The notes under the pieces were generated by a model. It worked only from the letters and a program-made list of their open reading frames with translations, did not search any database and was not told where the DNA came from. From Gammaproteobacteria bacterium (GTDB lineage: Bacteria; Pseudomonadota; Gammaproteobacteria; Arenicellales; Poriferihabitantaceae), in contig JALCBG010000002.1 in the NCBI GenBank assembly GCA_028066695.1, forward strand, positions 6,983 to 70,982: a stretch of 64,000 nt of DNA, read 5' to 3'. Position numbers and translations under genes: made by a program. Shown one piece after another: positions 1 to 64,000 of this stretch. The stretch's first letter is position 1. Every line of letters starts with the position of its first letter.

Positions 1-711
1 TCCGATTTATTGCGGAAGTATTTTGAGGGCGAGGGCTTCGCGGTGTCGCAGGCGTTTGACGGCGCGCAGGCGGTGGCGCGCGCCGCCGAAACGAGGTTTG
101 ATGTCATCGTCGCCGATGTGATGATGCCGGTGATGGACGGCTTTGAAGCATTGCGCGCGCTGCGCAAGGCCGGCGACACCCCGGTCATCATGCTGACCGC
201 GCGCGGCGGCGATGTGGACCGCATCGTCGGCCTGGAAATGGGCGCCGACGATTACCTGCCGAAACCGTTTAACCCGCGCGAATTGCTGGCGCGGGTCAAG
301 GCGGTGCTGCGCCGCGCCGAGCCGCGCGCCGGCATGCGCGACAGCATGCGCGGCGACGAGGCGCAACTGGCCGGCGGCGGTTTGGAATTGGATGTGAAAA
401 AACGCAGCGCGCATGCGCGCGGCGCGCCGCTTGCGCTGACCGACGCCGAGTTCGGCGTGCTGGAAATGCTGCTGCGCGCGCGCGGCGAATTGGTCGGCCG
501 CGACGAACTCTCGCTGGGCGCGCTCGGCAAAAAACTGGGGCCGCACGACCGCGGCCTGGACATGCACATCAGCCACCTGCGCAAAAAATTGGACGGCGCA
601 AAAAGCGCCGTGAAAATCGTCACGGTGCGCGGGCGCGGATTTTTTCTGGACGCGCCCGCCGGTGAAAAAGACGGCGGCGGCAAAACCGGCAACGGCAAGA
701 GCGCGAAATAA
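1..711 (+). CDS. OmpR/CpxR-family response regulator, 5' end cut by window edge
   Basis: DNA-binding half of a two-component system, expected to bind promoters when phosphorylated by the adjoining kinase. The open frame runs from base 1 (SDLLRKYFEGEGF), so the start and the first strand with its acidic pocket lie outside the window. The receiver domain shows the phosphoacceptor Asp in VIVADVMMPVMDG, the switch Thr in MLTARG and the conserved Lys in PKPFNP. A winged-helix output domain follows (LTDAEFGVLEMLL to TVRGRGFFLD), then a short Gly/Lys tail. The kinase ATG follows its TAA with no spacing, so they are co-transcribed. CpxR is the nearest family by domain type and gene order; the signal cannot be read from sequence. 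Confidence 0.9.
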   Translation, partial: SDLLRKYFEGEGFAVSQAFDGAQAVARAAETRFDVIVADVMMPVMDGFEALRALRKAGDTPVIMLTARGGDVDRIVGLEMGADDYLPKPFNPRELLARVKAVLRRAEPRAGMRDSMRGDEAQLAGGGLELDVKKRSAHARGAPLALTDAEFGVLEMLLRARGELVGRDELSLGALGKKLGPHDRGLDMHISHLRKKLDGAKSAVKIVTVRGRGFFLDAPAGEKDGGGKTGNGKSAK

Positions 712-2040
712 ATGCGCAGCCTGTTCTTCAAAGTCTTCGCGCTGATTTTGTTTTCCGCGGTCGCGCTGTTCACCGCGGCCGCCGCGTTTTTTTATTTTGA
801 CCACGACCACCACGACTTCTTTGAACACGACTACGAAGACGCCTACGAACTCGCCGAAGAGGCGGTGGAAGCCTGGCGCGAGGACGGCTTGGAGGGGCTG
901 GAGAGCGAAATCCGCGGGCTGCGGCGGCACGGCGTGCGCGCGTTTTTGATGGACGCCGACGGGCGCGCCATCGGCCGCCGCCTGCCGCGCGCGCTGCGCG
1001 CGCGCATCACGCGGTACCCGCAGACCATTGAGGATGTGGAAACATCGCGCGGCATCGTCGCGCTGCGCGCGCTGCGCCTTGATGTGGACGGGCGGCTGTA
1101 TCACTTTGTGCTGGCGGCACGCCCCGAAGCGCGCGCGCCGTTTTTCAGCGGCGGCCGCCTGCTGCTGCCGCTGACGGTGATCGCGCTCGCCAGTTTGCTG
1201 ATCAGTTTATTGATCACGCGCCCGCTCGGCGGGCTGAAGGCCGCGACCGCGCGTTTTTCCGGCGGAAATTTGTCGGCGCGCGCGCCGGCCGCGCTCACCG
1301 GGCGCAACGACGCGTTCGGCGAACTCGCGCGCGAGTTTGACCGCATGAGCGAGCGCATTGAAAAACTGGTCGGCGGCCACCGCCGCCTGCTGCGCGATGT
1401 CTCGCATGAACTGCGCTCGCCGCTGTCGCGCATGCAGGTCGCGGCGACGCTGCTGGAGGACAAATCCGGCGCGGCCGGCGAAGTGGAGCGCATTCAAACC
1501 GAAATTCGCCGCCTTGACGAAATGATCGCGCAGTTGCTGTCGCTGACGCGGCTGCAGGCCGGCGCGCAGGTTTTGGAGCGCGCCGAATTGGATCTGGCCG
1601 AATTGCTGCGGCGCGTGGCGCGCGACGCGGCCTACGAATTCGCCGCGCAGAACAAGCGCGTTGAGGTGCGCGGCGGCGCGCTGCGCATTCGCGCCGACGC
1701 CGCGAGTTTGCGCAGCGCGTTTGAAAATGTGATTCGCAACGCGCTGCGCTACGCGAAATCGTCGGTGGAAGTGGAGGCGCGCGCCGGCGTACGCGGCGAA
1801 GCGGAGGTGCAAATTCGCGACGACGGGCCCGGCGTGCCGCGCGCCGAATTGCGCCGCATTTTTGACGCGTTCCACCGCCCCGACCCGTCGCGCAGCGCGG
1901 CCAGCGGCGGCGCCGGCATCGGCCTGGCCATCGCCAAAGGCGCGGTGGAGGCGCACCGCGGAAGCATCTTTGCGGACAATTTGGACGGCGACGGCGGCGG
2001 CGGCGGACTGGTGGTGACCGTCCGCCTGCCGCGCGGATAA
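712..2040 (+). CDS. Sensor histidine kinase with His/Asp-rich periplasmic sensor (CpxA-like)
   Basis: Inner-membrane kinase partner of the preceding regulator, 442 residues. Segments in order: membrane helix about residues 8-28; periplasmic sensor of about 115 residues opening with FDHDHHDFFEHDYED; second helix (LLLPLTVIALASLLISLLI); HAMP linker; dimerisation domain with the phosphorylated His232 in DVSHELRSPLSR; ATPase domain with N box (NVIRNALRYA), G1 (DDGPGVP) and G2 (GGAGIGLAIAKG). The dense His/Asp cluster beside the membrane suggests metal sensing, which is inference. The downstream Spy/CpxP-like gene fits an envelope-stress or metal-stress circuit. Start is the ATG directly abutting the regulator stop codon. 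Confidence 0.92.
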   Translation: MRSLFFKVFALILFSAVALFTAAAAFFYFDHDHHDFFEHDYEDAYELAEEAVEAWREDGLEGLESEIRGLRRHGVRAFLMDADGRAIGRRLPRALRARITRYPQTIEDVETSRGIVALRALRLDVDGRLYHFVLAARPEARAPFFSGGRLLLPLTVIALASLLISLLITRPLGGLKAATARFSGGNLSARAPAALTGRNDAFGELAREFDRMSERIEKLVGGHRRLLRDVSHELRSPLSRMQVAATLLEDKSGAAGEVERIQTEIRRLDEMIAQLLSLTRLQAGAQVLERAELDLAELLRRVARDAAYEFAAQNKRVEVRGGALRIRADAASLRSAFENVIRNALRYAKSSVEVEARAGVRGEAEVQIRDDGPGVPRAELRRIFDAFHRPDPSRSAASGGAGIGLAIAKGAVEAHRGSIFADNLDGDGGGGGLVVTVRLPRG

Positions 2041-2077
2041 ATTACATGATCTTTACAAAATGTTTCCCCAGATTTAC
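2041..2077. promoter_or_regulatory. Helically phased TTTAC-type half-sites upstream of the Spy-like gene
   Basis: ATTAC at 2041, TTTAC at 2052, a weaker TTTCC at 2063 and TTTAC at 2073 sit 10-11 bases apart on one face of the helix, just after the kinase stop. The complement of TTTAC is GTAAA, the known CpxR half-site. OmpR-family regulators bind tandem direct repeats with this period. Likely a binding site for the adjacent regulator controlling the Spy-like gene; inferred. Confidence 0.45.
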
Positions 2078-2103
2078 CGGCGCGGTCCGCATGATTCGCT
2101 CCG

Positions 2104-2126
2104 GCGCCGCGGGAAGGCCGCGGCGC
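2104..2126 (+). terminator. GC-rich hairpin between kinase and Spy-like gene
   Basis: Perfect 9-bp arms (GCGCCGCGG / CCGCGGCGC) with a 5-base loop, followed a few bases later by a short T run (ACTTTTCC). It could end or attenuate the kinase transcript before the Spy-like gene. The weak T run makes a strong terminator unlikely. Confidence 0.4.
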
Positions 2127-2188
2127 ATGCACTTTTCCATTCACAATTCTTTCCACCACAACCCATCCATTACCGAGGAAAATTCCCG

Positions 2189-2695
2189 ATGAAAAGCGAC
2201 ACCAAAAACCCCGCAGGCAAAAAGAAATGGCTGTTCGCCGCGCTCGGCGCCGCCGCGCTGGCCGCGGCGGCAATCCCGGCGTTGCCGCTGCATGCCGGCG
2301 CGTTCGGCTGGGGCGGACACCGCGACCACAACCACGGCATCGCCATGCTGTCCGACCGCGCCATAGAGCGTTTTTCCAAGCGCCTGAAACTCAACGACGA
2401 GCAGCGCGCCGCGCTTTTTGCGGCCGCCGACGAAGTGCGCCCGAAGATGCGCGCCGCGCGCGACCAACTGCGCGCGGCGCGGCGCGCGCTGCGCGAGTTT
2501 GACCCGAACGCGCCGGACTACGACGGCAAAGTCGCCGCGCTGGCGAAAACCAACGGCGAAATGGCCGCGGAAGTGACCACACTGATCGCCGGCATGAAAG
2601 CGACGCTGTTTGAAGTGCTGAACGACGAACAGGAACGGCGGCTCGCGCGAATGGTCGCGCGCTTTGACGACGACGATGACGACGATGACTACTAA
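2189..2695 (+). CDS. Spy/CpxP-family periplasmic protein with Asp-rich tail
   Basis: Predicted periplasmic chaperone or stress modulator, 168 residues. The chosen ATG lies shortly after a GAGGAAA ribosome site; an in-frame opening further upstream lacks one. A basic N-terminus and hydrophobic stretch (LFAALGAAALAAAAIPALPLHA) form the signal peptide. The mature part opens with a His-rich patch (HRDHNHG), carries an LTxxQ-type motif (LNDEQRAALF), is almost entirely helical, has a second DEQERR motif near its end and closes with a run of eight Asp. His and Asp clusters at both ends suggest metal binding, as in ZraP-type relatives. Its position after a two-component pair mirrors cpxRA-cpxP. Confidence 0.82.
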   Translation: MKSDTKNPAGKKKWLFAALGAAALAAAAIPALPLHAGAFGWGGHRDHNHGIAMLSDRAIERFSKRLKLNDEQRAALFAAADEVRPKMRAARDQLRAARRALREFDPNAPDYDGKVAALAKTNGEMAAEVTTLIAGMKATLFEVLNDEQERRLARMVARFDDDDDDDDY

Positions 2696-2709
2696 CTGAG
2701 GCGGTGAGG

Positions 2710-2753
2710 CCGCGAAGCGCGCGCCACAAAGCACAAAACCGCGCGCTTCGCGG
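2710..2753 (+). terminator. Terminator hairpin after the Spy-like gene
   Basis: Perfect 14-bp inverted repeat (CCGCGAAGCGCGCG paired with CGCGCGCTTCGCGG) with a 16-base loop, starting 14 bases after the stop codon and followed by CCATTTTCC. Likely ends the two-component/Spy operon ahead of the surface-protein gene. Confidence 0.6.
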
Positions 2754-2894
2754 AACTCCATTTTCCACCGGATGTTCCGCCGGATGTTTTTGATTTTGCG
2801 AAAAAACTTTTTTTCCGAACAACGCACACCCCCCGTTTTTTTTGCTATATTTGGAAAACTGATTTTTCACCAAATCCCGAAGAGGCAGCCGAAC

Positions 2895-5800
2895 ATGAAC
2901 ATGGCTACGGCAAAAGTTGAAAAGCAATCGGTTTTTTCGCCCCCCAAGCCGGCAATGACCGGCGCGCGGTTTTTTGCGGCGCTTCGCCCGGCGCGGTTTT
3001 TCGCGCATGTATTTGCGCTTGCCATGCTGGCCGCGCCGTTTGCGGCGCAGGCGCAGACTTTCGGCGACAAAACCGTCACCTTGGGCAGGGACAGCATCCA
3101 CATAGAATGGACATGGAACGGCGACGAACCGGACTATTTTGAAGTCCGGGTGCAAGCGGAGTGGGAATACAATCTGCTGATACGGGGATACTACCAATAC
3201 ACCTCGGCAATCCCGCCGGTGTCCTGGGCCAGCGTCGCCAACAGCCAACTCGGACCGAGTGATTTGAGGAAGAGCTGGGTGCGTGTTGAAAAGCACATAC
3301 GCGAATTCAGGGCAGTTCCGCTGACGCCGGGGCTCTCCTACCGCTTGGAATACCGCGGATGCGTCAACTCAGCCGAGCATGATGAATTTTGCTACTCAAC
3401 ATCCAGCGAGCACAACCTCGTCCCCGGCATTCCGTTCAAGCCGACCGCGCTGGAATCCAGCGGCAAAAAAGACGGGTTTCGGCTTGGCTGGACCAAGAGC
3501 GGCGACAACGGCTTTGCGCTCACCGGCCACCAGGTGCGCTACAAGGAAGTCACCGCCGAAGATCCCAACCCCGATTTGACTTCCGGCGCGACTACGGCCT
3601 GGTTCGGCGCCGATGCGCATGCCGCGTTCACCGCCGAAACGCACGGCATCATCCTCGGCAAGTCCTACGATTTGCAGGTGCGCGCGCGCAACATTCAGGG
3701 CGTCAGCGGATGGTCGGATACGGTGCGGGCGACCGCCGAAAAAAACAGCGCGCCTCCGAAATTCGCCGCGCCGGCAATCGACAACACCGGCGCCCTCCGC
3801 TCGCTTCAGGTCGGGTGGGGCGGGGATTTTGATGTCGCCGGAAAACACGGCGCGAAACCGGGCGGCATTCAGATTCGCTGGGCGGCGAAATCGGAGCCGA
3901 ACACTTTCATCAACGAGGGCGGCGCAAACGGCCGGACGGTCGGGCAACTGGTCAGTTTCACCATTGAAAACATGCGCGTGGACGACTACCTGGTGCAGGT
4001 GCGCCCGTTTCACGAGGACGCCGAAGACACCGAATGGTCGGACGCGGCGGAGGCCCGGCCGCGCGGCTCCACGGTGAACACGCTGTCGCAGTTGTCGCTT
4101 TCCGACGGAAGGTGGCCGCTGCGCCCGGGATTCGCCGCGAACAACATGGCATACACGGCGACCGTCGGCGCCGGCGTTACCGCGGTCACGTTGCGCGCCG
4201 CGCCGACCCACTCGGTCGCCGCCATGCGCGCCGGCGGCGAGGCGCTGCAAACCGGCATCGCCAAAGAAATCGCGGTCGGCGAAAAAGGCACGGTGACCGG
4301 CATCAGCGTGGAAGTCACCCCCGAAGACGGCGCGCCGCTCACCACCTACAACATCGCGGTGACCCGCCCCGACGCGTCGGATGACGCGAAACTGTCGGCG
4401 CTTTCGCTGTCGCATGGAACGCTGTCGCCGGCATTTTCCGCCGACACCACCACATACGCGGCAACCGTCGCCGGCACCGTCACCGGCGTGCGGGTTACGC
4501 CGACGCTCAACGCGCCCAATCTGGCGACTCTGCATGTCAGCGGGCGCGCGCTGGCAAGCGGCGCGCAAAGCCTGCGCCAGGCGCTTTCTCCGACCACCAC
4601 GACCACGGATATTCTGATAGTGGTCACCGCCGAAGACGGCGTGACCACCAAGACTTACACCGTTACGGTGACGCGCCCCGCGCCCGGGCGCAGCAGCGAC
4701 GCGACCTTGCTGTCGGCGGTGTTTCGCGGCGCCGGCGGCGAGGCGCTGGCGATGAAACCGGCGTTTTCCGCCTCGGTTACCTCGTATTACCTGGCGGTGC
4801 CGTCGACCACCGCGCGTTTCACCGCGACCGCCAGCGCCACCCACCCGGCGGCGGGCATGCGCTACGCCTATACGTCGGCCGACGCAGTCGGTCTCGGCAC
4901 GCGCGCGCTGGCCGATGAAGGGACGACCGGGGTGTTGGATCTGAAACGGTTTGTCACCGCCGGTATTCGCCTGGTGGAAAACCAGTTCCAAATCACCGTA
5001 ACGCCGGAAGACACCAGCGCCACGGCGCGGGTCTACAAGTTCACGCTGGTGCGCGGCGAAGGCGCGCCGTCGGCGCCGCGCATTACGCGGACGCTCGAGC
5101 GCACGCGCGGAGTCGCGCTGCAGTGGGAGGCGCCGGCCGCGGGCGCCATCGGCTCGGACATCAGCGGCTACCGTTACCGCTGGTCCAACGACGCCGACCC
5201 CGGCTGGGAGAGCGCCGGCGGCGCGGACGGCGCGGTCATTCCGGACAGCGCGGATTTGCTGCAGTTCACGCTGACCGGACTCGCCGGCAACACCGCGCAC
5301 ACGCTGCAACTCGCCGCGGAAAACGCCTCCGGAACCGGCGCATGGTCGGAGTCGGTTTCGTTTCGGCCGCTGGCGGTGCAGTCGGGCGAGCCGACCGCGA
5401 TCACGCTGCGCGAAGCGCACAACGAGTTGCGCCTGTCGTGGGGCGCGCCGGGCGCCGGCACGCCGACCGAATACAAAGTGCGCTGGGCGCGGGGCGCCGG
5501 CTCCACCAACTGGATCAACACCGGCAACGCGGCCGGCGTCTCGGCCGGCGCCGCCCGCCAATACACGATCACGCAACTGGGCAGGGACTCGGAATACGAA
5601 GTGCAGGTCGGCGCGCGCGTCGGCTCCACGGTCACCTGGAGCGGCTCGGTGTCCGGCCGGCCGCGGGCGCCGCGCGACATCTCCTGCGCCGAGTTCTGCG
5701 ACGAAAACAATGTCAACACCCTGCGCACCTGCACGCGCCCGCTGGCGGTCACGCCGGCCTTTGACGAACAGACTTTCAGCGCCTATTCGGTCTTCGCGCC

Positions 5801-7796
5801 GTTTGAGAGCGATGTCATTCGCATTCGGTCGTGCACCAGCAGCGGCGCATCATTCGTCGCCGGGCACGACGGCGGAAGCATCACGGCGGGAAGCGGTGTC
5901 TACGCCGCGGGCACCCTGACGCTGCAGGTCGGCGCGCCGCGGGAAATCCGCCTCAAAGCCTTCGGCGCCGCCGAGGACGCCTACACCTTCACGCTGACGC
6001 GCGGCACCGACTCGCGGCTTTCCGCGCTCGCGGTCTCGCCGGGCGAATTGAAGCCGGCGTTTGACCCGTCGCAATTGGAGTACACGGTGGACCTCGCCTA
6101 CAACGTCAGCAGCGTAACGGTTACGCCGAGCATCTCCACGGCGGGCCTGCGCCTGCGCGTGGAAGGCGCCGCGCATGCCAGCGGGCGGGCAAGCCCGTCG
6201 TTTCCGCTGGAGATCGGCCAGCCGCGCACCATTGCGATTTCGGTCGCCGGCGCCGACAACACGCGGGTGTACCGGGTGACGGTAACGCGCGTGCCGCTGC
6301 CGGATTTGCGGTTCACCGCGAATGCGCCGAGGCAAACCGTGGTCAACTCGGGCGGGGCGATTTCGCCGATCGTTTTTTCGGAGGTCGTGGAAAGCAGCGG
6401 CACGCCGCCTTTCCGCTACGTCCTGTTGCGGGAAGGCGGCGGCCTGCCGGCCGGCCTGCGCTTCACCGAAAACACCCGCACGCTGTCCGGCACGCCGCGC
6501 CTGGCCTCCGGAAGCGTTACCTACACGCTGAACTACATCGCGACCGACAGCGGCAATCCGCGCCTCACCGGAGCGCAAGCCACCCAACTGGTGGTCTCCA
6601 CGCCGCTGGTGTTCACCGAAGCCGCGCCGGCCGAATTGCTGTTCACCTACGCCGTGGCCGGAAGCGCCACCCTGCCCGCGGTCTCCGGCGGAGTCGGCAA
6701 CTATGCCTATGAACTGCGCGGCGAAAGCCTGCCGCCCGGGCTGACTTTTGACGCGAACACCCGCGCGCTCGCCGGCACGCCGGAGCGCTCGGTAACCCGC
6801 GCCATCTCCTACCGCGCGCGCGACGCCGGCGGCTCGGTGGCGCGCGCCGACATATCGCTGCGCGTGCGCGCGGCGCGCGCCGCCAAGCCGAATGTGCGCG
6901 CGGCCGGCGCCAACGCTTCCATTCAACTGAACTGGCTGGAGCCGAGCATCGCCGAGGCCGGCGGCGAGGCGCCGAGCGGCTACCGCCTCAGGTGGGCGAA
7001 AAGCGCCGCCTCCACGGCCTACCTCAACAGCGGCGGCGCTTCCGGCGCCGAGGTGAAAACCACCTCCCACACCATCACCGGCCTGGACAACGGCGACGAA
7101 TACCGCGTTGAAGTCGCCGCCGTCAACGGCGCCGGCGCCGGCGCGTGGAGCGATCCGGCGACGGCCACGCCGAGCGCGACCGCGCTGTCTTTCGTCTCAC
7201 AGCAGGCCGACATGTTTCTGGAGGCCAATGTCCTGCACCTGGCACTGGATTTGCCGGTGGCGCAGGGCGGCACCACGCCGTATGTGTACAGCATGAGCGC
7301 CCTGCCCTCCGGCCTGGACTTCACCGCGTCCCCGTCTCCGCCCGACATAGGGAATACGCCGAACACGCCCGGCGCGTTTCCGGTCACTTATACCGTGACC
7401 GACGCCGCCGGCGCGAGCGTTTCGCAGCGCTTCACCATCAACGTCATCGCAAAGTTCGGGTTGAATGTGGACGCCGACACGCCCCAAAGCCGGGTATTCA
7501 GCGCAACCGTGCAGGACGGCATTCTCATCGCGCGGTACCTGATGGGCGTGCGCGGCGCGGCGCTGGTTGCCGGGCAAAGCGGAGCCGTCCCGTCCGACCT
7601 CGCCGCCTACATTCAAACAATGGTGGACGCCGGCGCGGCCGATGTGGACGGCGACGGCGATTCCGACGGCATTGACGGGATTTTGATCGCGCGCCACCTC
7701 ATCGGCCTGCGCGGAGACGCGCTGGTCAAAGACATGGAAGACGCGCGCGCCTTCGTGGTCGAGCGCAACATCGCGCGCAAGTTCAAAAACCTCTAG
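2895..7796 (+). CDS. Large secreted multidomain protein (Fn3, cadherin-like, putative-Ig repeats, dockerin-like tail)
   Basis: 1633-residue predicted surface or secreted protein of unknown binding partner. Start is the ATG at 2895 with AGAGG nine bases upstream. The signal peptide has a long n-region and ends at ...PFAAQAQ (about residue 53). Rough domain order: three fibronectin-III-like repeats (56-393); three cadherin-like beta-sandwich repeats with the recurring YxxTVTRP ending (394-722); two Fn3 (723-926); two more cadherin-like units, the first with four Cys (927-1134); two putative-Ig repeats with LPxGLxF...GTP signatures (1135-1326); one Fn3; a third putative-Ig unit; and a C-terminal dockerin-like pair (1518-1633). 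The second EF-hand of that pair is intact (DVDGDGDSDGIDG), the first degenerate. Adhesion or polymer binding is inference. Confidence 0.8.
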   Translation: MNMATAKVEKQSVFSPPKPAMTGARFFAALRPARFFAHVFALAMLAAPFAAQAQTFGDKTVTLGRDSIHIEWTWNGDEPDYFEVRVQAEWEYNLLIRGYYQYTSAIPPVSWASVANSQLGPSDLRKSWVRVEKHIREFRAVPLTPGLSYRLEYRGCVNSAEHDEFCYSTSSEHNLVPGIPFKPTALESSGKKDGFRLGWTKSGDNGFALTGHQVRYKEVTAEDPNPDLTSGATTAWFGADAHAAFTAETHGIILGKSYDLQVRARNIQGVSGWSDTVRATAEKNSAPPKFAAPAIDNTGALRSLQVGWGGDFDVAGKHGAKPGGIQIRWAAKSEPNTFINEGGANGRTVGQLVSFTIENMRVDDYLVQVRPFHEDAEDTEWSDAAEARPRGSTVNTLSQLSLSDGRWPLRPGFAANNMAYTATVGAGVTAVTLRAAPTHSVAAMRAGGEALQTGIAKEIAVGEKGTVTGISVEVTPEDGAPLTTYNIAVTRPDASDDAKLSALSLSHGTLSPAFSADTTTYAATVAGTVTGVRVTPTLNAPNLATLHVSGRALASGAQSLRQALSPTTTTTDILIVVTAEDGVTTKTYTVTVTRPAPGRSSDATLLSAVFRGAGGEALAMKPAFSASVTSYYLAVPSTTARFTATASATHPAAGMRYAYTSADAVGLGTRALADEGTTGVLDLKRFVTAGIRLVENQFQITVTPEDTSATARVYKFTLVRGEGAPSAPRITRTLERTRGVALQWEAPAAGAIGSDISGYRYRWSNDADPGWESAGGADGAVIPDSADLLQFTLTGLAGNTAHTLQLAAENASGTGAWSESVSFRPLAVQSGEPTAITLREAHNELRLSWGAPGAGTPTEYKVRWARGAGSTNWINTGNAAGVSAGAARQYTITQLGRDSEYEVQVGARVGSTVTWSGSVSGRPRAPRDISCAEFCDENNVNTLRTCTRPLAVTPAFDEQTFSAYSVFAPFESDVIRIRSCTSSGASFVAGHDGGSITAGSGVYAAGTLTLQVGAPREIRLKAFGAAEDAYTFTLTRGTDSRLSALAVSPGELKPAFDPSQLEYTVDLAYNVSSVTVTPSISTAGLRLRVEGAAHASGRASPSFPLEIGQPRTIAISVAGADNTRVYRVTVTRVPLPDLRFTANAPRQTVVNSGGAISPIVFSEVVESSGTPPFRYVLLREGGGLPAGLRFTENTRTLSGTPRLASGSVTYTLNYIATDSGNPRLTGAQATQLVVSTPLVFTEAAPAELLFTYAVAGSATLPAVSGGVGNYAYELRGESLPPGLTFDANTRALAGTPERSVTRAISYRARDAGGSVARADISLRVRAARAAKPNVRAAGANASIQLNWLEPSIAEAGGEAPSGYRLRWAKSAASTAYLNSGGASGAEVKTTSHTITGLDNGDEYRVEVAAVNGAGAGAWSDPATATPSATALSFVSQQADMFLEANVLHLALDLPVAQGGTTPYVYSMSALPSGLDFTASPSPPDIGNTPNTPGAFPVTYTVTDAAGASVSQRFTINVIAKFGLNVDADTPQSRVFSATVQDGILIARYLMGVRGAALVAGQSGAVPSDLAAYIQTMVDAGAADVDGDGDSDGIDGILIARHLIGLRGDALVKDMEDARAFVVERNIARKFKNL

Positions 7797-7864
7797 CGCC
7801 GCCGCGCGCATTCGGGTATCATGCGCGCGTTGTGATTGGAATTTGATGCCCGCGGGAGATTGAA

Positions 7865-8761
7865 ATGGAAACGGAAATGGAAATGAACGGCAAAGCGCGC
7901 GCCGCGGCAAAACCGGCGGCGGCAAATTTGGCGCGCGCGGCGCGCGTGTTTTTCGCGCTCTTTTTCACGCTGTGCTGCGCGGCGCGCGCGCAATCCGCGC
8001 CCCCCGAGGTTTTTCTTTTGCAAACCTACGACGGCACGCAGGATGTGCGCGGCTGGGTCATGAGCGAAAAATTGGACGGCGTGCGCGGCGTCTGGGACGG
8101 CGCGCAACTGCGCAGCCGCAACGGCAATCCGCTGCATGCGCCGGCGTGGTTCACGCGCGGCTTTCCGCCTTTCGCGCTGGACGGCGAATTGTGGACGGCG
8201 CGCGGCGATTTTGAAAACATCGTCTCCACGGTGCGCGCGCGCTCGTCCGGCGACAAGTGGCGGCGCATCACCTACCAGGTGTTTGAAGTCCCGCGCCAGC
8301 CCGGCGGACTGCGCCGGCGGCTCTCGGTGCTCGCCGACTACCTCGCCGCGCATCCGCACCCGCATATCAAAATCATCCGCCAAACCGCGGTGCGCGACGC
8401 CGAACACCTGCGCGAATTCCTCGCCGAAGTTACCGCGGCCGGCGGCGAGGGAGTGGTGGTGCGCGATCCGAACACGCCCTACCGCGCCGGCCGCCTCGCC
8501 TCGGCGCTGAAAGTCAAAACGCATTTTGACGCCGAATGCGAAGTGAAAAAAATTCTGCCGGGCCGCGGCAAATACCGCGGCATGATGGGCGCGCTGCAGT
8601 GCGAAATGGCGGACGGCCGCCTTGTCAAAGTCGGAAGCGGTTTCACCGACGCGATGCGCGCCGCGCCGCCGCCGCCCGGTGAAGTGATCACTTTCAAATA
8701 TTACGGCCGCACCGCGAGCGGCGCGCCGCGCTTCCCGGTGTATTTGCGGAAGCGAAAATAA
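7865..8761 (+). CDS. Secreted ATP-dependent DNA ligase, Lig E type
   Basis: Minimal ATP-dependent DNA ligase of 298 residues, predicted to act in the periplasm. The adenylated lysine is K69 in SEKLDGVRG. Further nucleotidyltransferase motifs are FALDGELW, EGVVVRDP and LKVK, followed by a compact OB domain ending FPVYLRKRK. There are no added DNA-binding domains, typical of Lig E. An N-terminal hydrophobic segment (VFFALFFTLCCAARAQS) looks like a signal peptide. Start is an ATG with GGGAG upstream; two further in-frame ATGs follow within 18 bases. Family members have been linked to handling of extracellular DNA; the role here is inferred from secretion alone. No competence gene is adjacent. 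Confidence 0.88.
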   Translation: METEMEMNGKARAAAKPAAANLARAARVFFALFFTLCCAARAQSAPPEVFLLQTYDGTQDVRGWVMSEKLDGVRGVWDGAQLRSRNGNPLHAPAWFTRGFPPFALDGELWTARGDFENIVSTVRARSSGDKWRRITYQVFEVPRQPGGLRRRLSVLADYLAAHPHPHIKIIRQTAVRDAEHLREFLAEVTAAGGEGVVVRDPNTPYRAGRLASALKVKTHFDAECEVKKILPGRGKYRGMMGALQCEMADGRLVKVGSGFTDAMRAAPPPPGEVITFKYYGRTASGAPRFPVYLRKRK

Positions 8762-8774
8762 CCGCGGAAGCGCG

Positions 8775-10736
8775 CTACGCTTTTTGCGCGGCGCGAATGA
8801 TGCGCGCGAAAAATTCGGTTTCGCGGCGCAGCGAATCCACGCGGCTGGAAAGCAGCCGAAACCCGTGCCCCTCGTTTTCGTATTCAATGTATTCGTGCGC
8901 GACTCCGTTGGCGGCGAGCGCGTCGGCGACTTCGCGCGAAACCGCCGGCGGCACCACTTTGTCGTCGCGCCCCTGAAACAAAATCAGCGGGCAGCGCAGT
9001 TGCGCGATTTGAAAAATCGGCGAGCGAAGCACGAACGGACTTTGCGGATCACCGGCGACTTCCGCATGGTAGCGCGCGCCTATCAGCCGGTCGGTGTAGC
9101 AGGCCTCAAAGCGGTGCGTGATTTGCGCCAGCGTAATTAAATTGCCGATGCCGTAATAGCAGGCGCCGCCGCTGAACAGTTCCGGAAACCTGGTCAGCGC
9201 GCGCAGCACCGCGTAACCGCCGGCGCTGCCGCCGCGGATGAACACCAGGCGCGGGTCGGCCCACTTTTCGCCGAGCGCGTGGGCGACGCCGTCGGCGATG
9301 TCGTCGGCGTCCAGTTCGCCCCAGTTGCCGAGCAGACGCTGGCGGTAGGCGCGGCCGTGGCCGGTGCTGCCGCGGTGGTTGACATCCAGCACCGCGTAGC
9401 CGAGCGAGGCGAAATATTGTTTGAGCGGATGCCATTCGGGCGTGGCGCGGCCGGTCGGGCCGCCGTGCACCAGCGCCAGCAGCGGCGGCAGCGCGCCGCG
9501 CGGCGCGCGGTGGCCGGAATTGCATGGCGCGTAAAAATACGCGTGCGCGCATTCGCCGTCGCGCGTCGGGAAAGTGATTGCGCGCGCGCGGCTGGCCGGC
9601 GGCGCGGACGACGACGCCGCGTATTCCAATTTTCCGTCGGTGATTGCATCGCCGCTCGTTATCGGCGCCGGCGCTGGCGTCAAACTTCTAATCTCGGCGT
9701 CGCGGTCGGCGTGGCGCGCGACGAACAGCAACTCTTTTCCGTCGCTCCACAAATGCGCGCAGGCGGCGAAGCGCCCGGTCAGCGGCGCGGCGCGTCCCGA
9801 CTCCGGGTTGACCGCGACCAGCCGGTCGCCGTCGGGCGCGCTTTCCACCGCGATGATGCGCGCGCCGACGCGCCGCCAGCGGCGCTGTCCGAACTGCCAG
9901 TGCGCCTCGCCGTATTCGGCGCGCGCGCCGGTGATGCGCCGCGCCGCGCCGCCGCGCATGCAATAAAAATTCCAGAAGTCGCCGTCCTGGTCATCGCCGC
10001 CGTCGCCGATGAAAAACAACCGTCGCTCGTCAAAGAAACCGACTTGGCAGACCGAATGTTCGGCGCGGTCAAACAGCGCGCGCCGCCGGCGCAATTGCAG
10101 CACGCCGTCGCGCGCATGCAATTCGGCCGCGGCCAGCCGGCTTTGGTCCCACGGCATGTGCGGGTCGTCCCATTCCATCCAGGCGATTTCGCGCTGCTGC
10201 GGCGAGGCCGCCGGGCACGCGTAAAAACCGGCGCCTTCGGCCAGGATTTGCGGCTGCGCATCGCCGCGCGCGTTTGCATGCAGCGCGACCAGCGCGTCGC
10301 GCCCGCCGCGTTCCATCACCGCGACCACCGCGTCAAATTTTTCCAGCGCGATTAAATCCGCGAAGGCCGCGCCGTCAAGCGGCGCGCTGAGCGCGGCCGG
10401 CGCGCCGCCGGCGAGCGGCTGGCGGTAAATGCGCCCGTCATTAAGGTTGTTAAAGATGATGTCATCGCCGAACCGGCAAAAACATTTGCCGCCGTATTCG
10501 TGCGCGCCGCTGCGCAGGTTGAAGCCGGGCGGCGTTACGCATTCGGGCGCGCCGCCTTGCGCGGGCGCGCGCATCAGCGCAACGCGCCCGCCCTCTTTGG
10601 CGCGCGCCTCCAGCCAGTGAAGGCGGCCGCGGTGGCGAAACGGATAGGACGGCGCCGACGGCCGCGCCAGCAATTCCTCCGGCCGCATCGGGCTGCGCCA
10701 CAGGCCGCCGGGCGTTTCAACGGGTTGCGGCGTCAC
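8775..10736 (-). CDS. S9-family prolyl oligopeptidase / acylaminoacyl peptidase
   Basis: Cytoplasmic serine peptidase cleaving short peptides, 653 residues; no signal peptide is visible. The N-terminal part is a beta-propeller-like region (to about 390). The C-terminal alpha/beta hydrolase domain has Ser504 in GGSAGGYA, Asp592 in GRDDKVVPP and His624 in NEGHGF as the likely triad, plus the typical HGGPTG loop and DVNHRGSTGHGR. It starts with GTG in a 4-base overlap with the end of the DUF192 gene and is the last gene of the fis-purH-purD run. An internal Met at residue 17 is an alternative start. Confidence 0.88.
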   Translation of the reverse strand: MTPQPVETPGGLWRSPMRPEELLARPSAPSYPFRHRGRLHWLEARAKEGGRVALMRAPAQGGAPECVTPPGFNLRSGAHEYGGKCFCRFGDDIIFNNLNDGRIYRQPLAGGAPAALSAPLDGAAFADLIALEKFDAVVAVMERGGRDALVALHANARGDAQPQILAEGAGFYACPAASPQQREIAWMEWDDPHMPWDQSRLAAAELHARDGVLQLRRRRALFDRAEHSVCQVGFFDERRLFFIGDGGDDQDGDFWNFYCMRGGAARRITGARAEYGEAHWQFGQRRWRRVGARIIAVESAPDGDRLVAVNPESGRAAPLTGRFAACAHLWSDGKELLFVARHADRDAEIRSLTPAPAPITSGDAITDGKLEYAASSSAPPASRARAITFPTRDGECAHAYFYAPCNSGHRAPRGALPPLLALVHGGPTGRATPEWHPLKQYFASLGYAVLDVNHRGSTGHGRAYRQRLLGNWGELDADDIADGVAHALGEKWADPRLVFIRGGSAGGYAVLRALTRFPELFSGGACYYGIGNLITLAQITHRFEACYTDRLIGARYHAEVAGDPQSPFVLRSPIFQIAQLRCPLILFQGRDDKVVPPAVSREVADALAANGVAHEYIEYENEGHGFRLLSSRVDSLRRETEFFARIIRAAQKA

Positions 10737-11251
10737 TGCAGCGAATTGAGAAGCAGGCGCGTGATTCCGGCGGACAAGTTTTTTTCGGCGAAAAACCCTT
10801 CGCGCGCCTCCAGCGCGTATTGAAACGGGCGCATCGGCGCATACAGCACTTCCTCCCCGTCCGCATACGGATGCATCACCATGGACTGCAGCAGCACGCC
10901 GCGCTCGTCAAAGAAACCGATGTCCAGCGGCGCGTGCACATTGTTCATGTGAAATTGCGCGGGCACCGGCGCGTCAAAGCGAAACAAAATCGCGCTGCGC
11001 TGAATGACCCGCGGGCAGATGTGCTGGTAGCCGTCGGCGCGCTCATACGGGTCGTCGGCGATGTGCGCGGCGATTTCCACGCGCTGCCCGTCGGCGTCCA
11101 GCAGCGCGATGCGCGCGATGTGCATGCGCTCCATGCCGGGGTTGGTCGCGCGGCATTCGCTCTGCGCGGCGAGCGGCGCGTGCGCGAGCGCGAATGCGGC
11201 GCACACGATGATGCGCGCCGCGCGCGCGAAACTTCGCAGGGCCGCGTTCAT
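10733..11251 (-). CDS. DUF192 family exported protein
   Basis: 172-residue DUF192 protein; the family's role is not settled. A signal peptide is evident (ARIIVCAAFALAHAPLAAQS). The family core follows: a stretch ending in MLFxF-like AILFRFD, then PVPAQFHMNNVHAPLDIGFFDERG and the C-terminal YALEAREGFF region. Its ATG overlaps the purD stop by four bases (ATGA), and its own stop overlaps the peptidase start, so all three are translationally coupled. No metabolic link to purD is evident; I read the linkage as operon packing. Confidence 0.82.
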   Translation of the reverse strand: MNAALRSFARAARIIVCAAFALAHAPLAAQSECRATNPGMERMHIARIALLDADGQRVEIAAHIADDPYERADGYQHICPRVIQRSAILFRFDAPVPAQFHMNNVHAPLDIGFFDERGVLLQSMVMHPYADGEEVLYAPMRPFQYALEAREGFFAEKNLSAGITRLLLNSLQ

Positions 11252-12597
11252 GCCGGTTGCGCCGCCGTCACCGCCGCCTCCTCGCGCGCAATCGCGCGGT
11301 GGCCGATGTCGCCGCGGTACCAGCGGCCGCGCCAGTCAATCTGCGCGGCGAGTTGATAGGCGCCGCGCGCCGCGGCGCGCACATCGTCGCCGCAGGCGGT
11401 CGCGCACAGCACCCGTCCGCCGGCGACCAGCGCGCCGCCGTTTTCGCCCGCGGCGGTGGCGGCGTGAAACACCTTGCGCGGCGGCTCCGCTTCGCTCGCA
11501 TGCAGCGGCCCGTCTATCGGCATTCCGGTGCGCGCCTCGCCCGGATAACCGTCCGCGGCGAGCACCACGCCGAGCGCGGCGCGCGCGTCCCATTGCGCGC
11601 GCTCGGCGCCGAGTTCGCCGCGCAGCGCGGCCTGGCAATGCGCGACCAAGTCGGAGCGCATGCGCAGCAAAAGCGGCTGCGCTTCCGGGTCGCCGAGGCG
11701 GCAATTAAATTCCAGCACGCGCGGCACGCGGTCTTCGCCGATCATCAGGCCCGCGTATAAAAACCCGGTGTACTGCATGCCGTCGCGCTCCATGCCGCGC
11801 AACGCCGGGCGAATCACCGCGTCCATGATGCGCGCATGCACCGCCGCATCCACCAGCGGCGCCGGCGAATACGCGCCCATGCCGCCGGTGTTGGGTCCGG
11901 TGTCGCCGTCATGCGCGGCTTTGTGGTCCTGGCTGCTGGCGAGCGGCAAAACTTCGCCGCCGCCGGCGATGCAGATAAAACTCGCCTCCTCGCCCTCCAG
12001 AAAATCCTCAATGACGACGCGGCGGCCGGCTTCGCCGAAGCGTTTTTCGCCGAGCATTGCATCCAGCGCGTCTTCGGCGTCGCGGCGGCGCGCGGCGACC
12101 ACCACGCCTTTGCCGCCGGCCAGGCCGTCGGCTTTGACCACGGCCGGATAGGCGCGCTCGGCGAGATGCGCGCGCGCGGCCGCGGCCTCGGTGAAACTTC
12201 GGTGCGCGGCGGTCGGAATTCCATGGCGGCGCAAAAATTCCTTGGCGAAACTCTTGGAGCCTTCCAAGCGCGCCGCGTCGCGGCCGGGCCCGAAGCAGGC
12301 GAGTTTGCGCGCGGCGAACGCGTCGGCGATGCCGGCGACCAGCGGCGCCTCGGGGCCGACGATGGTCAGGCCGATTTCGCGCCGCTCGGCGAAATCGGCG
12401 AGCGAATCAATGTCGCCGGCGTCAATCGCGATGTTCTCAACGCGCTCTTCGGCCGCGCTGCCGGCGTTGCCCGGCGCGACGTAAACGCGCGCGACCCGCG
12501 GCGACTGCGCGGCCTTCCAGGCGAGCGCGTGCTCGCGCCCGCCGCCGCCGACCACCAGCACTTTTATTTTCGCCGGCCCGCGCATTTCATTTGCCAT
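11248..12597 (-). CDS. purD: Phosphoribosylamine-glycine ligase (GAR synthetase)
   Basis: Second step of de novo purine synthesis: joins glycine to 5-phosphoribosylamine using ATP. Visible signatures are the N-terminal GGGGREHALAWKAAQSP, the GNAGS loop, the ATP-grasp region with VVKADGLAGGKGVVVA, VIEDFLEGEEASF and SSQDHKAAHDGDTGPNTGGM, and the acid pair region EFNCRLGDPEAQ. Length (449 residues from the ATG at 12597) is slightly above the usual 420-430. An ATG at 12585 gives MRGPAKIKVLVV and is equally plausible. The start lies one base after the stop of the DUF2628 gene, in the same run as purH. Confidence 0.96.
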   Translation of the reverse strand: MANEMRGPAKIKVLVVGGGGREHALAWKAAQSPRVARVYVAPGNAGSAAEERVENIAIDAGDIDSLADFAERREIGLTIVGPEAPLVAGIADAFAARKLACFGPGRDAARLEGSKSFAKEFLRRHGIPTAAHRSFTEAAAARAHLAERAYPAVVKADGLAGGKGVVVAARRRDAEDALDAMLGEKRFGEAGRRVVIEDFLEGEEASFICIAGGGEVLPLASSQDHKAAHDGDTGPNTGGMGAYSPAPLVDAAVHARIMDAVIRPALRGMERDGMQYTGFLYAGLMIGEDRVPRVLEFNCRLGDPEAQPLLLRMRSDLVAHCQAALRGELGAERAQWDARAALGVVLAADGYPGEARTGMPIDGPLHASEAEPPRKVFHAATAAGENGGALVAGGRVLCATACGDDVRAAARGAYQLAAQIDWRGRWYRGDIGHRAIAREEAAVTAAQPA

Positions 12598-12598
12598 T

Positions 12599-13675
12599 TC
12601 ATTTGCCGAAAAAATCCGCCGAATGCGTGATGTCGTCTTCGGTGTCAAAGTAGCCGTCGGCTCCGGCCGAGACCAGCGCGATGCGGCCGTCGGCGTCCAT
12701 GCGCGCTTCAATTTCGTTGTCCCAGCCGTCGCGCACATTGCGCTCTTCAATGACGCGGCGCGCGGCGCCGAGCAGCGCGGCGCTGTCCAGGGCTTCGCCG
12801 CGCGGCGTCTTGGTCAGCACCATGAACAAAGTGCCGCGCAGAACCAGCGCGGTCCTCGCCTGCGGATCCAGCGCTTCGTATTTGTGCAGCGCGCTTTGCA
12901 GGCCGATGCGCTCGCCGAGCGTAAACGACAAAAAGAACAGAAACAGCACGCCGCCGAGCAGCCCGAGGCGGCTGACGCCGAAGCGGTGTTCGCCGCCGCT
13001 TTTTTCTCCGGTTGCATTCGGCGCGAGCGCGCAGGCGTGGCGGAAATACAGATAGTTCGCGCACAGCGGCCAGACAAACGCCCAGGCCAGCGACATCCAC
13101 AGCGGATGCGCCCAGCCGGCGAAATGCAAAAGCGCGAGGCCGCCGGCGAGATTGACCGCGGCCGGCAGCCACATCCTGCGGTAGACCGCCCAGAAGAAAA
13201 AGGCGAAGAACGCCGGCCAGTGCCAGGTCAGCGCGAACTTCGCGCGCATGCGGTCGGCGGCGACAAACTTGGCAAATTGTTTGCGGTAGTAGTCGGTGTT
13301 GACCGCCACCACGCGCATCAGCGCGACTTCGTCGGGAATGCCGCCGCGCGCGCCGCCGGGTTTTTGCTTCGGTGCGGATTCCCGCGCATGTTCATCATGT
13401 ATATGTTCATGCGCATCCGCTTCCGGCGCGACTTCTTCCGCGACTTCCTCAATCTCGCATTGCGCGCCGGCTTCGCGAATCGCGTCGCGCACTTCCTCGG
13501 CGCGCGCGCGGTCGTATTGCTTGGCGAGCGGCGCGCGCCGCCCGCGCAGCAGCGGTTCCACCTTCTCGCGCGGCACATGAAACAACTCGGCCAGATTGTC
13601 CAGCACTTCCTCGCGCGCGCGCTCCGGCAGCACGCGGCCGCTCAGCACCACCAGATATTTTTCTTCGCCCGGCAT
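12599..13675 (-). CDS. DUF2628 membrane protein with GspG-like C-terminal tail
   Basis: 358-residue membrane protein of unknown function, inserted between purH and purD. An N-terminal cytoplasmic part has acidic and His-rich stretches (EVAPEADAHEHIHDEHAR). The DUF2628 core follows (FVAADRMRAKFALTWHWPAFF...AVYRRMW) with about four membrane helices around residues 155-265. The last 40 residues (RDGWDNEIEARMDADGR, VSAGADGYFDTEDDI) match the calcium-binding tail seen in type II pseudopilins such as GspG, an unusual attachment for this family. The ATG is two bases after the purH stop. Function cannot be assigned; the tail presumably sits outside the membrane. Confidence 0.78.
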   Translation of the reverse strand: MPGEEKYLVVLSGRVLPERAREEVLDNLAELFHVPREKVEPLLRGRRAPLAKQYDRARAEEVRDAIREAGAQCEIEEVAEEVAPEADAHEHIHDEHARESAPKQKPGGARGGIPDEVALMRVVAVNTDYYRKQFAKFVAADRMRAKFALTWHWPAFFAFFFWAVYRRMWLPAAVNLAGGLALLHFAGWAHPLWMSLAWAFVWPLCANYLYFRHACALAPNATGEKSGGEHRFGVSRLGLLGGVLFLFFLSFTLGERIGLQSALHKYEALDPQARTALVLRGTLFMVLTKTPRGEALDSAALLGAARRVIEERNVRDGWDNEIEARMDADGRIALVSAGADGYFDTEDDITHSADFFGK

Positions 13676-13677
13676 GG

Positions 13678-15246
13678 TCAGTGCCGAAAATGCCGCATGC
13701 CGGTGAACACCATCGCCATGCCGTGGCGGTCGGCGGCTTCTATCACCTCGTGGTCGCGGCGCGAGCCGCCGGGCTGAATGACCGCGGCGATGCCGACTTC
13801 GGCGGCCGCGTCCAGCCCGTCGCGAAACGGCAGGAACGCGTCCGAGGCCATCACCGCGCCGCGCAATTCCAGGCCGGCGCGGCGCGCGTTGTCGGCCGCA
13901 AGGCGCGCCGAATTGACGCGGCTCATCTGCCCGGCGCCGACGCCGACGGTGGCGCCCCCGGCCGCGTAGACAATCGCGTTGGACTTGACATATTTGGCGA
14001 TGCGCCAGGCGAAATGCATGTCGGCCATCTGCGCCTCGCCGGGCGCGCGCGCGCTGACCACCTTAATGTCGCCGCACAGCGCGGCGTCGGCGTGCTGCAT
14101 TAATAGACCGCCGCCGGCGCTGCGGTATTCCCAGTCCGCGTCGGCCGGCCCGCCGGGGGTTTCGCATTCCAGCACGCGAATGTCGGCTTTCGCCGCCAAC
14201 TCGCGGCGCGCCTCGGCCGACACCGACGGCGCGATGATCACTTCGGCGAATTGCTGCGCGACCACCGCGCGCGCGGCCGCGGCGCCGAGCGGACGGTTGA
14301 AGGCGATGATGCCGCCGAACGCGGATTCGGGGTCGGTGGCAAACGCGCGCTCGTAGGCGCTTTCCTGGCGCGCCGCCAGCGCCGCGCCGCACGGATTGGC
14401 GTGCTTGACGATGACGCAGGCATGCGCGCCGGCGTCATCGGTTGCCTGCGCCGCGCAGGCGAAGGCCGCGTCGGCGTCGGCGATGTTGTTGAACGACAAT
14501 TCCTTGCCCTGCAATTGCGCGGCGTTGGCCGCGCCGGCCGCGTCGTCGGCCGCATACAGCGCCGCGGCTTGGTGCGGGTTTTCGCCGTAGCGCAGATTGC
14601 GCACTTTGCGAAACTGCAGATGCAAATTGCGCGGAAAGTCGCCGTCGTCATTTTCACTGCCGGGGGCGAACGCGCCGAGGCGGTTGGCGATGGCGCCGTC
14701 GTAGCCGGCCGTGTGGGCGAACGCTTTCAGCGCGAGTTCAAAGCGCATCGGCGCCGGGATTTCGCGCGCGCGCCGCAGTTGCGCCAGCACCGGCTCGTAG
14801 TCGGCGGCGTCCACCAGCACCGCGACATCGCGGTGGTTTTTTGCGGCGGCGCGCAGCAACGCGGGCCCGCCGATGTCAATGTGCTCCAGCGCGCGCTGCA
14901 AATCGCAGCCGGGCTCGGCCGCGGCGCGCGCAAACGGGTAGAGATTGACCGCGACCAAATCTATCGGCGTGATGCCGTGCTCGGCCAGCAGCGCGTCGTC
15001 GCGCCCGCGCCGCGCGAGAATGCCGGCGTGAATTTTCGGGTGCAGCGTCTTGACGCGCCCGTCCATGATTTCGGGGAAGTTGGTGTGCGCCGAAACTTCG
15101 GTCACCGCGACGCCGCCGTCGCGCAATGCGCGCGCGCTGCCGCCGGTGGAAAGAATGTTGACGCCGAGCGCGGCCAGACCCCGGCAAAACTCAACCATGC
15201 CGCGTTTGTCCGAGACGCTGACCAGGGCGGTGGCGACCGTTGTCAT
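13678..15246 (-). CDS. purH: Bifunctional AICAR transformylase / IMP cyclohydrolase
   Basis: Last two steps of IMP synthesis: formylates AICAR with 10-formyl-THF, then closes the ring. The 522-residue protein has the N-terminal MGS-like IMP cyclohydrolase domain ([46 protein letters not shown]) and the transformylase domain with [14 protein letters not shown], the catalytic KHANPCG and the C-terminal [12 protein letters not shown]...QPGGSRRD. Length matches the family. It lies 35 bases after fis, with a hairpin between them, and leads the DUF2628-purD-DUF192-S9 run. Confidence 0.98.
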
Positions 15247-15260
15247 GCCAATGCTCGGGG

Positions 15261-15297
15261 AATTAAAACTGCGCGAACGGCTCAGGCCGAGCCGTTC
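15261..15297 (-). terminator. Inverted repeat over the fis stop codon, possible terminator or attenuator
   Basis: Perfect 9-bp arms (GAACGGCTC / GAGCCGTTC, 15275-15297) with a 5-base loop, then AGTTTTAATT on the minus strand. It overlaps the end of fis and precedes purH, so it may partly terminate fis mRNA or attenuate readthrough into the purine genes. Confidence 0.5.
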
Positions 15298-15536
15298 AAC
15301 CCATACTGCTCGAGTTTTTTCCGCAGCGTGTTGCGGTTGATGCCGAGCATGCGCGAGGCCTTGCTCTGGTTTTCGCCGGCGCGCTTCATCACCACTTCAA
15401 GCAGCGGTTTCTCAATTTCGCCGAGCACCATCTGGTAGACGCCGCTCGCTTCCTCGCCGTTCAAATCCGTGAAGTAGCGGTCGACGGTTTTTTCCACGCA
15501 GTCGCAGAGGCTGATGGTTCGCGTTTTTTTCGTCAT
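15282..15536 (-). CDS. fis: Fis-family nucleoid/DNA-binding protein
   Basis: Small DNA-bending regulator of 84 residues. The C-terminal helix-turn-helix is clear: [30 protein letters not shown]. The preceding dimerisation helices read [19 protein letters not shown]. It is shorter than the E. coli protein, with the loss at the N-terminal arm. In many gammaproteobacteria fis follows dusB in one operon; here no dusB is present and the upstream neighbour, 98 bases away, is the DUF3426 gene. purH follows downstream as in pseudomonads. Confidence 0.93.
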
Positions 15537-15634
15537 GTCGGGTCGGCGGTCATTAAAGAAAGGCGGGCGCGGCGGCGGACGGACCGGCGATTGTAAAACT
15601 TTTTCGCGCGCGGCGTCGCGCGGCGCGGCGATTT

Positions 15635-16468
15635 TTACGAGCGCGACACCACTTCCACCACGAAGCCGACCGCCTTGCCGTGCGGCCGCGCCAGGTCAAA
15701 ATGCACCACGCCCAGTTCGCCCGACTGCAGCACATCGCCGCGCCCCTGCAGATAGGTTTCCGGCGCGAAAGCGCGCCGCCCGACCACACGGCCGTTGCGG
15801 TCGGTCAGCGTCAACTGCAAATCCGGATACGGCTGCGCGAAGCGCGCTTCGTTGACCAGTTTGACGATGATGCGCATCGCGTTCGGCTCGCGCGGATGCA
15901 GTTGGATGTCGGTGTGCATCATCGTGATGCGCGCCGAGGCGCGGCGCGGCGGCAACTTGCAGCCGGCGAATTTGCAAAAAGCCGCGAGGTGGCGGCGGTA
16001 TTGCTCGTGCTGCGCGTATTCGTCTATGAAAAATCCCTTGACCTGCCAGACCAGCGCGACCACCAGCGCCAGCCCGGCCGCGGCGCCGAGCAACACCTGT
16101 GCCAATCCGGCGCGCGGCGCGATGTAATGCGCGGCATCGTGCGGCGGCGCATTATCGTGCGGTGGCGGCGCGCCGCGCGCGGGCGCGCCGGCCGTGCGCG
16201 AATACTCCGGCCGCGCGGCCGGCGATTCGTTCCCTTCCTCGTGCCCGTGCTCGTGTTCGCTCTCTCCTTCGTCATGCGGCGCGCCCTCATAGTTGCCCGG
16301 CGGCGCGTCCTGCGGACGCTCGGCGAGATGCCAGGTCGCGTCAAAAACCTCGCCGCAGTCGTCGCAGCGAATCAACCCGCCGCGCGCGTTGAATTGCGCC
16401 TGCGACACCGTGAACACCGCGCGGCAGTGCGGGCATGCCGCACGCACCCCCGGCTCGCGCAAAATCAC
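15635..16468 (-). CDS. MJ0042 zinc-ribbon / DUF3426 membrane protein
   Basis: 277-residue membrane protein of unknown function, commonly found between the acc genes and fis. Residues 9-40 hold the zinc ribbon (CPHC ... CDDC) typical of the MJ0042/DUF3426 family. Next come a His/Glu-rich linker ([14 protein letters not shown]), one membrane helix ([19 protein letters not shown]) and a C-terminal DUF3426 beta domain ([20 protein letters not shown] ... [11 protein letters not shown]). The chosen GTG overlaps the accC stop (GTGA) and places the zinc ribbon at the N-terminus, as in relatives; longer readings only add accC antiparallel-frame sequence. Confidence 0.85.
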
Positions 16469-17826
16469 GCGCGCTCCCGCAGTTTGTTTTCCAGATAGTG
16501 AATGTCCTGCCCGCCGCGCACGAACACCTCGTCCGCGGTCAGTTCGCGCTGCAGCGGCAGGTTGGTCTTGATGCCGTCCACCACCATTTCCCACAGCGCG
16601 CCGTTCATGCGCGCCAGCGCCTCGTCGCGGTGCTCGCCGTGGGTGATCACCTTCGCCACCATGGAATCGTAATAGGGCGGCACTACGTAATTGGCGTAGA
16701 CATGCGAATCAATGCGCACGCCGGGCCCGCCGGCCATGTGGTATTGCGTGATGCGCCCCGGCGACGGCATGAAAGTCTCCGGGTCCTCGGCGTTGATGCG
16801 GCATTCAAAGGCGTGGCCGCGCATGCGAATGTCCTCCTGCGCGAACGGCAGCGGCTGCCCGTCGGCGATGCGAATTTGCTGCTGCAGCAAATCAATGCCG
16901 GTGACCATCTCGGTGACCGGGTGCTCCACTTGAATGCGCGTGTTCATCTCGATGAAAAAAAACTCGCCGTTCTCGTATAGAAATTCAAAAGTGCCGGCGC
17001 CGCGGTAGTTAATTTTTCGGCAGGCTTCGGCGCACTTCGCGCCGACTTCGCGCCGCTGCTCCTCACTGATGCCGGGCGCCGGCGCCTCTTCAATGAGTTT
17101 TTGGTGGCGGCGCTGCATGGAACAGTCGCGCTCGCCGAGGTGAATGGCGCCGCCATGCGCGTCGGCGAGCACCTGAAATTCCACATGCCGCGGCGCGGCG
17201 AGAAAACTCTCCAGATAAATTTCGTCGTTGCCGAACGCGGCCGCGGCCTCCTGGCGCGTCAGCGCGCAGGCATCCTGCAGTTGCGCGCGCGCATGCACCA
17301 CGCGCATGCCCTTGCCGCCGCCGCCGCCGGAGGATTTGACCAGCAGCGGAAAACCGATTTTGTCGGCGATGCGCGCGGCCTCTTCCGGCGATTCCGGCAG
17401 CGCGCCGTCGGAGCCGGGCACGCAGGGGACGCCGGCCTCGCGCATGGCGCGAATCGCCGAGACTTTGTCGCCCATCACGCGAATGGTTTCGGGGCGCGGC
17501 CCGACAAAAATAAAACCGCTGCGCTCAACCTGCTCGGCGAAAGCCGCGTTCTCCGCGAGAAATCCGTAACCCGGGTGAATCGCCTGCGCCGAAGTCACCT
17601 CGGCCGCGGCGATCACCGCGGCGCCGTCCAAATAACTCCGCGCGGCCGGCGCCGGCCCGATGCACACCGATTCGTCGGCGAGGCGCACATATTTCGCGTC
17701 GCCGTCGGCTTCGGAATGCAGCGCCACGGTGCGAATGCCGAGGCGGCGGCAGGCGCGCAAAATGCGCAGCGCGATTTCGCCGCGGTTGGCGATGACCATC
17801 TTTTTGATGGATTTGGTCTCAGCCAT
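16465..17826 (-). CDS. accC: Acetyl-CoA carboxylase biotin carboxylase subunit
   Basis: Carboxylates biotin on AccB using ATP and bicarbonate, the first step of fatty-acid synthesis. The 453-residue protein shows [20 protein letters not shown] at the start, the glycine-rich [17 protein letters not shown]-grasp loop, EKYL-equivalent [33 protein letters not shown] and the [16 protein letters not shown] active-site region. The ATG at 17826 overlaps the accB end by 8 bases. The prmA gene that often follows accC in gammaproteobacteria is absent; the DUF3426 gene overlaps its stop instead. Confidence 0.98.
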
Positions 17827-18271
17827 CGCGGCGTTCAATCACGAACAGCGGCTCGCCGTATTCCACCGGGTCTCCGCTGTTTTTGTGGATGGCGCGCACC
17901 GTGCCGGCGAACTCGGCTTCCAGTTGGTTGTAGGTTTTCATCGCCTCTATCAGGCACAGCGTGTCGCCCTTGCGGACCTCGGCGCCGATGCGCACATAGG
18001 GAGAATCCTGCGGCGACGGCGCGTCGTAGAAAGTGCCGACCAGCGGCGAGACCACGGTGTCGCCCGGCGCATCGGATGCGGACGCGGGCGCCGGGGCGGC
18101 CGCCGCGGGAACAACCGGCGCGGCGGGCGCCACGGGCGGCGGCGCGGACGACGCCGGGCGCGCGCGGTTCAGGCGGATGGTGTTGTCGCCTTCGGTGATT
18201 TCGATTTCGTTGAGCGCCGATTCCTCGAGCAACTCGATCAGTTTTTTAATCTTGCGCAGGTCCATGTTCAT
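17819..18271 (-). CDS. accB: Acetyl-CoA carboxylase biotin carboxyl carrier protein
   Basis: Carries biotin between the carboxylase and transferase subunits. N-terminal [22 protein letters not shown] is typical of AccB, followed by an Ala/Pro-rich flexible linker and the biotinyl domain. The biotinylated lysine is in [14 protein letters not shown], where the residues after the lysine are TYNQ rather than the common LMNE, though EAMK is intact. Length is 150 residues from the ATG at 18271; the ATG at 18265 is a near-equal alternative. It overlaps the aroQ end by 26 bases and accC by 8, indicating coupled translation. Confidence 0.95.
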
Positions 18272-18770
18272 GGGTCTCGGAGTGTGAAGATTGCGTCGGG
18301 CGCATGCGTTTTTTCGCGCCGGAATTGTTGGCTTCGTCCAGATAGGCGGCCGCGGCGCGGTAGGCGAATTCATACCCGCGCGCGCCGAGCCCGGTGATCA
18401 CACCGACCGCGAGGTCGGAAAAATACGAGCGCCGCCGAAATTCCTCGCGCGCATGCACATTGGAAAGGTGAATTTCAATGAACGGAATTCCGGCCGCGGC
18501 GAGCGCGTCGCGAATCGCGACGCTGGTGTGGGTGAACGCGGCCGGGTTGATGAGAATGAAGTCCACGCCGTCGTCGCCGGCCTGCTGCACCCAGTCCACC
18601 ATTTCGCCCTCGGCGTTGCTCTGGCGGCAGGCCAGGTCGTGCCGCGCGTCGGCGGCGAGCGCGCGCAGGCGGCCGTCAATGTCGGCCAGGCTGGCGCCGC
18701 CGTAAATGTGCGGTTCGCGCGCGCCCAGCAAGTTTAAGTTCGGGCCGTGCAGGACGAGAATTTTTGGCAT
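18246..18770 (-). CDS. aroQ: Type II 3-dehydroquinate dehydratase
   Basis: Third step of the shikimate pathway, dehydrating 3-dehydroquinate. Signatures: [54 protein letters not shown] and [22 protein letters not shown] with the catalytic Tyr, Arg and His positions of the type II family. 174 residues, some 25 longer than usual because of a polar tail ([20 protein letters not shown]) that runs over the accB start. The tail may be a by-product of stop-codon loss rather than functional. First gene of aroQ-accB-accC-DUF3426. Confidence 0.96.
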
Positions 18771-18805
18771 GGTTTCATTTGGCGCGGCGTGCGCGCCGCG
18801 GCATT

Positions 18806-19282
18806 TTACACCGGCAGCGCGGTGGTGTATTTCATCTGCTCCATCGCGAACATGGAGGTGACATCGGTCAGAGAAACGCGGCCGATGATGGTCTTGTAGA
18901 TCCGGTCAAACGCGGCGATGTCCGGCACCACCACGCGCAGTAGGTAATCCACCGTGCCGCTCATGCGGTAGATCTCCATGACTTCCGGAATGCTCTTCAT
19001 CTCGCGCGCGAATTTTTCGCTCCACTCAATGTTGTGCTGGTCGGTGCGCACGGCGATGAACACGGTGACGCCGGCGCCGACTTTCGCCGGGTCGAGCAGC
19101 GCGACGCGCGCGCGGATGACGCCGGCGTCCTCAAGGCGCTGGATGCGCTTCCAGCACGGCGTCGGCGACAAATGCACCTTTTGCGCGATTTCTTTGATGG
19201 TCAGATCCGCATCATTTTGCAGGTGATACAAAATTTTGCGGTCTACGCCGTCAATGGTGAAATTTTCTTTGGATTCGCTCAT
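18806..19282 (-). CDS. Lrp/AsnC-family transcriptional regulator
   Basis: Leucine-responsive-type regulator of 158 residues from the ATG at 19282. The N-terminal winged helix reads [45 protein letters not shown]; the C-terminal RAM ligand-binding domain covers [11 protein letters not shown] to the end, including the [15 protein letters not shown] segment. It is transcribed divergently from sulfite reductase across an A+T-rich gap, so control of cysI and autoregulation are plausible but inferred. The ligand amino acid cannot be read from sequence. Confidence 0.92.
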
Positions 19283-19371
19283 CTCAGTAATAATTTCTAT
19301 GGGGACGCGCATTATACCGCATAAATAGTATTATTTTCTATTTCCCCTTGCTTTTTTACGCGCGCCCCCGC
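19283..19371. promoter_or_regulatory. Divergent lrp/cysI promoter region with repeated AT-rich elements
   Basis: A+T-rich island in GC-rich surroundings. Minus-strand TATAAT (19316-19311) suits the Lrp gene. A near-repeat, TAATAATTTCTAT (19288-19300) and GTATTATTTTCTAT (19328-19341), flanks it and could bind Lrp. No convincing -35 box was found for either direction. Confidence 0.45.
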
Positions 19372-21135
19372 ATGATGCCCGGAATCGCACTACCCCCCGG
19401 TGCTTTCCCCCCAGTCCCCCCCGGTTCGCAAGTGTATCAATACGGCAAAAACGACCGCAAACTGCTCGCCGAGCGCGCCCGCCAATTCGGCGGGCAGGTG
19501 ACGCGCTTTCAGGACGGCGCGCTTGACGCCGGGCACTTTCAGCACCTGCGGCTGCGCAACGGACTCTACCAACAGCGCCACGCCCACATGTTGCGCGTGG
19601 CGATTCCCTACGGCGTGCTGAGCAGCGCGCAACTCCGCAAACTCGCCGAAATCGCGCGCGACTTTGACCGAGGTTTCGGCCACTTTACCACGCGCCAGAA
19701 CATCCAGTTCAACTGGCCGGAACTCGCGGATGTGCCGGAGATTTTGGCGCGCCTCGCCGAAGTTGGCATGCATGCGATTCAGACCAGCGGAAACTGCGTG
19801 CGCAACATCACCGCCGACCATCTGGCCGGCGCGGCCGGAGACGAAATTGAAGACCCGCGCCCGTGGTGCGAATTGATTCGCCAGTGGTCGACGCTGCACC
19901 CGGAATTTAACTGGCTGCCGCGCAAATTTAAGATCGCGGTCAGCGGCGCGCGCGCCGACCGCGCGGCGGTGCGGTGGCACGACATCGGACTGCGCCTGCA
20001 TCACGATGCGGCCGGGCGAACGCATTTTCGCGTGCTGGTCGGCGGCGGCATGGGGCGCACGCCGGTCATCGGAAAAGTCATTCGGGAATCGCTGGACGGC
20101 GCGGACTTGCCGGCGTATCTGCAGGCGATTTTGCGCGTCTACAATCTCTACGGCCGGCGCGATCACAAATACCGTTCGCGCATCAAGATTCTGGTGAACG
20201 ACCTCGGCATAGACGCGTTCCGCGAAAAAGTGGACGCGGTGTGGCGCGATGCGCGCGCGCCGCGGCTTGGCGAAGCGGAAATCGCCCGCGCGAAATCGTT
20301 TTTCACCGCGCCGTTTTTCACCGCGCCGCCGAAAAAGCAAAAGGACCGCGCAAACAAAAAAGCGCCGCATGTTCTTCCGGCCGCCGGCGCCGAATTTTTG
20401 CGCTGGCGCGCGCGCAACACCGAAGCGCACCGCGATCCGAACATGCGCATCGTGCACATTTCCTTAAAAGCGCCGGGCGCGCCGCCGGGCGACCTGGACG
20501 CCGCGCGCATGGACGCGCTGGCGCAAATCGCCGACGACTATGCCGGCGGCGAAATCCGCGTCAGCCACCTGCAGAATCTGGCACTGCCGCATGTACATGC
20601 CGAAGACCTGACGGAACTGTGGCGCGCGCTGCACCGCCTGCATCTGGCGACGCCGAACATCGGCACCTTAAATGACATGATCTGCTGCCCGGGCATGGAC
20701 TACTGCTCGCTCGCCAACACTTCCACGATTCCGATCGCGAAACAAATCAACGCGCGCATCGGCGACCTTGACCGCTTGTGCGACATCGGCGAAGTGCAGT
20801 TGAAAATGTCCGGCTGCATGAACGCCTGCGGCCACCACCACGCCGGCCATATCGGCATTCTCGGCGTGGACAAAAAAGGCGAGGAATGGTTTCAGATCAC
20901 ACTCGGCGGCTCGGCCGGCGACGACGCGCGCATCGGCGAGCGCCTAGGCCCGGCGATCGCGCGCGCGCGCGTCGCCGAATGCATAGAAAAACTGCTGGAG
21001 ACCTACCTGGAATTGCGCTCGCCCGGCGAAAAGTTCCTTGAGTGCGTGCGCCGCGCCGGTGTGGCGCCGTTTCGTGAGAGGGTCTATGCGGATCATCAAA
21101 AACCGCAAACTCATCCGGAACCGGTGGCGGCTTGA
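19372..21135 (+). CDS. cysI: Sulfite (nitrite/sulfite) reductase hemoprotein
   Basis: Reduces sulfite to sulfide for cysteine synthesis through siroheme and a 4Fe-4S cluster. The 587-residue protein starts at the first ATG (another follows at once); an upstream in-frame TTG at 19348 is less likely. It shows VYQYGKND, RLRNGLYQQRHAHMLRVAIPYG, FTTRQNIQFNWPEL and QTSGNCVRNITAD, typical of pseudomonad-type CysI. Cluster and siroheme ligands come from C438/C439/C445 (CCPGMDYC) and C482/C486 (CMNACGHHHAGHIG). The following DUF934 gene overlaps it, the usual partner order. A ferredoxin-dependent enzyme would look similar. Confidence 0.93.
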   Translation: MMPGIALPPGAFPPVPPGSQVYQYGKNDRKLLAERARQFGGQVTRFQDGALDAGHFQHLRLRNGLYQQRHAHMLRVAIPYGVLSSAQLRKLAEIARDFDRGFGHFTTRQNIQFNWPELADVPEILARLAEVGMHAIQTSGNCVRNITADHLAGAAGDEIEDPRPWCELIRQWSTLHPEFNWLPRKFKIAVSGARADRAAVRWHDIGLRLHHDAAGRTHFRVLVGGGMGRTPVIGKVIRESLDGADLPAYLQAILRVYNLYGRRDHKYRSRIKILVNDLGIDAFREKVDAVWRDARAPRLGEAEIARAKSFFTAPFFTAPPKKQKDRANKKAPHVLPAAGAEFLRWRARNTEAHRDPNMRIVHISLKAPGAPPGDLDAARMDALAQIADDYAGGEIRVSHLQNLALPHVHAEDLTELWRALHRLHLATPNIGTLNDMICCPGMDYCSLANTSTIPIAKQINARIGDLDRLCDIGEVQLKMSGCMNACGHHHAGHIGILGVDKKGEEWFQITLGGSAGDDARIGERLGPAIARARVAECIEKLLETYLELRSPGEKFLECVRRAGVAPFRERVYADHQKPQTHPEPVAA

Positions 21136-21535
21136 CGGCGGCGGCGACGGCCGCGTCATTCTGCCGCTCGCGCGCTTTCGCGAATTGCGCGCCGCGTCTT
21201 CGGCCGCGCGCGCCGGCTTGCTGCTCGCGCCCGAAGATGAAATCGCGTCGCTCGCCGACGCCGACCTCACCGCGGCCGGTTTAATCGCGCTGGAATTCGG
21301 GAGTTTCAACGAAGGGCGCGGTTACAGCCAGGCGGTGGAATTGCGCCGCCGCGGTTTTCGCGGCGAAATTCGCGCGCTCGGCGCGCACCGCGACAACCTG
21401 CCGCTGATGGAGCGCTGCGGCATTGACGCCTACCAACTCGCCGACGGCGAAGACCCCGAAGCCGCGCTTGCGGCATTTTCGGAAATCACCGCGTATTACC
21501 CGCTGAACGGAAACGCGCCGCCGCGCGCCGAATAA
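21086..21535 (+). CDS. DUF934 family protein, sulfite reductase partner
   Basis: 149-residue DUF934 protein. The family is almost always found next to CysI and is thought to assist sulfite reduction, with unclear biochemistry. The ATG at 21086 has GAGAGGG just upstream and lies 50 bases inside cysI, so the two are coupled. Recognisable family features are the ILPLARFRE start, the GLLLAPEDE segment, IALEFGSFNEGRGYSQAVELRRRGFRGEIRALG and the final region CGIDAYQLADGEDPEAAL. In pseudomonads cysH often follows; here nadB comes next and cysH is not in the window. Confidence 0.88.
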   Translation: MRIIKNRKLIRNRWRLDGGGDGRVILPLARFRELRAASSAARAGLLLAPEDEIASLADADLTAAGLIALEFGSFNEGRGYSQAVELRRRGFRGEIRALGAHRDNLPLMERCGIDAYQLADGEDPEAALAAFSEITAYYPLNGNAPPRAE

Positions 21536-21612
21536 GCGCGCGCCGCGCGCGGTAAAATCGCGCGTCGCCCGGCGCGGACCGCCCGGTCCGCGTTGCCGGC
21601 GACACTCAGCCC

Positions 21613-23232
21613 ATGCCCTCCCCGGCCTTCAATCCGGTCATCATCATCGGCGGCGGTCTCGCCGGCCTGTCGCTGGCGCTGCGGCTTGCGGAGCGCGGCA
21701 TCGGCGCGACCATCCTGTCCAAATCGGTGCTGGACGAAGGCTCCACGCGCTACGCGCAGGGCGGCATCGCCGCGGTGCTCGGCGAGGACGACTCCTTTCG
21801 CGCGCACATTAAAGACACCATTGAAGCCGGCGGCGGACTGTGCGACCGGCGCAGCGTGGAATTCGTGGTCACCAACGCGCCGCGCGCGATTCGCTGGCTG
21901 GTGGAGCGCGGCGTCAGTTTCAGCCGGCGCGGCGGCCGCGCGCGCCGCGAGTTTCACCTGGCGCGCGAGGGCGGGCACAGCCACCGCCGCGTGATTCACG
22001 CCGCCGACGCGACCGGCGCCGCGGTGGAAGTGACGCTGGAGCAGATGGTGCGAAAACACCCGCGCATTCGGCTGATGGAAAACCACATCGCGATAGATCT
22101 GATCACTTCCAGGCGGACGGCAAAGCGCGCGGCAAAACGCGGCGCCGGCAAAAACCGCGACTGCACCGGCGTCTATGCATACGACCTGCGGCGCAAGCGC
22201 GCGATCGCGCTGCCCTGCGCGCACCTGGCGCTCGCCACCGGCGGCGCGAGCAAGGCCTACCTTTACACCAGCAACCCGGACACCTCCACCGGCGACGGCA
22301 TCGCCATGGCCTGGCGCGCCGGCTGCCGCGTCGCCAACATGGAATTCGTGCAGTTCCACCCGACCTGCCTCTACCACCCGCACGCGAAATCGTTTTTGAT
22401 TTCCGAGGCGGTGCGCGGCGAGGGCGGCAAGTTGGTGCACGCCGACGGCCGGCGCTTCATGCCGAAATACGACCGTCGCGCCGAACTCGCGCCGCGCGAC
22501 ATCGTGGCGCGCGCGATAGATTTGGAAATGAAAATCAACGGCTGCGACAACGTTTACCTGGACATCAGCCACCGCCCGGCCTCGTTCATCCGCCGGCACT
22601 TTCCGACCATCTCGGCGCGCTGCCGCGAACTCGGCCTGGACATGACGCGCGAGCCGCTGCCGGTGGTGCCGGCCGCGCATTACACCTGCGGCGGCGTGGT
22701 CACCGATTTGGACGGGCGCACCGACATCGGCAATCTCTACGCAATCGGCGAGACCGGCTGCACCGGCCTGCACGGCGCCAACCGGCTGGCGAGCAATTCG
22801 CTGCTGGAATGCCTGGTGCTCGCCGAATCCTGCGCCGCGCGCATCGCCGCCGGCGCGGACGCCGCGCGCAAATTTGCGCCGCCGCCGCAATGGGATGAAA
22901 GCCGCGTCACCGACCCGGACGAGCGCATCGTTGTCGCGCACAACTGGGACGAGTTGCGCCGCTGCATGTGGGACTATGTCGGCATCGTGCGCACCGAAAA
23001 ACGGCTGACGCGCGCGGCGCGGCGCATCGCGCTGCTGCGCGAGGAAATCCGCGATTTCTACGGGAAGTTTCGCATCAGCAACGACCTGATTGAACTGCGC
23101 AATCTGGCGCAGGTCGCCGAGTTGATCGTGCGCAGCGCGATGTCGCGCAAGGAGAGCCGCGGACTGCACAGTATGCGCGATCACCCGAAGCGCTCGGCGC
23201 GCGCGGCGCGCGCCACGATTTTGTCGCCGTAA
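21613..23232 (+). CDS. nadB: L-aspartate oxidase
   Basis: First step of NAD synthesis from aspartate: FAD-dependent oxidation to iminoaspartate. The 539-residue protein begins with the dinucleotide fold VIIIGGGLAGLSLALRLAERG, then TRYAQGGIAAVL, HSHRRVIHAADATG and QFHPTCLYHP, and the FAD-domain end ETGCTGLHGANRLASNSLLE. The C-terminal helical region with RAARRIALLREEI and SRKESRGLHSMRDHP matches NadB and the related fumarate reductase flavoproteins; length and RxSxxxLxG-like features favour NadB. It ends 13 bases before the convergent ygfX. Confidence 0.95.
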   Translation: MPSPAFNPVIIIGGGLAGLSLALRLAERGIGATILSKSVLDEGSTRYAQGGIAAVLGEDDSFRAHIKDTIEAGGGLCDRRSVEFVVTNAPRAIRWLVERGVSFSRRGGRARREFHLAREGGHSHRRVIHAADATGAAVEVTLEQMVRKHPRIRLMENHIAIDLITSRRTAKRAAKRGAGKNRDCTGVYAYDLRRKRAIALPCAHLALATGGASKAYLYTSNPDTSTGDGIAMAWRAGCRVANMEFVQFHPTCLYHPHAKSFLISEAVRGEGGKLVHADGRRFMPKYDRRAELAPRDIVARAIDLEMKINGCDNVYLDISHRPASFIRRHFPTISARCRELGLDMTREPLPVVPAAHYTCGGVVTDLDGRTDIGNLYAIGETGCTGLHGANRLASNSLLECLVLAESCAARIAAGADAARKFAPPPQWDESRVTDPDERIVVAHNWDELRRCMWDYVGIVRTEKRLTRAARRIALLREEIRDFYGKFRISNDLIELRNLAQVAELIVRSAMSRKESRGLHSMRDHPKRSARAARATILSP

Positions 23233-23245
23233 TTCCTTTGGCCGC

Positions 23246-23704
23246 TTAATCTTTCCGCGGCGCGCGCGGGCTTTGCGCCCACTTCCACAGCACGCGCAGG
23301 CGGTGGCGGTCGCCGTTGTCATGCACATGCGGGCGCGCGGCCAGATGAAAGGTCTTTCCATTCTGCCCGACCAGCAGCAGAAAAAAGCCGCCGAAATCCA
23401 TGCAGTCCAAAAGCCGCGCGCGCGCGCAACTTCCGTCGCGGCGGTGCAGCAGCCAGTTTTCGCCGCCGCCGTAATCCACCAGCGCCTCAAGCGCGACCGC
23501 CGAGGCCGCGGCGCGCCGCCGCCGCCACTCCCATGTTAATGCGGCCGCGGCGAAAGCGAGCGCCGCCCATGCGCCGTGCGCGCCCCACTCGGCCGGCGCG
23601 GCCAGCAGCAACGGCAGCGGCAGGCAATACGCGGCAACGACCGCGGCGCCGAGCGGGCGCGGCGAGACGCTAAGCCGGACGGGAAGACAGAATTCGTTTG
23701 ACAA
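23246..23704 (-). CDS. YgfX-like inner-membrane protein
   Basis: Small membrane protein located after sdhE, the usual place of ygfX (cptA). Two hydrophobic helices (GAAVVAAYCLPLPLLLAAP and AAWAALAF-type AWAALAFAAAALTW) follow a short start, then a basic stretch and a soluble tail (LLHRRDGSCARARLLDCMDF...FFLLLVGQNGKTF). Assignment rests on position and topology more than on motifs. The start is uncertain: a TTG at 23704 inside the sdhE end gives 152 residues and the family-like beginning LSNEFCLPVRLSVSP; an ATG at 23740 is the alternative. In E. coli the family has been described as partner of SdhE, with debated function. Confidence 0.65.
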   Translation of the reverse strand: MSNEFCLPVRLSVSPRPLGAAVVAAYCLPLPLLLAAPAEWGAHGAWAALAFAAAALTWEWRRRRAAASAVALEALVDYGGGENWLLHRRDGSCARARLLDCMDFGGFFLLLVGQNGKTFHLAARPHVHDNGDRHRLRVLWKWAQSPRAPRKD

Positions 23705-23915
23705 GGGAAGCCAGTTCCGGGTCGCGCGGCGCCGCGCCATTGCACAGCCAGTCGCTGAGTTGCGGGTCGGCGCAGTCAAGCAGCCGGTCAAAACACCGCT
23801 GCTCGTCGGCGCTGAGCGCGGCTGCGTGGTTGGTTGCGAAATCCGACAAGATCAAATCCAATTCCTTGGAGCCGCGCCGGCAGCGCCACAGCCTGCGCTT
23901 GTGTTCTCCGCTCAC
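23670..23915 (-). CDS. sdhE: Succinate dehydrogenase assembly factor SdhE (CptB/YgfY)
   Basis: Small helical chaperone of 81 residues that promotes covalent FAD attachment to SdhA. The diagnostic RGxxE motif is present as RRGSKELD, followed by DLILSDF and the conserved helical body (LSADEQRCFDRLLDCADPQLSDWL). It uses a GTG start and lies 21 bases after sdhB, so it is expressed with its client enzyme. The end overlaps the YgfX-like gene. Confidence 0.92.
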   Translation of the reverse strand: MSGEHKRRLWRCRRGSKELDLILSDFATNHAAALSADEQRCFDRLLDCADPQLSDWLCNGAAPRDPELASLVKRILSSRPA

Positions 23916-23936
23916 TTCACCCGCAGCACCACCGCT

Positions 23937-24704
23937 TCATCGCCGCGCGACCGCCTTTTTGATTTCGGCGATCGCTTTCGCCGGGTTCAACCCTTTCGGA
24001 CAGGCCTTGGTGCAGTTCATGATGGTGTGGCAGCGGTAGAGTTTGAACGCGTCGTCCAGTTGCGCGAGGCGCTCGGCGTCGGCCTGGTCGCGGCTGTCGG
24101 CGAGCCAGCGGCGCGCCTGCAGCAGCGCGGCCGGGCCGAGGTAGCGCTCGCTGTTCCACCAGTAACTCGGGCAACTGGTGGAGCAGCACGCGCACAAAAT
24201 GCATTCATACAGGCCGTCCAGTTTTTTGCGCTGCTCCTCGGACTGCGACCGCTCGCGCTCCGGCGCGTCTCCGGCCTGCAGCCACGGCTTGATGGACGCG
24301 TATTGCTTGTAGAAGTTGTTCATGTCCACCACCAGGTCCTTCAGCACCGACATGTGCGGCAGCGGATGGATTTTAATGTCGCCGCGAATTTCCCCGAGCG
24401 GGCGAATGCAGGCGAGCGTGTTGACGCCGTCTATGTTCATCGCGCACGAGCCGCAAATCCCCTCGCGGCACGAGCGGCGGAAGGCGAGCGTGCTGTCCAG
24501 GCGGTCCTTGATGCGAATCAGCGCGTCCAGCACCATCGGGCCGCAGTCGTTCACATCCACTTCAAACTCGTCCATGCGCGGGTTTTCGCCGAGGTCGGGG
24601 TCCCAGCGGTACACGCGCAACTTGCGCGGGCGCACGCGCGACGAATCGCGCAGGCGCCTGCCTGCCTTGATCGTGGAATGTGCGGGTAGCCGGAACTCAG
24701 CCAT
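23937..24704 (-). CDS. sdhB: Succinate dehydrogenase iron-sulfur subunit
   Basis: Electron-transfer subunit of complex II, 255 residues. Cluster ligands are clear: 2Fe-2S in [21 protein letters not shown], 4Fe-4S in [12 protein letters not shown], and 3Fe-4S with the final [11 protein letters not shown]. The quinone-side WW pair is visible in [12 protein letters not shown]. It starts 4 bases after the sdhA stop and precedes sdhE. The first 25 residues ([21 protein letters not shown]) are more basic than in most relatives. Confidence 0.97.
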
Positions 24705-24708
24705 GCGG

Positions 24709-26520
24709 TCAATAAACGCGCTTCTTCGGCGGAATATACTCGACTTCGTCGCTCAGCGTGAAGGCATGCACCGGCCGGTAATCAATGCGCGGGTCGTCCT
24801 CCATGCCGTCCTGCCAGGTCAGCGTGTGCTTCATCCAGTTTTTGTCGTCGCGCTCCGGGTGGTCTTCGTGCGCGTGCGCGCCGCGGCTTTCGGTGCGGTT
24901 CGCCGCGGCGTGAATGGAGACGCGCGCCTGGCGCAGCAGGTTGTCCAGTTCCAGCGTTTCCACCAGGTCGGTGTTCCAGACCATGGAGCGGTCGGTCACG
25001 CGCACCCCGGAAAAACACGCGCACACTTCGGCGAGTTTGCGCTTGCCCTCCTCCATCACCGGCGCGGCGCGAAACACCGCGCAGTCGTTTTGCATGATTT
25101 GCTGCATCGCCAGGCGCAAATCGGCGGTCGGCGCTTCGCCTTTGGCGTGGCGCAGTTTGTCAAAACGCGCGACGCCCTCGTCGCCGGCGTTGCGCGCGAG
25201 CGCGGGCGCGCCGCTTCCCGGTTTAATCAATTCGCGCGCGCGGCGCGCGGCCGCGCGACCGAACACCACGATGTCCAGCAGCGAATTGGAGCCGAGCCGG
25301 TTTGCGCCGTGCACCGACACGCACGCGGCCTCGCCGATAGCCATCAGCCCGGGCACCACGCAGTCGGCGTCCCCGTCGCGCAGCGTCACCACTTCGCCGT
25401 GCAGATTGGTCGGGATGCCGCCCATGTTGTAATGCACGGTCGGCAGCACCGGAATCGGCGCGCGCGTCACATCCACGTCGGCGAAAATCCGCGCCGATTT
25501 GGAAATGCCCGGCAGCCGCTCGGCCAGCACTTCGGGCCCGAGGTGTTCAAGGTGCAGATGAATGTGGTCCCTGTTCGCGCCGACGCCGCGCCCTTCGCGG
25601 ATTTCCATGGTCATGGAGCGGCTGACCACATCGCGCGAAGCCAGGTCCTTGGCGTTCGGCGCGTAGCGCTCCATGAAGCGCTCGCCGTCGGCGTTGGTCA
25701 GGTAGCCGCCCTCGCCGCGCGCGCCTTCGGTGATCAGGCAGCCGACGCCGTAGATGCCGGTCGGGTGGAATTGCGTGAACTCCATGTCCTGCAGCGGCAG
25801 CCCGGCGCGCAGCGCCATGCCGCCGCCGTCGCCGGTGCAGCTGTGCGCCGAGGTGCAGGAAAAATAACAGCGGCCGTAACCGCCGGTGGCCAGCACCACG
25901 ATCTTCGCGGCGAAGCGGTGCAGTTGCCCGCCCTCCAAATCCCAGGCGAGCACGCCCTTGCATTCGCCGTTTTCCATGATCAGGTCGGTGGCGAAATACT
26001 CAATGAAAAACTCGGCGTGGTGCTTCAGCGACTGCTGGTAGAGCGTGTGCAAAATCGCGTGGCCGGTGCGGTCGGCGGCCGCGCAGGTGCGCTGCGCCTG
26101 CCCTTCGCCGTAATGCGTGGTCATGCCGCCGAAGGCGCGCTGGTAGATTTTTCCCTCGGGCGTGCGCGAGAACGGCACGCCGTAATGCTCAAGTTCTATC
26201 ACCGCGGCCGGCGCCTCCTTGCACATGTATTCAATCGCGTCCTGGTCGCCGAGCCAGTCCGAGCCTTTGACCGTGTCATACATGTGCCACCGCCAGTCGT
26301 CCTCGCCCATGTTGCCGAGCGCGGCGCTCATGCCGCCCTGCGCGGCGACCGTGTGGCTGCGCGTCGGAAAGAGTTTGGTGATGCAGGCGGTGCGCAGGCC
26401 CTCCAGCGCCATGCCGAAAGTCGCGCGCAGTCCCGAGCCGCCGGCGCCGACCACGACCACATCGTATTGGTGGTCGGTGACCGTGTAGGCCGAGGTCGGC
26501 CTGGTGTGCATGTTCTTCAT
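24709..26520 (-). CDS. sdhA: Succinate dehydrogenase flavoprotein subunit
   Basis: Oxidises succinate to fumarate in the TCA cycle; 603 residues from the ATG at 26520, which overlaps the sdhD stop (ATGA). The FAD fold reads [23 protein letters not shown]. The covalent FAD His lies in [17 protein letters not shown]. Substrate-site segments include [23 protein letters not shown] and [21 protein letters not shown], and the C-terminus has [19 protein letters not shown] longer open frame upstream only reads into sdhD out of frame. Gene order sdhCDAB-sdhE is complete. Confidence 0.98.
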
Positions 26521-26870
26521 GGCGTCTGGAAAAATGCGATGCGCGCCACCGCGGCGATTGCGGCGAGCGCGGCGAGCGTGTTGATTGCGGCGAACGCGCG
26601 CACACTTTTGCGGCGCGCGCCGTCGGAGGCGATGTAGTCCTCGGCGATGACCTGCAGCCCGAGTTGCGCGTGCCAGAAAAGCGCGACGAGATAAATAATG
26701 AGCGCGGCGGCGACGCCGGGATGCGCGACCCATGCCATCGCCGCGCCATGCGCGTCATCCACGCGCCTGAGAATTTCAAACACGAACCACACGCTTAAAA
26801 CCGCGAGCGCCACCGCGGTCGCGCGCTGCCACAGCCAATGGTGCGCGCCTTTTTGCGCTTTGGCGTTCAT
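26517..26870 (-). CDS. sdhD: Succinate dehydrogenase membrane anchor subunit D
   Basis: Hydrophobic anchor binding heme b and quinone with SdhC. 117 residues, three membrane helices ([56 protein letters not shown]). The heme-ligand region is [15 protein letters not shown]. The ATG at 26870 overlaps the sdhC stop by four bases; an ATG three codons upstream is also possible. Both ends overlap neighbours by ATGA, so C, D and A are translationally coupled. Confidence 0.92.
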
Positions 26871-27238
26871 GCCAGCCATGCGAACGCGGTCAGCGCGGCG
26901 GTCGCGCCGAGCACGCACATGCCGCTGCGAAACGCGCTGGACAATTCAAAGCCGAAACCGGCGTCCCAGACGAGGTGGCGAATGCCGTTGCCCCAGTGGT
27001 AGAAGGTGCACAGCGTCCAGATGAACAGCAAAACCTTTCCGGGCGCCGACGCAAAAAACGCGCGCGCGATTTCATACGCGCCGCCGCCGAGCGCGAGCGC
27101 GGCCAGCCACCACGCGACAAACAGCGCGCCGGCGGCGATGACCATGCCGGTGGCGCGGTGCAAAATGGACAGCACCGAAGTCCACTGCGGGCGGTAGACC
27201 TGCAGGTGCGGGGAGAGCGGGCGTTGCGGAACGGGCAT
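26867..27238 (-). CDS. sdhC: Succinate dehydrogenase cytochrome b556 subunit C
   Basis: Membrane anchor and heme partner, 123 residues, first gene of the sdh operon. N-terminal PLSPHLQVYRPQWTSVLSILHRATG is the classic SdhC signature; the heme His is in FYHWGNGIRHLVWDAG. Three helices are visible. The ATG at 27238 gives the usual MPVPQRPLSPHLQVY beginning. The upstream gap to the divergent ygfZ is about 75 bases and should hold both promoters. Confidence 0.95.
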   Translation of the reverse strand: MPVPQRPLSPHLQVYRPQWTSVLSILHRATGMVIAAGALFVAWWLAALALGGGAYEIARAFFASAPGKVLLFIWTLCTFYHWGNGIRHLVWDAGFGFELSSAFRSGMCVLGATAALTAFAWLA

Positions 27239-27313
27239 GGGCGCGGCGTCGGGCGAATTTCGCAAATGATACCCGCAAATCGCCGGCGCGTGTCAATTTG
27301 CGATAATGCGGCG

Positions 27314-28183
27314 ATGGACGCCGCCGCCGCAACCGCCCGCGCTTTTGACGCGCTCTCCCGGCCGCGCCTGGTCGCGCTGGATTCGCTCGCGCTGATTGAA
27401 GTCGGCGGCGAAGACGCGCGCGAATTTTTGCAGGCGCAATTGGGCGGTGATGTCGGCGCGGCGCAACCGGAGCGCGCGCAATTGAACGCCTACTGCAATC
27501 CGAAGGGGCGGGTGATCGCGGCGTTGCGGCTGATTCCGCGCGCCGAAGGTTTTTGGCTGGTCGCGCCGGCCGAGTTGGCCGACAAACTGATCATGCGATT
27601 GAAAATGTTCGTGTTGCGCGCGAAAGTGGAAATCGCGCACTCGCAGTCGCAACTGTTCGGGGCGATTAATTGCAACGGCGAAGAGGGAATTTCACACGCG
27701 GAATTGGACGGCGACACCGCCGTCTCGCGAAAAATTCTCATCGGCGCACCCGCGGAAAAATCCGCCGAAAAAACCGACGCATTCTGGCGCCTCGCCGACA
27801 TTCTCGCCGGGCTGCCGCAGGTGTATGCGCCGACCGCCGAACAATTTCTCCCGCAGGCGCTCAACTTGGATTTGACCGGCGGCGTCAGTTTCACCAAAGG
27901 CTGTTTTCCGGGCCAGGAAATCGTCGCGCGCCTGCGCCACCGCGGCAAGGTCAAGCAGCGCATGTTCGCGCTCTTTTTGCCGGACGCAACGCCACCCGCG
28001 CCCGGCGCGCCGCTGCTCGCCGAAGATTCCGAACAAAAAATCGGACAGGTCGTCGACGCGGTCGCATGCGACGGCGGCAGCATCGCCGGCGTGGTTCTGC
28101 CCGCGGCCGCGCCGGACGGCGCAAAAAATTCGGCGCGCATAAAACTCCCCTACGAAATCCCCGAGACCGCCGAAGCCGCGTGA
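27314..28183 (+). CDS. ygfZ: YgfZ/GcvT-domain folate-binding protein
   Basis: 289-residue folate-binding protein that supports repair or assembly of certain Fe-S enzymes. The diagnostic motif is KGCFPGQEIVARLRHRG, with the conserved Cys. The N-terminal domain (LIEVGGEDAREFLQAQLGGDV, AYCNPKGRVIAALRLI) resembles aminomethyltransferase folds. The ATG at 27314 excludes a long upstream in-frame extension that would read into sdhC. It lies divergent from the sdh operon, which also requires Fe-S assembly, and shares a GTGA overlap with dtd. Confidence 0.93.
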   Translation: MDAAAATARAFDALSRPRLVALDSLALIEVGGEDAREFLQAQLGGDVGAAQPERAQLNAYCNPKGRVIAALRLIPRAEGFWLVAPAELADKLIMRLKMFVLRAKVEIAHSQSQLFGAINCNGEEGISHAELDGDTAVSRKILIGAPAEKSAEKTDAFWRLADILAGLPQVYAPTAEQFLPQALNLDLTGGVSFTKGCFPGQEIVARLRHRGKVKQRMFALFLPDATPPAPGAPLLAEDSEQKIGQVVDAVACDGGSIAGVVLPAAAPDGAKNSARIKLPYEIPETAEAA

Positions 28184-28629
28184 AAATCCTGCTGCAGCGC
28201 GCGGCGCGCGCCGAAGTCGCCGTCGGCGGCGAAACCATCGCGCGCATCGGGCGCGGCGTTTTGTTGTTGGTCGGTTTCGGCCGCGAAGACGGCGATGAAA
28301 ATGCGCCGCCGGATTTGGCGCGCGCCGCCGAAAAAATCGCGCAACTTCGCATCTTCCCCGACGAGCACGGCAAGTTGATGCATTCGCTGCGCGACACCGG
28401 CGGCGCCGCGCTGGCCGTGCCGCAATTCACGCTGCACGGAAACGCGCGCAAGGGCCGGCGCCCGGATTTCACCGCCGCGCTCGCGCCCGATGCGGCGCGC
28501 GCGCATTTTGAAGAGTTTGTCGCCGCGCTTAAGGAAACCGCGCTTCGCGTGGAGACCGGCCGGTTCGGCGCAGACATGCGCGTCACTTTAATCAACGACG
28601 GGCCATTCACCCTACTGATGGATTTTTAG
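28180..28629 (+). CDS. dtd: D-aminoacyl-tRNA deacylase
   Basis: Hydrolyses mischarged D-aminoacyl- and glycyl-tRNAs; 149 residues. N-terminal MKILLQRAARAEVAVGGE is typical. The two active-site motifs appear as VPQFTLHGNARKGRRPDF and INDGPFTLLM. The first has Pro where SQFTL usually carries Ser, and the second has ND-G-PFT instead of NGPVT; the Gly-Pro core is kept. GTG start overlapping the ygfZ stop. Ends 4 bases before the convergent methyltransferase gene. Confidence 0.93.
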   Translation: MKILLQRAARAEVAVGGETIARIGRGVLLLVGFGREDGDENAPPDLARAAEKIAQLRIFPDEHGKLMHSLRDTGGAALAVPQFTLHGNARKGRRPDFTAALAPDAARAHFEEFVAALKETALRVETGRFGADMRVTLINDGPFTLLMDF

Positions 28630-28633
28630 CGGG

Positions 28634-30043
28634 TCATTCCGGCCACTCGCGAGATTTCATGACTTTGTCGTAATACTTCTTGCTGATGATGCCGTCGCGA
28701 AGATTTGCCTCCATAAGTTTTTTCATGGAGCGATTGCTTTTGCGGTTGTTGCAAGTGCGGCAAAGCAGTTGCTTGTTTTCATCAAACTCGATCTCGTGGT
28801 CTCCGGTTTTGCGAGGAATGATGTGGTCAACATCCATATCGCTGTGCGGCTTCCATGCGCCGCAACCAATGCACTCGCCTTCGCATTCACCATACATGCG
28901 GTTCTTCAGTTCCTCTTTTGAGGAAATGGAATGAATCGGCTTTGGCGCGCGAGTGCGCTGGTTGATTTTCGGCGACAGCATGTCGCCGGGCAACTGCACT
29001 TTCATGCGCTTGGCCACCAAAACCACCGCTTCGGAGGACAAGTCAATGCCGACCCATTCCCTGCCAAGCACTTCCGCCGCAACACAAGTGGTGGCGCAGC
29101 CGCAGAAAGGATCCAGTACTAGGTCGTCGCGATCGGTGGTCATGCTGATAATGCGCTTCAGCAATTCCAGAGGTTTGCGCGTGGGATAGTCGACGCCTTT
29201 GAGCGGCTCCGCCGCGTCAATGTCATCCCAAAAATTGCCGACCAAAACCCCCTTGGCGTCGGAGAGGTAGTTCTTTTTGTAGAACAGTCCGCCCTCTTTC
29301 AATTGCACCAACAGCCCCTGTGCATGCAGTTCACGCATCTTGGCTTCGGTGCAACTCCACTCGCGGGTCACACCCTCAAACTCATAGAGCATCCCGCTGC
29401 CGTTCTTCGCCATGCCAACGGCATAGTACTTCCCCTTCTCGTCTTCGAAACGGTAGTTGGAGAGGTCGTCATATTCGCGGTATTGCGGACGAAACTTGTG
29501 CTTCGCGCTTTTGCGGTAGTAGTAGATGTAGTCAAAGCTGCGCGGCAGTTGCTTTTTGGCAATGTTGCCGACGCCCTTGGGTTTGCGGTTCCACGCAACC
29601 ACATTGACCATGTTTTTTGGTCCGAAAATCGCATCCAGAACAAAGCGGAGGTGCGGGCCCATGACATCATCGCACTGCAGAACCAGCGCACCGCTCGGCT
29701 TGAGAATGCGATGCATCTCAAGCAAGCGAATGCTCATGTAGACGCAGTAGGAAATATTTTTCCCATTGCGCGAGCCGTCCAGATCCTGCACCGTCCGCAG
29801 CACCGAATACAACTTAGCATTCTTTTTGGAGGCCAGCCGCCCCCACCATGCGATGTCAATGTCGGCCAGCGTCCAAGTGTCTTTGAAATGCGCGGACACA
29901 TTGCCGTCATCGTCGAAGGCAACCCAGCTCTTGTTTGAGTTGTAGGGCGGATCCAGATAGACCAGGTCAACGCTGGCATCCTCAATGCCGCGCAGCACCG
30001 GCAGGTTGTCGCTGATGAAAATGGTGGAGGGCTTCACGCTCAT
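28634..30043 (-). CDS. DNA N6-adenine/N4-cytosine methyltransferase fused to HNH nuclease domain
   Basis: 469 residues. The N-terminal two thirds are a beta-class amino-methyltransferase: catalytic [10 protein letters not shown] (31-40) precedes the SAM-binding DPFCGCATT (311-319), and the [13 protein letters not shown] segment is typical. The C-terminal 80 residues form an HNH domain with zinc Cys pairs C391/C394 and C428/C431 and the core [11 protein letters not shown] (404-414). Substrate and target site are unknown. The HNH might cut DNA, giving a single-chain restriction-modification enzyme, or only bind it. The gene is visibly A+T-richer than its neighbours, which suggests transfer. No separate restriction gene adjoins it. 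Start: ATG at 30043 with a TATAAT only 9 bases upstream and no ribosome site. Confidence 0.88.
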
Positions 30044-30051
30044 GGTGGGCG

Positions 30052-30057
30052 ATTATA
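30052..30057 (-). promoter_or_regulatory. TATAAT box immediately upstream of the methyltransferase-HNH gene
   Basis: Perfect -10 hexamer on the minus strand ending 8 bases before the ATG, with no visible -35 box and no Shine-Dalgarno sequence between. If used, the mRNA would be leaderless or nearly so. Confidence 0.4.
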
Positions 30058-30133
30058 CCCGGACGCCTCCAATGCCGGCCGCTTCCGGCAAACTTTTTCC
30101 AAGCCGCGGATGCATGCATGCGATCCCCATTTT

Positions 30134-30152
30134 AGGGAATTTTCCCTATAAT
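30134..30152 (+). promoter_or_regulatory. aceA promoter: TATAAT overlapped by palindrome AGGGAATTTTCCCT
   Basis: The 14-bp palindrome (30134-30147) abuts and shares its last base with a perfect TATAAT (30147-30152), 34 bases before the aceA ATG. Position over the spacer is that of a repressor operator. No good -35 box is visible, so an activator may be needed. Confidence 0.5.
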
Positions 30153-30185
30153 CCCGCATCTCCCTCAAACCCAAGGTGCAATCCC

Positions 30186-31490
30186 ATGACCCGCCAAGAG
30201 CAAATTGATTCGCTGCAGCGCGAATGGAAAGAAAACCCGCGCTGGAAAGACATCACCCGCGGCTATGGCGCCGAAGACGTGGTGCGCCTGCGCGGCTCGG
30301 TGCAGCCCGAACTCACCTACGCGGCGCGCGGCGCGCGCAAACTCTGGGCGCAGGTGCACGGCGCCGCCAACAAAGGCTATGTCAACTGCCTCGGCGCGCT
30401 GACCGCCGGGCAGGCGGTGCAGCAGGCCAAGGCCGGCGTGGAGGCGATTTACCTGTCCGGCTGGCAGGTCGCGGCCGACAACAACACCTCCGAGACGATG
30501 TATCCCGACCAGTCGCTGTATGCGTGCGACTCGGTGCCGGCGATGGTGCGGCGCATCAACAACGCTTTCGCGCGCGCCGACCAGATTCAATGGCAGCGCG
30601 GCATCGGGCCCGGCGACGACGGATATGTCGACTACTTCCTGCCCATCGTCGCCGACGCCGAGGCCGGATTCGGCGGCATCTTGAACGCGTTTGAACTGGC
30701 GAAGGGCATGATCGCCGCAGGCGCGGCCGGCGTGCATTTTGAAGACCAGTTGGCCGCGGTGAAAAAATGCGGGCACATGGGCGGCAAGGTGCTGCTGCCG
30801 AGCGGCGAGTCGGTGCAGAAACTGATCGCGGCGCGCCTCGCCGCCGATGTGCTCGGCGCGCCGACGTTGGTGCTGGCGCGCACCGACGCCGAGGCCGCAA
30901 ACCTGCTGACTTCCGATGTGGACGAAAACGACCGCCCGTTCCTCACCGGCGAGCGCACTTCCGAGGGATTTTTCCGCACGCGCAACGGCCTTGAGCAAGC
31001 GGTGTCGCGCGGCCTGGCATACGCGCCCTACGCCGACTTGCTTTGGTGCGAAACCGCGACGCCGGATTTGGGTTTCGCGCGCGAGTTCGCGCAGGCGGTG
31101 CGCGAGCGCCATCCCGGCAAGTTGCTCGCCTACAACTGCTCGCCGTCGTTCAACTGGAAAAAGCACCTGGACGACGCGGCGATCGCCTCGTTTCAGGATG
31201 AAATCGCCGCGCTCGGCTATGTCTACCAGTTCATCACGCTGGCCGGCATTCACAACATGTGGTTTCACATGTTTGACCTGGCGCACGCCTACGCGCGCGG
31301 CGAGGGCATGCGCCACTATGTCAACAAAGTGCAGCAGCCCGAATTCGCGGCGGCCGCCGACGGCTACACCTTCGTCGCGCACCAGCAGGAAGTCGGCGCC
31401 GGCTACTTTGACGATGTGACCACCACGATACAGGGCGGCGCGTCCTCGGTGACCGCGCTCGCCGGCTCCACCGAAGAGGAGCAGTTTTAG
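30186..31490 (+). CDS. aceA: Isocitrate lyase
   Basis: Splits isocitrate into glyoxylate and succinate, opening the glyoxylate bypass for growth on acetate, fatty acids or other C2 units. The 434-residue protein has the catalytic [29 protein letters not shown] and [14 protein letters not shown] segments. Start at 30186 with AAGGTG seven bases upstream; longer in-frame readings are the antisense end of the methyltransferase gene. aceK follows after 44 bases. Malate synthase is not in the window. Control likely acts at the palindromic promoter upstream. Confidence 0.97.
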
Positions 31491-31534
31491 TCCGCGCCGC
31501 CGCGCCCGCCCGCCTTTCTTTAATCCCTTTTTTA

Positions 31535-33298
31535 ATGACCGCCGACAGCGGCGCCGGCGCGGGCCTGGCGCGGCGGATCGCCGCCACCATTCTTGAGGGG
31601 TTTAACCGCCACTTCTCGCTGTTCGGCGAAATCACGCGCGGCGCGCGCGAGCGTTTTGAAGCGGCCGACTGGGAGGCCGAAACCGCCGCGCGCCGCGAGC
31701 GCATCGCCTATTACGACCTGCGCGTCAAGGAGGCGATCGGCAACTTAAACGCGCGGTTTGACCTGGCAAAACCCGACCCGAAACTGTGGCGCGAAATCAA
31801 GCGGTGGTACATGTGGGAACTCTACGAGCACAAGCAACCGGAACTGGCCGAGAGTTTTTACAACTCGGTTTTCTGCCGCCTGTTTGACCGCAGTTATTTC
31901 AACAACGACCACATCTTCGTAAGGCCCGGCAGCGCGATTGACCACCTGGACATGGACGACCCGGTCTACGCCGGCTACTACCCGGACGAGAGCGGCATGC
32001 GCGGCGCGCTGCAAAGCGCGCTCACCGGTTTTAAGTTTCGCCGCAAATGGCGCGACTTGGACGGCGACGCCGGCCTGCTCGCCGAAGGATTGGATGCCGC
32101 GCTGCAGCCGTTTCCGGCGCCGCGCCCGCCGCTGCAACTGCATGTGGTGTCGTCGCTTTTTTACCGCAACAAAGCGGCCTATGTGGTCGGGCGCGCGCTG
32201 GTCGGCGTGGACATCCGCCCGTTCGTGATTCCGATTTTGCTGGACGAAAATATGGAGTTGTTCGCCGACGCCATCGTCACCGAAGAGGAGGACCTCGCGG
32301 TGATTTTCAGTTTCACCCGCTCGTATTTCATGGTGGACACGGCGGTGCCGGCCGGGCTGGTCGCGTTTTTGCAGTCCATCCTGCCGGGCAAAACGCGCGC
32401 CGACCTTTACGCCAGCATCGGCTTTCACAAGCAGGGCAAGACGCTTTTTTACCGCGAGTTTTTGCACCACCTCGGGCATTCCTCCGACAAACTGATTTCC
32501 GCGCCGGGCATCAAGGGCATGGTCATGAGCGTGTTCACGCTGCCGTCCTATCCGTATGTTTTCAAGGTCATCAAAGACCGCTTCGCCGCGCCGAAAGTCA
32601 CCGACCGCGCCGCGGTCAGGGAAAAATACCAACTGGTGAAAATGCACGACCGCGCCGGGCGCATGGCCGACACGCTGGAGTTTTCGCAGGTGGCGTTTCC
32701 GGTCGGGCGGTTTTCCGAGGAACTTCTCGCCGAACTGCAAAAGGAAATCGCCTCCAGCATGTACACCGAAGGCGGCTTCGTCATCATCCGCCACCTCTAC
32801 ATAGAGCGCAGCATGGTGCCGCTGAACATTTATCTTGAGCACGCCGGCCGGGAAATGCTGGAGCGCGCGGTCATCAGTTACGGCAACGCGATAAAGGAAA
32901 TGATCGCCGCGAATATTTTCCCCGGCGACATGCTGCTGAAAAATTTCGGCGTAACCCGCTACAACCGCGTGGTGTTTTACGACTACGACGAAATCCGCCT
33001 GCTGAGCGACATCCGCATCCGCGAAGTTCCGCCCGCGCGCAGCCCCGAGGAAGAGATGTCGTCGGAGCCGTGGTATCACGCCGGCGAAGACGACTTTTTT
33101 CCCGAGCAATTTGATTCCTTCGTCGCCAGCCACCCGCGCGTGCGCGAGAGTTTTCTCGCCCACCACGCCGACCTGCTGCGGCCCGACTACTGGAAAAAAG
33201 TGCAGGAAGACATCGCCAAACAAAAACGCCGCGATGTTTTCCCCTACCCGCCGCGCATTCGCTTTCAGCGCGGCGAAAAAGAAGCAAACGAAAGTTAG
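31535..33298 (+). CDS. aceK: Isocitrate dehydrogenase kinase/phosphatase
   Basis: Bifunctional enzyme that phosphorylates isocitrate dehydrogenase to divert flux into the glyoxylate bypass and reverses it. 587 residues, usual length. N-terminal regulatory region (ILEGFNRHFSLFGEITRGARERF, WYMWELYEHKQPELAESFYNSVFCRLFD) and the atypical kinase domain with GIKGMVMSVFTLPSYPYVFKVIKDRF and the metal-site NFGVTRYNRVVFYDYDEI. It follows aceA, as in aceBAK operons. No clear ribosome site. Its stop overlaps the convergent dksA by four bases. Confidence 0.97.
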   Translation: MTADSGAGAGLARRIAATILEGFNRHFSLFGEITRGARERFEAADWEAETAARRERIAYYDLRVKEAIGNLNARFDLAKPDPKLWREIKRWYMWELYEHKQPELAESFYNSVFCRLFDRSYFNNDHIFVRPGSAIDHLDMDDPVYAGYYPDESGMRGALQSALTGFKFRRKWRDLDGDAGLLAEGLDAALQPFPAPRPPLQLHVVSSLFYRNKAAYVVGRALVGVDIRPFVIPILLDENMELFADAIVTEEEDLAVIFSFTRSYFMVDTAVPAGLVAFLQSILPGKTRADLYASIGFHKQGKTLFYREFLHHLGHSSDKLISAPGIKGMVMSVFTLPSYPYVFKVIKDRFAAPKVTDRAAVREKYQLVKMHDRAGRMADTLEFSQVAFPVGRFSEELLAELQKEIASSMYTEGGFVIIRHLYIERSMVPLNIYLEHAGREMLERAVISYGNAIKEMIAANIFPGDMLLKNFGVTRYNRVVFYDYDEIRLLSDIRIREVPPARSPEEEMSSEPWYHAGEDDFFPEQFDSFVASHPRVRESFLAHHADLLRPDYWKKVQEDIAKQKRRDVFPYPPRIRFQRGEKEANES

Positions 33299-33729
33299 GA
33301 GATTTGCTTCTCGCGAATTTCGTCCAGCGTTTTGCAGTCAATGCAAAGCACCGCGGTCGGGCGCGCCTCCAGGCGCTTGATGCCGATTTCTTCGCCGCAG
33401 TTTTCGCAGTAGCCGAAGTCGCCGGAATCCAGGTGGTGAATGGATTCGTTGATGCGCTTGATCAGTTTGCGGTCGCGGTCGCGGCCGCGCAACTCCAGCG
33501 CCATGTCGGTTTCCTGGCTTGCGCGGTCGGTCGGGTCGGGGTGGTTGGCGGTTTCATCCTGCAGATGCACCACCGTCTTTGAGGTGTCGCTGCTCAACTC
33601 GGAGAGCCACGCGTTCAGTATCGCGCGGAAATGCTCCAGTTGCGCCGGGCCCATGTATGCTTCGTTCTTCGCGGGCTTGTAGGGTTTGATTCCGTGAATC
33701 AGTGTTTCGGATTTTGATTTTGCTGGCAT
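33295..33729 (-). CDS. dksA: RNA polymerase-binding transcription factor DksA
   Basis: Works with ppGpp on RNA polymerase to control stringent promoters. 144 residues. The coiled-coil tip with acidic residues reads HPDPTDRASQETDMALELRGRDRDRKLI (two segments), and the zinc finger is CENCGEEIG ... CIDCKTLDE. N-terminal LIHGIKPYKPAKNEAYMGPAQLEHFR is typical of the full-length four-Cys form. A clear promoter lies 37-65 bases upstream, and a degenerate tandem array lies beyond that. Confidence 0.97.
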   Translation of the reverse strand: MPAKSKSETLIHGIKPYKPAKNEAYMGPAQLEHFRAILNAWLSELSSDTSKTVVHLQDETANHPDPTDRASQETDMALELRGRDRDRKLIKRINESIHHLDSGDFGYCENCGEEIGIKRLEARPTAVLCIDCKTLDEIREKQIS

Positions 33730-33765
33730 CGGTGGATGAGGGATGGGCCAAAATTAACCGGATCG

Positions 33766-33794
33766 GTTATACCAGATTGCGCGGCGCGGCGCAA
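33766..33794 (-). promoter_or_regulatory. dksA sigma-70-type promoter with extended -10
   Basis: Minus strand: TTGCGC (33794-33789), 17-base spacer, TATAAC (33771-33766) preceded by TGG, giving an extended -10. The predicted start of transcription is about 30 bases before the dksA ATG. Confidence 0.6.
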
Positions 33795-33808
33795 CATGAT
33801 TTTTTCGC

Positions 33809-33900
33809 GGGGATTTTTCAGGGGGAATTTTCCGGAGGGATTTTAAGGGGAAGTTTTCCGACGGGAATTTTGCAAGAGAGATTTTCCGGCAATTTTTCGG
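33809..33900. repeat. Degenerate tandem array, about seven 12-14-bp units of GGGRAATTTTCC type
   Basis: Units start near 33809, 33821, 33835, 33847, 33861, 33875 and 33889. The best conserved are GGGGGAATTTTCCG, GGGGAAGTTTTCCG and ACGGGAATTTTGCA. The array fills most of the gap between the dksA promoter and the end of the ratA-rnfH gene. Several units are near-palindromic (GGGAATTTTCC). Confidence 0.7.
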
Positions 33901-33905
33901 CGGCG

Positions 33906-34637
33906 TCAATTCGCCGCGGCGCCGGCCGAATGCAGCGCGCGCCGCCGCCGCGCCTCGCCCGGGCTGAGTTGCAGCGGCCGGTAAATTTCCACGCGGTCGC
34001 CGTCGGAAAGTTTCCAATCATGCGCGCGGCGCATGCCGAAAACGCCGGCCGGAGTTTCCGCCCAATTTACCTCCGGAAACTGCGCCGGCAACGAAGACGC
34101 GCGAATCGCATCTGCAATCGTCGCCGGCGCGTCCAGCGTCAACTCCTCGCAGACTTGCCGTTCGGGCAGCGCATAAACCACTTCCACGCGAATCATGCCG
34201 CCGGCGGAGGGGGCGCGCAATGAATCGGCGCGGCGCACGAAAGAATCCACCAGCGTGCCGGCGATGTGTTCAAACACCGGCGTCAACGCGCGGCGCATCA
34301 CGCCGGACACTTCAAAGCGCAAATCCAGCGAGGCGCGGCACGCGTCCTCGCGCAACGCGGAAAAATTCCAGGCGCCGGACAATTCGCTGAACGGACCCTC
34401 CACCAATTCCATTTCTATGCGCGCAAACGGCGTCAGCCGGTTGCGCGTGGTAAACGAGCGGCGCACGCCGCGGTAGGCGATGTCCACGCGCGCGAGTTGT
34501 TCGCGCTCGCCGCGCGCGAGCACCGCGGCGCTTTCGCACCAAGGCAGGAAGGCCGGATACGATTCAATGTCGCCGACCAGCGCATACATTTCTTCGGCGG
34601 CGTGCATGACCAGCGCCGATCTCGCCACGCGCTGCAT
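33906..34637 (-). CDS. RatA-type START-domain protein fused to RnfH/RatB-type ubiquitin-fold protein
   Basis: 243-residue fusion of two proteins normally encoded by separate overlapping genes (ratA and rnfH/ratB; also called pasT and pasI). Residues 1-145 are the coenzyme-Q-binding START-like RatA domain ([37 protein letters not shown] ... [12 protein letters not shown], in two segments). After a short APSAGG linker, residues 152-243 form the RnfH domain ([53 protein letters not shown]). No stop intervenes. RatA relatives have been reported to block ribosome association or to aid quinone function. It is divergent from smpB, the usual location. Confidence 0.9.
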
Positions 34638-34732
34638 GTTCAGACGGGGAAAACCATGATGCGCTGCATTATACTCCGGGGGCGCGGCGAAAATGCCCGC
34701 GCATTTTCCCGCTCCCCCCCTCCCCGGCGAAA

Positions 34733-35203
34733 ATGGCAAAAAAGAAAAAATCCAAACCCAATGACATCGCGCAAAACCGCAAGGCGCGGTTTGATTATTC
34801 CATCGAGGAGGAATTTGAAGCCGGCGTCGCGCTGCAGGGCTGGGAGGTGAAAAGTTTGCGCGAGGGGCGCGCGCAGTTGAAGGAGAGTTATGTGGTCATC
34901 CTGCACGGCGAGTTGTTTTTGATCGGCGCGCACTTTTCGCCGCTGCGCTCGGCCTCAAGCCATGTCAACCCGGACCCGGCGCGCAGCCGCAAACTGCTGC
35001 TGCACAAGCGCGAAATCAGCAAACTTATCGGCGCGCGCGAACGCGCCGGCTACACCATCGTGCCGCTCGCGCTGTATTGGAAGCGCGGCCGGGTCAAGGC
35101 GAAAATCGCGCTGGCGAAAGGCAAGCGGCAATACGACAAACGGCGCGCGCTCAAGCAGCGCGAGTGGGAGCGCGACCGGCGGCGGGCGCTGAAAGCGCGG
35201 TAA
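34733..35203 (+). CDS. smpB: SsrA-binding protein SmpB
   Basis: Binds tmRNA and delivers it to stalled ribosomes for trans-translation. 156 residues, usual length. Signatures: [43 protein letters not shown] (several segments), [26 protein letters not shown], and the basic C-terminal tail [20 protein letters not shown] that enters the mRNA channel. Its RNA partner ssrA lies about 100 bases downstream. Confidence 0.97.
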
Positions 35204-35285
35204 TCCGCCGAAATATTGCGTTTTGGGCGCCCGAAACGGAAAAATATTTTTTCGCCGCGCGCCTGCAAACCGCCCGCCGAAGTGC

Positions 35286-35291
35286 CATAAT
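35286..35291 (+). promoter_or_regulatory. Candidate -10 box of ssrA
   Basis: CATAAT lies 15 bases before the mature tmRNA 5' end. A weak -35 candidate, CTGCAA, sits 17 bases further upstream. The short leader would be removed by RNase P. Confidence 0.4.
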
Positions 35292-35306
35292 GCGGGCGTA
35301 TTCCAT

Positions 35307-35664
35307 GGGGGTGACCTGGCTTCGACGCCGGTCGCGAAGCCATCGGAGCATGCCGAGGAGCAGAACACCTCGTAAATCCATCTGCAACGCAATAGTTGCC
35401 AACGACGACAACTACGCGCTGGCCGCTTAATCCGGCTCAGCCCTTTCACCTGGTTCGCCTTTGACTGGGGTTTGAAAGGTCAAACAGAAGGCTTTGCTTG
35501 CGGGTTCGCCTGGCGCTCGTAAGCGAGATTCACAGGCTCGCCGCCGCGTGTTCGCGTCTGCAGTGCTTTGACGCGGCGGTTAATCCGACAAGCGCAGACT
35601 AAGCATGTAGCCGCCGGTGGTGTAGGTCCTGCGGACGCGGGTTCGATTCCCGCCACCTCCACCA
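35307..35664 (+). ncRNA. ssrA: Transfer-messenger RNA (tmRNA)
   Basis: About 358 nucleotides. The 5' end GGGGGTGACCTGGCTTCGACG and the 3' end GGTTCGATTCCCGCCACCTCCACCA-type T arm and acceptor pair as a tRNA-like domain (GGGGGUG with CACCUCC, one G-U pair); CCA is encoded. The tag frame resumes at GCC 35398 and reads ANDDNYALAA then TAA at 35428-35430, ending in the usual LAA degron. It lies just after smpB. A tRNA-like open frame antisense to it is not a gene. Confidence 0.97.
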
Positions 35665-35671
35665 TTCCCCT

Positions 35672-35713
35672 TTTCGCGGGCGCCGGGACGCGCCCCGCGG
35701 CGCCCACCGCGAA
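35672..35713 (+). terminator. Hairpin downstream of ssrA
   Basis: TTTCGCGG ... CCGCGAAA outer arms with an inner GCGCCG/CGGCGC stem, starting 8 bases after the CCA end. No T run follows directly (a run of eight T appears 27 bases later), so termination is likely but imperfectly supported. Confidence 0.45.
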
Positions 35714-35901
35714 ATTCCCCCCCGAAAAACCCCGCGAAATTTTTTTTGCGCGCGCGTGCGCGCCGGCAAAAAATCCGCTATAGTTCCCCGCGCTTACAGA
35801 TTGTTGTTGGCGATTTGGATTCCTTGCGACCCCGAATTCCCCGATTTCATGTCATTACTGTATGCATTTCCTTTCTTTCATTTTCAACAGGTATTTTCTT
35901 C

Positions 35902-36105
35902 ATGGCAACAGGCACCGTAAAGTGGTTCAACGAATCCAAAGGTTTTGGTTTCATCACGCAAGAAGACGGCGGAGCGGATGTATTCGTCCACTTCCGCGCA
36001 ATCGAAGGCACGGGTTTCAAAACCCTGCGCGAAGGCCAGAGCGTCGACTTTGACATGGAAGAGGGCCCGAAAGGCCTGCAGGCGACGCGCGTCACACCCG
36101 CCTGA
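35902..36105 (+). CDS. Cold-shock-domain protein (CspA family)
   Basis: Single-stranded nucleic-acid-binding protein and RNA chaperone, 67 residues. RNP1 is KGFGFITQ and RNP2 is VFVHFRAI; it opens with the standard [14 protein letters not shown]. The ATG at 35902 gives the usual family length; an in-frame extension upstream is untranslated leader. The leader is about 110 bases after a possible TATAGT (35779-35784), is A+T-richer than the coding region and may carry cold-responsive structure, as in cspA; this is inference. Confidence 0.96.
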
Positions 36106-36110
36106 TCCAC

Positions 36111-36140
36111 GGGCCGCCGTTTCGGCGGCGGCCCGGTTTC
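36111..36140 (+). terminator. Terminator after the cold-shock gene, first hairpin
   Basis: GGGCCGCCG (36111-36119) pairs with CGGCGGCCC (36126-36134) around TTTCGG, followed by GGTTTCTCC, six bases after the stop codon. Confidence 0.65.
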
Positions 36141-36146
36141 TCCCGG

Positions 36147-36167
36147 CCCCGCTTCGGCGGGGCTTTT
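36147..36167 (+). terminator. Second hairpin, TTCG-tetraloop terminator
   Basis: CCCCGC-TTCG-GCGGGG followed by CTTTT. It can act for the cold-shock gene and may also limit readthrough from the convergent tmm gene. Confidence 0.7.
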
Positions 36168-36195
36168 CATTGCAGTTGCGCCGACTGTCCGCGCG

Positions 36196-37536
36196 TCAGC
36201 CGCTTTTCAGATAACTCTCCATGGAATCATCCATCGCCTCCAGCCACGGCGTGTGATGCACCGGCTGCATGTTTCCGGTGACCAGCGAGCGGTAGGCGTT
36301 GTTGCGGTAGCCCATGATGTCCTCGTGCTTGTGGTGCTCCCACTCCATGAAGGTTTTGTTCACGCCCTCCACATCGTAGTCCGGGTAGTCGGTCTCGCTC
36401 AGCAACTCGCGGACATTGTCGCCCTGAAACCAGATCATCTGCTCGTCGTCGGCGAGTTTTTCCTCGCGCGCGCGCCACTTCGCGCTGTGCGCGCGCATCT
36501 CGGCGAGCGGCGGCAGTTTGATTTTGCCGAGCATGTAGTCGCGCGCATACCAGGCCTGCGCGTCAAACATGGTGAAAGTGTAGAACTGGTCCTGCATGCC
36601 GAGATACATCAGTTTCGGATTGTCCTCCCAGAACACGCCCTTGTAGAGGTTGAGCGGCCACAGCCGGTTCGCCGTCTGCAGCCGCAACTCGTCCGGCAAA
36701 AACGGAAAGTGGTGCAGATAGCCGGTGCACAGGATGATCGCGTCCACATCCTTCTTGGAGCCGTCCTTGAAGAACGCGGTGCGGCCCTCCACCTTGGTCA
36801 GAAGCGGCACTTCCTTCCAGGTGTCCGGCCAGTGAAACCCCATCGGCGCGGTGCGGTGGCTGCAGGTGACCGACTTCGCGCCGTATTTGTGGCATTGCGA
36901 GCCGATGTCCTCGGCCGAATAACTGGTGCCGATGATCAGGATGTCCTTGCCCTTGAACTCCAGCGCGTCGCGAAAATCATGCGCGTGCAGCAGCCGCCCG
37001 TTGAAGGTTTCAAAGCCCTTGAAGTGCGGCGTGTTCGGCACCGAAAAATGCCCGGTCGCGACCACCACGAAATCAAAATCCTCGGCCGAGATTTTGTTGT
37101 TTTTGACATCGTGCGCGGTCACGCGAAAGCGCCCGCGCTCCTCGGAGTAGCGGACATCGCGCACCGCGTGGTGAAAGCGCATGTATTTTTGCGCGCCGGC
37201 CTTCTCCACCCGCCCGCGCAGATAATCGGCCAGCACCGCGCGCGGCGGATAGGACGCAATCGCTTTGCCGAAGTGCTCCTCAAAGGTGTAGTCGGCGAAC
37301 TCCAGGCATTCCTTCGGCCCGTTGGACCAAAGGTAGCGGTACATGCTGCAGTGCATCGGCTCGCCGAACTCGTCCGCGCCGGTGCGCCAGGTGTAATTCC
37401 ACAGCCCGCCGAATCCGCCCTGCTTCTCATAGCAGGCCAGTTCCGGAATCTCCGCCCCTTTCGCGGCGGCGGATGCAAACGCGCAGAGCTGCGAAATGCC
37501 GCAGGGGCCTGCGCCGATGATGGCTACTTTGGGCAT
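36196..37536 (-). CDS. tmm: Flavin-containing monooxygenase, probable trimethylamine monooxygenase
   Basis: 446-residue bacterial FMO that would oxidise trimethylamine to its N-oxide with NADPH, FAD and oxygen. FAD fold: [21 protein letters not shown]. The FMO-identifying motif FxGxxxHxxxF appears as [11 protein letters not shown]; the NADPH fold is [14 protein letters not shown]; the late motif reads [13 protein letters not shown]. Length and these motifs fit Tmm of marine bacteria. The TMAO-demethylase-type gene 2.8 kb upstream on the same strand supports the substrate. Other amine or sulfide FMOs cannot be excluded. The upstream region carries the same 20-bp element as the small zinc-ribbon gene. 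Confidence 0.85.
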
Positions 37537-37570
37537 GGGTGGCTCCGGTTGGTGTGGTTGGTAGGGGTGG

Positions 37571-37590
37571 TTAAGATAGCACGGGTGGAA
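37571..37590 (-). promoter_or_regulatory. 20-bp promoter-like repeat, copy 1 (upstream of tmm)
   Basis: Minus strand reads TTCCACCCGTGCTATCTTAA, ending 34 bases before the tmm ATG. It contains TGC-TATCTT, an extended -10. Identical copy at 37838-37857. Confidence 0.55.
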
Positions 37591-37599
37591 GACGCCTAT

Positions 37600-37809
37600 T
37601 CAGCCCGCAACATTTTCAAATGCCGCCGGCGCGCGCTCGGAGCATTCGCGGCAATGCAGTTGAAATTTTTCGTTGATGGGCGCGCGCTCTTGCAACTGCA
37701 AGCCTCCCGCAGTGGCGAGGTACACGTCGTAAGAATTCGGCGCGGTGATGTACTCGACGGACCCGCAATGTGGGCATGCGTATTTTGCGCTGTTTGCTGG
37801 TTTTTTCAT
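37600..37809 (-). CDS. Small zinc-ribbon protein between the R-M genes and tmm
   Basis: 69-residue protein of unknown function. Cys12/Cys15 (CPHC) and Cys53/Cys56 (CREC) form an evident zinc ribbon; the middle is YITAPNSYDVYLATAGGLQL. The ATG at 37809 has AGAAG upstream; a longer open frame reads through the promoter repeat. It has its own copy of the tmm promoter element 28 bases upstream of the start, so the two genes are probably co-regulated. It could be a regulator or a metal-handling accessory of amine oxidation; no assignment is possible. Confidence 0.7.
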   Translation of the reverse strand: MKKPANSAKYACPHCGSVEYITAPNSYDVYLATAGGLQLQERAPINEKFQLHCRECSERAPAAFENVAG

Positions 37810-37837
37810 GATGTTTTCTTCTGTGTGGTTCGGGTGA

Positions 37838-37857
37838 TTAAGATAGCACGGGTGGAA
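37838..37857 (-). promoter_or_regulatory. 20-bp promoter-like repeat, copy 2 (upstream of the zinc-ribbon gene)
   Basis: Identical to 37571-37590, with looser similarity extending about 15 bases downstream on the minus strand. It places TGCTATCTT 30 bases before the zinc-ribbon ATG. Confidence 0.55.
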
Positions 37858-37926
37858 AGGGAGGAAAAACTTTGCCCATGCCGCGCCAGACGAAACCCTG
37901 GCTGGTGAAATGTTGAAATCCACCAG

Positions 37927-38487
37927 TCAGAGTTTCCGAATGACGCCCATGAGCTTATCTCTTCCCTCGCCATTCCAATAGGTCAGGTCTTGCTCGATGA
38001 AAAGCCACTTGCACAAAAGAACAATTTGCTGGAGGCACATCGGTTGCGGTGTAGCCGAAGTTCTTCGCGATTTAGCCAATGCATCGATTTTTCGTTTGCT
38101 CGTGATTGGACAAGTGTGGGGTATCATTTGATGCTCAGCCTCGATGGAGGCTATCAGGTCGCGCCAAACTTTCAGGCTTAAGCGCCTCTTCTTGCGGAGA
38201 AGATCATCCAGCAAAAACTTGTGGCTGGGCGGGCGATCATTCCCATTTTTCCATTGGCAACCGGCCATGTCTTCAATGTAGATGACAAAATCACATCCTT
38301 TGTTCAGCCGCCCCGGGCGTTCAAGGTAGACATGTTTGCCAGTGACAAGGGTTTCGACAAAATACCGGTATTTTTTCTCCCTCGTCTCTTTCAGCCATGT
38401 AAGCAGCAAGAACCGCCGAATTCCAGCCCTTGTGTTCACTTTAAGTGTGAGACTTTTGTTGATGCGTTGGTCGTTTCGAATAGCCAT
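37927..38487 (-). CDS. Hypothetical protein, third gene of the R-M island
   Basis: 186 residues, function not recognised. Start is the ATG at 38487 with a strong GAGG site (GAGGAAAAAATG). The protein is basic and mixed in fold: an opening RNDQRINKSLTLKVNTRAGIRR, an RPGRLNKGCDFVIYIED segment, a DRPPSHKFLLDDL segment and a C-terminal LLCKWLFIEQDLTYWNGEGR. No membrane helix or nuclease motif is clear. It follows the restriction gene by 79 bases on the same strand and shares its lower G+C, so it probably travelled with the system as an accessory. Confidence 0.7.
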   Translation of the reverse strand: MAIRNDQRINKSLTLKVNTRAGIRRFLLLTWLKETREKKYRYFVETLVTGKHVYLERPGRLNKGCDFVIYIEDMAGCQWKNGNDRPPSHKFLLDDLLRKKRRLSLKVWRDLIASIEAEHQMIPHTCPITSKRKIDALAKSRRTSATPQPMCLQQIVLLCKWLFIEQDLTYWNGEGRDKLMGVIRKL

Positions 38488-38566
38488 TTTTTCCTCGTTG
38501 TTAATCTGTGATGTATGCGCGAACAAGCCGCGGTCAATTTGCAGGGCGGCATCCGCCGCGCCGGCA

Positions 38567-39334
38567 TCAGTCCCGTATTTTATACCGGGCGGAATCAGCC
38601 ATGCGGACGCTATTGTAATCGTTGACATCGTCAAAAACAAACCGCCAAATGCAAAAAATCTCCCCCCGTTTTTCAAAGAAAATCAGGTCAACGGGCTTGT
38701 CGGTGTGGGCGCTCCATTGGCGAAACGGATAATACAGTTGCCGAATAATGACATTGGTGGTCGCGGCATTTTTCGCCTCCACCAGCAGCACGCGGTTTTT
38801 GCCTTCATAGCCGGCATCGACTTCGGTTTGCACGCTTTTGGCGGTGATTTTGCTTTTGTGCTTGCCCGCGGCAAATGAAAAAAGCGGGGTGTATTTGCGC
38901 CCGCGTATGGTCAGGATGTAACTGTCATCGCCCATGTAGGTGCGAATCAAACTCGCGGCATATGCATAGTCCAAATGCTGCATTTCGGAGTTGCCGACAC
39001 TCGTGGTGTCGGGGGTAAATCCGATTTTGGATGAATACGTTTGCACTTTGCCGGTGATTTCCGGGATGTCCACATAGCCCTCGCCCTGAACCACCGCATA
39101 CACGCCGTTTTTGATTGGAAGGAGAAAGAGGCCGTTGTCGCGGAATACCCGCGGACGGTCTTCGCGGGTGTCTTGTTTGCACAAAATCCGCACTTCCTTT
39201 TCGCCGGTGGCTTTGAAGTCTTGGCAGGATTTTTTGATGTCCTCGGCGGTGAGAGTGAACGGCGATTTCTTAAAATCATGCTTCAGGATTTTGTGGTCCT
39301 TGCAGATTTTCGCCCAGGATTTGTCGGAAGCCAT
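38567..39334 (-). CDS. Type II restriction endonuclease (PD-(D/E)xK type)
   Basis: 255-residue nuclease encoded 9 bases after the methyltransferase. The likely catalytic core is EVDAGYEGKNRVLLVEAKN, giving Asp173, Glu186 and Lys188 of a PD-(D/E)xK fold. The preceding GNSEMQHLDYAYAASLIRTYM and following IIRQLYYPFRQW segments match a family of type II enzymes I recall only by pattern. Target sequence unknown. A+T-richer than the chromosome around it. Confidence 0.8.
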   Translation of the reverse strand: MASDKSWAKICKDHKILKHDFKKSPFTLTAEDIKKSCQDFKATGEKEVRILCKQDTREDRPRVFRDNGLFLLPIKNGVYAVVQGEGYVDIPEITGKVQTYSSKIGFTPDTTSVGNSEMQHLDYAYAASLIRTYMGDDSYILTIRGRKYTPLFSFAAGKHKSKITAKSVQTEVDAGYEGKNRVLLVEAKNAATTNVIIRQLYYPFRQWSAHTDKPVDLIFFEKRGEIFCIWRFVFDDVNDYNSVRMADSARYKIRD

Positions 39335-39343
39335 GACGCGCGC

Positions 39344-40321
39344 CTACGCGGCAAACATTTCTTCAAAATACGCCGCCGCCGGCTCGGCCACGGCATTTTC
39401 GGAAACCGTAAAGATTTCCCGCGTCATCGTTTCTTTGATCGTTTCTTTGATGCGCTTTACCGCCATGCCGGAAAGGTATTTTTTCTCGGCGTCGATTCCG
39501 ACAAAATTCCTGCCGTGGCGGAGCGCGGCCACCCCGGTGGTCGCGCTGCCGCAGAAGGGGTCGAGCACGATGTCATTTTCATTCGTGCATGCCAGCACGA
39601 TTCGCTCCAAAAGCGACACCGGCTTTTGCGCGGGATGTTTCCCGAATTTTTTCTCGTCTCTTTTCGGCGTATTGATCGCCCAGACGCTGCGCATTTGCCG
39701 GTCGGATTTTTTGATGAAGTCGCCGGGCCATTCCGACTGCTTCATCAGATCGTAATTGAATTTGTGCTTTGCTTTTTTGGTTTTGCGCGCCCACAGCAAA
39801 GTCTCGTGACTGGCGGCAAACATCCTGCATGCCAGATGGGGGGATGCATTCGGCTTATACCAGCAGATTTCATTGAGCAAATGCCACCGCTGGCTTTGCA
39901 ATGCAAATCCGCAAATGTAAATGGAGTGGTAGGTGCCTGACACCCACAGAGAGCCGTTTTCCTTCAGCACTCTGCGGCATGCTTCAATCCAGTTGTAGTG
40001 GAAGTCGTAATCTTTCTCGAAGCCGTTGCTCTTGTCCCACGCGCCCTTGTTCACGCTGACGCGCTTGCCGGCATGGCAGCTGAAACCGCCGTTGGAAAGA
40101 TTGTAGGGCGGGTCGGCGAAAATCAAATCCACGCTGTTTTCCGGCAGGGAATTGAGCACCGTCACCGCGTCCCCGTTGAAGAGCCGCACTCCCCTGTCTT
40201 TGAAAAAAGACCGCGTCCCTTTGCTTTTCGCGGGCTTTTTCCGGCGCAGACTTGCATTTGCCGGAGCGCCGACGGCGCGCCCTGCTTTGGCGTGGATTGT
40301 TGTGGTTTGGTGGTCTGCCAT
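39344..40321 (-). CDS. Site-specific DNA methyltransferase (beta-class, probable N6-adenine)
   Basis: 325-residue modification enzyme of the island. DPPYNLSNGGFSCHAGKR (70 onward) precedes DPFCGSATTGVAALRHGRNFVGID (254 onward), the beta-class order; HPAQKPVSLLERIV is typical. DPPY favours adenine methylation. The first 35 residues are basic and may include a false start. It begins 47 bases after the tdm stop and precedes the nuclease gene, so the host is methylated before cutting. Recognition site not deducible. Confidence 0.9.
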   Translation of the reverse strand: MADHQTTTIHAKAGRAVGAPANASLRRKKPAKSKGTRSFFKDRGVRLFNGDAVTVLNSLPENSVDLIFADPPYNLSNGGFSCHAGKRVSVNKGAWDKSNGFEKDYDFHYNWIEACRRVLKENGSLWVSGTYHSIYICGFALQSQRWHLLNEICWYKPNASPHLACRMFAASHETLLWARKTKKAKHKFNYDLMKQSEWPGDFIKKSDRQMRSVWAINTPKRDEKKFGKHPAQKPVSLLERIVLACTNENDIVLDPFCGSATTGVAALRHGRNFVGIDAEKKYLSGMAVKRIKETIKETMTREIFTVSENAVAEPAAAYFEEMFAA

Positions 40322-40368
40322 TGCGTTTTGCCCGCGCGGGCGATTCTACCCCAATTCCCCCGGCCGCG

Positions 40369-42741
40369 TCACTCCACCCCCCGCACCCGCTTCTTCCCCG
40401 CGTCAAAATGCGGAAACTCCACCACCTCGCACGCAATCCGCTTCTGGTGGCCGTCCAGTTTTCCCACCTCCAGTTTGCCGCCGAGGGCGGCGTGTTCCAC
40501 ATCCACGCGCGCGAGCGCGATGTTTTTGCGCAGGATCGGGGAGAGCGCGCCGCTGGTCACTTCGCCGATTTGGGTGCGGCCGGTGTAGATGCCGTCGCCG
40601 TGCGCGGCCGGCTCTTCGCCGGACAATACCAGGCCGACCAGTTTGCGCCGCGGGGCGTCTTTGCGCTTGGTCAGCGCGGCGCGGCCGATGAAGTCGTCCT
40701 GCTTGCTCTTCAACGGAACGGTGAAACCGATGCCGGCTTCAAACGGGTCGGTCTGGTCGGTGAACTCGTGGCCGGCGAAAATTAAGCCGGCTTCAATGCG
40801 CAGCATGTCCAGCGCGGCCAGGCCGAGCGGCTTGATGCCGTGCGGCTGCCCGACCTGCCAGACCGCGTCCCACACTTCCCCGGCGTGCTTCGGGTGGCAG
40901 AAGATTTCGTAGCCGCGCTCGCCGGTGTAGCCGGTGCGCGACAGCACGATGGGAATGCCGTCCTCCCCGCCGATGCGCGCGATGGAAAAGCGAAACCATT
41001 CCAGTTCGGCGGCGCCGGCCTGGTCGGGGCGCGTCCAAACAATTTCGCGCAGCACATCCAAACTGCGCGGGCCCTGCACCTGCAGGTTGTGCAGTTGCTC
41101 GGTGGAGTCCTTCACCCAGACATGCATGCCGCGCTCCTCGGCCTGCCGGCGCAGCCACAGCACCGAGTCGTCGGAGCCGCCGACCCAGCGGAAGTTGTCC
41201 TTCGCCAGGCGAAACACGGTGCCGTCGTCAATCATGCCGCCGGACTCGTGGCACATCGCGGTGTAGACCACCTGCCCGGGACTGAGGCGGCGCATGTCGC
41301 GGGTGACGCAGGTCTGCATCAGCAGTTCGGCGCCGGGCCCGGTGATTTCGGCCTTGCGCAGCGACGACAGGTCTATGACCGCGGCGCTTTCGCGGCAGGC
41401 CCAGTATTCGGCGACCGCGCCGAGGTTGGTGAAGTCGTCGGCCAGCCAGTAGCCGTTGGATTCGGTGAAGTTGCGGGTCAGGCGCGAGGTGCGCGCGTGA
41501 AAGCCGGTTTCTTTGGTCATCTCAGGTTCCGCGTCGGTGGTTTTGCGATACGCGACCGCCCGCTTGAACAGGTTGTCGCGCGGGTAAATGCGCAGGTGAA
41601 TGTCGGTCGGGTCCCAGCCGTTCGCCGCGTTGATGTCGCACGGGCAGGCCGAGGAGACGCACACCAAATCGGTGAGCGCGCGCATCAGCACATAATCGCC
41701 GGGGCGCGACCACGGGTCGTCAAAGGAAAACTGGTGGGCGTCGTCAAAGAAAGTGTTGAAGAACAGATTCATCGCCATCCAGCCCTTGCGCGGCGTGACC
41801 GGGTAATTCGCCAGCGCGAGGTTGAAATTGTCCGAGCAGTTGACATGGCCGGGGTAGCCGGCGTCGTCGTAATACTTCGCGGTGCAGGCCAGGCCGAAAC
41901 TGTCGTGGCGGCCGCAGGTGTCCTGCACCACTTCCACCAGCGGTTCAAAATCGGCGTCGTAAAACTTGGAATACAAACCGGGCGCCGGGTAGGCGGTGCC
42001 AAGAAGCCCGCGCGTGGTGGTCGCGTCCAGGCAGTTTTCGCGGCCGCGCTCCAGATTCGCCGCGCCGAAGCATTGGAAGTCGCTGCATTGGCGCCCCTCC
42101 ACATCAATGATCTGCACATATTCGCCGGCCGCGACTTCATAGGCGAGCGCGGTGCTTTCTTTGACGCGCAAATCGGCGCGCGGGTCGGCGAGCGGGTCGG
42201 GGAGTTCGGCCGCGGCGCCGGCCGGCGGAGGCGCGGCGCGGCGGATGAAGACGATGAGTTCGCCGGGCGGCAACTCGGCCAGGGGATTTTCACCGCCGAC
42301 GCGGTCGGCCGCCATGTCATTGCCCGGCGCGCAGATTAAACCGAGCGCGTCGGTCTCGCAGACAAAAGAAGCGGTGCTGCCGGCGCGCGTTTCGCCGCCG
42401 AGCAATTCGCAGGTCTTTGCCGCGGCCAGGTCTATGCGGTGCTCGCGCAGTTTTTTGGCGAGGCGCGCCGCGCCGGGCGCGCCGCCGCGCAGGCACTCGG
42501 CCATGCGCGCGCCGCCGCCGTTGGCATTTTCGGCGAGGCCGAGCGCGGCGGTGCGCGATTCGCCCTCGGCGCCGAACCCGGCGACCAGCGCGGGCTGCAG
42601 TCCCTGCGGGTCCACTATCTCCACTTCGTCTCCGCAAAACAGCGGCAGCGCGAGCATGCCCATCGCCGGCACGCGCCGCCGCTCCAATTGGGGGCTCGGC
42701 GCGCGCGCGAATTGTTCGGGCGTTTGCAGCGTGATGTTCAT
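40369..42741 (-). CDS. tdm: DUF1989-GcvT fusion, probable trimethylamine N-oxide demethylase
   Basis: 790 residues from the ATG at 42741. The N-terminal half carries DUF1989 features (GEYVQIIDVEGRQCSDFQCF, VVQDTCGRHDSFG, CVSSACPCDINAANGWDPTD) whose Cys residues are candidate zinc ligands. The C-terminal half is an aminomethyltransferase/GcvT tetrahydrofolate-binding domain (GGMIDDGTVFRLAKDNFRWVGG, LSRTGYTGERGYEIFC, LDMLRIEAGL). This architecture is known for Tdm, which converts TMAO to dimethylamine and formaldehyde, the latter captured by folate. The tmm gene nearby supports it. Other DUF1989-GcvT fusions exist, so the substrate is inferred. No ribosome site is evident. Confidence 0.8.
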   Translation of the reverse strand: MNITLQTPEQFARAPSPQLERRRVPAMGMLALPLFCGDEVEIVDPQGLQPALVAGFGAEGESRTAALGLAENANGGGARMAECLRGGAPGAARLAKKLREHRIDLAAAKTCELLGGETRAGSTASFVCETDALGLICAPGNDMAADRVGGENPLAELPPGELIVFIRRAAPPPAGAAAELPDPLADPRADLRVKESTALAYEVAAGEYVQIIDVEGRQCSDFQCFGAANLERGRENCLDATTTRGLLGTAYPAPGLYSKFYDADFEPLVEVVQDTCGRHDSFGLACTAKYYDDAGYPGHVNCSDNFNLALANYPVTPRKGWMAMNLFFNTFFDDAHQFSFDDPWSRPGDYVLMRALTDLVCVSSACPCDINAANGWDPTDIHLRIYPRDNLFKRAVAYRKTTDAEPEMTKETGFHARTSRLTRNFTESNGYWLADDFTNLGAVAEYWACRESAAVIDLSSLRKAEITGPGAELLMQTCVTRDMRRLSPGQVVYTAMCHESGGMIDDGTVFRLAKDNFRWVGGSDDSVLWLRRQAEERGMHVWVKDSTEQLHNLQVQGPRSLDVLREIVWTRPDQAGAAELEWFRFSIARIGGEDGIPIVLSRTGYTGERGYEIFCHPKHAGEVWDAVWQVGQPHGIKPLGLAALDMLRIEAGLIFAGHEFTDQTDPFEAGIGFTVPLKSKQDDFIGRAALTKRKDAPRRKLVGLVLSGEEPAAHGDGIYTGRTQIGEVTSGALSPILRKNIALARVDVEHAALGGKLEVGKLDGHQKRIACEVVEFPHFDAGKKRVRGVE

Positions 42742-42747
42742 GCCATT

Positions 42748-42780
42748 AATATACCCCGAATATATCCCCGGAATATTTAT
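42748..42780 (-). promoter_or_regulatory. tdm upstream AT-rich direct repeats
   Basis: Minus strand: TATTCCGGGGATATATTCGGGGTATATTAATGG region, with GGGG(A)TATATT twice, 12 bases apart, directly before the tdm start. Either TATATT could serve as a -10, implying a very short leader; the repetition could also bind a regulator. Confidence 0.4.
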
Positions 42781-42811
42781 GGGAAATGCGCGGGGGCGGC
42801 GGCGCGGGGCG

Positions 42812-42817
42812 TATAAT
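42812..42817 (+). promoter_or_regulatory. TATAAT box upstream of glutamate dehydrogenase
   Basis: Perfect -10 hexamer 49 bases before the ATG; the -35 region is a GC-rich run without a match, so activation may be needed. Confidence 0.45.
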
Positions 42818-42866
42818 GATTTCGCGCCAACCGACCGCGCCCGCCGGCGGGCATAAAGGCACAAGC

Positions 42867-45800
42867 ATGAAAAATGCCGTTACCGAAAAATTGATCAAAG
42901 CGGTCAAGGCCGCGCGCCCGGCGCCGCGCGCCGCGGAAATTGACTTTTTGCGCGGGTATTACCACCGCCTTTCGGGCCAGGATTTTTCCGCCGGCAAGGC
43001 GGCCGCGTTGCGCGCCGCGGCGCTGCGCCACCGCAAACTCGGCGCGGCGCGTGCGCCCGGCGAGACGCTGATAGAGGCCTACAACCTTCAGGACACGCGC
43101 GGCGGACCCGCAGCCGACCGCGACGAGACGGTCATCAACATCATCAGCGACGACAAGCCGTTCATCATTGATTCGCTGACCATCAAACTGAACGCGATGC
43201 GAAAGACGCCGCACCGCATCGCGCACCCGATTTTTGAAGTGGAGCGCGACGCGCGCGGGCGGATGCGCGGCATGACGCCGTTCGCCGGCAAGGCGCGGCG
43301 CGACGGCGCGCCGATTGAAACCTATGTGCAGTTTCGCATTGACTTCACGCGCCGCGCCGAGCACGCGCACCTGTTGCGCGAACTGCACGGCGTGATGAGC
43401 GACATTGAAATCGTGGTCGCCGACTGGGCGCGGATGCGCGCCAACACTTTGCTGCTCGCCGAGATGGTCGCGGCGCGAAAGGGCGGCGGCGGGCTCGCAA
43501 AGATAAGCGGCATGCGCCGCGAGCACGACGAATTGCTGCGCTGGCTGGAGGACCACAACTTCGCCTTTCTCGGCTACGCCGAAGTGGAAGTCGCCGACGG
43601 CGCGCGCGCTTCGCTGGACCGAAAATCCGCGCTCGGCGTGCTGCGCGCGGCCGCGCGGCGCGACGGAGACGCTGCCGCGCTGGACATGCTGCCGGACGCG
43701 GAATGCAGCGCGGCCTCGCCGCTGGTGTTCGCGAAGTCGCGGCGGCGCGCGCACATTCACCGCGCCAATTATTTTGACTGCATCATGATCGCGCACGGCG
43801 GCGCGGGAAACGGAAATGGAAAGGGCAAGCGCCGCGTCAGCTGCATTCTCGGCTTTCTCGCCGGCCGCTCGGCGCTGCTGCCGACCGGGGAGATTCCGCA
43901 CCTTCGCAACAAGACCGCCTACATATTAAAGGAGAGCGCGCTGCGCCCCGGCGGCCACGCCCACAAAACGCTGCAGACCACATTGGAAACGCTGCCGCGC
44001 GAACTGCTGTTTCAGATGGACACGCGCAGCCTCTACGCGCTTTGCATGACCATCCTCAATCATCTGGAGCGCCGCAAAACGCGCGCGCACCTGCACCGCA
44101 ACATCACCGGGCATTTTTATTCGTGCCTGGTCTACATTCCGCGCGACCTTTTCAACAGCAAACTGCGCGCGCGCATTCAGGAATATCTCGGCGCGGCGCT
44201 CGGCGCGGATGAAGTGACTTTCAATGTGTATTTTTCCGATTCCATCCTGACGCGGATTCACTACCTGGCGCACCGCCACGACCGCTCCGAAGGAAAAGCG
44301 GACGCGGCCGCGATTGAGCGGCGCATTCGCTCCATGGCGCGCGACTGGAATGAAAATCTCTTTGAGGCGCTGCGCGAACAGCGCGGCTACCAATTCGCCG
44401 GGGAAATGCTGGAGTTGTACCGCGACGCGTTTCCGGGGAGTTACCGCGACGATTTTTCGGTGGAGCGCGCGGTCGCCGACATCGGCCGCTTCGCCGCGGC
44501 GCGCGCCGGTCCCGGCGAAATTTGCGCGGCGCTGGAGCCGGCGCGCGGCGGCAATGACGCGCGCGCCGCAAGTTTCAAGTTGTATGCGGGCGACGATTCG
44601 GTCGCGCTGTCCGATGTGCTTCCGATTCTGCGCCACATGGGCGTGCGCGTTCTGAACGAGCGCCCCTACCGCGTCGCGCGCCGCGACGGCGTCACCGTGT
44701 GGCTGCACGACTTTTCGCTGACGCGCAAGGACGGGCGCGAGTTTGACATCGCGGCCTGCGCGGAAAATTTTGAGTCGGTGTTTCTGCGCGCGTGGCGCGG
44801 CGAAATTGAAGACGACGGCTTCAACCGGCTGACGCTGCTCGCCGGGCTCGGCTGGAAGGAAGTCAGTTTGCTGCGCGCCTGTTTCCGCTACCTGAAACAA
44901 ATCCGCCTGCGGTACAGCGAGCAATACATCATGGACGCGCTGGCGAATTACCCGGACCTGGCGGTCGCGGTGGTCGCGTTCTTTAAGTCGCGCTTTGACC
45001 CGTCGGCGAAACGCGCGCGCGCGAAAAGCGCCGAAGCGGAAATGGAGCGCAAACTGGACGGCATCGCCACGCTGGACGAAGACCGCATTCTGCGCGCGCT
45101 GATAGACGTGGTGCGCGCCACCGTGCGCACCAACTACTACCAAACCGGCGCCGGCGGCGAATCCAAACCGTGCATCGCGCTGAAACTCCGCCCGCGCGAA
45201 ATTCCGCGCATTCCCGAGCCGGCGCCGCTGCATGAAATTTTCGTCTGCTCGCCGCGCGTGGAAGGCGTGCATTTGCGCGGCGGCGCGGTCGCGCGCGGCG
45301 GGCTGCGCTGGTCGGAGCGCCTGGAGGATTTCCGCACCGAAGTGCTCGGCCTGGTCAAGGCGCAGCGCGTGAAAAACGCGGTCATCGTTCCGGTCGGCTC
45401 CAAAGGAGGCTTCGTCGCCAAGCGGTTGCCGGCGGCCGGGCGCGAAGAAATTCAGCGCGAAGTGATCGCCTGCTACCGCCTGTTCATCGGCGGCATGCTG
45501 GACCTGACCGACAACCTCGGCGGCGGCCGCGTCATCCCGCCGAAAAATGTGGTTCGCTTGGACGGAGACGACCCGTATTTGGTGGTGGCCGCGGACAAAG
45601 GCACCGCGACTTTCTCCGACATCGCCAACGCCATCTCCGAGGAGCACGGCTTCTGGCTCGGCGACGCGTTTGCCTCCGGCGGCTCGGCCGGCTACGACCA
45701 CAAAAAAATGGGCATCACCGCGCGCGGCGCGTGGGAGTCGGTCAAGCGGCATTTCCGCGAACTCGGCAAGGACATTCAGAAAACCGACTTCACCGCGGCC

Positions 45801-47693
45801 GGCATCGGCGACATGGCCGGCGATGTATTCGGCAACGGCATGCTGCTGTCCAAACACATTCGCCTGGTCGCCGCGTTCAACCACATGCACATCTTCCTGG
45901 ATCCGAATCCGGACGCGGCGCGCAGTTTTCGCGAGCGGCGGCGGCTGTTCAACTTGCCGGGCTCGTCGTGGAGCGACTACGACCGCGCCGCGCTCTCCAA
46001 AGGCGGCGGCGTTTTTGAGCGCACCGCGAAATCAATCGCGCTTTCGCCCGAGGCGCGAAAAATGCTGGGCGCGCCGAAAGACCGCATCGCGCCCGACGAT
46101 TTGATCAGCCTCATCCTCAAAGCCGAAGTGGAGTTGCTGTGGAACGGCGGCATCGGCACCTATGTCAAGGCGAGCGGCGAGACGCACGCCGAAGTGCAGG
46201 ACAAGGCGAATGACGGCGTGCGCGCCGACGCCTCGGAGTTGCGCTGCAAGGTGGTCGGCGAAGGCGGCAACCTCGGCATGACGCAACTGGCGCGCGTGGA
46301 ATTCGCGTCGCGCGGCGGACTGTGCTACACCGACGCGATAGACAACTCGGCCGGCGTGGACACCTCCGACCGCGAGGTCAACATCAAGATTTTGCTGAAC
46401 GCGGCGATTGCCGCGAAAAAACTCGCGCCGGCCGGGCGCAACCGCCTGCTCGCAAGCATGGAAAAGGAAATCGCCGCGCTGGTGCTGCGCAACAACTACC
46501 AGCAGACGCAGACGCTCGGCATGGAAGCGGCGCGCGCGCCGCGGCGCATGCAGCAATACGCGCACGCGCTCGGCGCGCTGGAGGCCGACGGGCTGCTGTC
46601 GCGCGCGATTGAGTTTTTGCCGGACGCGGCCGCGATTGAAGAGCGCCGCGAAACCGGCAAGTGGCTGACGCGCCCGGAACTCGCGGTGCTGCTTTCCTAC
46701 GCGAAGATGGATTTGTACCAGGCGCTTCTGGATTCCAAACTGCCCGACGACCCGTATCTGCGCGGCGAACTGGAGCGGTATTTTCCGCAACTGCTGTCAA
46801 AGAAATACCCGGCGCAAATGCGCGCGCACCGCCTGCGGCGCGAGATCATCGCCACGCGCGTCACCAACGACCTGGTCGGCGTGATGGGCCCGACTTTTCA
46901 TCTGCGCCTCGCCGACCTGGCCGGCAGCGGCGCGACCGAGGTCACCCGCGCCTACATCGCCGCGCGCGACATTTTGGACGCGCCCGCGCTCATTCATGGC
47001 GTGGAAGAACTGGACAACCAAATCGCCGCGCGCGCGCAAATGGAAATGCTGGCGCACATCGCGGCCGCGCTGGAGTCGTGCGTGGTCGGGCTGCTGCGCG
47101 AGCCGTCGGCCGACATCGGCGCGCGCGTCTCCGCGCTGCGCCCCGGCTGCGCGAAATTGAAATCGGTTTTGAAAAGCGCGCTCGGGGGCGGCGCCGCGGC
47201 CGCGGGGGAGAGTGAAAAAACATTCACCGAGGCCGGCGCGCCGCCCGCGCTCGCGCGGCAACTGGCCGCGCTGCCGGCGCTCGGGCATGCGGCCGACATC
47301 ATTGACATCGCGAACCGCCGCAAACGCCCGCTGGAAAAAACCGCGCATGTGTATTTTCGCGCGCATGAAATTTTCGGCATCAACTGGCTGGAGCAGGCGA
47401 TAGACGCGCTGCCGGCCGACAGCGACTGGCGGCAGCGCGCGCAGTTCCGGCTCGGCGCCGACTTGCGCGCCGCGCACTCCGCAATCACCCACGCCGCGCT
47501 CGCGCAAAAAGGCGCGGACGCCGGCGCGGTCATCGCGCGCTGGCTGTCGGCGAACCGCGCCGCCGCGGCCGCCGCCGAAAAAATGCGCGCGGCGTTGAAA
47601 ACCGAATACGCGCCGGACTTCGCGATGCTGTCGGTGCTGGTCGGCGAGTTGCGTGGCTGCATCGGCGCCTCCCATTCGCGCGCGCGCCGGTAG
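42867..47693 (+). CDS. gdhB: NAD-dependent glutamate dehydrogenase, large (180-kDa) type
   Basis: Oxidatively deaminates glutamate to 2-oxoglutarate and ammonium with NAD. 1608 residues, the usual length for this class. Start at 42867 with AAAGG eight bases upstream; a 27-codon in-frame extension lacks a site. Family features include [14 protein letters not shown], the ACT-like N-terminal region, [41 protein letters not shown] (in segments) with the catalytic Lys, [40 protein letters not shown] and [10 protein letters not shown]. It sits beside the methylamine genes, which would release nitrogen and carbon; a functional link is only suggested. Confidence 0.96.
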   Translation: [1608 protein letters not shown]

Positions 47694-47715
47694 GCCGGTA
47701 GTGTGGCGCGCTGAC

Positions 47716-48306
47716 ATGCAAACCCAAGTCCAGGTTCCCGATTTCAGCGGGACGCATTTTCCGCCTTACGCCGGCGCGTCGCTGCCGCTGCCCGACGGCG
47801 ACTTGTGGGTGTTCGGCTACGGCTCGCTGATGTGGAACCCCGGCTTTGCGGTGGCGCGCGCCGCGCCGGCGCGGCTTTACGGCTACCACCGCCGCCTGTG
47901 TTTGTGGTCGACGCATTACCGCGGCAGCGCGAAGCGCCCCGGGCTGGTGCTCGGGCTGGACCGCGGCGGCTCGTGCAACGGCATGGCGTTTCGCGTCGCG
48001 CGCAAACACGCGCGCGCCGCGGCCGACTATTTGCGCGAGCGCGAGATGGTCAACAACGCCTACCGCCCGGCGGTCAAGCGCGTGTATTTGCGCGGCGGCG
48101 AAGGCGTGGACGCGCTGACCTTTGTCTCCAAGCGCGAGCACCCGCAATTCGCGCGCCCGCTCGGCCTGCGCGCCACGGTGGAAGTGGTGCTGCGCGCCAA
48201 GGGCGTGCACGGAAAAAACCGCGAATACATACTGAACACCGCGCGCCGGCTGAGCGAACTGCGCATTGAACACACCGAGTTGCATGCGGTCGCGGCGCGG
48301 TTGTAA
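47716..48306 (+). CDS. ChaC-family glutathione-specific gamma-glutamylcyclotransferase
   Basis: Degrades glutathione to 5-oxoproline and Cys-Gly. 196 residues. The substrate-binding loop [13 protein letters not shown] is diagnostic, followed by [28 protein letters not shown] and the catalytic Glu in [13 protein letters not shown]. Length suits ChaC. Start at 47716, 22 bases after the glutamate dehydrogenase stop, so it may be read from the same transcript. Confidence 0.92.
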
Positions 48307-48356
48307 CGCCGCACCCGCATGCGGCGCCTTCAAACTTCACCCAGCGAGGAAACTCC

Positions 48357-48719
48357 ATGAGCGACGCAAAACAAGACACCCTTTTCAGCAAGATCGTCAA
48401 GCGCGAAATTCCGGCGGACATTTTGTTTCAAGACGAGCGCGTCACCGCGTTCCGCGACATCAACCCGCAGGCGCCGACGCATGTGCTGATCATCCCCAAC
48501 AAGATCATTCCGACCGTCAACGACATCACCGCCGAAGACGAGGGCGTGCTCGGCCACCTGTTCGTGGTCGCGGCGAAAATCGCCGAGCAGGAAGGCGTTG
48601 CGAAAGACGGCTACCGCCTGCTGGTCAACTGCGGCAAGCACGCCAACCAGGAGGTGTACCACCTGCACATGCACCTGTTCGGCGGCCGCCCGCTCGGCTG
48701 GATGGTCAAGCCGCAGTAA
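48357..48719 (+). CDS. HIT-family nucleotide hydrolase (HinT type)
   Basis: Small purine-nucleoside phosphoramidase of 120 residues. The histidine triad appears as [13 protein letters not shown], with the N-terminal [38 protein letters not shown] (in segments) typical of HinT. GAGG ribosome site six bases before the ATG. It ends one base before the convergent ispF. Confidence 0.95.
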
Positions 48720-48720
48720 C

Positions 48721-49206
48721 TCAGCCGGACCCGGCGAGCAGCGCGACCGCGTGCGCGGCAATCCCCTCTTCGCGGCCGCAAAAGCCGAGGCCGTCGGTGC
48801 TGGTCGCCTTGACATTGACGCGCGCCGCGTCCGCGCCGAGGTCTTCGGCGATGTTGCGCGCCATCGCCGCGGTGTGCGGCGCGAGTTTCGGGCGCTCGGC
48901 GACCACCACGCAGTCAATGTTCATAACGCGCAAACGCGCCTCGTCCAGCATTCGCCGCACCTCGCGCAGCAACCCGCGGCTGTCGGCGCCGCGGTAGCGC
49001 TCGTTGTTCGGAAAATGCGCGCCGAGATCGCCGCGCCCGGCCGCGCCGAGGCACGCGTCGCACACCGCGTGCAGCAGCACATCGGCGTCGGAATGCCCGG
49101 CGAGTCCGCGCGGCCATTCAATCCGCACGCCGCCGATGCGCAGTTCGCGCCCGCCTTCCGGCGCGAAGCGGTGCGCGTCGTAGCCGTTGCCGATGCGCCA
49201 GTTCAT
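48721..49206 (-). CDS. ispF: 2-C-methyl-D-erythritol 2,4-cyclodiphosphate synthase
   Basis: MEP isoprenoid pathway enzyme, 161 residues. Zinc and substrate motifs: RIGNGYDAHRF, GGVRIEWPRGLAGHSDADVLLHAVCDACLGA, GDLGAHFPN and the C-terminal KATSTDGLGFCGREEGIAAHAVALL. The ATG overlaps the ispD stop (ATGA); a 15-codon upstream extension lies inside ispD and is not needed. Confidence 0.97.
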   Translation of the reverse strand: MNWRIGNGYDAHRFAPEGGRELRIGGVRIEWPRGLAGHSDADVLLHAVCDACLGAAGRGDLGAHFPNNERYRGADSRGLLREVRRMLDEARLRVMNIDCVVVAERPKLAPHTAAMARNIAEDLGADAARVNVKATSTDGLGFCGREEGIAAHAVALLAGSG

Positions 49207-49934
49207 GTTTGCGCCGCCGCTTCCCGATGTTCCAAATACCGCGCGGCCCATTCCAAATCGGCCGGCACCGTGATTTTAATGTTGCCCGGGTCGCCCTCCA
49301 CCACCAGCGGGCGCGCGCCGGCGAGTTCCATCGCCGAAGATTCGTCGGGCGGCGCCAGCCCGCGCTCCAGCGCGCGCCGCAGCGCGGTTTCCAGTTGCCC
49401 GCAGCGAAACATCTGCGGCGTGAGCGCGCGCCAGTAAGCCGCGCCGCCGAGCGATTCCTCTATGCGGCCGTCGCGCCCGCGCTTCAGCGCGTCCGAGACT
49501 TTCAGCGCGAGCACCGCGCCGTTGCCGTCGGCGCGCGCGGCCGCGGCGAGGCGCTCTATGTCGGCCTGCGCCAGGCACGGGCGCGCCGCGTCGTGCACCA
49601 GCGCCCAGTCGCCGGCCGCGGCATCGCCGCGCAGCAATTGCCGCAGCGCATTCAGCACGGTGCGCGCGCGCGTGTCGCCGCCGCCGCTGATGCCGATTAA
49701 TTTTTCATGCGCAAACGGCCGCGCGCGCCACTCCTCGTCGTCGTCGCGAATGCCGACGATGACGCCGTCCACCGAATCGCTGGCGCACAGCGCGAGCAAT
49801 GCGCGGTCAATCACGCGCCGCCCGCACAACTGCAGATACTGCTTCGGGCGCGGCGACATCATGCGCTTGCCGATGCCGGCGGCGGCGGCGACCGCCCAGA
49901 TTTTTTCGCCGGCGGATTTTTTTCTGGCGGGCAT
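49203..49934 (-). CDS. ispD: 2-C-methyl-D-erythritol 4-phosphate cytidylyltransferase
   Basis: Couples MEP to CTP in isoprenoid synthesis, 243 residues. Nucleotide loop: AVAAAAGIGKRMMSPRPKQYLQLCGRRVIDRAL (in segments); here the usual VVPAAG is AVAAAAG. Also GGGDTRARTVLNAL, VHDAARPCL and the C-terminal GDPGNIKITVPADLEWA. Coupled to ispF by overlap and divergent from mfd across 90 bases. Confidence 0.96.
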   Translation of the reverse strand: MPARKKSAGEKIWAVAAAAGIGKRMMSPRPKQYLQLCGRRVIDRALLALCASDSVDGVIVGIRDDDEEWRARPFAHEKLIGISGGGDTRARTVLNALRQLLRGDAAAGDWALVHDAARPCLAQADIERLAAAARADGNGAVLALKVSDALKRGRDGRIEESLGGAAYWRALTPQMFRCGQLETALRRALERGLAPPDESSAMELAGARPLVVEGDPGNIKITVPADLEWAARYLEHREAAAQT

Positions 49935-50024
49935 GAAAGGGAGCGGATTTTGCTTGCGGTTTTTGCGGCGCGGCGGTTACAATCCGCGCCCGCTTGCATC
50001 GCGGGCCGTGCGCGCCCGGATTGG

Positions 50025-53000
50025 ATGATGTCCGAATCTTACCAGCATCTGCTGCGCCCGCCGCTGCCGGACGGCGCCGGGGCGCTCGTTTGGAGCGGCC
50101 TGCACGGCTCGGCGGCCGCGCTCGCGCTGGCCGAGGCCGCGCGCGAACACCGCGGCGTTTTGGTCGCGGTGTTCGCCGACCAGCACCAACTGCAAATCTG
50201 CGACAACGACCTGCGCTTCTACCTGGACCCCGGGCGCGAGGCGCTGGTGTTTCCGAGTTGGGAATGCCTGCCCTACGACGTGTTCTCGCCGCACCCGGAC
50301 ATCATCTCGCAGCGCCTGCGCGTTCTTTCCAAACTTCCGTCGCTGGAAAACGCGCTGGTGCTGACCACCTGCGCCAACCTGATGCAGCGGCTGCCGCCGC
50401 CCGAATATGTGCTGGGGCGGAGTTTTTCGCTGCGCCGCGGGCAGCGCGTGGATCTCGCCGCATTGCGCGCGCAACTCGGCGACGCGAACTACGCCGCGGT
50501 GCGGCAGGTGATGTCGCCGGGCGAGTTTGCACTGCGCGGCGGGCTGGTGGACATTTTTCCGGCGGGCGCGGACGCGCCGTTTCGGCTTGACCTGATGGAT
50601 GACGAAATTGAATCCATCCGCCACTTTGACCCGGACACGCAGCGCTCGCGCGGCGAGGCCGCGGAACTTTCGCTGCTGCCGGCGCGCGAGTTTCCGATGG
50701 ACGAAGACGGCATTCGCAGGTTTCGCGAGGCGTTTCGCCGCATGTTTGCGGGCGACCCGGGCGCGCAAAAAATCTACACCGAAATCAGCGGCGGGCGCGT
50801 GCCGGCCGGCGCCGAGTTTTTTCTGCCGCTGTTTTTTGAAAAAGTCCACACATTGTTTGACTATGTCCGCGGCGATCAGGCGTGGCTGCTGCCGGAGGAT
50901 TTTGACGCGGGCGTGAAAACGCACTGGGCGGAAATTCAGGACCGTTACGCCGCGGCGCAATCCGACCCCGAGCGCCGCGCGCCGCCGCCGCAAATGCTGC
51001 ACATGGAGCCGCGCGAATTGCATAAACATTTGGAGCGCCACCCGCGCGTGCTGCGCTTCGCCGCAAAACGCAACAAAGGCTGGCGCGCGCCGAGTGCGCC
51101 GGTCGCGCAGTTTCCGGTGGACGCGCGCGCGGAGTCGCCCTACCGCCCGCTGTTTGAACACATCGCAAACGCAAAAAACCGCGTGCTGCTCGCCGTGGAA
51201 ACCGCCGGGCGGCGCGAGGCGATGGAAGAGACGCTCGCCGGCCGCGAACTGCGCGCGGTGGAATGCGAAAACTTCGCCGCGTTCGCGCGCGACTCGTCGG
51301 CCGCGCTCGGCCTGTGCGTCTACCCGCTGGAGCGCGGGCTGTGCCTGCCGGAGCACGGCATTGAAGTCGTCAGCGAAACACAGCTCTACGGCGAGAAGGT
51401 TCGCAGCCGCCGGCGCGGAACAAAGGCGCAGGACCCGGAAGCGGTCATTCGCTCGCTCGCCGAACTGCACGAGGGCGATCCGGTGGTGCACATTGAGCAC
51501 GGCGTCGGCAGATACCGCGGCCTGTGCTTTCTGGACATTGACGGGCGCGAGACCGAGTTCCTCGCGGTGGAATACCGCGGCGGCGACAAGTTGTATGTGC
51601 CGGTGCTGTCGCTGCATTTGATCGGAAGGTTTGTCGGCGGCGGCGAAGACGCGCCGCTGCACCGCCTCGGCGGCGACAAATGGATCAAGGCGCAAAAACG
51701 CGCGTGCGAAAAAGCCTACGACGTCGCCGCCGAGTTGCTGGAAATTGAAGCGCTGCGCACCGCGCGCAAGGGGCGCGCGTTCACCGTGCCCGAGGAGGAA
51801 TACCGCGGTTTTGCCGCGCGCTTCGCCTTTGAGGAGACGCCCGACCAATTGCGCGCGATTGAAGAGGTGCGCGCCGATTTGGAATCGCCGGAGCCGATGG
51901 ACCGGCTGGTCTGCGGCGATGTCGGCTTCGGCAAAACCGAAGTCGCGTTGCGCGCCGCGTTCATCGCGGTGCACAACAACTGCCAGGCGGCGGTCCTCGC
52001 GCCGACCACGCTGCTCGCGCAGCAGCACCACCGCACCTTCACCGACCGCTTCGCCGGGCTGCCGGTCGCGGTGGAAATGCTGTCGCGCTTCAAAACCAAA
52101 AAGCAGGCGGACGAAATCACCGCAGGGCTGCGCAAGGGGCGGCCCGACATCATCATCGGCACGCACCGCCTGCTGCAGGACGACGTCCGCTTCAAAAACC
52201 TCGGGCTGCTGATCATTGACGAGGAGCACCGTTTCGGCGTGCGGCAAAAGGAAAAGATCAAGCGGCTGCGAAGCCAGGTGGACCTGCTGACGCTGACGGC
52301 GACGCCGATTCCGCGCACGCTCAACCTGGCGATGTCCGGGCTGCGCGCGGTCTCGCTGATCGCCACCGCGCCGGAATTGCGGCTGGCGGTGAAAACTTTT
52401 ATCTGTGAATCAAGCAGCGCGCTGATTCGCGAGGCGGTGCTGCGCGAAATTCGCCGCGGCGGACAGGTGTATTTTCTGCATAACGAGGTGCGCTCCATAG
52501 AGCGCTTCGCCGCCGAACTCGCCGAGTTGGTGCCGGAGGCCGAGGTGAATGTCGGGCACGGGCAAATGGGCGAGGCGCGCCTGGAGCGCGTGATGCGCGA
52601 CTTTTACCACCGGCGGTTTAATGTGCTGGTGTGTTCCACCATCATTGAAAGCGGCATTGACATTCCGTCGGCGAACACCATCATCATTCAGCGCGCCGAC
52701 CGCTTCGGCCTGGCGCAACTGCACCAATTGCGCGGCCGCGTCGGCCGCTCGCACCACCAGGCATTCGCCTACCTGCTGATTCCGGAGCGGCGGCTGCTCG
52801 GCGGCGACGCGAAAAAACGGCTGGACGCGTTCGGCATGATGGAAGACCTCGGCGCCGGTTTTGCGCTGGCCTCGCACGACCTGGAAATTCGCGGCGCCGG
52901 CGAATTGCTCGGCGAGACGCAGAGCGGGCTGATCGACGACGTCGGCTTCTCGCTCTACGCCGAATACCTGCGCATGGCGGTCGCGGCCATCCGCGAAAAA

Positions 53001-53471
53001 CGCATCGCGCCCGAGGCCGAGATGCCGGCCGCATGCACGATAGACCTGCATCTGCCGGCGCTGTTTCCGCCGGACTATCTGGGCGATCCGCACGCGCGGC
53101 TGGTGCTTTACAAGCGCATCGCCGGCGCCGGCGACCGGCGCGAATTGGAGGAACTGCAGGTGGAAGTCATAGACCGTTTCGGGCTGCTTCCGCCGCAGGG
53201 AAAAAACCTGTTCCGCCTGACCGCGCTTCGCCTGCGCGCCGAGCGGCTCGGCGTTCGCAAAATAGACATCGGCGGCGGCGGCGGCGTGATTGAATTTGTC
53301 GACAAGCCGGAATTGGACCCGGCCGCGCTTCTGGCGATGGCGCAGCGCGCGCCGCGCGAATACCGGCTGCGCCCGAACGGCCTGTCGCTCATGCGCGATT
53401 TTTCCGACGAGGAGGCGCGCATCGGCGAAGTGGAAAAGTTGCTGGACGAATTGGGCGCCGCCGCCGCGTGA
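50025..53471 (+). CDS. mfd: Transcription-repair coupling factor
   Basis: DNA translocase that removes RNA polymerase stalled at lesions and recruits UvrA. 1148 residues, exactly the usual size; a longer frame upstream is antisense ispD. Order: UvrB-homology region (GREALVFPSWECLPYDVFSPHPDIISQRL), RNA-polymerase-interacting domain (GDPVVHIEHGVGRYRGL, EYRGGDKLYVPV), and helicase motifs CGDVGFGKTEVALRAAF, DEEHRFGVRQKE, TLTATPIPRTL, STIIESGIDIPSANTIII and QLRGRVGRS, then the C-terminal TRCF domain. csiV follows after 12 bases. Confidence 0.98.
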   Translation: MMSESYQHLLRPPLPDGAGALVWSGLHGSAAALALAEAAREHRGVLVAVFADQHQLQICDNDLRFYLDPGREALVFPSWECLPYDVFSPHPDIISQRLRVLSKLPSLENALVLTTCANLMQRLPPPEYVLGRSFSLRRGQRVDLAALRAQLGDANYAAVRQVMSPGEFALRGGLVDIFPAGADAPFRLDLMDDEIESIRHFDPDTQRSRGEAAELSLLPAREFPMDEDGIRRFREAFRRMFAGDPGAQKIYTEISGGRVPAGAEFFLPLFFEKVHTLFDYVRGDQAWLLPEDFDAGVKTHWAEIQDRYAAAQSDPERRAPPPQMLHMEPRELHKHLERHPRVLRFAAKRNKGWRAPSAPVAQFPVDARAESPYRPLFEHIANAKNRVLLAVETAGRREAMEETLAGRELRAVECENFAAFARDSSAALGLCVYPLERGLCLPEHGIEVVSETQLYGEKVRSRRRGTKAQDPEAVIRSLAELHEGDPVVHIEHGVGRYRGLCFLDIDGRETEFLAVEYRGGDKLYVPVLSLHLIGRFVGGGEDAPLHRLGGDKWIKAQKRACEKAYDVAAELLEIEALRTARKGRAFTVPEEEYRGFAARFAFEETPDQLRAIEEVRADLESPEPMDRLVCGDVGFGKTEVALRAAFIAVHNNCQAAVLAPTTLLAQQHHRTFTDRFAGLPVAVEMLSRFKTKKQADEITAGLRKGRPDIIIGTHRLLQDDVRFKNLGLLIIDEEHRFGVRQKEKIKRLRSQVDLLTLTATPIPRTLNLAMSGLRAVSLIATAPELRLAVKTFICESSSALIREAVLREIRRGGQVYFLHNEVRSIERFAAELAELVPEAEVNVGHGQMGEARLERVMRDFYHRRFNVLVCSTIIESGIDIPSANTIIIQRADRFGLAQLHQLRGRVGRSHHQAFAYLLIPERRLLGGDAKKRLDAFGMMEDLGAGFALASHDLEIRGAGELLGETQSGLIDDVGFSLYAEYLRMAVAAIREKRIAPEAEMPAACTIDLHLPALFPPDYLGDPHARLVLYKRIAGAGDRRELEELQVEVIDRFGLLPPQGKNLFRLTALRLRAERLGVRKIDIGGGGGVIEFVDKPELDPAALLAMAQRAPREYRLRPNGLSLMRDFSDEEARIGEVEKLLDELGAAAA

Positions 53472-53483
53472 TACACTAATACG

Positions 53484-54101
53484 ATGTTGCGAATCTGCAT
53501 CGCGGCGCTCGCTCTTGCGCTGATGCCGGCCGCCGCAAGCGGCGAGGCGGAAGAGGAATACGAAATTGAAGTCCTGGTGTTCGAGCGCGCCGCCCCCCCC
53601 GAAAACGCCGCCCCCCCCGAGCGCTGGGATTTTTCCTCGGAGCGCTACCGCGCGCGCCTGCGGCGCATGCAGCGGCTCGGCGACCGGGCGAGCGATTTTG
53701 AAACCATCAACCAGGTCTACCGCCTGAAAGCGGCGCGCGCCGCGCTGCGCGCCTCGGGACACCGCATCATTGAGTCGGTCAGTTGGCGGCAGAAGGAAAG
53801 CCTGCTGCAAAACGCGCCGCTGATCGCGGTCGGCAAGGCCGGCCCGGCGCGCGCGCTGCTGGAGGGATTCGTGCGGATTTACACGACCACGCTGATCTAC
53901 GCCGACATTGACATGCAAATCTCGCCGCACATTCCGGCCGCGCCGGAAATGCGCGCGGCGCCGCGGCGCGGCGCGCCGCAGTATTTCATCTCGGAAAAAC
54001 GCCGCGTCAAATTCGGGCAGATCCATTATTTTGATCACCCGCTGTTCGGCGTGCTGCTCGGCGTTTGGCCGGCGCCGCCGGAAGACGAATTCGCGTTATG
54101 A
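53484..54101 (+). CDS. csiV: CsiV-like periplasmic protein
   Basis: 205 residues; CsiV is described as a peptidoglycan-binding protein tied to stress and virulence in Vibrio. Signal peptide RICIAALALALMPAAASG; then EYEIEVLVFER, a long helical stretch and the C-terminal FISEKRRVKFGQIHYFDHPLFGVLLGVWP, which closely follows the family. Location directly after mfd is also typical. Its end overlaps the convergent MTI phosphorylase gene by six bases. Confidence 0.85.
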   Translation: MLRICIAALALALMPAAASGEAEEEYEIEVLVFERAAPPENAAPPERWDFSSERYRARLRRMQRLGDRASDFETINQVYRLKAARAALRASGHRIIESVSWRQKESLLQNAPLIAVGKAGPARALLEGFVRIYTTTLIYADIDMQISPHIPAAPEMRAAPRRGAPQYFISEKRRVKFGQIHYFDHPLFGVLLGVWPAPPEDEFAL

Positions 54102-54848
54102 CGCGTTTGACATGCGCATGACGATTTTGACCGCGCGCGCGGCGCCGTCGCGCAAATATTTTTCCATTCCGGCGAAATCAACGCCGCGGCCGGAGTCGCG
54201 GCCGGCGGCCGGGTTGATGACCATCGCGATTGCCGCGTAGGGCAGTTCCAGTTCGCGCGCGAGCGACGCTTCGGGCATTCCGGTCATGCCGACCAGGCCG
54301 GCGCCGTCGCGTTCCAGACGGTTGATTTCGGCGGGGCTTTCCAAGCGCGGGCCCTGGGTCACCGCGAGCGTCGCGCGCGCCGCCAATTCAACGCCGGCGC
54401 GTTTCGCCGCCTCCAAAATTTCCGCGCGCAGGGATTCGTCGTAGGGCGCGGTGAAGTCAATGTGTTTGACGCCGTCGAAGTTTTCCATGCCCTCGCCGTC
54501 AAAAAAAGTGTGCGCGCGCCCCCAGGTGTAATCAATGACCTGGTCCGGCAGCGCCAGTTTGCCGGGCGCGAACTCCGCCGCAATTCCGCCGACCGCGGCG
54601 AACGCGATCACGCGGCGCGCGCCGGCCTGTTTCAGCGCCCACAAATTTGCGCGGTAGTTGACGCGGTGCGGCGCGATGTCGTGGCGCGCGCCGTGGCGGT
54701 TGATGAACACGACTTCGCAACCGCCGAGTTTTCCGAAAACCAGCGGCGCCGACGGCGCGCCGAACGGCGTGTCCGCGTCTTCGCCGCGCGCGGCCTCAAG
54801 TCCCGGCAACTCCGCGAAGCCGCTGCCGCCGATAAGCGCGGTGGTCAT
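54096..54848 (-). CDS. S-methyl-5'-thioinosine phosphorylase (MTAP/PNP family)
   Basis: Salvages methylthio-purine nucleosides formed from polyamine or homoserine-lactone synthesis. 250 residues. Signatures: ALIGGSGFAELPGL, phosphate site RHGARHDIAPHRVNYRANLWALKQAGA, GPRLESPAEINRL and MTGMPEASLARELELPYAAIAMVINPAAGR. The VINPAAGR segment, in place of the MTAP-type VTDYDCW, points to thioinosine rather than thioadenosine; that substrate call is inference. It is coupled to hldD by an ATGA overlap at the end of a long operon. Confidence 0.85.
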   Translation of the reverse strand: MTTALIGGSGFAELPGLEAARGEDADTPFGAPSAPLVFGKLGGCEVVFINRHGARHDIAPHRVNYRANLWALKQAGARRVIAFAAVGGIAAEFAPGKLALPDQVIDYTWGRAHTFFDGEGMENFDGVKHIDFTAPYDESLRAEILEAAKRAGVELAARATLAVTQGPRLESPAEINRLERDGAGLVGMTGMPEASLARELELPYAAIAMVINPAAGRDSGRGVDFAGMEKYLRDGAARAVKIVMRMSNAS

Positions 54849-55858
54849 GCGCGCGCCGGCGCGTCCAGCAAATGTTCGGCGTAGCGGTCGACGCCCTCTT
54901 CTATGCGCAGGAATTTTTCGCCGTAGCCGGCCGCGCGCAGTTTTGTCAGGTCGGCCTCGGTGTAGTTCTGGTATTTGCCGCGCAGCGCGGCCGGCATCGG
55001 AATGTAGGAAATCTCGCCCTCCTCGCGCGCGCGCTCCAGCGTGGCCGGTTCGCGCCCGTCGCGGCGGCGGCAGGCGTTGATCGCGGCCAGCGCGACCGCG
55101 TTAAAACTCTCGCTGCGGCCGCAGCCGGCGTTGTAGATGCCGCCGATGGACGGGTTGTCCAGAAAAAACATGTTGATCGCGACCACGTCTTCCACCGAAA
55201 TGAAATCGCGCCGCTGTTCGCCGTCGGCGTAGCCGCCGCCGCCCTCAAACAAACGGACGCCGCCGTCTTTCATGTACTGCAGCAAAAAATGCCGGGCGAC
55301 CGAGGCCATTCGTCCCTTGTGGTCCTCGCGCGGGCCGTAGACATTAAAGTAGCGCAGTCCGACGCATTGAAACTGCGCCCGCTCGCCGCGCACGAAATTA
55401 TCAAACAGCAATTTGGATTTTGCGTAGATGTTCAGCGCCGACTCGCATTCGGGCGACTCCGTGAAAACATCGCCGCCGCCGTAGACCGAGGCCGAGGACG
55501 CGTAGATAAATTGCGCGCCGCGCTTCGCGCAAAATTCAAACAGCGTTTTGGAATATTCCAAATTGTTTTCCATCATGTATTTTTCGTCGGTTTCCATGGT
55601 GTCGGCGCACGCGCCCTGGTGCAGCACCGCCGACAATTCGCGCGGCAGCCGGCCGGCGCGCGCGGCTTCCAGAAATTCCCGTTTGTCCATGCGCTCGGCG
55701 ATGTTCAGGTCTGCGGTGTTCCGCAGTTTTTCTTCGCCGCCGCCGGCGAAATCGTCCACCAGCAGCACATCGCAACCGCGCCGGTTGAGCGCCGCGGCCA
55801 GGTTCGCGCCGATGAAGCCGGCGCCGCCGGTCACCGCGATGAGCGCGCGCGCAGTCAT
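54845..55858 (-). CDS. hldD: ADP-L-glycero-D-manno-heptose 6-epimerase
   Basis: Last step in making the heptose precursor of the lipopolysaccharide inner core. 337 residues. NAD(P) fold VTGGAGFIGANLAAALNRRG with LLVDDF, HQGACADTMETDEKYMMENN, catalytic YASSASVYGGG and FNVYGPREDHKGRMASV. Overlaps the kinase gene hldA upstream and the MTI phosphorylase downstream by four bases each. Confidence 0.97.
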   Translation of the reverse strand: MTARALIAVTGGAGFIGANLAAALNRRGCDVLLVDDFAGGGEEKLRNTADLNIAERMDKREFLEAARAGRLPRELSAVLHQGACADTMETDEKYMMENNLEYSKTLFEFCAKRGAQFIYASSASVYGGGDVFTESPECESALNIYAKSKLLFDNFVRGERAQFQCVGLRYFNVYGPREDHKGRMASVARHFLLQYMKDGGVRLFEGGGGYADGEQRRDFISVEDVVAINMFFLDNPSIGGIYNAGCGRSESFNAVALAAINACRRRDGREPATLERAREEGEISYIPMPAALRGKYQNYTEADLTKLRAAGYGEKFLRIEEGVDRYAEHLLDAPARA

Positions 55859-56823
55859 TGCGGGTGGTCGCGGCGCAACGCGGCGGCGAGTTCCCCGGCG
55901 TCGGCGGCCGCGGTGCCGAGTTTTGAAACCACCACGCCGGCCGCGCTGTTGGCGATGGCCAGCGCGTCGGCGTCCTCCAGCCCGGCGGCGAGCGCCAGCG
56001 CCATCACCGCGATCACCGAATCGCCGGCGCCGCTGACATCATAGACTTCGCGCGCGCGCGCTTCGCCGCGCAATTCGCCGCCGCCGCGCGCGAACAAAAC
56101 CATGCCGCGCTCGCTCAGTGTCACCAGCAATTTTTCCAGTTCGTGGCGGCGCATCAACTCCTCGGCCTTGCGCCGCATGTCGGCGTCGTCGGCGACCGCG
56201 CCGGCGGCCTCTTCAAATTCCTTCAGGTTCGGCGTGACCATGGTCGCGCCGCGGTAGCGCGAAAAGTCGCCGCCTTTCGGATCCACCAGCACCGGAATGT
56301 TTTTTGCGCGCGCCTGCGCGATTAACTTTTCAATGCCCGACAGGCAGCCCTTGCCGTAATCCGACAGCACCGCGACCTGGTGCGCGTCCAGCAATTCGGC
56401 GAATTTCGCGTGCGCCTCGGCGAGCGCACCGGCGCCGGGCGGGGTTTCAAAATCGGCGCGCAACAGTTGCTGGTTCTGCGAAATCACGCGCAGTTTCAGC
56501 GTGGTCTGCGCGCCGCGCTCGGCGACCAGTTCGCGCGCGATGCCGGCGCGCCCGGCGATTTCCGCGAGGTGCCGCCCGGCTTCGTCGTCGCCGGTCAGCG
56601 CCAGCAGGGTGCAACTCGCGCCGAGCGAGGTCACATTGCAGGCGACATTGCCGGCGCCGCCGAGCCGCTCGTCGCTGCGCTCCACGCCGACCACCGGCAC
56701 CGGCGCCTCGGGCGAGATGCGCTCCACCCGGCCGAACCAGTAGCGGTCCAGCATCGCGTCCCCGGCCACCAGAATCTTGCATTGCGGCAGTTTGCCGAGT
56801 TGTTTTTCCAGGCGCGAGGTCAT
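55855..56823 (-). CDS. hldA: D-glycero-beta-D-manno-heptose-7-phosphate kinase
   Basis: Phosphorylates heptose 7-phosphate at C1 for LPS core synthesis. PfkB-family kinase of 322 residues: ILVAGDAMLDRYWFGRVERISPEAPVPVV, LGGAGNVACNVTSLGA, and the ATP/base segment VYDVSGAGDSVIAVMALALAAG. The nucleotidyltransferase half found in the E. coli HldE fusion is absent, so a separate adenylyltransferase gene is expected elsewhere. ATG overlaps the ugd stop. Confidence 0.95.
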   Translation of the reverse strand: MTSRLEKQLGKLPQCKILVAGDAMLDRYWFGRVERISPEAPVPVVGVERSDERLGGAGNVACNVTSLGASCTLLALTGDDEAGRHLAEIAGRAGIARELVAERGAQTTLKLRVISQNQQLLRADFETPPGAGALAEAHAKFAELLDAHQVAVLSDYGKGCLSGIEKLIAQARAKNIPVLVDPKGGDFSRYRGATMVTPNLKEFEEAAGAVADDADMRRKAEELMRRHELEKLLVTLSERGMVLFARGGGELRGEARAREVYDVSGAGDSVIAVMALALAAGLEDADALAIANSAAGVVVSKLGTAAADAGELAAALRRDHPQ

Positions 56824-58151
56824 GCCGCGCGGCCGATGCCGTAATACACCAGTCCGGCCGCGCGAATCGCGGCCGGGTCGTAAATGTTGCGCGCGTCTAT
56901 CAGCACATCGCCGCGCATTCGCTCCTTGATGCGCGCCGGGTCGGCGGCGCGCAGCGCGCGCCATTCGGTGACCACTATCAGCCCGTCGGCGCCTTCCAGC
57001 GCGCGGTAGGGGTCGTCTTCAAAAAGCGCGAGGTCGCCGCGCTCGCCGTAGAGTTCGCGCGCGCGCGCGGTCGCGGCCGGGTCAAACGCGCGCACAGCCG
57101 CGCCATGCCGCCACAACTCCTCCATCACCGCGCGGCTCGGCGCCTCGCGCATGTCGTCGGTGTCGGGCTTGAACGCCAGCCCCCACAGCGCGAAACATTT
57201 GCCGCGCAACTCGCCGAAATGCGCGCGCGCTTTTTCCACCGGCTTGCTGCGCTGCGCGTCGTTGACCGCCTCCACCGCGTCCAGCAGTTTTGATTCGGCG
57301 CCGGCGTCGCGCGCGGCGCGGCGCAGCGCGCGCACATCCTTCGGCAGGCACGAGCCGCCGTAGCCGCAGCCAGGGTAGATGAAGGCGTAGCCGATGCGCG
57401 GGTCGGCGCCGACCCCGGCGCGCACCGATTCAATGTCGGCGCCGGCGCATTCGGCCAGATTGGCGATTTCGTTCATGCAGGAAATGCGCGCGGCGAGCAT
57501 CGCGTTCGCCGCGTATTTGGTCAGTTCGGCCGAGGCCGTGTCCATCACCAGCAGGCGCTCGCGGTTGCGGTTGAACGGCGCGTACAAAGCGCGCATCACC
57601 TCCACCGCGCCGCGGTCCTCTTCGCGCGCGCCGATGATGATGCGGTCGGGGCGCATGAAATCCTCCACCGCCGCGCCCTGCTTTAAAAATTCCGGGTTGG
57701 ACACCACGCTGAAGGACGGCGCGGCGCCGCGCGATTCAAGCGCGCGCGCAATTTCTTCGCGCACTTTTTCGGCGGAGCCGGGCGGCGCCGTGGATTTGGC
57801 GGCGATGACGCGCGGGCCGTCCATCAATTCGCCGACCGCGCGCGCCGCGCCGAGCACATTGCGCAAATCGGCGGCGCCGTCCTCGCGCGGCGGCGTGCCG
57901 ACCGCGATGAAAATTACTTCGCCATGCGCGACGCCGCGCGCCAAATCGCCGGTGAAATGCAGCCGGCCGCGTTCGGCGTTGTCGCGCACCAACTGGTCAA
58001 GCCCCGGCTCAAACAGCGGCACATGCCCGGCGCATAGTTGGCGGATTTTTTCCCCGTCGTTGTCAACGCACACCACCGTGTTTCCGACCTCGGCGAAACA
58101 GGCGGCGGTGACCAGCCCGACATAGCCGGCGCCGATGACGCAGATGTTCAT
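56820..58151 (-). CDS. ugd: UDP-glucose 6-dehydrogenase
   Basis: Makes UDP-glucuronate for surface polysaccharides or lipid A modification, 443 residues. NICVIGAGYVGLVTAACFAEVGNTVVCVD, catalytic Cys in YPGCGYGGSCLPKDVRAL, GLAFKPDTDDMREAPS and the C-terminal Rossmann part ending IYDPAAIRAAGLVYYGIGR. Both ends overlap neighbours by ATGA. A longer upstream frame lies within lapB and is not needed. Confidence 0.97.
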   Translation of the reverse strand: MNICVIGAGYVGLVTAACFAEVGNTVVCVDNDGEKIRQLCAGHVPLFEPGLDQLVRDNAERGRLHFTGDLARGVAHGEVIFIAVGTPPREDGAADLRNVLGAARAVGELMDGPRVIAAKSTAPPGSAEKVREEIARALESRGAAPSFSVVSNPEFLKQGAAVEDFMRPDRIIIGAREEDRGAVEVMRALYAPFNRNRERLLVMDTASAELTKYAANAMLAARISCMNEIANLAECAGADIESVRAGVGADPRIGYAFIYPGCGYGGSCLPKDVRALRRAARDAGAESKLLDAVEAVNDAQRSKPVEKARAHFGELRGKCFALWGLAFKPDTDDMREAPSRAVMEELWRHGAAVRAFDPAATARARELYGERGDLALFEDDPYRALEGADGLIVVTEWRALRAADPARIKERMRGDVLIDARNIYDPAAIRAAGLVYYGIGRAA

Positions 58152-59341
58152 GCCGGCGGCTGCATCGCCACGGCGCGGCGCAGCGGCTCGGCGGCCGCGC
58201 GCTTTTGCACGGTGCCCCAGTTCTTGCAGCCGGGGCACTGCCAGTGCAGCGAGTTGCTGCTGAAGCCGCAGGTGCGGCAGTGGTAGCCGCGCCCCTGCCC
58301 GACCACCTGCGACAGCAGGTCGGCGAGCAGCGCGAAGTCGCGGTTTTCGCGCTCGCCGCCGCCGGACGCGGCGCGCGATTTCAGCAGTTCATGCAGGCCC
58401 TCTATGCTCGGGTGGCGGCGCACCAAATCCACCAGCAACTTTCGCCCGGCCTCGTCTTTTTCCTCGCGGCTGACCAGTTCCACCAGCGCGGCGATAAAGC
58501 GCGCGTCCGGATTGCGCGCGAGCGCGTCCTCCAAAAACTTCTTGTAACTTTTTGCGTCGCCGAGCGCGGTGTAACTGTTGGCGACATGGTCGACCACCTC
58601 GCCGAGCGCCTGCGGCGCCCAGCGCTCCAGGCCGCGCCAAATGGAAATCGCGTTGATGTGGTTGCCGCTCATGGAGGCGAGCCGCCCCGACTGAATGACC
58701 GCGCGAATGCAGTGCGGGTCGTGGCGGAACGCGCTTTCAATGTGCCGCCCGGCGCGCGCGTTGCGGCCGTCGGCGATCGCCTGCTCGGCGAGTTCGCAGT
58801 AGTAATGCGCGAGCGGCTGCGACATGTCGGCGCCGGCGGCGCGCGCCAGTTCTTCGGCGGCGCGAATCGCGCTCTCCCATTCCTTTTCCTGGTCGTAGAT
58901 CTGCATCAGAAAGCGGCAGGCCTGCGCGCGGTAGTCCGGCGCGCGCCGCAGTTCGCGGAACAAACTCTCGGCGCGGTCAAACAGGCCGGCTTTGAAATAG
59001 TCCTGCGCCAGTTCAAACAGCGCCTGCTCGCGCAGGCCCGGGTCCAGGTCGGAGCGCGCCACCAGGTTTTGGTGGATGCGCGTGGCGCGCTCAATTTCGC
59101 CGCGGCGGCGGAACAGGTTGCCGAGCGCGAGGTGGATTTCCACGGTCTCGCTGTCCACCTCCACCACTTCCAGAAACACGCGCAGCGCCTCGTCGGGCTG
59201 CTCGTTCAGCAAAAAACTCAGGCCCTTGAAATAGGCCTCGGGCAGGTGCTTGCGGCGCTCGGCGCGGCGCTCGCGCTTGGCCATCACCCAGCCGCCGGCC
59301 GCGGCGGTGGGCAGGAGCAGCAGCAGCCAGAGCGGGTCCAT
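58148..59341 (-). CDS. lapB: Lipopolysaccharide assembly protein B
   Basis: Inner-membrane-anchored TPR protein that controls LpxC degradation, so balances LPS synthesis. 397 residues: one N-terminal helix (WLLLLLPTAAAGGWVM), the KHLPEAYFKGLSFLLNEQPDEAL start of about nine TPRs, and a C-terminal rubredoxin-type zinc site CRTCGFSSNSLHWQCPGC. Lies after lapA, as in other gammaproteobacteria, here followed by heptose genes, a fitting LPS context. Confidence 0.97.
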   Translation of the reverse strand: MDPLWLLLLLPTAAAGGWVMAKRERRAERRKHLPEAYFKGLSFLLNEQPDEALRVFLEVVEVDSETVEIHLALGNLFRRRGEIERATRIHQNLVARSDLDPGLREQALFELAQDYFKAGLFDRAESLFRELRRAPDYRAQACRFLMQIYDQEKEWESAIRAAEELARAAGADMSQPLAHYYCELAEQAIADGRNARAGRHIESAFRHDPHCIRAVIQSGRLASMSGNHINAISIWRGLERWAPQALGEVVDHVANSYTALGDAKSYKKFLEDALARNPDARFIAALVELVSREEKDEAGRKLLVDLVRRHPSIEGLHELLKSRAASGGGERENRDFALLADLLSQVVGQGRGYHCRTCGFSSNSLHWQCPGCKNWGTVQKRAAAEPLRRAVAMQPPA

Positions 59342-59402
59342 GGTCGGGTCTCGGTTGGTTTTGGGAGGAGTTTTTGGCGGGGAAACTTCGGAGAGTTTTG
59401 CG

Positions 59403-59714
59403 TCAGTCGCCGGGCGCGGCGCCCGGCGCTTCGGGCAGGGTGCGCGCCGGGCGGGTCGGCAGGGTCTGCGCGATGCGCAGTTCGCGCTTGATTTTCGCCA
59501 ATTGGCGGCGGTCGCCGAGTCCGCGCAGCGAGGCCGCCGCGTATCCGGCGAGCAAACTCAGCGCGAACACCGCAAACAACAGCAGCGCCAAATCGGCGTC
59601 AAAATGCACACCGAAATAATACCGGATGGAAACCGCCTGGTGGTTTTTGTATGCGAAGGTGATTCCGAACAGCGCGACCAGCGCGGCGAATGCGACATAA
59701 AAAAGGCGCTTCAC
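59403..59714 (-). CDS. lapA: Lipopolysaccharide assembly protein A (DUF1049)
   Basis: Small inner-membrane partner of LapB, 103 residues. Two helices ([40 protein letters not shown]) with the typical [12 protein letters not shown] between them and a short charged coil after. GTG start overlapping the ihfB stop. The C-terminal tail is Pro/Ala-rich and longer than needed. Confidence 0.93.
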
Positions 59715-60037
59715 GATTTGCGCCCCGCGCCCTTGCCGGCGTTGACGCGGCGGCGCAGCGCGGCGCCCGGCTTGAAATGCGGCGCGTATTTTTCCGGCAC
59801 GCGCACCGCCTCGCCGGTCTTCGGATTGCGCCCGATGCGCGCCGGGCGGTAATGCAGACTCATGCTGCCGAAGTTGCGAATCTCAATGCGCTCGCCGCTG
59901 ACCAGCGCCGCGGTCATGCGCTCCAGAATGCTGTTGACCGCGAGTTCCACATCCTGCTCCGACAGGTGCGGCTGGTCGCGGGTGATGAGCGCGACCAGCG
60001 TCGACTTGGTGAGCGCGGGTTTGCCGTCGGCCGACAT
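59711..60037 (-). CDS. ihfB: Integration host factor subunit beta
   Basis: DNA-bending half of IHF, 108 residues. [74 protein letters not shown] (in segments) with the intercalating Pro in GRNPKTG. Located after rpsA as in most gammaproteobacteria. A basic C-terminal tail ([14 protein letters not shown]) extends past the family core. Confidence 0.97.
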
Positions 60038-60046
60038 CGCGCTGTT

Positions 60047-61723
60047 CTAGGGTTCCCGCTTGTCGAGTTGCTCCTTCAACTTGTCGCCGAGTTTGGCGCT
60101 CTCGAGGCTGGCGTCGCGCGCGTATTCCTGCGCCGCCTCTCCGTCAAATTCGGCGTCGCGCGCCTTGATGGACAGCGAAATGTGGCGGTCCTTGCGCTCG
60201 ATGCTGACCACCTTGGCCTCGATTTCCTCGCCCTTGGTAAGCGCGGTGCGCGCGTCTTCCACGCGCTCGCGCGCGATTTCCGAGGCGCGCACATAGCCCT
60301 CCACGCCGGGCGCCAATTGCACGCGCGCGCCGCGCGCGCCGACTTCGCCGATCGTGCCCTTGACCACGCTGCCCTTTCCATTCTCGGCGACATACGCGGC
60401 GAACGGGTCTTCGCCGGTCTGCTTCAGCCCGAGCGAAATGCGCTCGCGCTCGGCGTCCACGGCGAGCAGCACCACATTGAGGTTGTCGCCCTTGTTGAAC
60501 TCGGTCACGACCTCCTCGCCGGGACGGTCCCACGACAAATCGGAAAGATGCACCAGCCCGTCTATGCCGCCGTCCACGCCGATGAAGATGCCGAAGTCGG
60601 TGATGGAGCGGATGTTGCCGTTGATGACGTCGCCTTTTTTGTGGGCGGCGGCGAACTCGGTCCACGGATTCGGCTTGCATTGTTTCATGCCGAGCGAGAT
60701 GCGCCGCCGCTCGGTGTCCACCGCCAGCACCATCACCTCCACCTCGTCTCCGGCGTGGCAGATTTTTCCGGGGTGGATGTTTTTGTTGGTCCAGTCCATC
60801 TCGGACAGATGCACCAGCCCTTCCACGCCGTCCTCCAGTTCCACGAAAGCGCCGTAGTCGGTGAGGTTGGTCACCTTGCCGAACAGGCGCGTATTCGCCG
60901 GGTAGCGCCGCGCCAGATCCAGCCACGGGTCTTCGCTCAGTTGCTTCAGCCCGAGCGAGACGCGGCACTGTTCGCGGTCAAATTTCAGCACGCGCGCCTC
61001 CACCGTATCGCCGACGCTGACCACCTCGGACGGGTGCTTGACGCGCTTCCACGCCATGTCGGTGATGTGCAGCAGGCCGTCCAGCCCGCCGAGGTTGACG
61101 AAGGCGCCGTATTCGGTCAGGTTTTTGACCACGCCCTTGATCAGCATGCCCTCCTCCAGAATGTCCAGGAGTTTTTCGCGCTCTTCGCTCAGTTGGTTTT
61201 CCACGATGGCGCGGCGCGACAGCACGATGTTGTTGCGCTGCTGGTCCAGTTTGATCACCTTGAAGTCCAGTTCGCTGCCTTCCAAATCGGCGACATCCTT
61301 GGACGGCCACACATCCACCAGCGAGCCCGGCAAAAACGCGCGCAGGTTGTTGATGTTGACGGTGAACCCGCCCTTGACCTTGGCCGTGACCATGCCGCGC
61401 ACCACGCCGCCGGACTCGTGCACTTTTGACAATTCGGCCCAGGCGCGCCCGCGCACCGCGCGCTCGCGCGACATGCGCGTGTTGCCGGCGCCGTCCTCCA
61501 CGGCTTCCAGCGCGACTTCCACGCTGTCGCCGACTTGCACGGTCAACTCGCCCGACGGGCTTTTAAACTCGGCGGCCGGAATTTGCGCGTCCGACTTGAG
61601 TCCCGCGCTGACGGTCACATAGTCGTCGCTGGTTTCGATCACTTCGGCCATGATCAGCGCCCCCGGGCGCATGACCACGCCGCTCAAACTCTCTTCCAGT
61701 AATGCGGCAAAATTTTCTGACAT
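60047..61723 (-). CDS. rpsA: 30S ribosomal protein S1
   Basis: mRNA-binding ribosomal protein, 558 residues, six S1 domains. Opening [28 protein letters not shown]; repeated signatures such as [78 protein letters not shown] and [22 protein letters not shown]. The start has a weak ribosome site, expected for S1-dependent autoregulation; the leader is strongly structured. Confidence 0.98.
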
Positions 61724-61759
61724 ATTAAAAATCCGGCGCGCCTTGCTGCGCATGGCGGG

Positions 61760-61810
61760 AACCGGGGTTGCAGCCTCTGCTGCCGGTTGCGGTTCGGGCG
61801 CGCCCGAACC
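61760..61810 (-). promoter_or_regulatory. Structured rpsA 5' leader
   Basis: Two hairpins between cmk and rpsA: a 20-bp perfect palindrome (GGTTCGGGCG/CGCCCGAACC, 61791-61810) and a stem with AACCGG/CCGGTT outer and GCAGC/GCTGC inner pairs (61760-61788). E. coli rpsA has an autoregulated structured leader, so a similar role is likely. Confidence 0.5.
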
Positions 61811-61819
61811 TGGGTTGAT

Positions 61820-61839
61820 AAAAACGCGGCGAACCGCGT
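61820..61839 (-). terminator. Intrinsic terminator after cmk
   Basis: Minus strand ACGCGG-TTCG-CCGCGT followed by TTTTA: tetraloop hairpin and T run, 11 bases after the cmk stop and upstream of the rpsA leader. rpsA therefore probably has its own promoter. Confidence 0.7.
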
Positions 61840-61849
61840 CAGCGAAGAT

Positions 61850-62593
61850 TCACGACTCCGGAAAATTCCCGGCGGAAATTTCGGGGAGATTGCAGTCCCG
61901 CGCGACCCGCGCGGAAACCGCAACGAGCGCTTCGGCGGCGGACAGACTGGTGGTATCCAGTTGGAACGCGCCCTCGGCCGGCTTCAACGGCGAGACCGCG
62001 CGGCTCAAATCGCGTCGGTCGCGCTCCCCGAGTTCCCGGTGAATCTGCGCGATGCTAACATTAAATCCCAGTTCTTTCAACTGCGCGCAACGCCGCCGAG
62101 CGCGCGCTTCCACGCCGGCGGTCAGGAAGACCTTGCAGGCCGCGCCGGGGAAAACCACCGTGCCCATGTCGCGCCCATCCGCGACCAGCCCCGGCGGGCG
62201 CGCGCAGCGCCGCTGCCAGCCGAGCAGCGCCTCGCGCACCTCGGGCAGCGGCGCGATGCGCGAGGCGCGCTCGCCGGCTGCCTCGCTGCGGATTTGCGCG
62301 TTGACATCCTCGCCCTCCAGAAACACGCCGCCGTCGCGAAAGGAGAGTTGAAGGCGCGCCGCCAGCGCGGAGAGTTTCGCGATGTCGCGCTCCGCAATCG
62401 GCGCGCCGAGCGCGATGCCGTCGCGCGCGGCGAGCAGGCCGAGCACGCGGTAGAGCGCGCCGCTTTCCAGGTAGTGCCAGCCGAGCCGGGCGACCAGCCC
62501 GCGCGCGATCGTGCCCTTGCCCGAGCCGGACGGCCCGTCCAGCGTGATTACCGGCGCGGCGGAGATTTCAGGCTGACGGGGCGGACTGGACAT
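61850..62593 (-). CDS. cmk: Cytidylate kinase
   Basis: Phosphorylates CMP and dCMP, 247 residues. P-loop ITLDGPSGSGKGTIARGLVARLGWHYLESGALYR; later VVADGRDMGTVVFPGAACKVFLTA-type ADGRDMGTVVFPGAA and AEARARRRCAQLKELG-like lid helix. The first 12 residues (SSPPRQPEISAAP) are a short extension. Start overlaps the aroA end by 26 bases; followed by a terminator and rpsA. Confidence 0.97.
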   Translation of the reverse strand: MSSPPRQPEISAAPVITLDGPSGSGKGTIARGLVARLGWHYLESGALYRVLGLLAARDGIALGAPIAERDIAKLSALAARLQLSFRDGGVFLEGEDVNAQIRSEAAGERASRIAPLPEVREALLGWQRRCARPPGLVADGRDMGTVVFPGAACKVFLTAGVEARARRRCAQLKELGFNVSIAQIHRELGERDRRDLSRAVSPLKPAEGAFQLDTTSLSAAEALVAVSARVARDCNLPEISAGNFPES

Positions 62594-63866
62594 CTAACCC
62601 GGCGCCGCGCGCCACGCTGCAAAAGTCGGGGAACGAGGTGGCGATGTTTTCGCAGTCGTCAATTTCCACCGCGCCGCGCGCCGCGCCGCCGGCGAGCGCG
62701 AACGCCATGGCGATGCGGTGGTCGCCGCGGCTGTCGACGCGCCCGCCGCGCAGGCCGCCGCCCTGAATGCGCATGCCGTCGGCGCGCTCCTCCACCGCGG
62801 CGCCGAGCGCGGCCAGTCCGGCGGCGACGCCGCCGATGCGGTCGCTCTCCTTGACGCGCAATTCGGCCGCGTCGGAAATTTCGGTGGCGCCGCGCGCGCA
62901 GGCCGCGGCCACCGCGAGCGCCGGAATTTCGTCAATGCTGAGCGCGATGTCGCGTCCGCCGATGCGGCAGCCGCGCAATTCGGCGGCGCGCACGCGAATG
63001 TCGGCGACCGGCTCGGCGCCGAGCAGGCGCTCGTCATGCAGTTCCAAGTCGGCGCCCATGCGCTTTAAGACATCCAGCACGCCGGCGCGGCTCGGGTTGA
63101 CGCCGACGCCGCGCAGCAACACATCGCTGCCGCGAATCACCGACGCGCCCACCAAAAAAAACGCGGCCGAAGAAAGATCGGCCGGCGCTTCAATGTCGCA
63201 GCCGCGCAAGGTCGCGCCGCCGCGCACCGTAATGCGGCCGTCGCGCCGCCGCACTTCGCAGCCGAACGCGGCGAGCATGCGCTCGGTGTGATCGCGCGTC
63301 GGCGCCGGCTCGCGCACCGCGGTTTCGCCGTCGGCGCACAGCCCGGCGAGCAGCACGCAGGATTTCACCTGCGCGCTGGCAATCGGCATCTCATATTGAA
63401 TGCCGCGCAGCGGCGCCGGCGAGATGCGCAGCGGCGGCTTGCCGGCGCGCGCGCCGATGCGCGCGCCCATGCGCGCCAGCGGTTCCAGAATGCGCTCCAT
63501 CGGCCGCGCGCGCAACGACGCGTCTCCGCTCAACTCGCTCGGCCATTCTTGGCCGCACAGCAGCCCGGCGAGCAGGCGCAGCGCGGTCCCGGAATTGCCG
63601 AGGTCCAGCGCGGCCTGCGGGCGGCGCAGGCCGCGCAGGCCGACGCCGTCAATTTCCACCACGCCGCCGGCCTCGCGAATGCGCACGCCCATCGCGCGAA
63701 ACGCGGCGAGCGTGGCGCGCACATCCTCGCCCTGCAGCAAATTGCGCACGCGACTGGCGCCTTCGGCGATTGAGGCGAGCATGATCGCGCGGTGGGAAAC
63801 GGACTTGTCGGCGGCGACGCGAATTTCGCCGCGCAACGCGCCGCCGGGGTGGACGACCAGCCGCAT
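62568..63866 (-). CDS. aroA: 3-phosphoshikimate 1-carboxyvinyltransferase (EPSP synthase)
   Basis: Shikimate pathway step to chorismate, 432 residues. VAADKSVSHRAIMLASIAEG, LDLGNSGTALRLLAGLL, SGDASLRARPMERILEPL, SAQVKSCVLLAGL and RVKESDRIGGVAAGL are conserved active-site segments. The alanine in LGNSGTALRL, where glyphosate-sensitive class I enzymes have Gly-Thr-Ala, is the normal residue order. ATG overlaps the upstream gene's stop (TGATG). Order tyrA-aroA-cmk-rpsA is typical. Confidence 0.97.
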   Translation of the reverse strand: MRLVVHPGGALRGEIRVAADKSVSHRAIMLASIAEGASRVRNLLQGEDVRATLAAFRAMGVRIREAGGVVEIDGVGLRGLRRPQAALDLGNSGTALRLLAGLLCGQEWPSELSGDASLRARPMERILEPLARMGARIGARAGKPPLRISPAPLRGIQYEMPIASAQVKSCVLLAGLCADGETAVREPAPTRDHTERMLAAFGCEVRRRDGRITVRGGATLRGCDIEAPADLSSAAFFLVGASVIRGSDVLLRGVGVNPSRAGVLDVLKRMGADLELHDERLLGAEPVADIRVRAAELRGCRIGGRDIALSIDEIPALAVAAACARGATEISDAAELRVKESDRIGGVAAGLAALGAAVEERADGMRIQGGGLRGGRVDSRGDHRIAMAFALAGGAARGAVEIDDCENIATSFPDFCSVARGAGLDVQSAPSA

Positions 63867-64000
63867 CAGCGCCGCGCGCGCTTGGCCGCGAGTTGCGCGC
63901 GCTCCTTTTTCGCCGCGGCGAACAGCGACTCTATCGCGCCGCGGTCGGCGCGCTCAATGCTTTGCGCGAGTTCGCCGAGGCGCGACTGGAAGGCGCCGAT
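63866..64000 (-). CDS. tyrA: C-terminal end of a probable prephenate dehydrogenase, cut by window edge
   Basis: Only the last 44 residues are in the window (IGAFQSRLGELAQSIERADR then GAIESLFAAAKKERAQL). The helical FxxRLxxL...IExxDxxAIExLFxxAKxxR pattern fits the dimerisation end of TyrA, and tyrA precedes aroA in many gammaproteobacteria. The identification rests on this tail and on gene order only. Confidence 0.6.
   Translation of the reverse strand: MGAFQSRLGELAQSIERADRGAIESLFAAAKKERAQLAAKRARR

What the first reader, a model, noticed from the sequence alone, without database searches (positions are those of the whole stretch)
28634..30043. Beta-class DNA methyltransferase fused to a C-terminal HNH domain, without a partner nuclease
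DPPY and DPFCGCATT methylase motifs are followed in one chain by a zinc-stabilised HNH module with a DVDHIIP core. This could be a single-polypeptide restriction-modification or methylation-dependent defence enzyme, or a mobile-element epigenetic gene. It is A+T-richer than its surroundings, sits between housekeeping genes, and has a TATAAT so close that the mRNA may be leaderless.
Basis: partly seen in the sequence, partly recalled or inferred. Interest (0 to 1): 0.62.

Follow-up and report, generated by a model that had tools for sequence, protein, structure and literature searches.

The report
One-gene restriction-modification enzyme with swappable parts
This gene most likely makes a single protein that both marks the cell's own DNA and cuts unmarked invading DNA, and close relatives show that its target-reading part and its cutting part are exchanged independently, a little-described build of a familiar bacterial defence.

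Summary
Window 28634-30043(-) encodes a 469-aa beta-class DNA methyltransferase (probably N6-adenine) with a C-terminal zinc HNH nuclease, lies between dtd and aceA with no partner nuclease, and is A+T-rich (54% GC against 64% in its flanks). It is no one-off: its 2.08-Mb genome holds five such fusions and genus-mates more. All 20 HNH fusions examined keep the catalytic and zinc residues. In the same genomes the same methyltransferase carries GIY-YIG (T5orf172) or Mrr-like PD-(D/E)XK nucleases instead. Target-recognition regions are exchanged between copies and across nuclease types; one tandem pair is 95-100% identical in DNA over most of its length and about 50% inside this region. Sister genomes show empty sites: these are compact inserts at core-operon junctions. 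In a distant relative an HNH fusion is the passenger of an IS1595 transposon (three copies, 8-bp target duplications). Best explanation: a single-chain restriction-modification enzyme that works like Type IIC but has a beta-class methyltransferase and a C-terminal, interchangeable nuclease. Cleavage, methylation and specificity are inferred, not shown. A strict promoter scan finds nothing, so leaderless transcription is unproven. New variant of a known kind.

The parts
28634..30043 (-). methyltransferase-HNH fusion gene, 469 aa
   Evidence: ORF; Pfam N6_N4_Mtase 4.6e-39 and HNH 4e-08
29591..30043 (-). N-terminal catalytic module (residues 1-151), with motif IV DPPY at 29942-29953
   Evidence: module split; alignment
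29189..29590 (-). variable region between motif IV and motif I (residues 152-285), inferred target-recognition region
   Evidence: the part that is exchanged between relatives
28964..29188 (-). second methyltransferase module (residues 286-360), with motif [10 protein letters not shown] at 29087-29113
   Evidence: module split; invariant columns
28730..28882 (-). HNH nuclease domain (about residues 388-438): C391, C394, D406, H407, N423, C428, C431, N432, K435
   Evidence: Pfam HNH/HNH_5; same signature in 20 of 20 HNH fusions; invariant columns
30052..30057 (-). TATAAT, 8 nt before the start codon; possible -10 element
   Evidence: sequence; strict promoter scan negative
28180..28629 (+). dtd (D-aminoacyl-tRNA deacylase), left flank, convergent; stop codon 4 nt from the stop of the fusion gene
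   Evidence: translation; assignment by eye; empty site in G002
30186..31490 (+). aceA (isocitrate lyase), right flank, divergent
   Evidence: ORF; assignment by eye; empty site in G002

Best explanation
A self-contained, single-chain restriction-modification enzyme that works like Type IIC. One variable region (residues 152-285) recognises a short DNA sequence; the beta-class methyltransferase methylates it (probably N6-adenine); the C-terminal HNH domain cuts DNA whose site is unmethylated, probably by transient dimerisation. Specificity evolves by exchange of the recognition region, and the cutting domain is itself exchangeable (HNH, GIY-YIG or PD-(D/E)XK). The gene spreads as a compact insert. 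Shown from sequence: domains, intact catalytic residues, module exchange, empty sites, no partner gene. Inferred: both activities, their shared specificity, phage restriction, how the window copy moved.
For: Domains. HNH catalytic and Zn residues in 20 of 20 fusions; dN/dS of the nuclease part below 1 (0.29 and 0.48 in the two unsaturated HNH pairs, 0.12-0.13 in two GIY pairs). Five HNH fusions in the genome, more in genus-mates. Same chassis with GIY-YIG/T5orf172 or Mrr_cat nucleases. Cross-type pair L050 (HNH)/L046 (GIY): recognition region 80% identical against 51% and 56% in the catalytic parts and 14% in the nuclease (Fisher p 1.7e-5). Tandem L053 copies: mostly 95-100% DNA identity outside, 47-54% in the core of the recognition region, 72-92% transitions. 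No partner nuclease at the HNH sites read. Empty sites: dtd-aceA in G002, prs-rplY in three genomes, pfkB-ispH in G002, glycosylase/cysteine desulfurase in G002.
Against: No activity is shown. The window member is divergent (33-41% identity to the genus HNH fusions) and no relative in the set shares its recognition region closely (best 35%). The AlphaFold model is poor (mean pLDDT 53, HNH part below 50). Known Type IIC enzymes mostly have an N-terminal PD-D/EXK and a gamma-class methyltransferase (PMC4081073). All genus data are draft assemblies without names.
Confidence: 0.72

Rival explanations
1. A free-standing homing-type mobile gene: the nuclease cuts empty sites so that the gene is copied in, and the methyltransferase protects the host from stray cuts.
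For: HNH and GIY-YIG are common homing folds; the genes are inserts with empty sites in sister genomes; patchy distribution.
Against: Paralogues sit at unrelated junctions (dtd-aceA, sucB-lpd, trpA, ilv, hdr), which a single long homing site would not explain; PD-(D/E)XK serves in the same position; in G208 movement is explained by an IS1595 transposase with TIRs and 8-bp duplications.
Confidence: 0.1
2. An orphan (regulatory or anti-restriction) methyltransferase whose HNH domain is only a DNA-binding relic.
For: Single gene without partner; many solitary methyltransferases exist; divergent HNH in the window member.
Against: Catalytic residues invariant in 20 of 20; nuclease part constrained where measurable; the domain is replaced by other active-looking nuclease folds rather than lost.
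Confidence: 0.1
3. A passenger that mainly serves a mobile element (addiction or stabilisation), defence being secondary; the window copy is a remnant of an IS1595 insertion.
For: G208: three 99.8-99.96% identical 2.5-kb IS1595 elements with the fusion gene as passenger; L051 lies beside a fragment that looks by eye like an IS1595 transposase (no Pfam hit).
Against: No IS1595 transposase in the window's genome; no inverted repeats beyond a 9-bp match at the window borders; most genus copies are free of transposases. It does not conflict with the restriction-modification chemistry.
Confidence: 0.15
4. A methylation-dependent (Type IV-like) nuclease in which the methyltransferase fold reads rather than writes methylation.
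For: HNH domains occur in modification-dependent enzymes such as TagI and McrA (PMC12707154).
Against: Methyltransferase catalytic motifs are intact; no known reader domain was found.
Confidence: 0.03

Closest known systems
Type IIC (loosely Type IIG) restriction-modification enzymes, e.g. Eco57I, MmeI
   Same: Methyltransferase and nuclease in one chain sharing one specificity module; some work without a separate methyltransferase (PMC4081073).
   Different: Most have an N-terminal PD-D/EXK and a gamma-class methyltransferase (PMC4081073); here the methyltransferase is beta-class and the nuclease C-terminal and HNH.
BtgZI
   Same: Same order: N-terminal methyltransferase, C-terminal nuclease (PMC4081073).
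   Different: Alpha-class methyltransferase and a PD-D/EXK variant.
Methyltransferase-Mrr_cat fusions of Streptomyces phages (Snorlax gp48) and other bacteria
   Same: Same chassis, 37-40% identity over residues 8-348 to the best phage matches.
   Different: Nuclease is PD-(D/E)XK (Mrr_cat), not HNH.
HNH restriction enzymes (KpnI, PacI, Hpy99I)
   Same: Zn-stabilised HNH fold used for restriction (PMC4081073).
   Different: Nuclease is a separate protein from the methyltransferase (own knowledge).
IS1595-family transposons with passenger genes (tIS)
   Same: The G208 relative is such a passenger: TIRs and 8-bp duplications as described for this family (PMC5704250).
   Different: The window copy has no transposase and no clear TIRs.

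Membership tests
Type IIC restriction-modification | nuclease and methyltransferase domains in one polypeptide | tested here: met
Type IIC restriction-modification | intact methyltransferase motifs | tested here: met
   DPPY and DPFCGCATT
Type IIC restriction-modification | intact nuclease catalytic residues | tested here: met
   20 of 20 HNH fusions; dN/dS
Type IIC restriction-modification | one specificity module serves both activities | tested here: inconclusive
   a single exchangeable region is present; that it serves both activities is inferred
Type IIC restriction-modification | both activities demonstrated | not testable with these tools
   needs biochemistry
Type IIC restriction-modification | majority layout: N-terminal PD-D/EXK plus gamma-class methyltransferase (usual, not strictly defining; BtgZI departs from it) | tested here: not met
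   beta-class motif order and C-terminal HNH; PMC4081073
Type IIG | cleavage stimulated by or dependent on AdoMet | not testable with these tools
   needs biochemistry
Homing endonuclease gene | insertion interrupts a long recognition site shared by the copies | tested here: inconclusive
   copies lie at unrelated junctions; no recognition site known
IS1595 passenger gene (window copy) | IS1595 transposase with terminal inverted repeats and 8-bp duplications | tested here: not met
   no PF12762 match in the genome, no clear repeats at the borders; met in G208

The most novel reading that the evidence does not exclude
These are self-spreading one-gene restriction-modification units: the interchangeable nuclease itself helps the gene invade operon junctions, while recognition-region exchange lets many copies coexist in one small genome.
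Probability: 0.08. Interest if true: 0.85.

Novelty: new variant of a known kind. Interest (0 to 1): 0.5.

Why it matters
A beta-class methyltransferase that accepts three unrelated nuclease folds at its C-terminus, with the recognition region exchanged independently, would be a natural toolkit for making restriction enzymes of new specificity, and a compact defence gene that needs no partner. Its multiplication in one small-genome lineage, as inserts in core operons, gives a clean set for testing how single-gene restriction systems spread and change specificity.

Tried and rejected
Phage island or plasmid origin: viral contigs gave no relative; phage matches cover at most about 75-78% of the query in the rows listed and only 3 plasmid records reach 80%, of which the rows seen are 22-28% identical; the best phage match carries Mrr_cat, not HNH. 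IS1595 as the vehicle of the window copy: no transposase in G000 and only a 9-bp inverted match, GCGGGTCAT/ATGACCCGC, at its borders, which may be chance. Leaderless promoter: no promoter above the threshold. Structure: AlphaFold from a shallow five-row alignment gave a poor model, so no fold search was made. HNH similarity to Cas9d and IscB models is far below their cut-offs and generic. Literature searches found no beta-class methyltransferase-HNH enzyme, but the library lacks most subscription papers and REBASE was not searched, so absence is not proof.

Full report
The ORF lies at 28634-30043 on the minus strand, 469 aa, ATG start. Pfam finds a DNA methylase (N6_N4_Mtase, 4.6e-39) over residues 25-341 and an HNH nuclease (4e-08) over 391-438, both above cut-off. 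Motif IV (DPPY, residue 31) precedes motif I (DPFCGCATT, residue 311) with a variable stretch between them, the beta-class order; DPPY rather than SPPY points to N6-adenine (own knowledge). The gene has 54.0% GC against 64.4% in its flanks (profile). It lies between dtd and aceA and no nuclease gene is adjacent. A TATAAT ends 8 nt before the ATG, but a strict scan finds no promoter in the region.

It is one member of a multi-copy family. The window's genome (2.08 Mb, 89 contigs, 92% complete) holds five methyltransferase-HNH fusions, on contigs C70 (window), C41, C39, C31 and C1. Genus-mate G001 holds three full matches to the methyltransferase-HNH region plus one partial, G003 five plus partials; five other genomes of the family (G008, G009, G010, G012, G013) hold one each. 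Elsewhere it is rare: 3 of 368 other genomes sampled in the class (G208, G069, G120) and none of 398 others sampled in the phylum. All 20 HNH fusions examined keep the C-x2-C, DH, N and C-x2-CNxxK signature. dN/dS of the nuclease part is 0.29 and 0.48 in the two HNH pairs where dS is not saturated and 0.12-0.13 in two GIY pairs. That argues against a relic.

The cutting domain is exchangeable. The same methyltransferase is followed at the same point by a GIY-YIG-type domain (T5orf172, MUG113) in L046, L048, L053 and others, and by a PD-(D/E)XK domain (Mrr_cat) in L036 and L037, with the same motif seen by eye in L035, L038 and L049. The window's own genome mixes HNH and Mrr-type fusions.

The recognition region is exchangeable too. 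L050 (HNH, G003) and L046 (GIY, G001) share 80% of this region against 51% and 56% of the catalytic modules and 14% of the nuclease (Fisher p 1.7e-5). The tandem copies in L053 are 100% identical in DNA for the first 240 nt, 73-83% over the next 180, 47-54% over the core of the region, and return through 72% and 92% to 95-100% for the rest. Within-type averages show the same: catalytic modules 51-68%, recognition region 23-24%. Assembly error in draft genomes cannot be wholly excluded for tandem copies.

The genes are compact inserts. In genus-mate G002 dtd and aceA are about 126 nt apart, against 1556 nt in the window, of which 1410 are the ORF: the insert is the ORF plus about 20 nt. Other empty sites: prs-rplY in G000, G001 and G002 where G003 has a tandem GIY pair; pfkB-ispH in G002 where G001 has a GIY fusion; the L031 site in G002; sucB-lpd nearly contiguous in G000 where G001 has an HNH fusion. 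Other members lie between livH and livM and before nuoJ. At one junction two contigs of the window's assembly are 99.85% identical over 2726 nt and then differ: C31 carries the HNH fusion, C40 a PLD-type nuclease gene resembling NgoFVII, so the junction carries alternative cargo.

One vehicle is known. In G208, a closed 2.16-Mb chromosome of the same class, the HNH fusion is the passenger of an IS1595-family transposon: three copies, 99.84-99.96% identical over about 2.54 kb, each with the transposase, terminal inverted repeats beginning GGGAATTATATACCCGATTACAC, and 8-bp direct repeats AAATTAAA, TAAATTTT and TTATTTTA read from the borders. That matches the features reported for IS1595-type elements (PMC5704250). 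The window's genome has no match to the IS1595 transposase family, so how its copies moved is unknown.

Mechanism. Type IIC enzymes combine nuclease and methyltransferase in one protein; most have an N-terminal PD-D/EXK and a gamma-class methyltransferase, BtgZI an N-terminal alpha-class methyltransferase and a C-terminal nuclease, and cleavage is thought to need transient dimerisation (PMC4081073). A single-chain enzyme methylates as a monomer at low concentration and would gain cutting on assembly (PMC12707154), which would let one gene establish itself safely in a new host. The window protein fits this mode of action with a beta-class chassis and a C-terminal HNH. I therefore say that it works like Type IIC, with confidence 0.72; full membership cannot be settled without biochemistry. 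The five literature searches made here found no described beta-class HNH member, within the limits of an open-access library and without REBASE.

Noticed in passing
window 38567-40321 (-): A separate two-gene cluster: a CcrM-like beta-class methyltransferase (39344-40321) followed by a DUF6996/DUF6997 protein (38567-39334) that may be its restriction enzyme; also A+T-rich.
   Followed up: partly
L033 993-3718 and L064 1275-4000 (contigs C31 and C40 of the window's genome): 99.85% identical flank over 2726 nt that diverges at one junction: methyltransferase-HNH in C31, PLD-type NgoFVII-like nuclease in C40. Strain variants or a duplication.
   Followed up: partly
L107 5885-8420, L108 6133-8676, L109 5991-8533: Three near-identical IS1595 transposons carrying a methyltransferase-HNH passenger in one closed chromosome, with 8-bp target duplications.
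   Followed up: yes
L053 5359-7983: Tandem methyltransferase-GIY-YIG genes between prs and rplY, near-identical outside the recognition region and about 50% inside it.
   Followed up: yes
[quoted passage not shown] G003 shows further near-identical copies on the same contig.
   Followed up: partly
L066 about 1797-2455: G002 has a different NPPF-motif methyltransferase-like gene between sucB and lpd, where G001 has a methyltransferase-HNH fusion.
   Followed up: no
L124 1465-3111 (Streptomyces phage Snorlax): Gene annotated 'DNA methylase' encodes a methyltransferase fused to an Mrr_cat nuclease, close to the serine integrase gene: a possible phage-borne single-gene restriction system.
   Followed up: partly
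L051 6321-6725: Fragment beside a methyltransferase-HNH gene that looks by eye like a decayed IS1595-type transposase; no Pfam match.
   Followed up: partly
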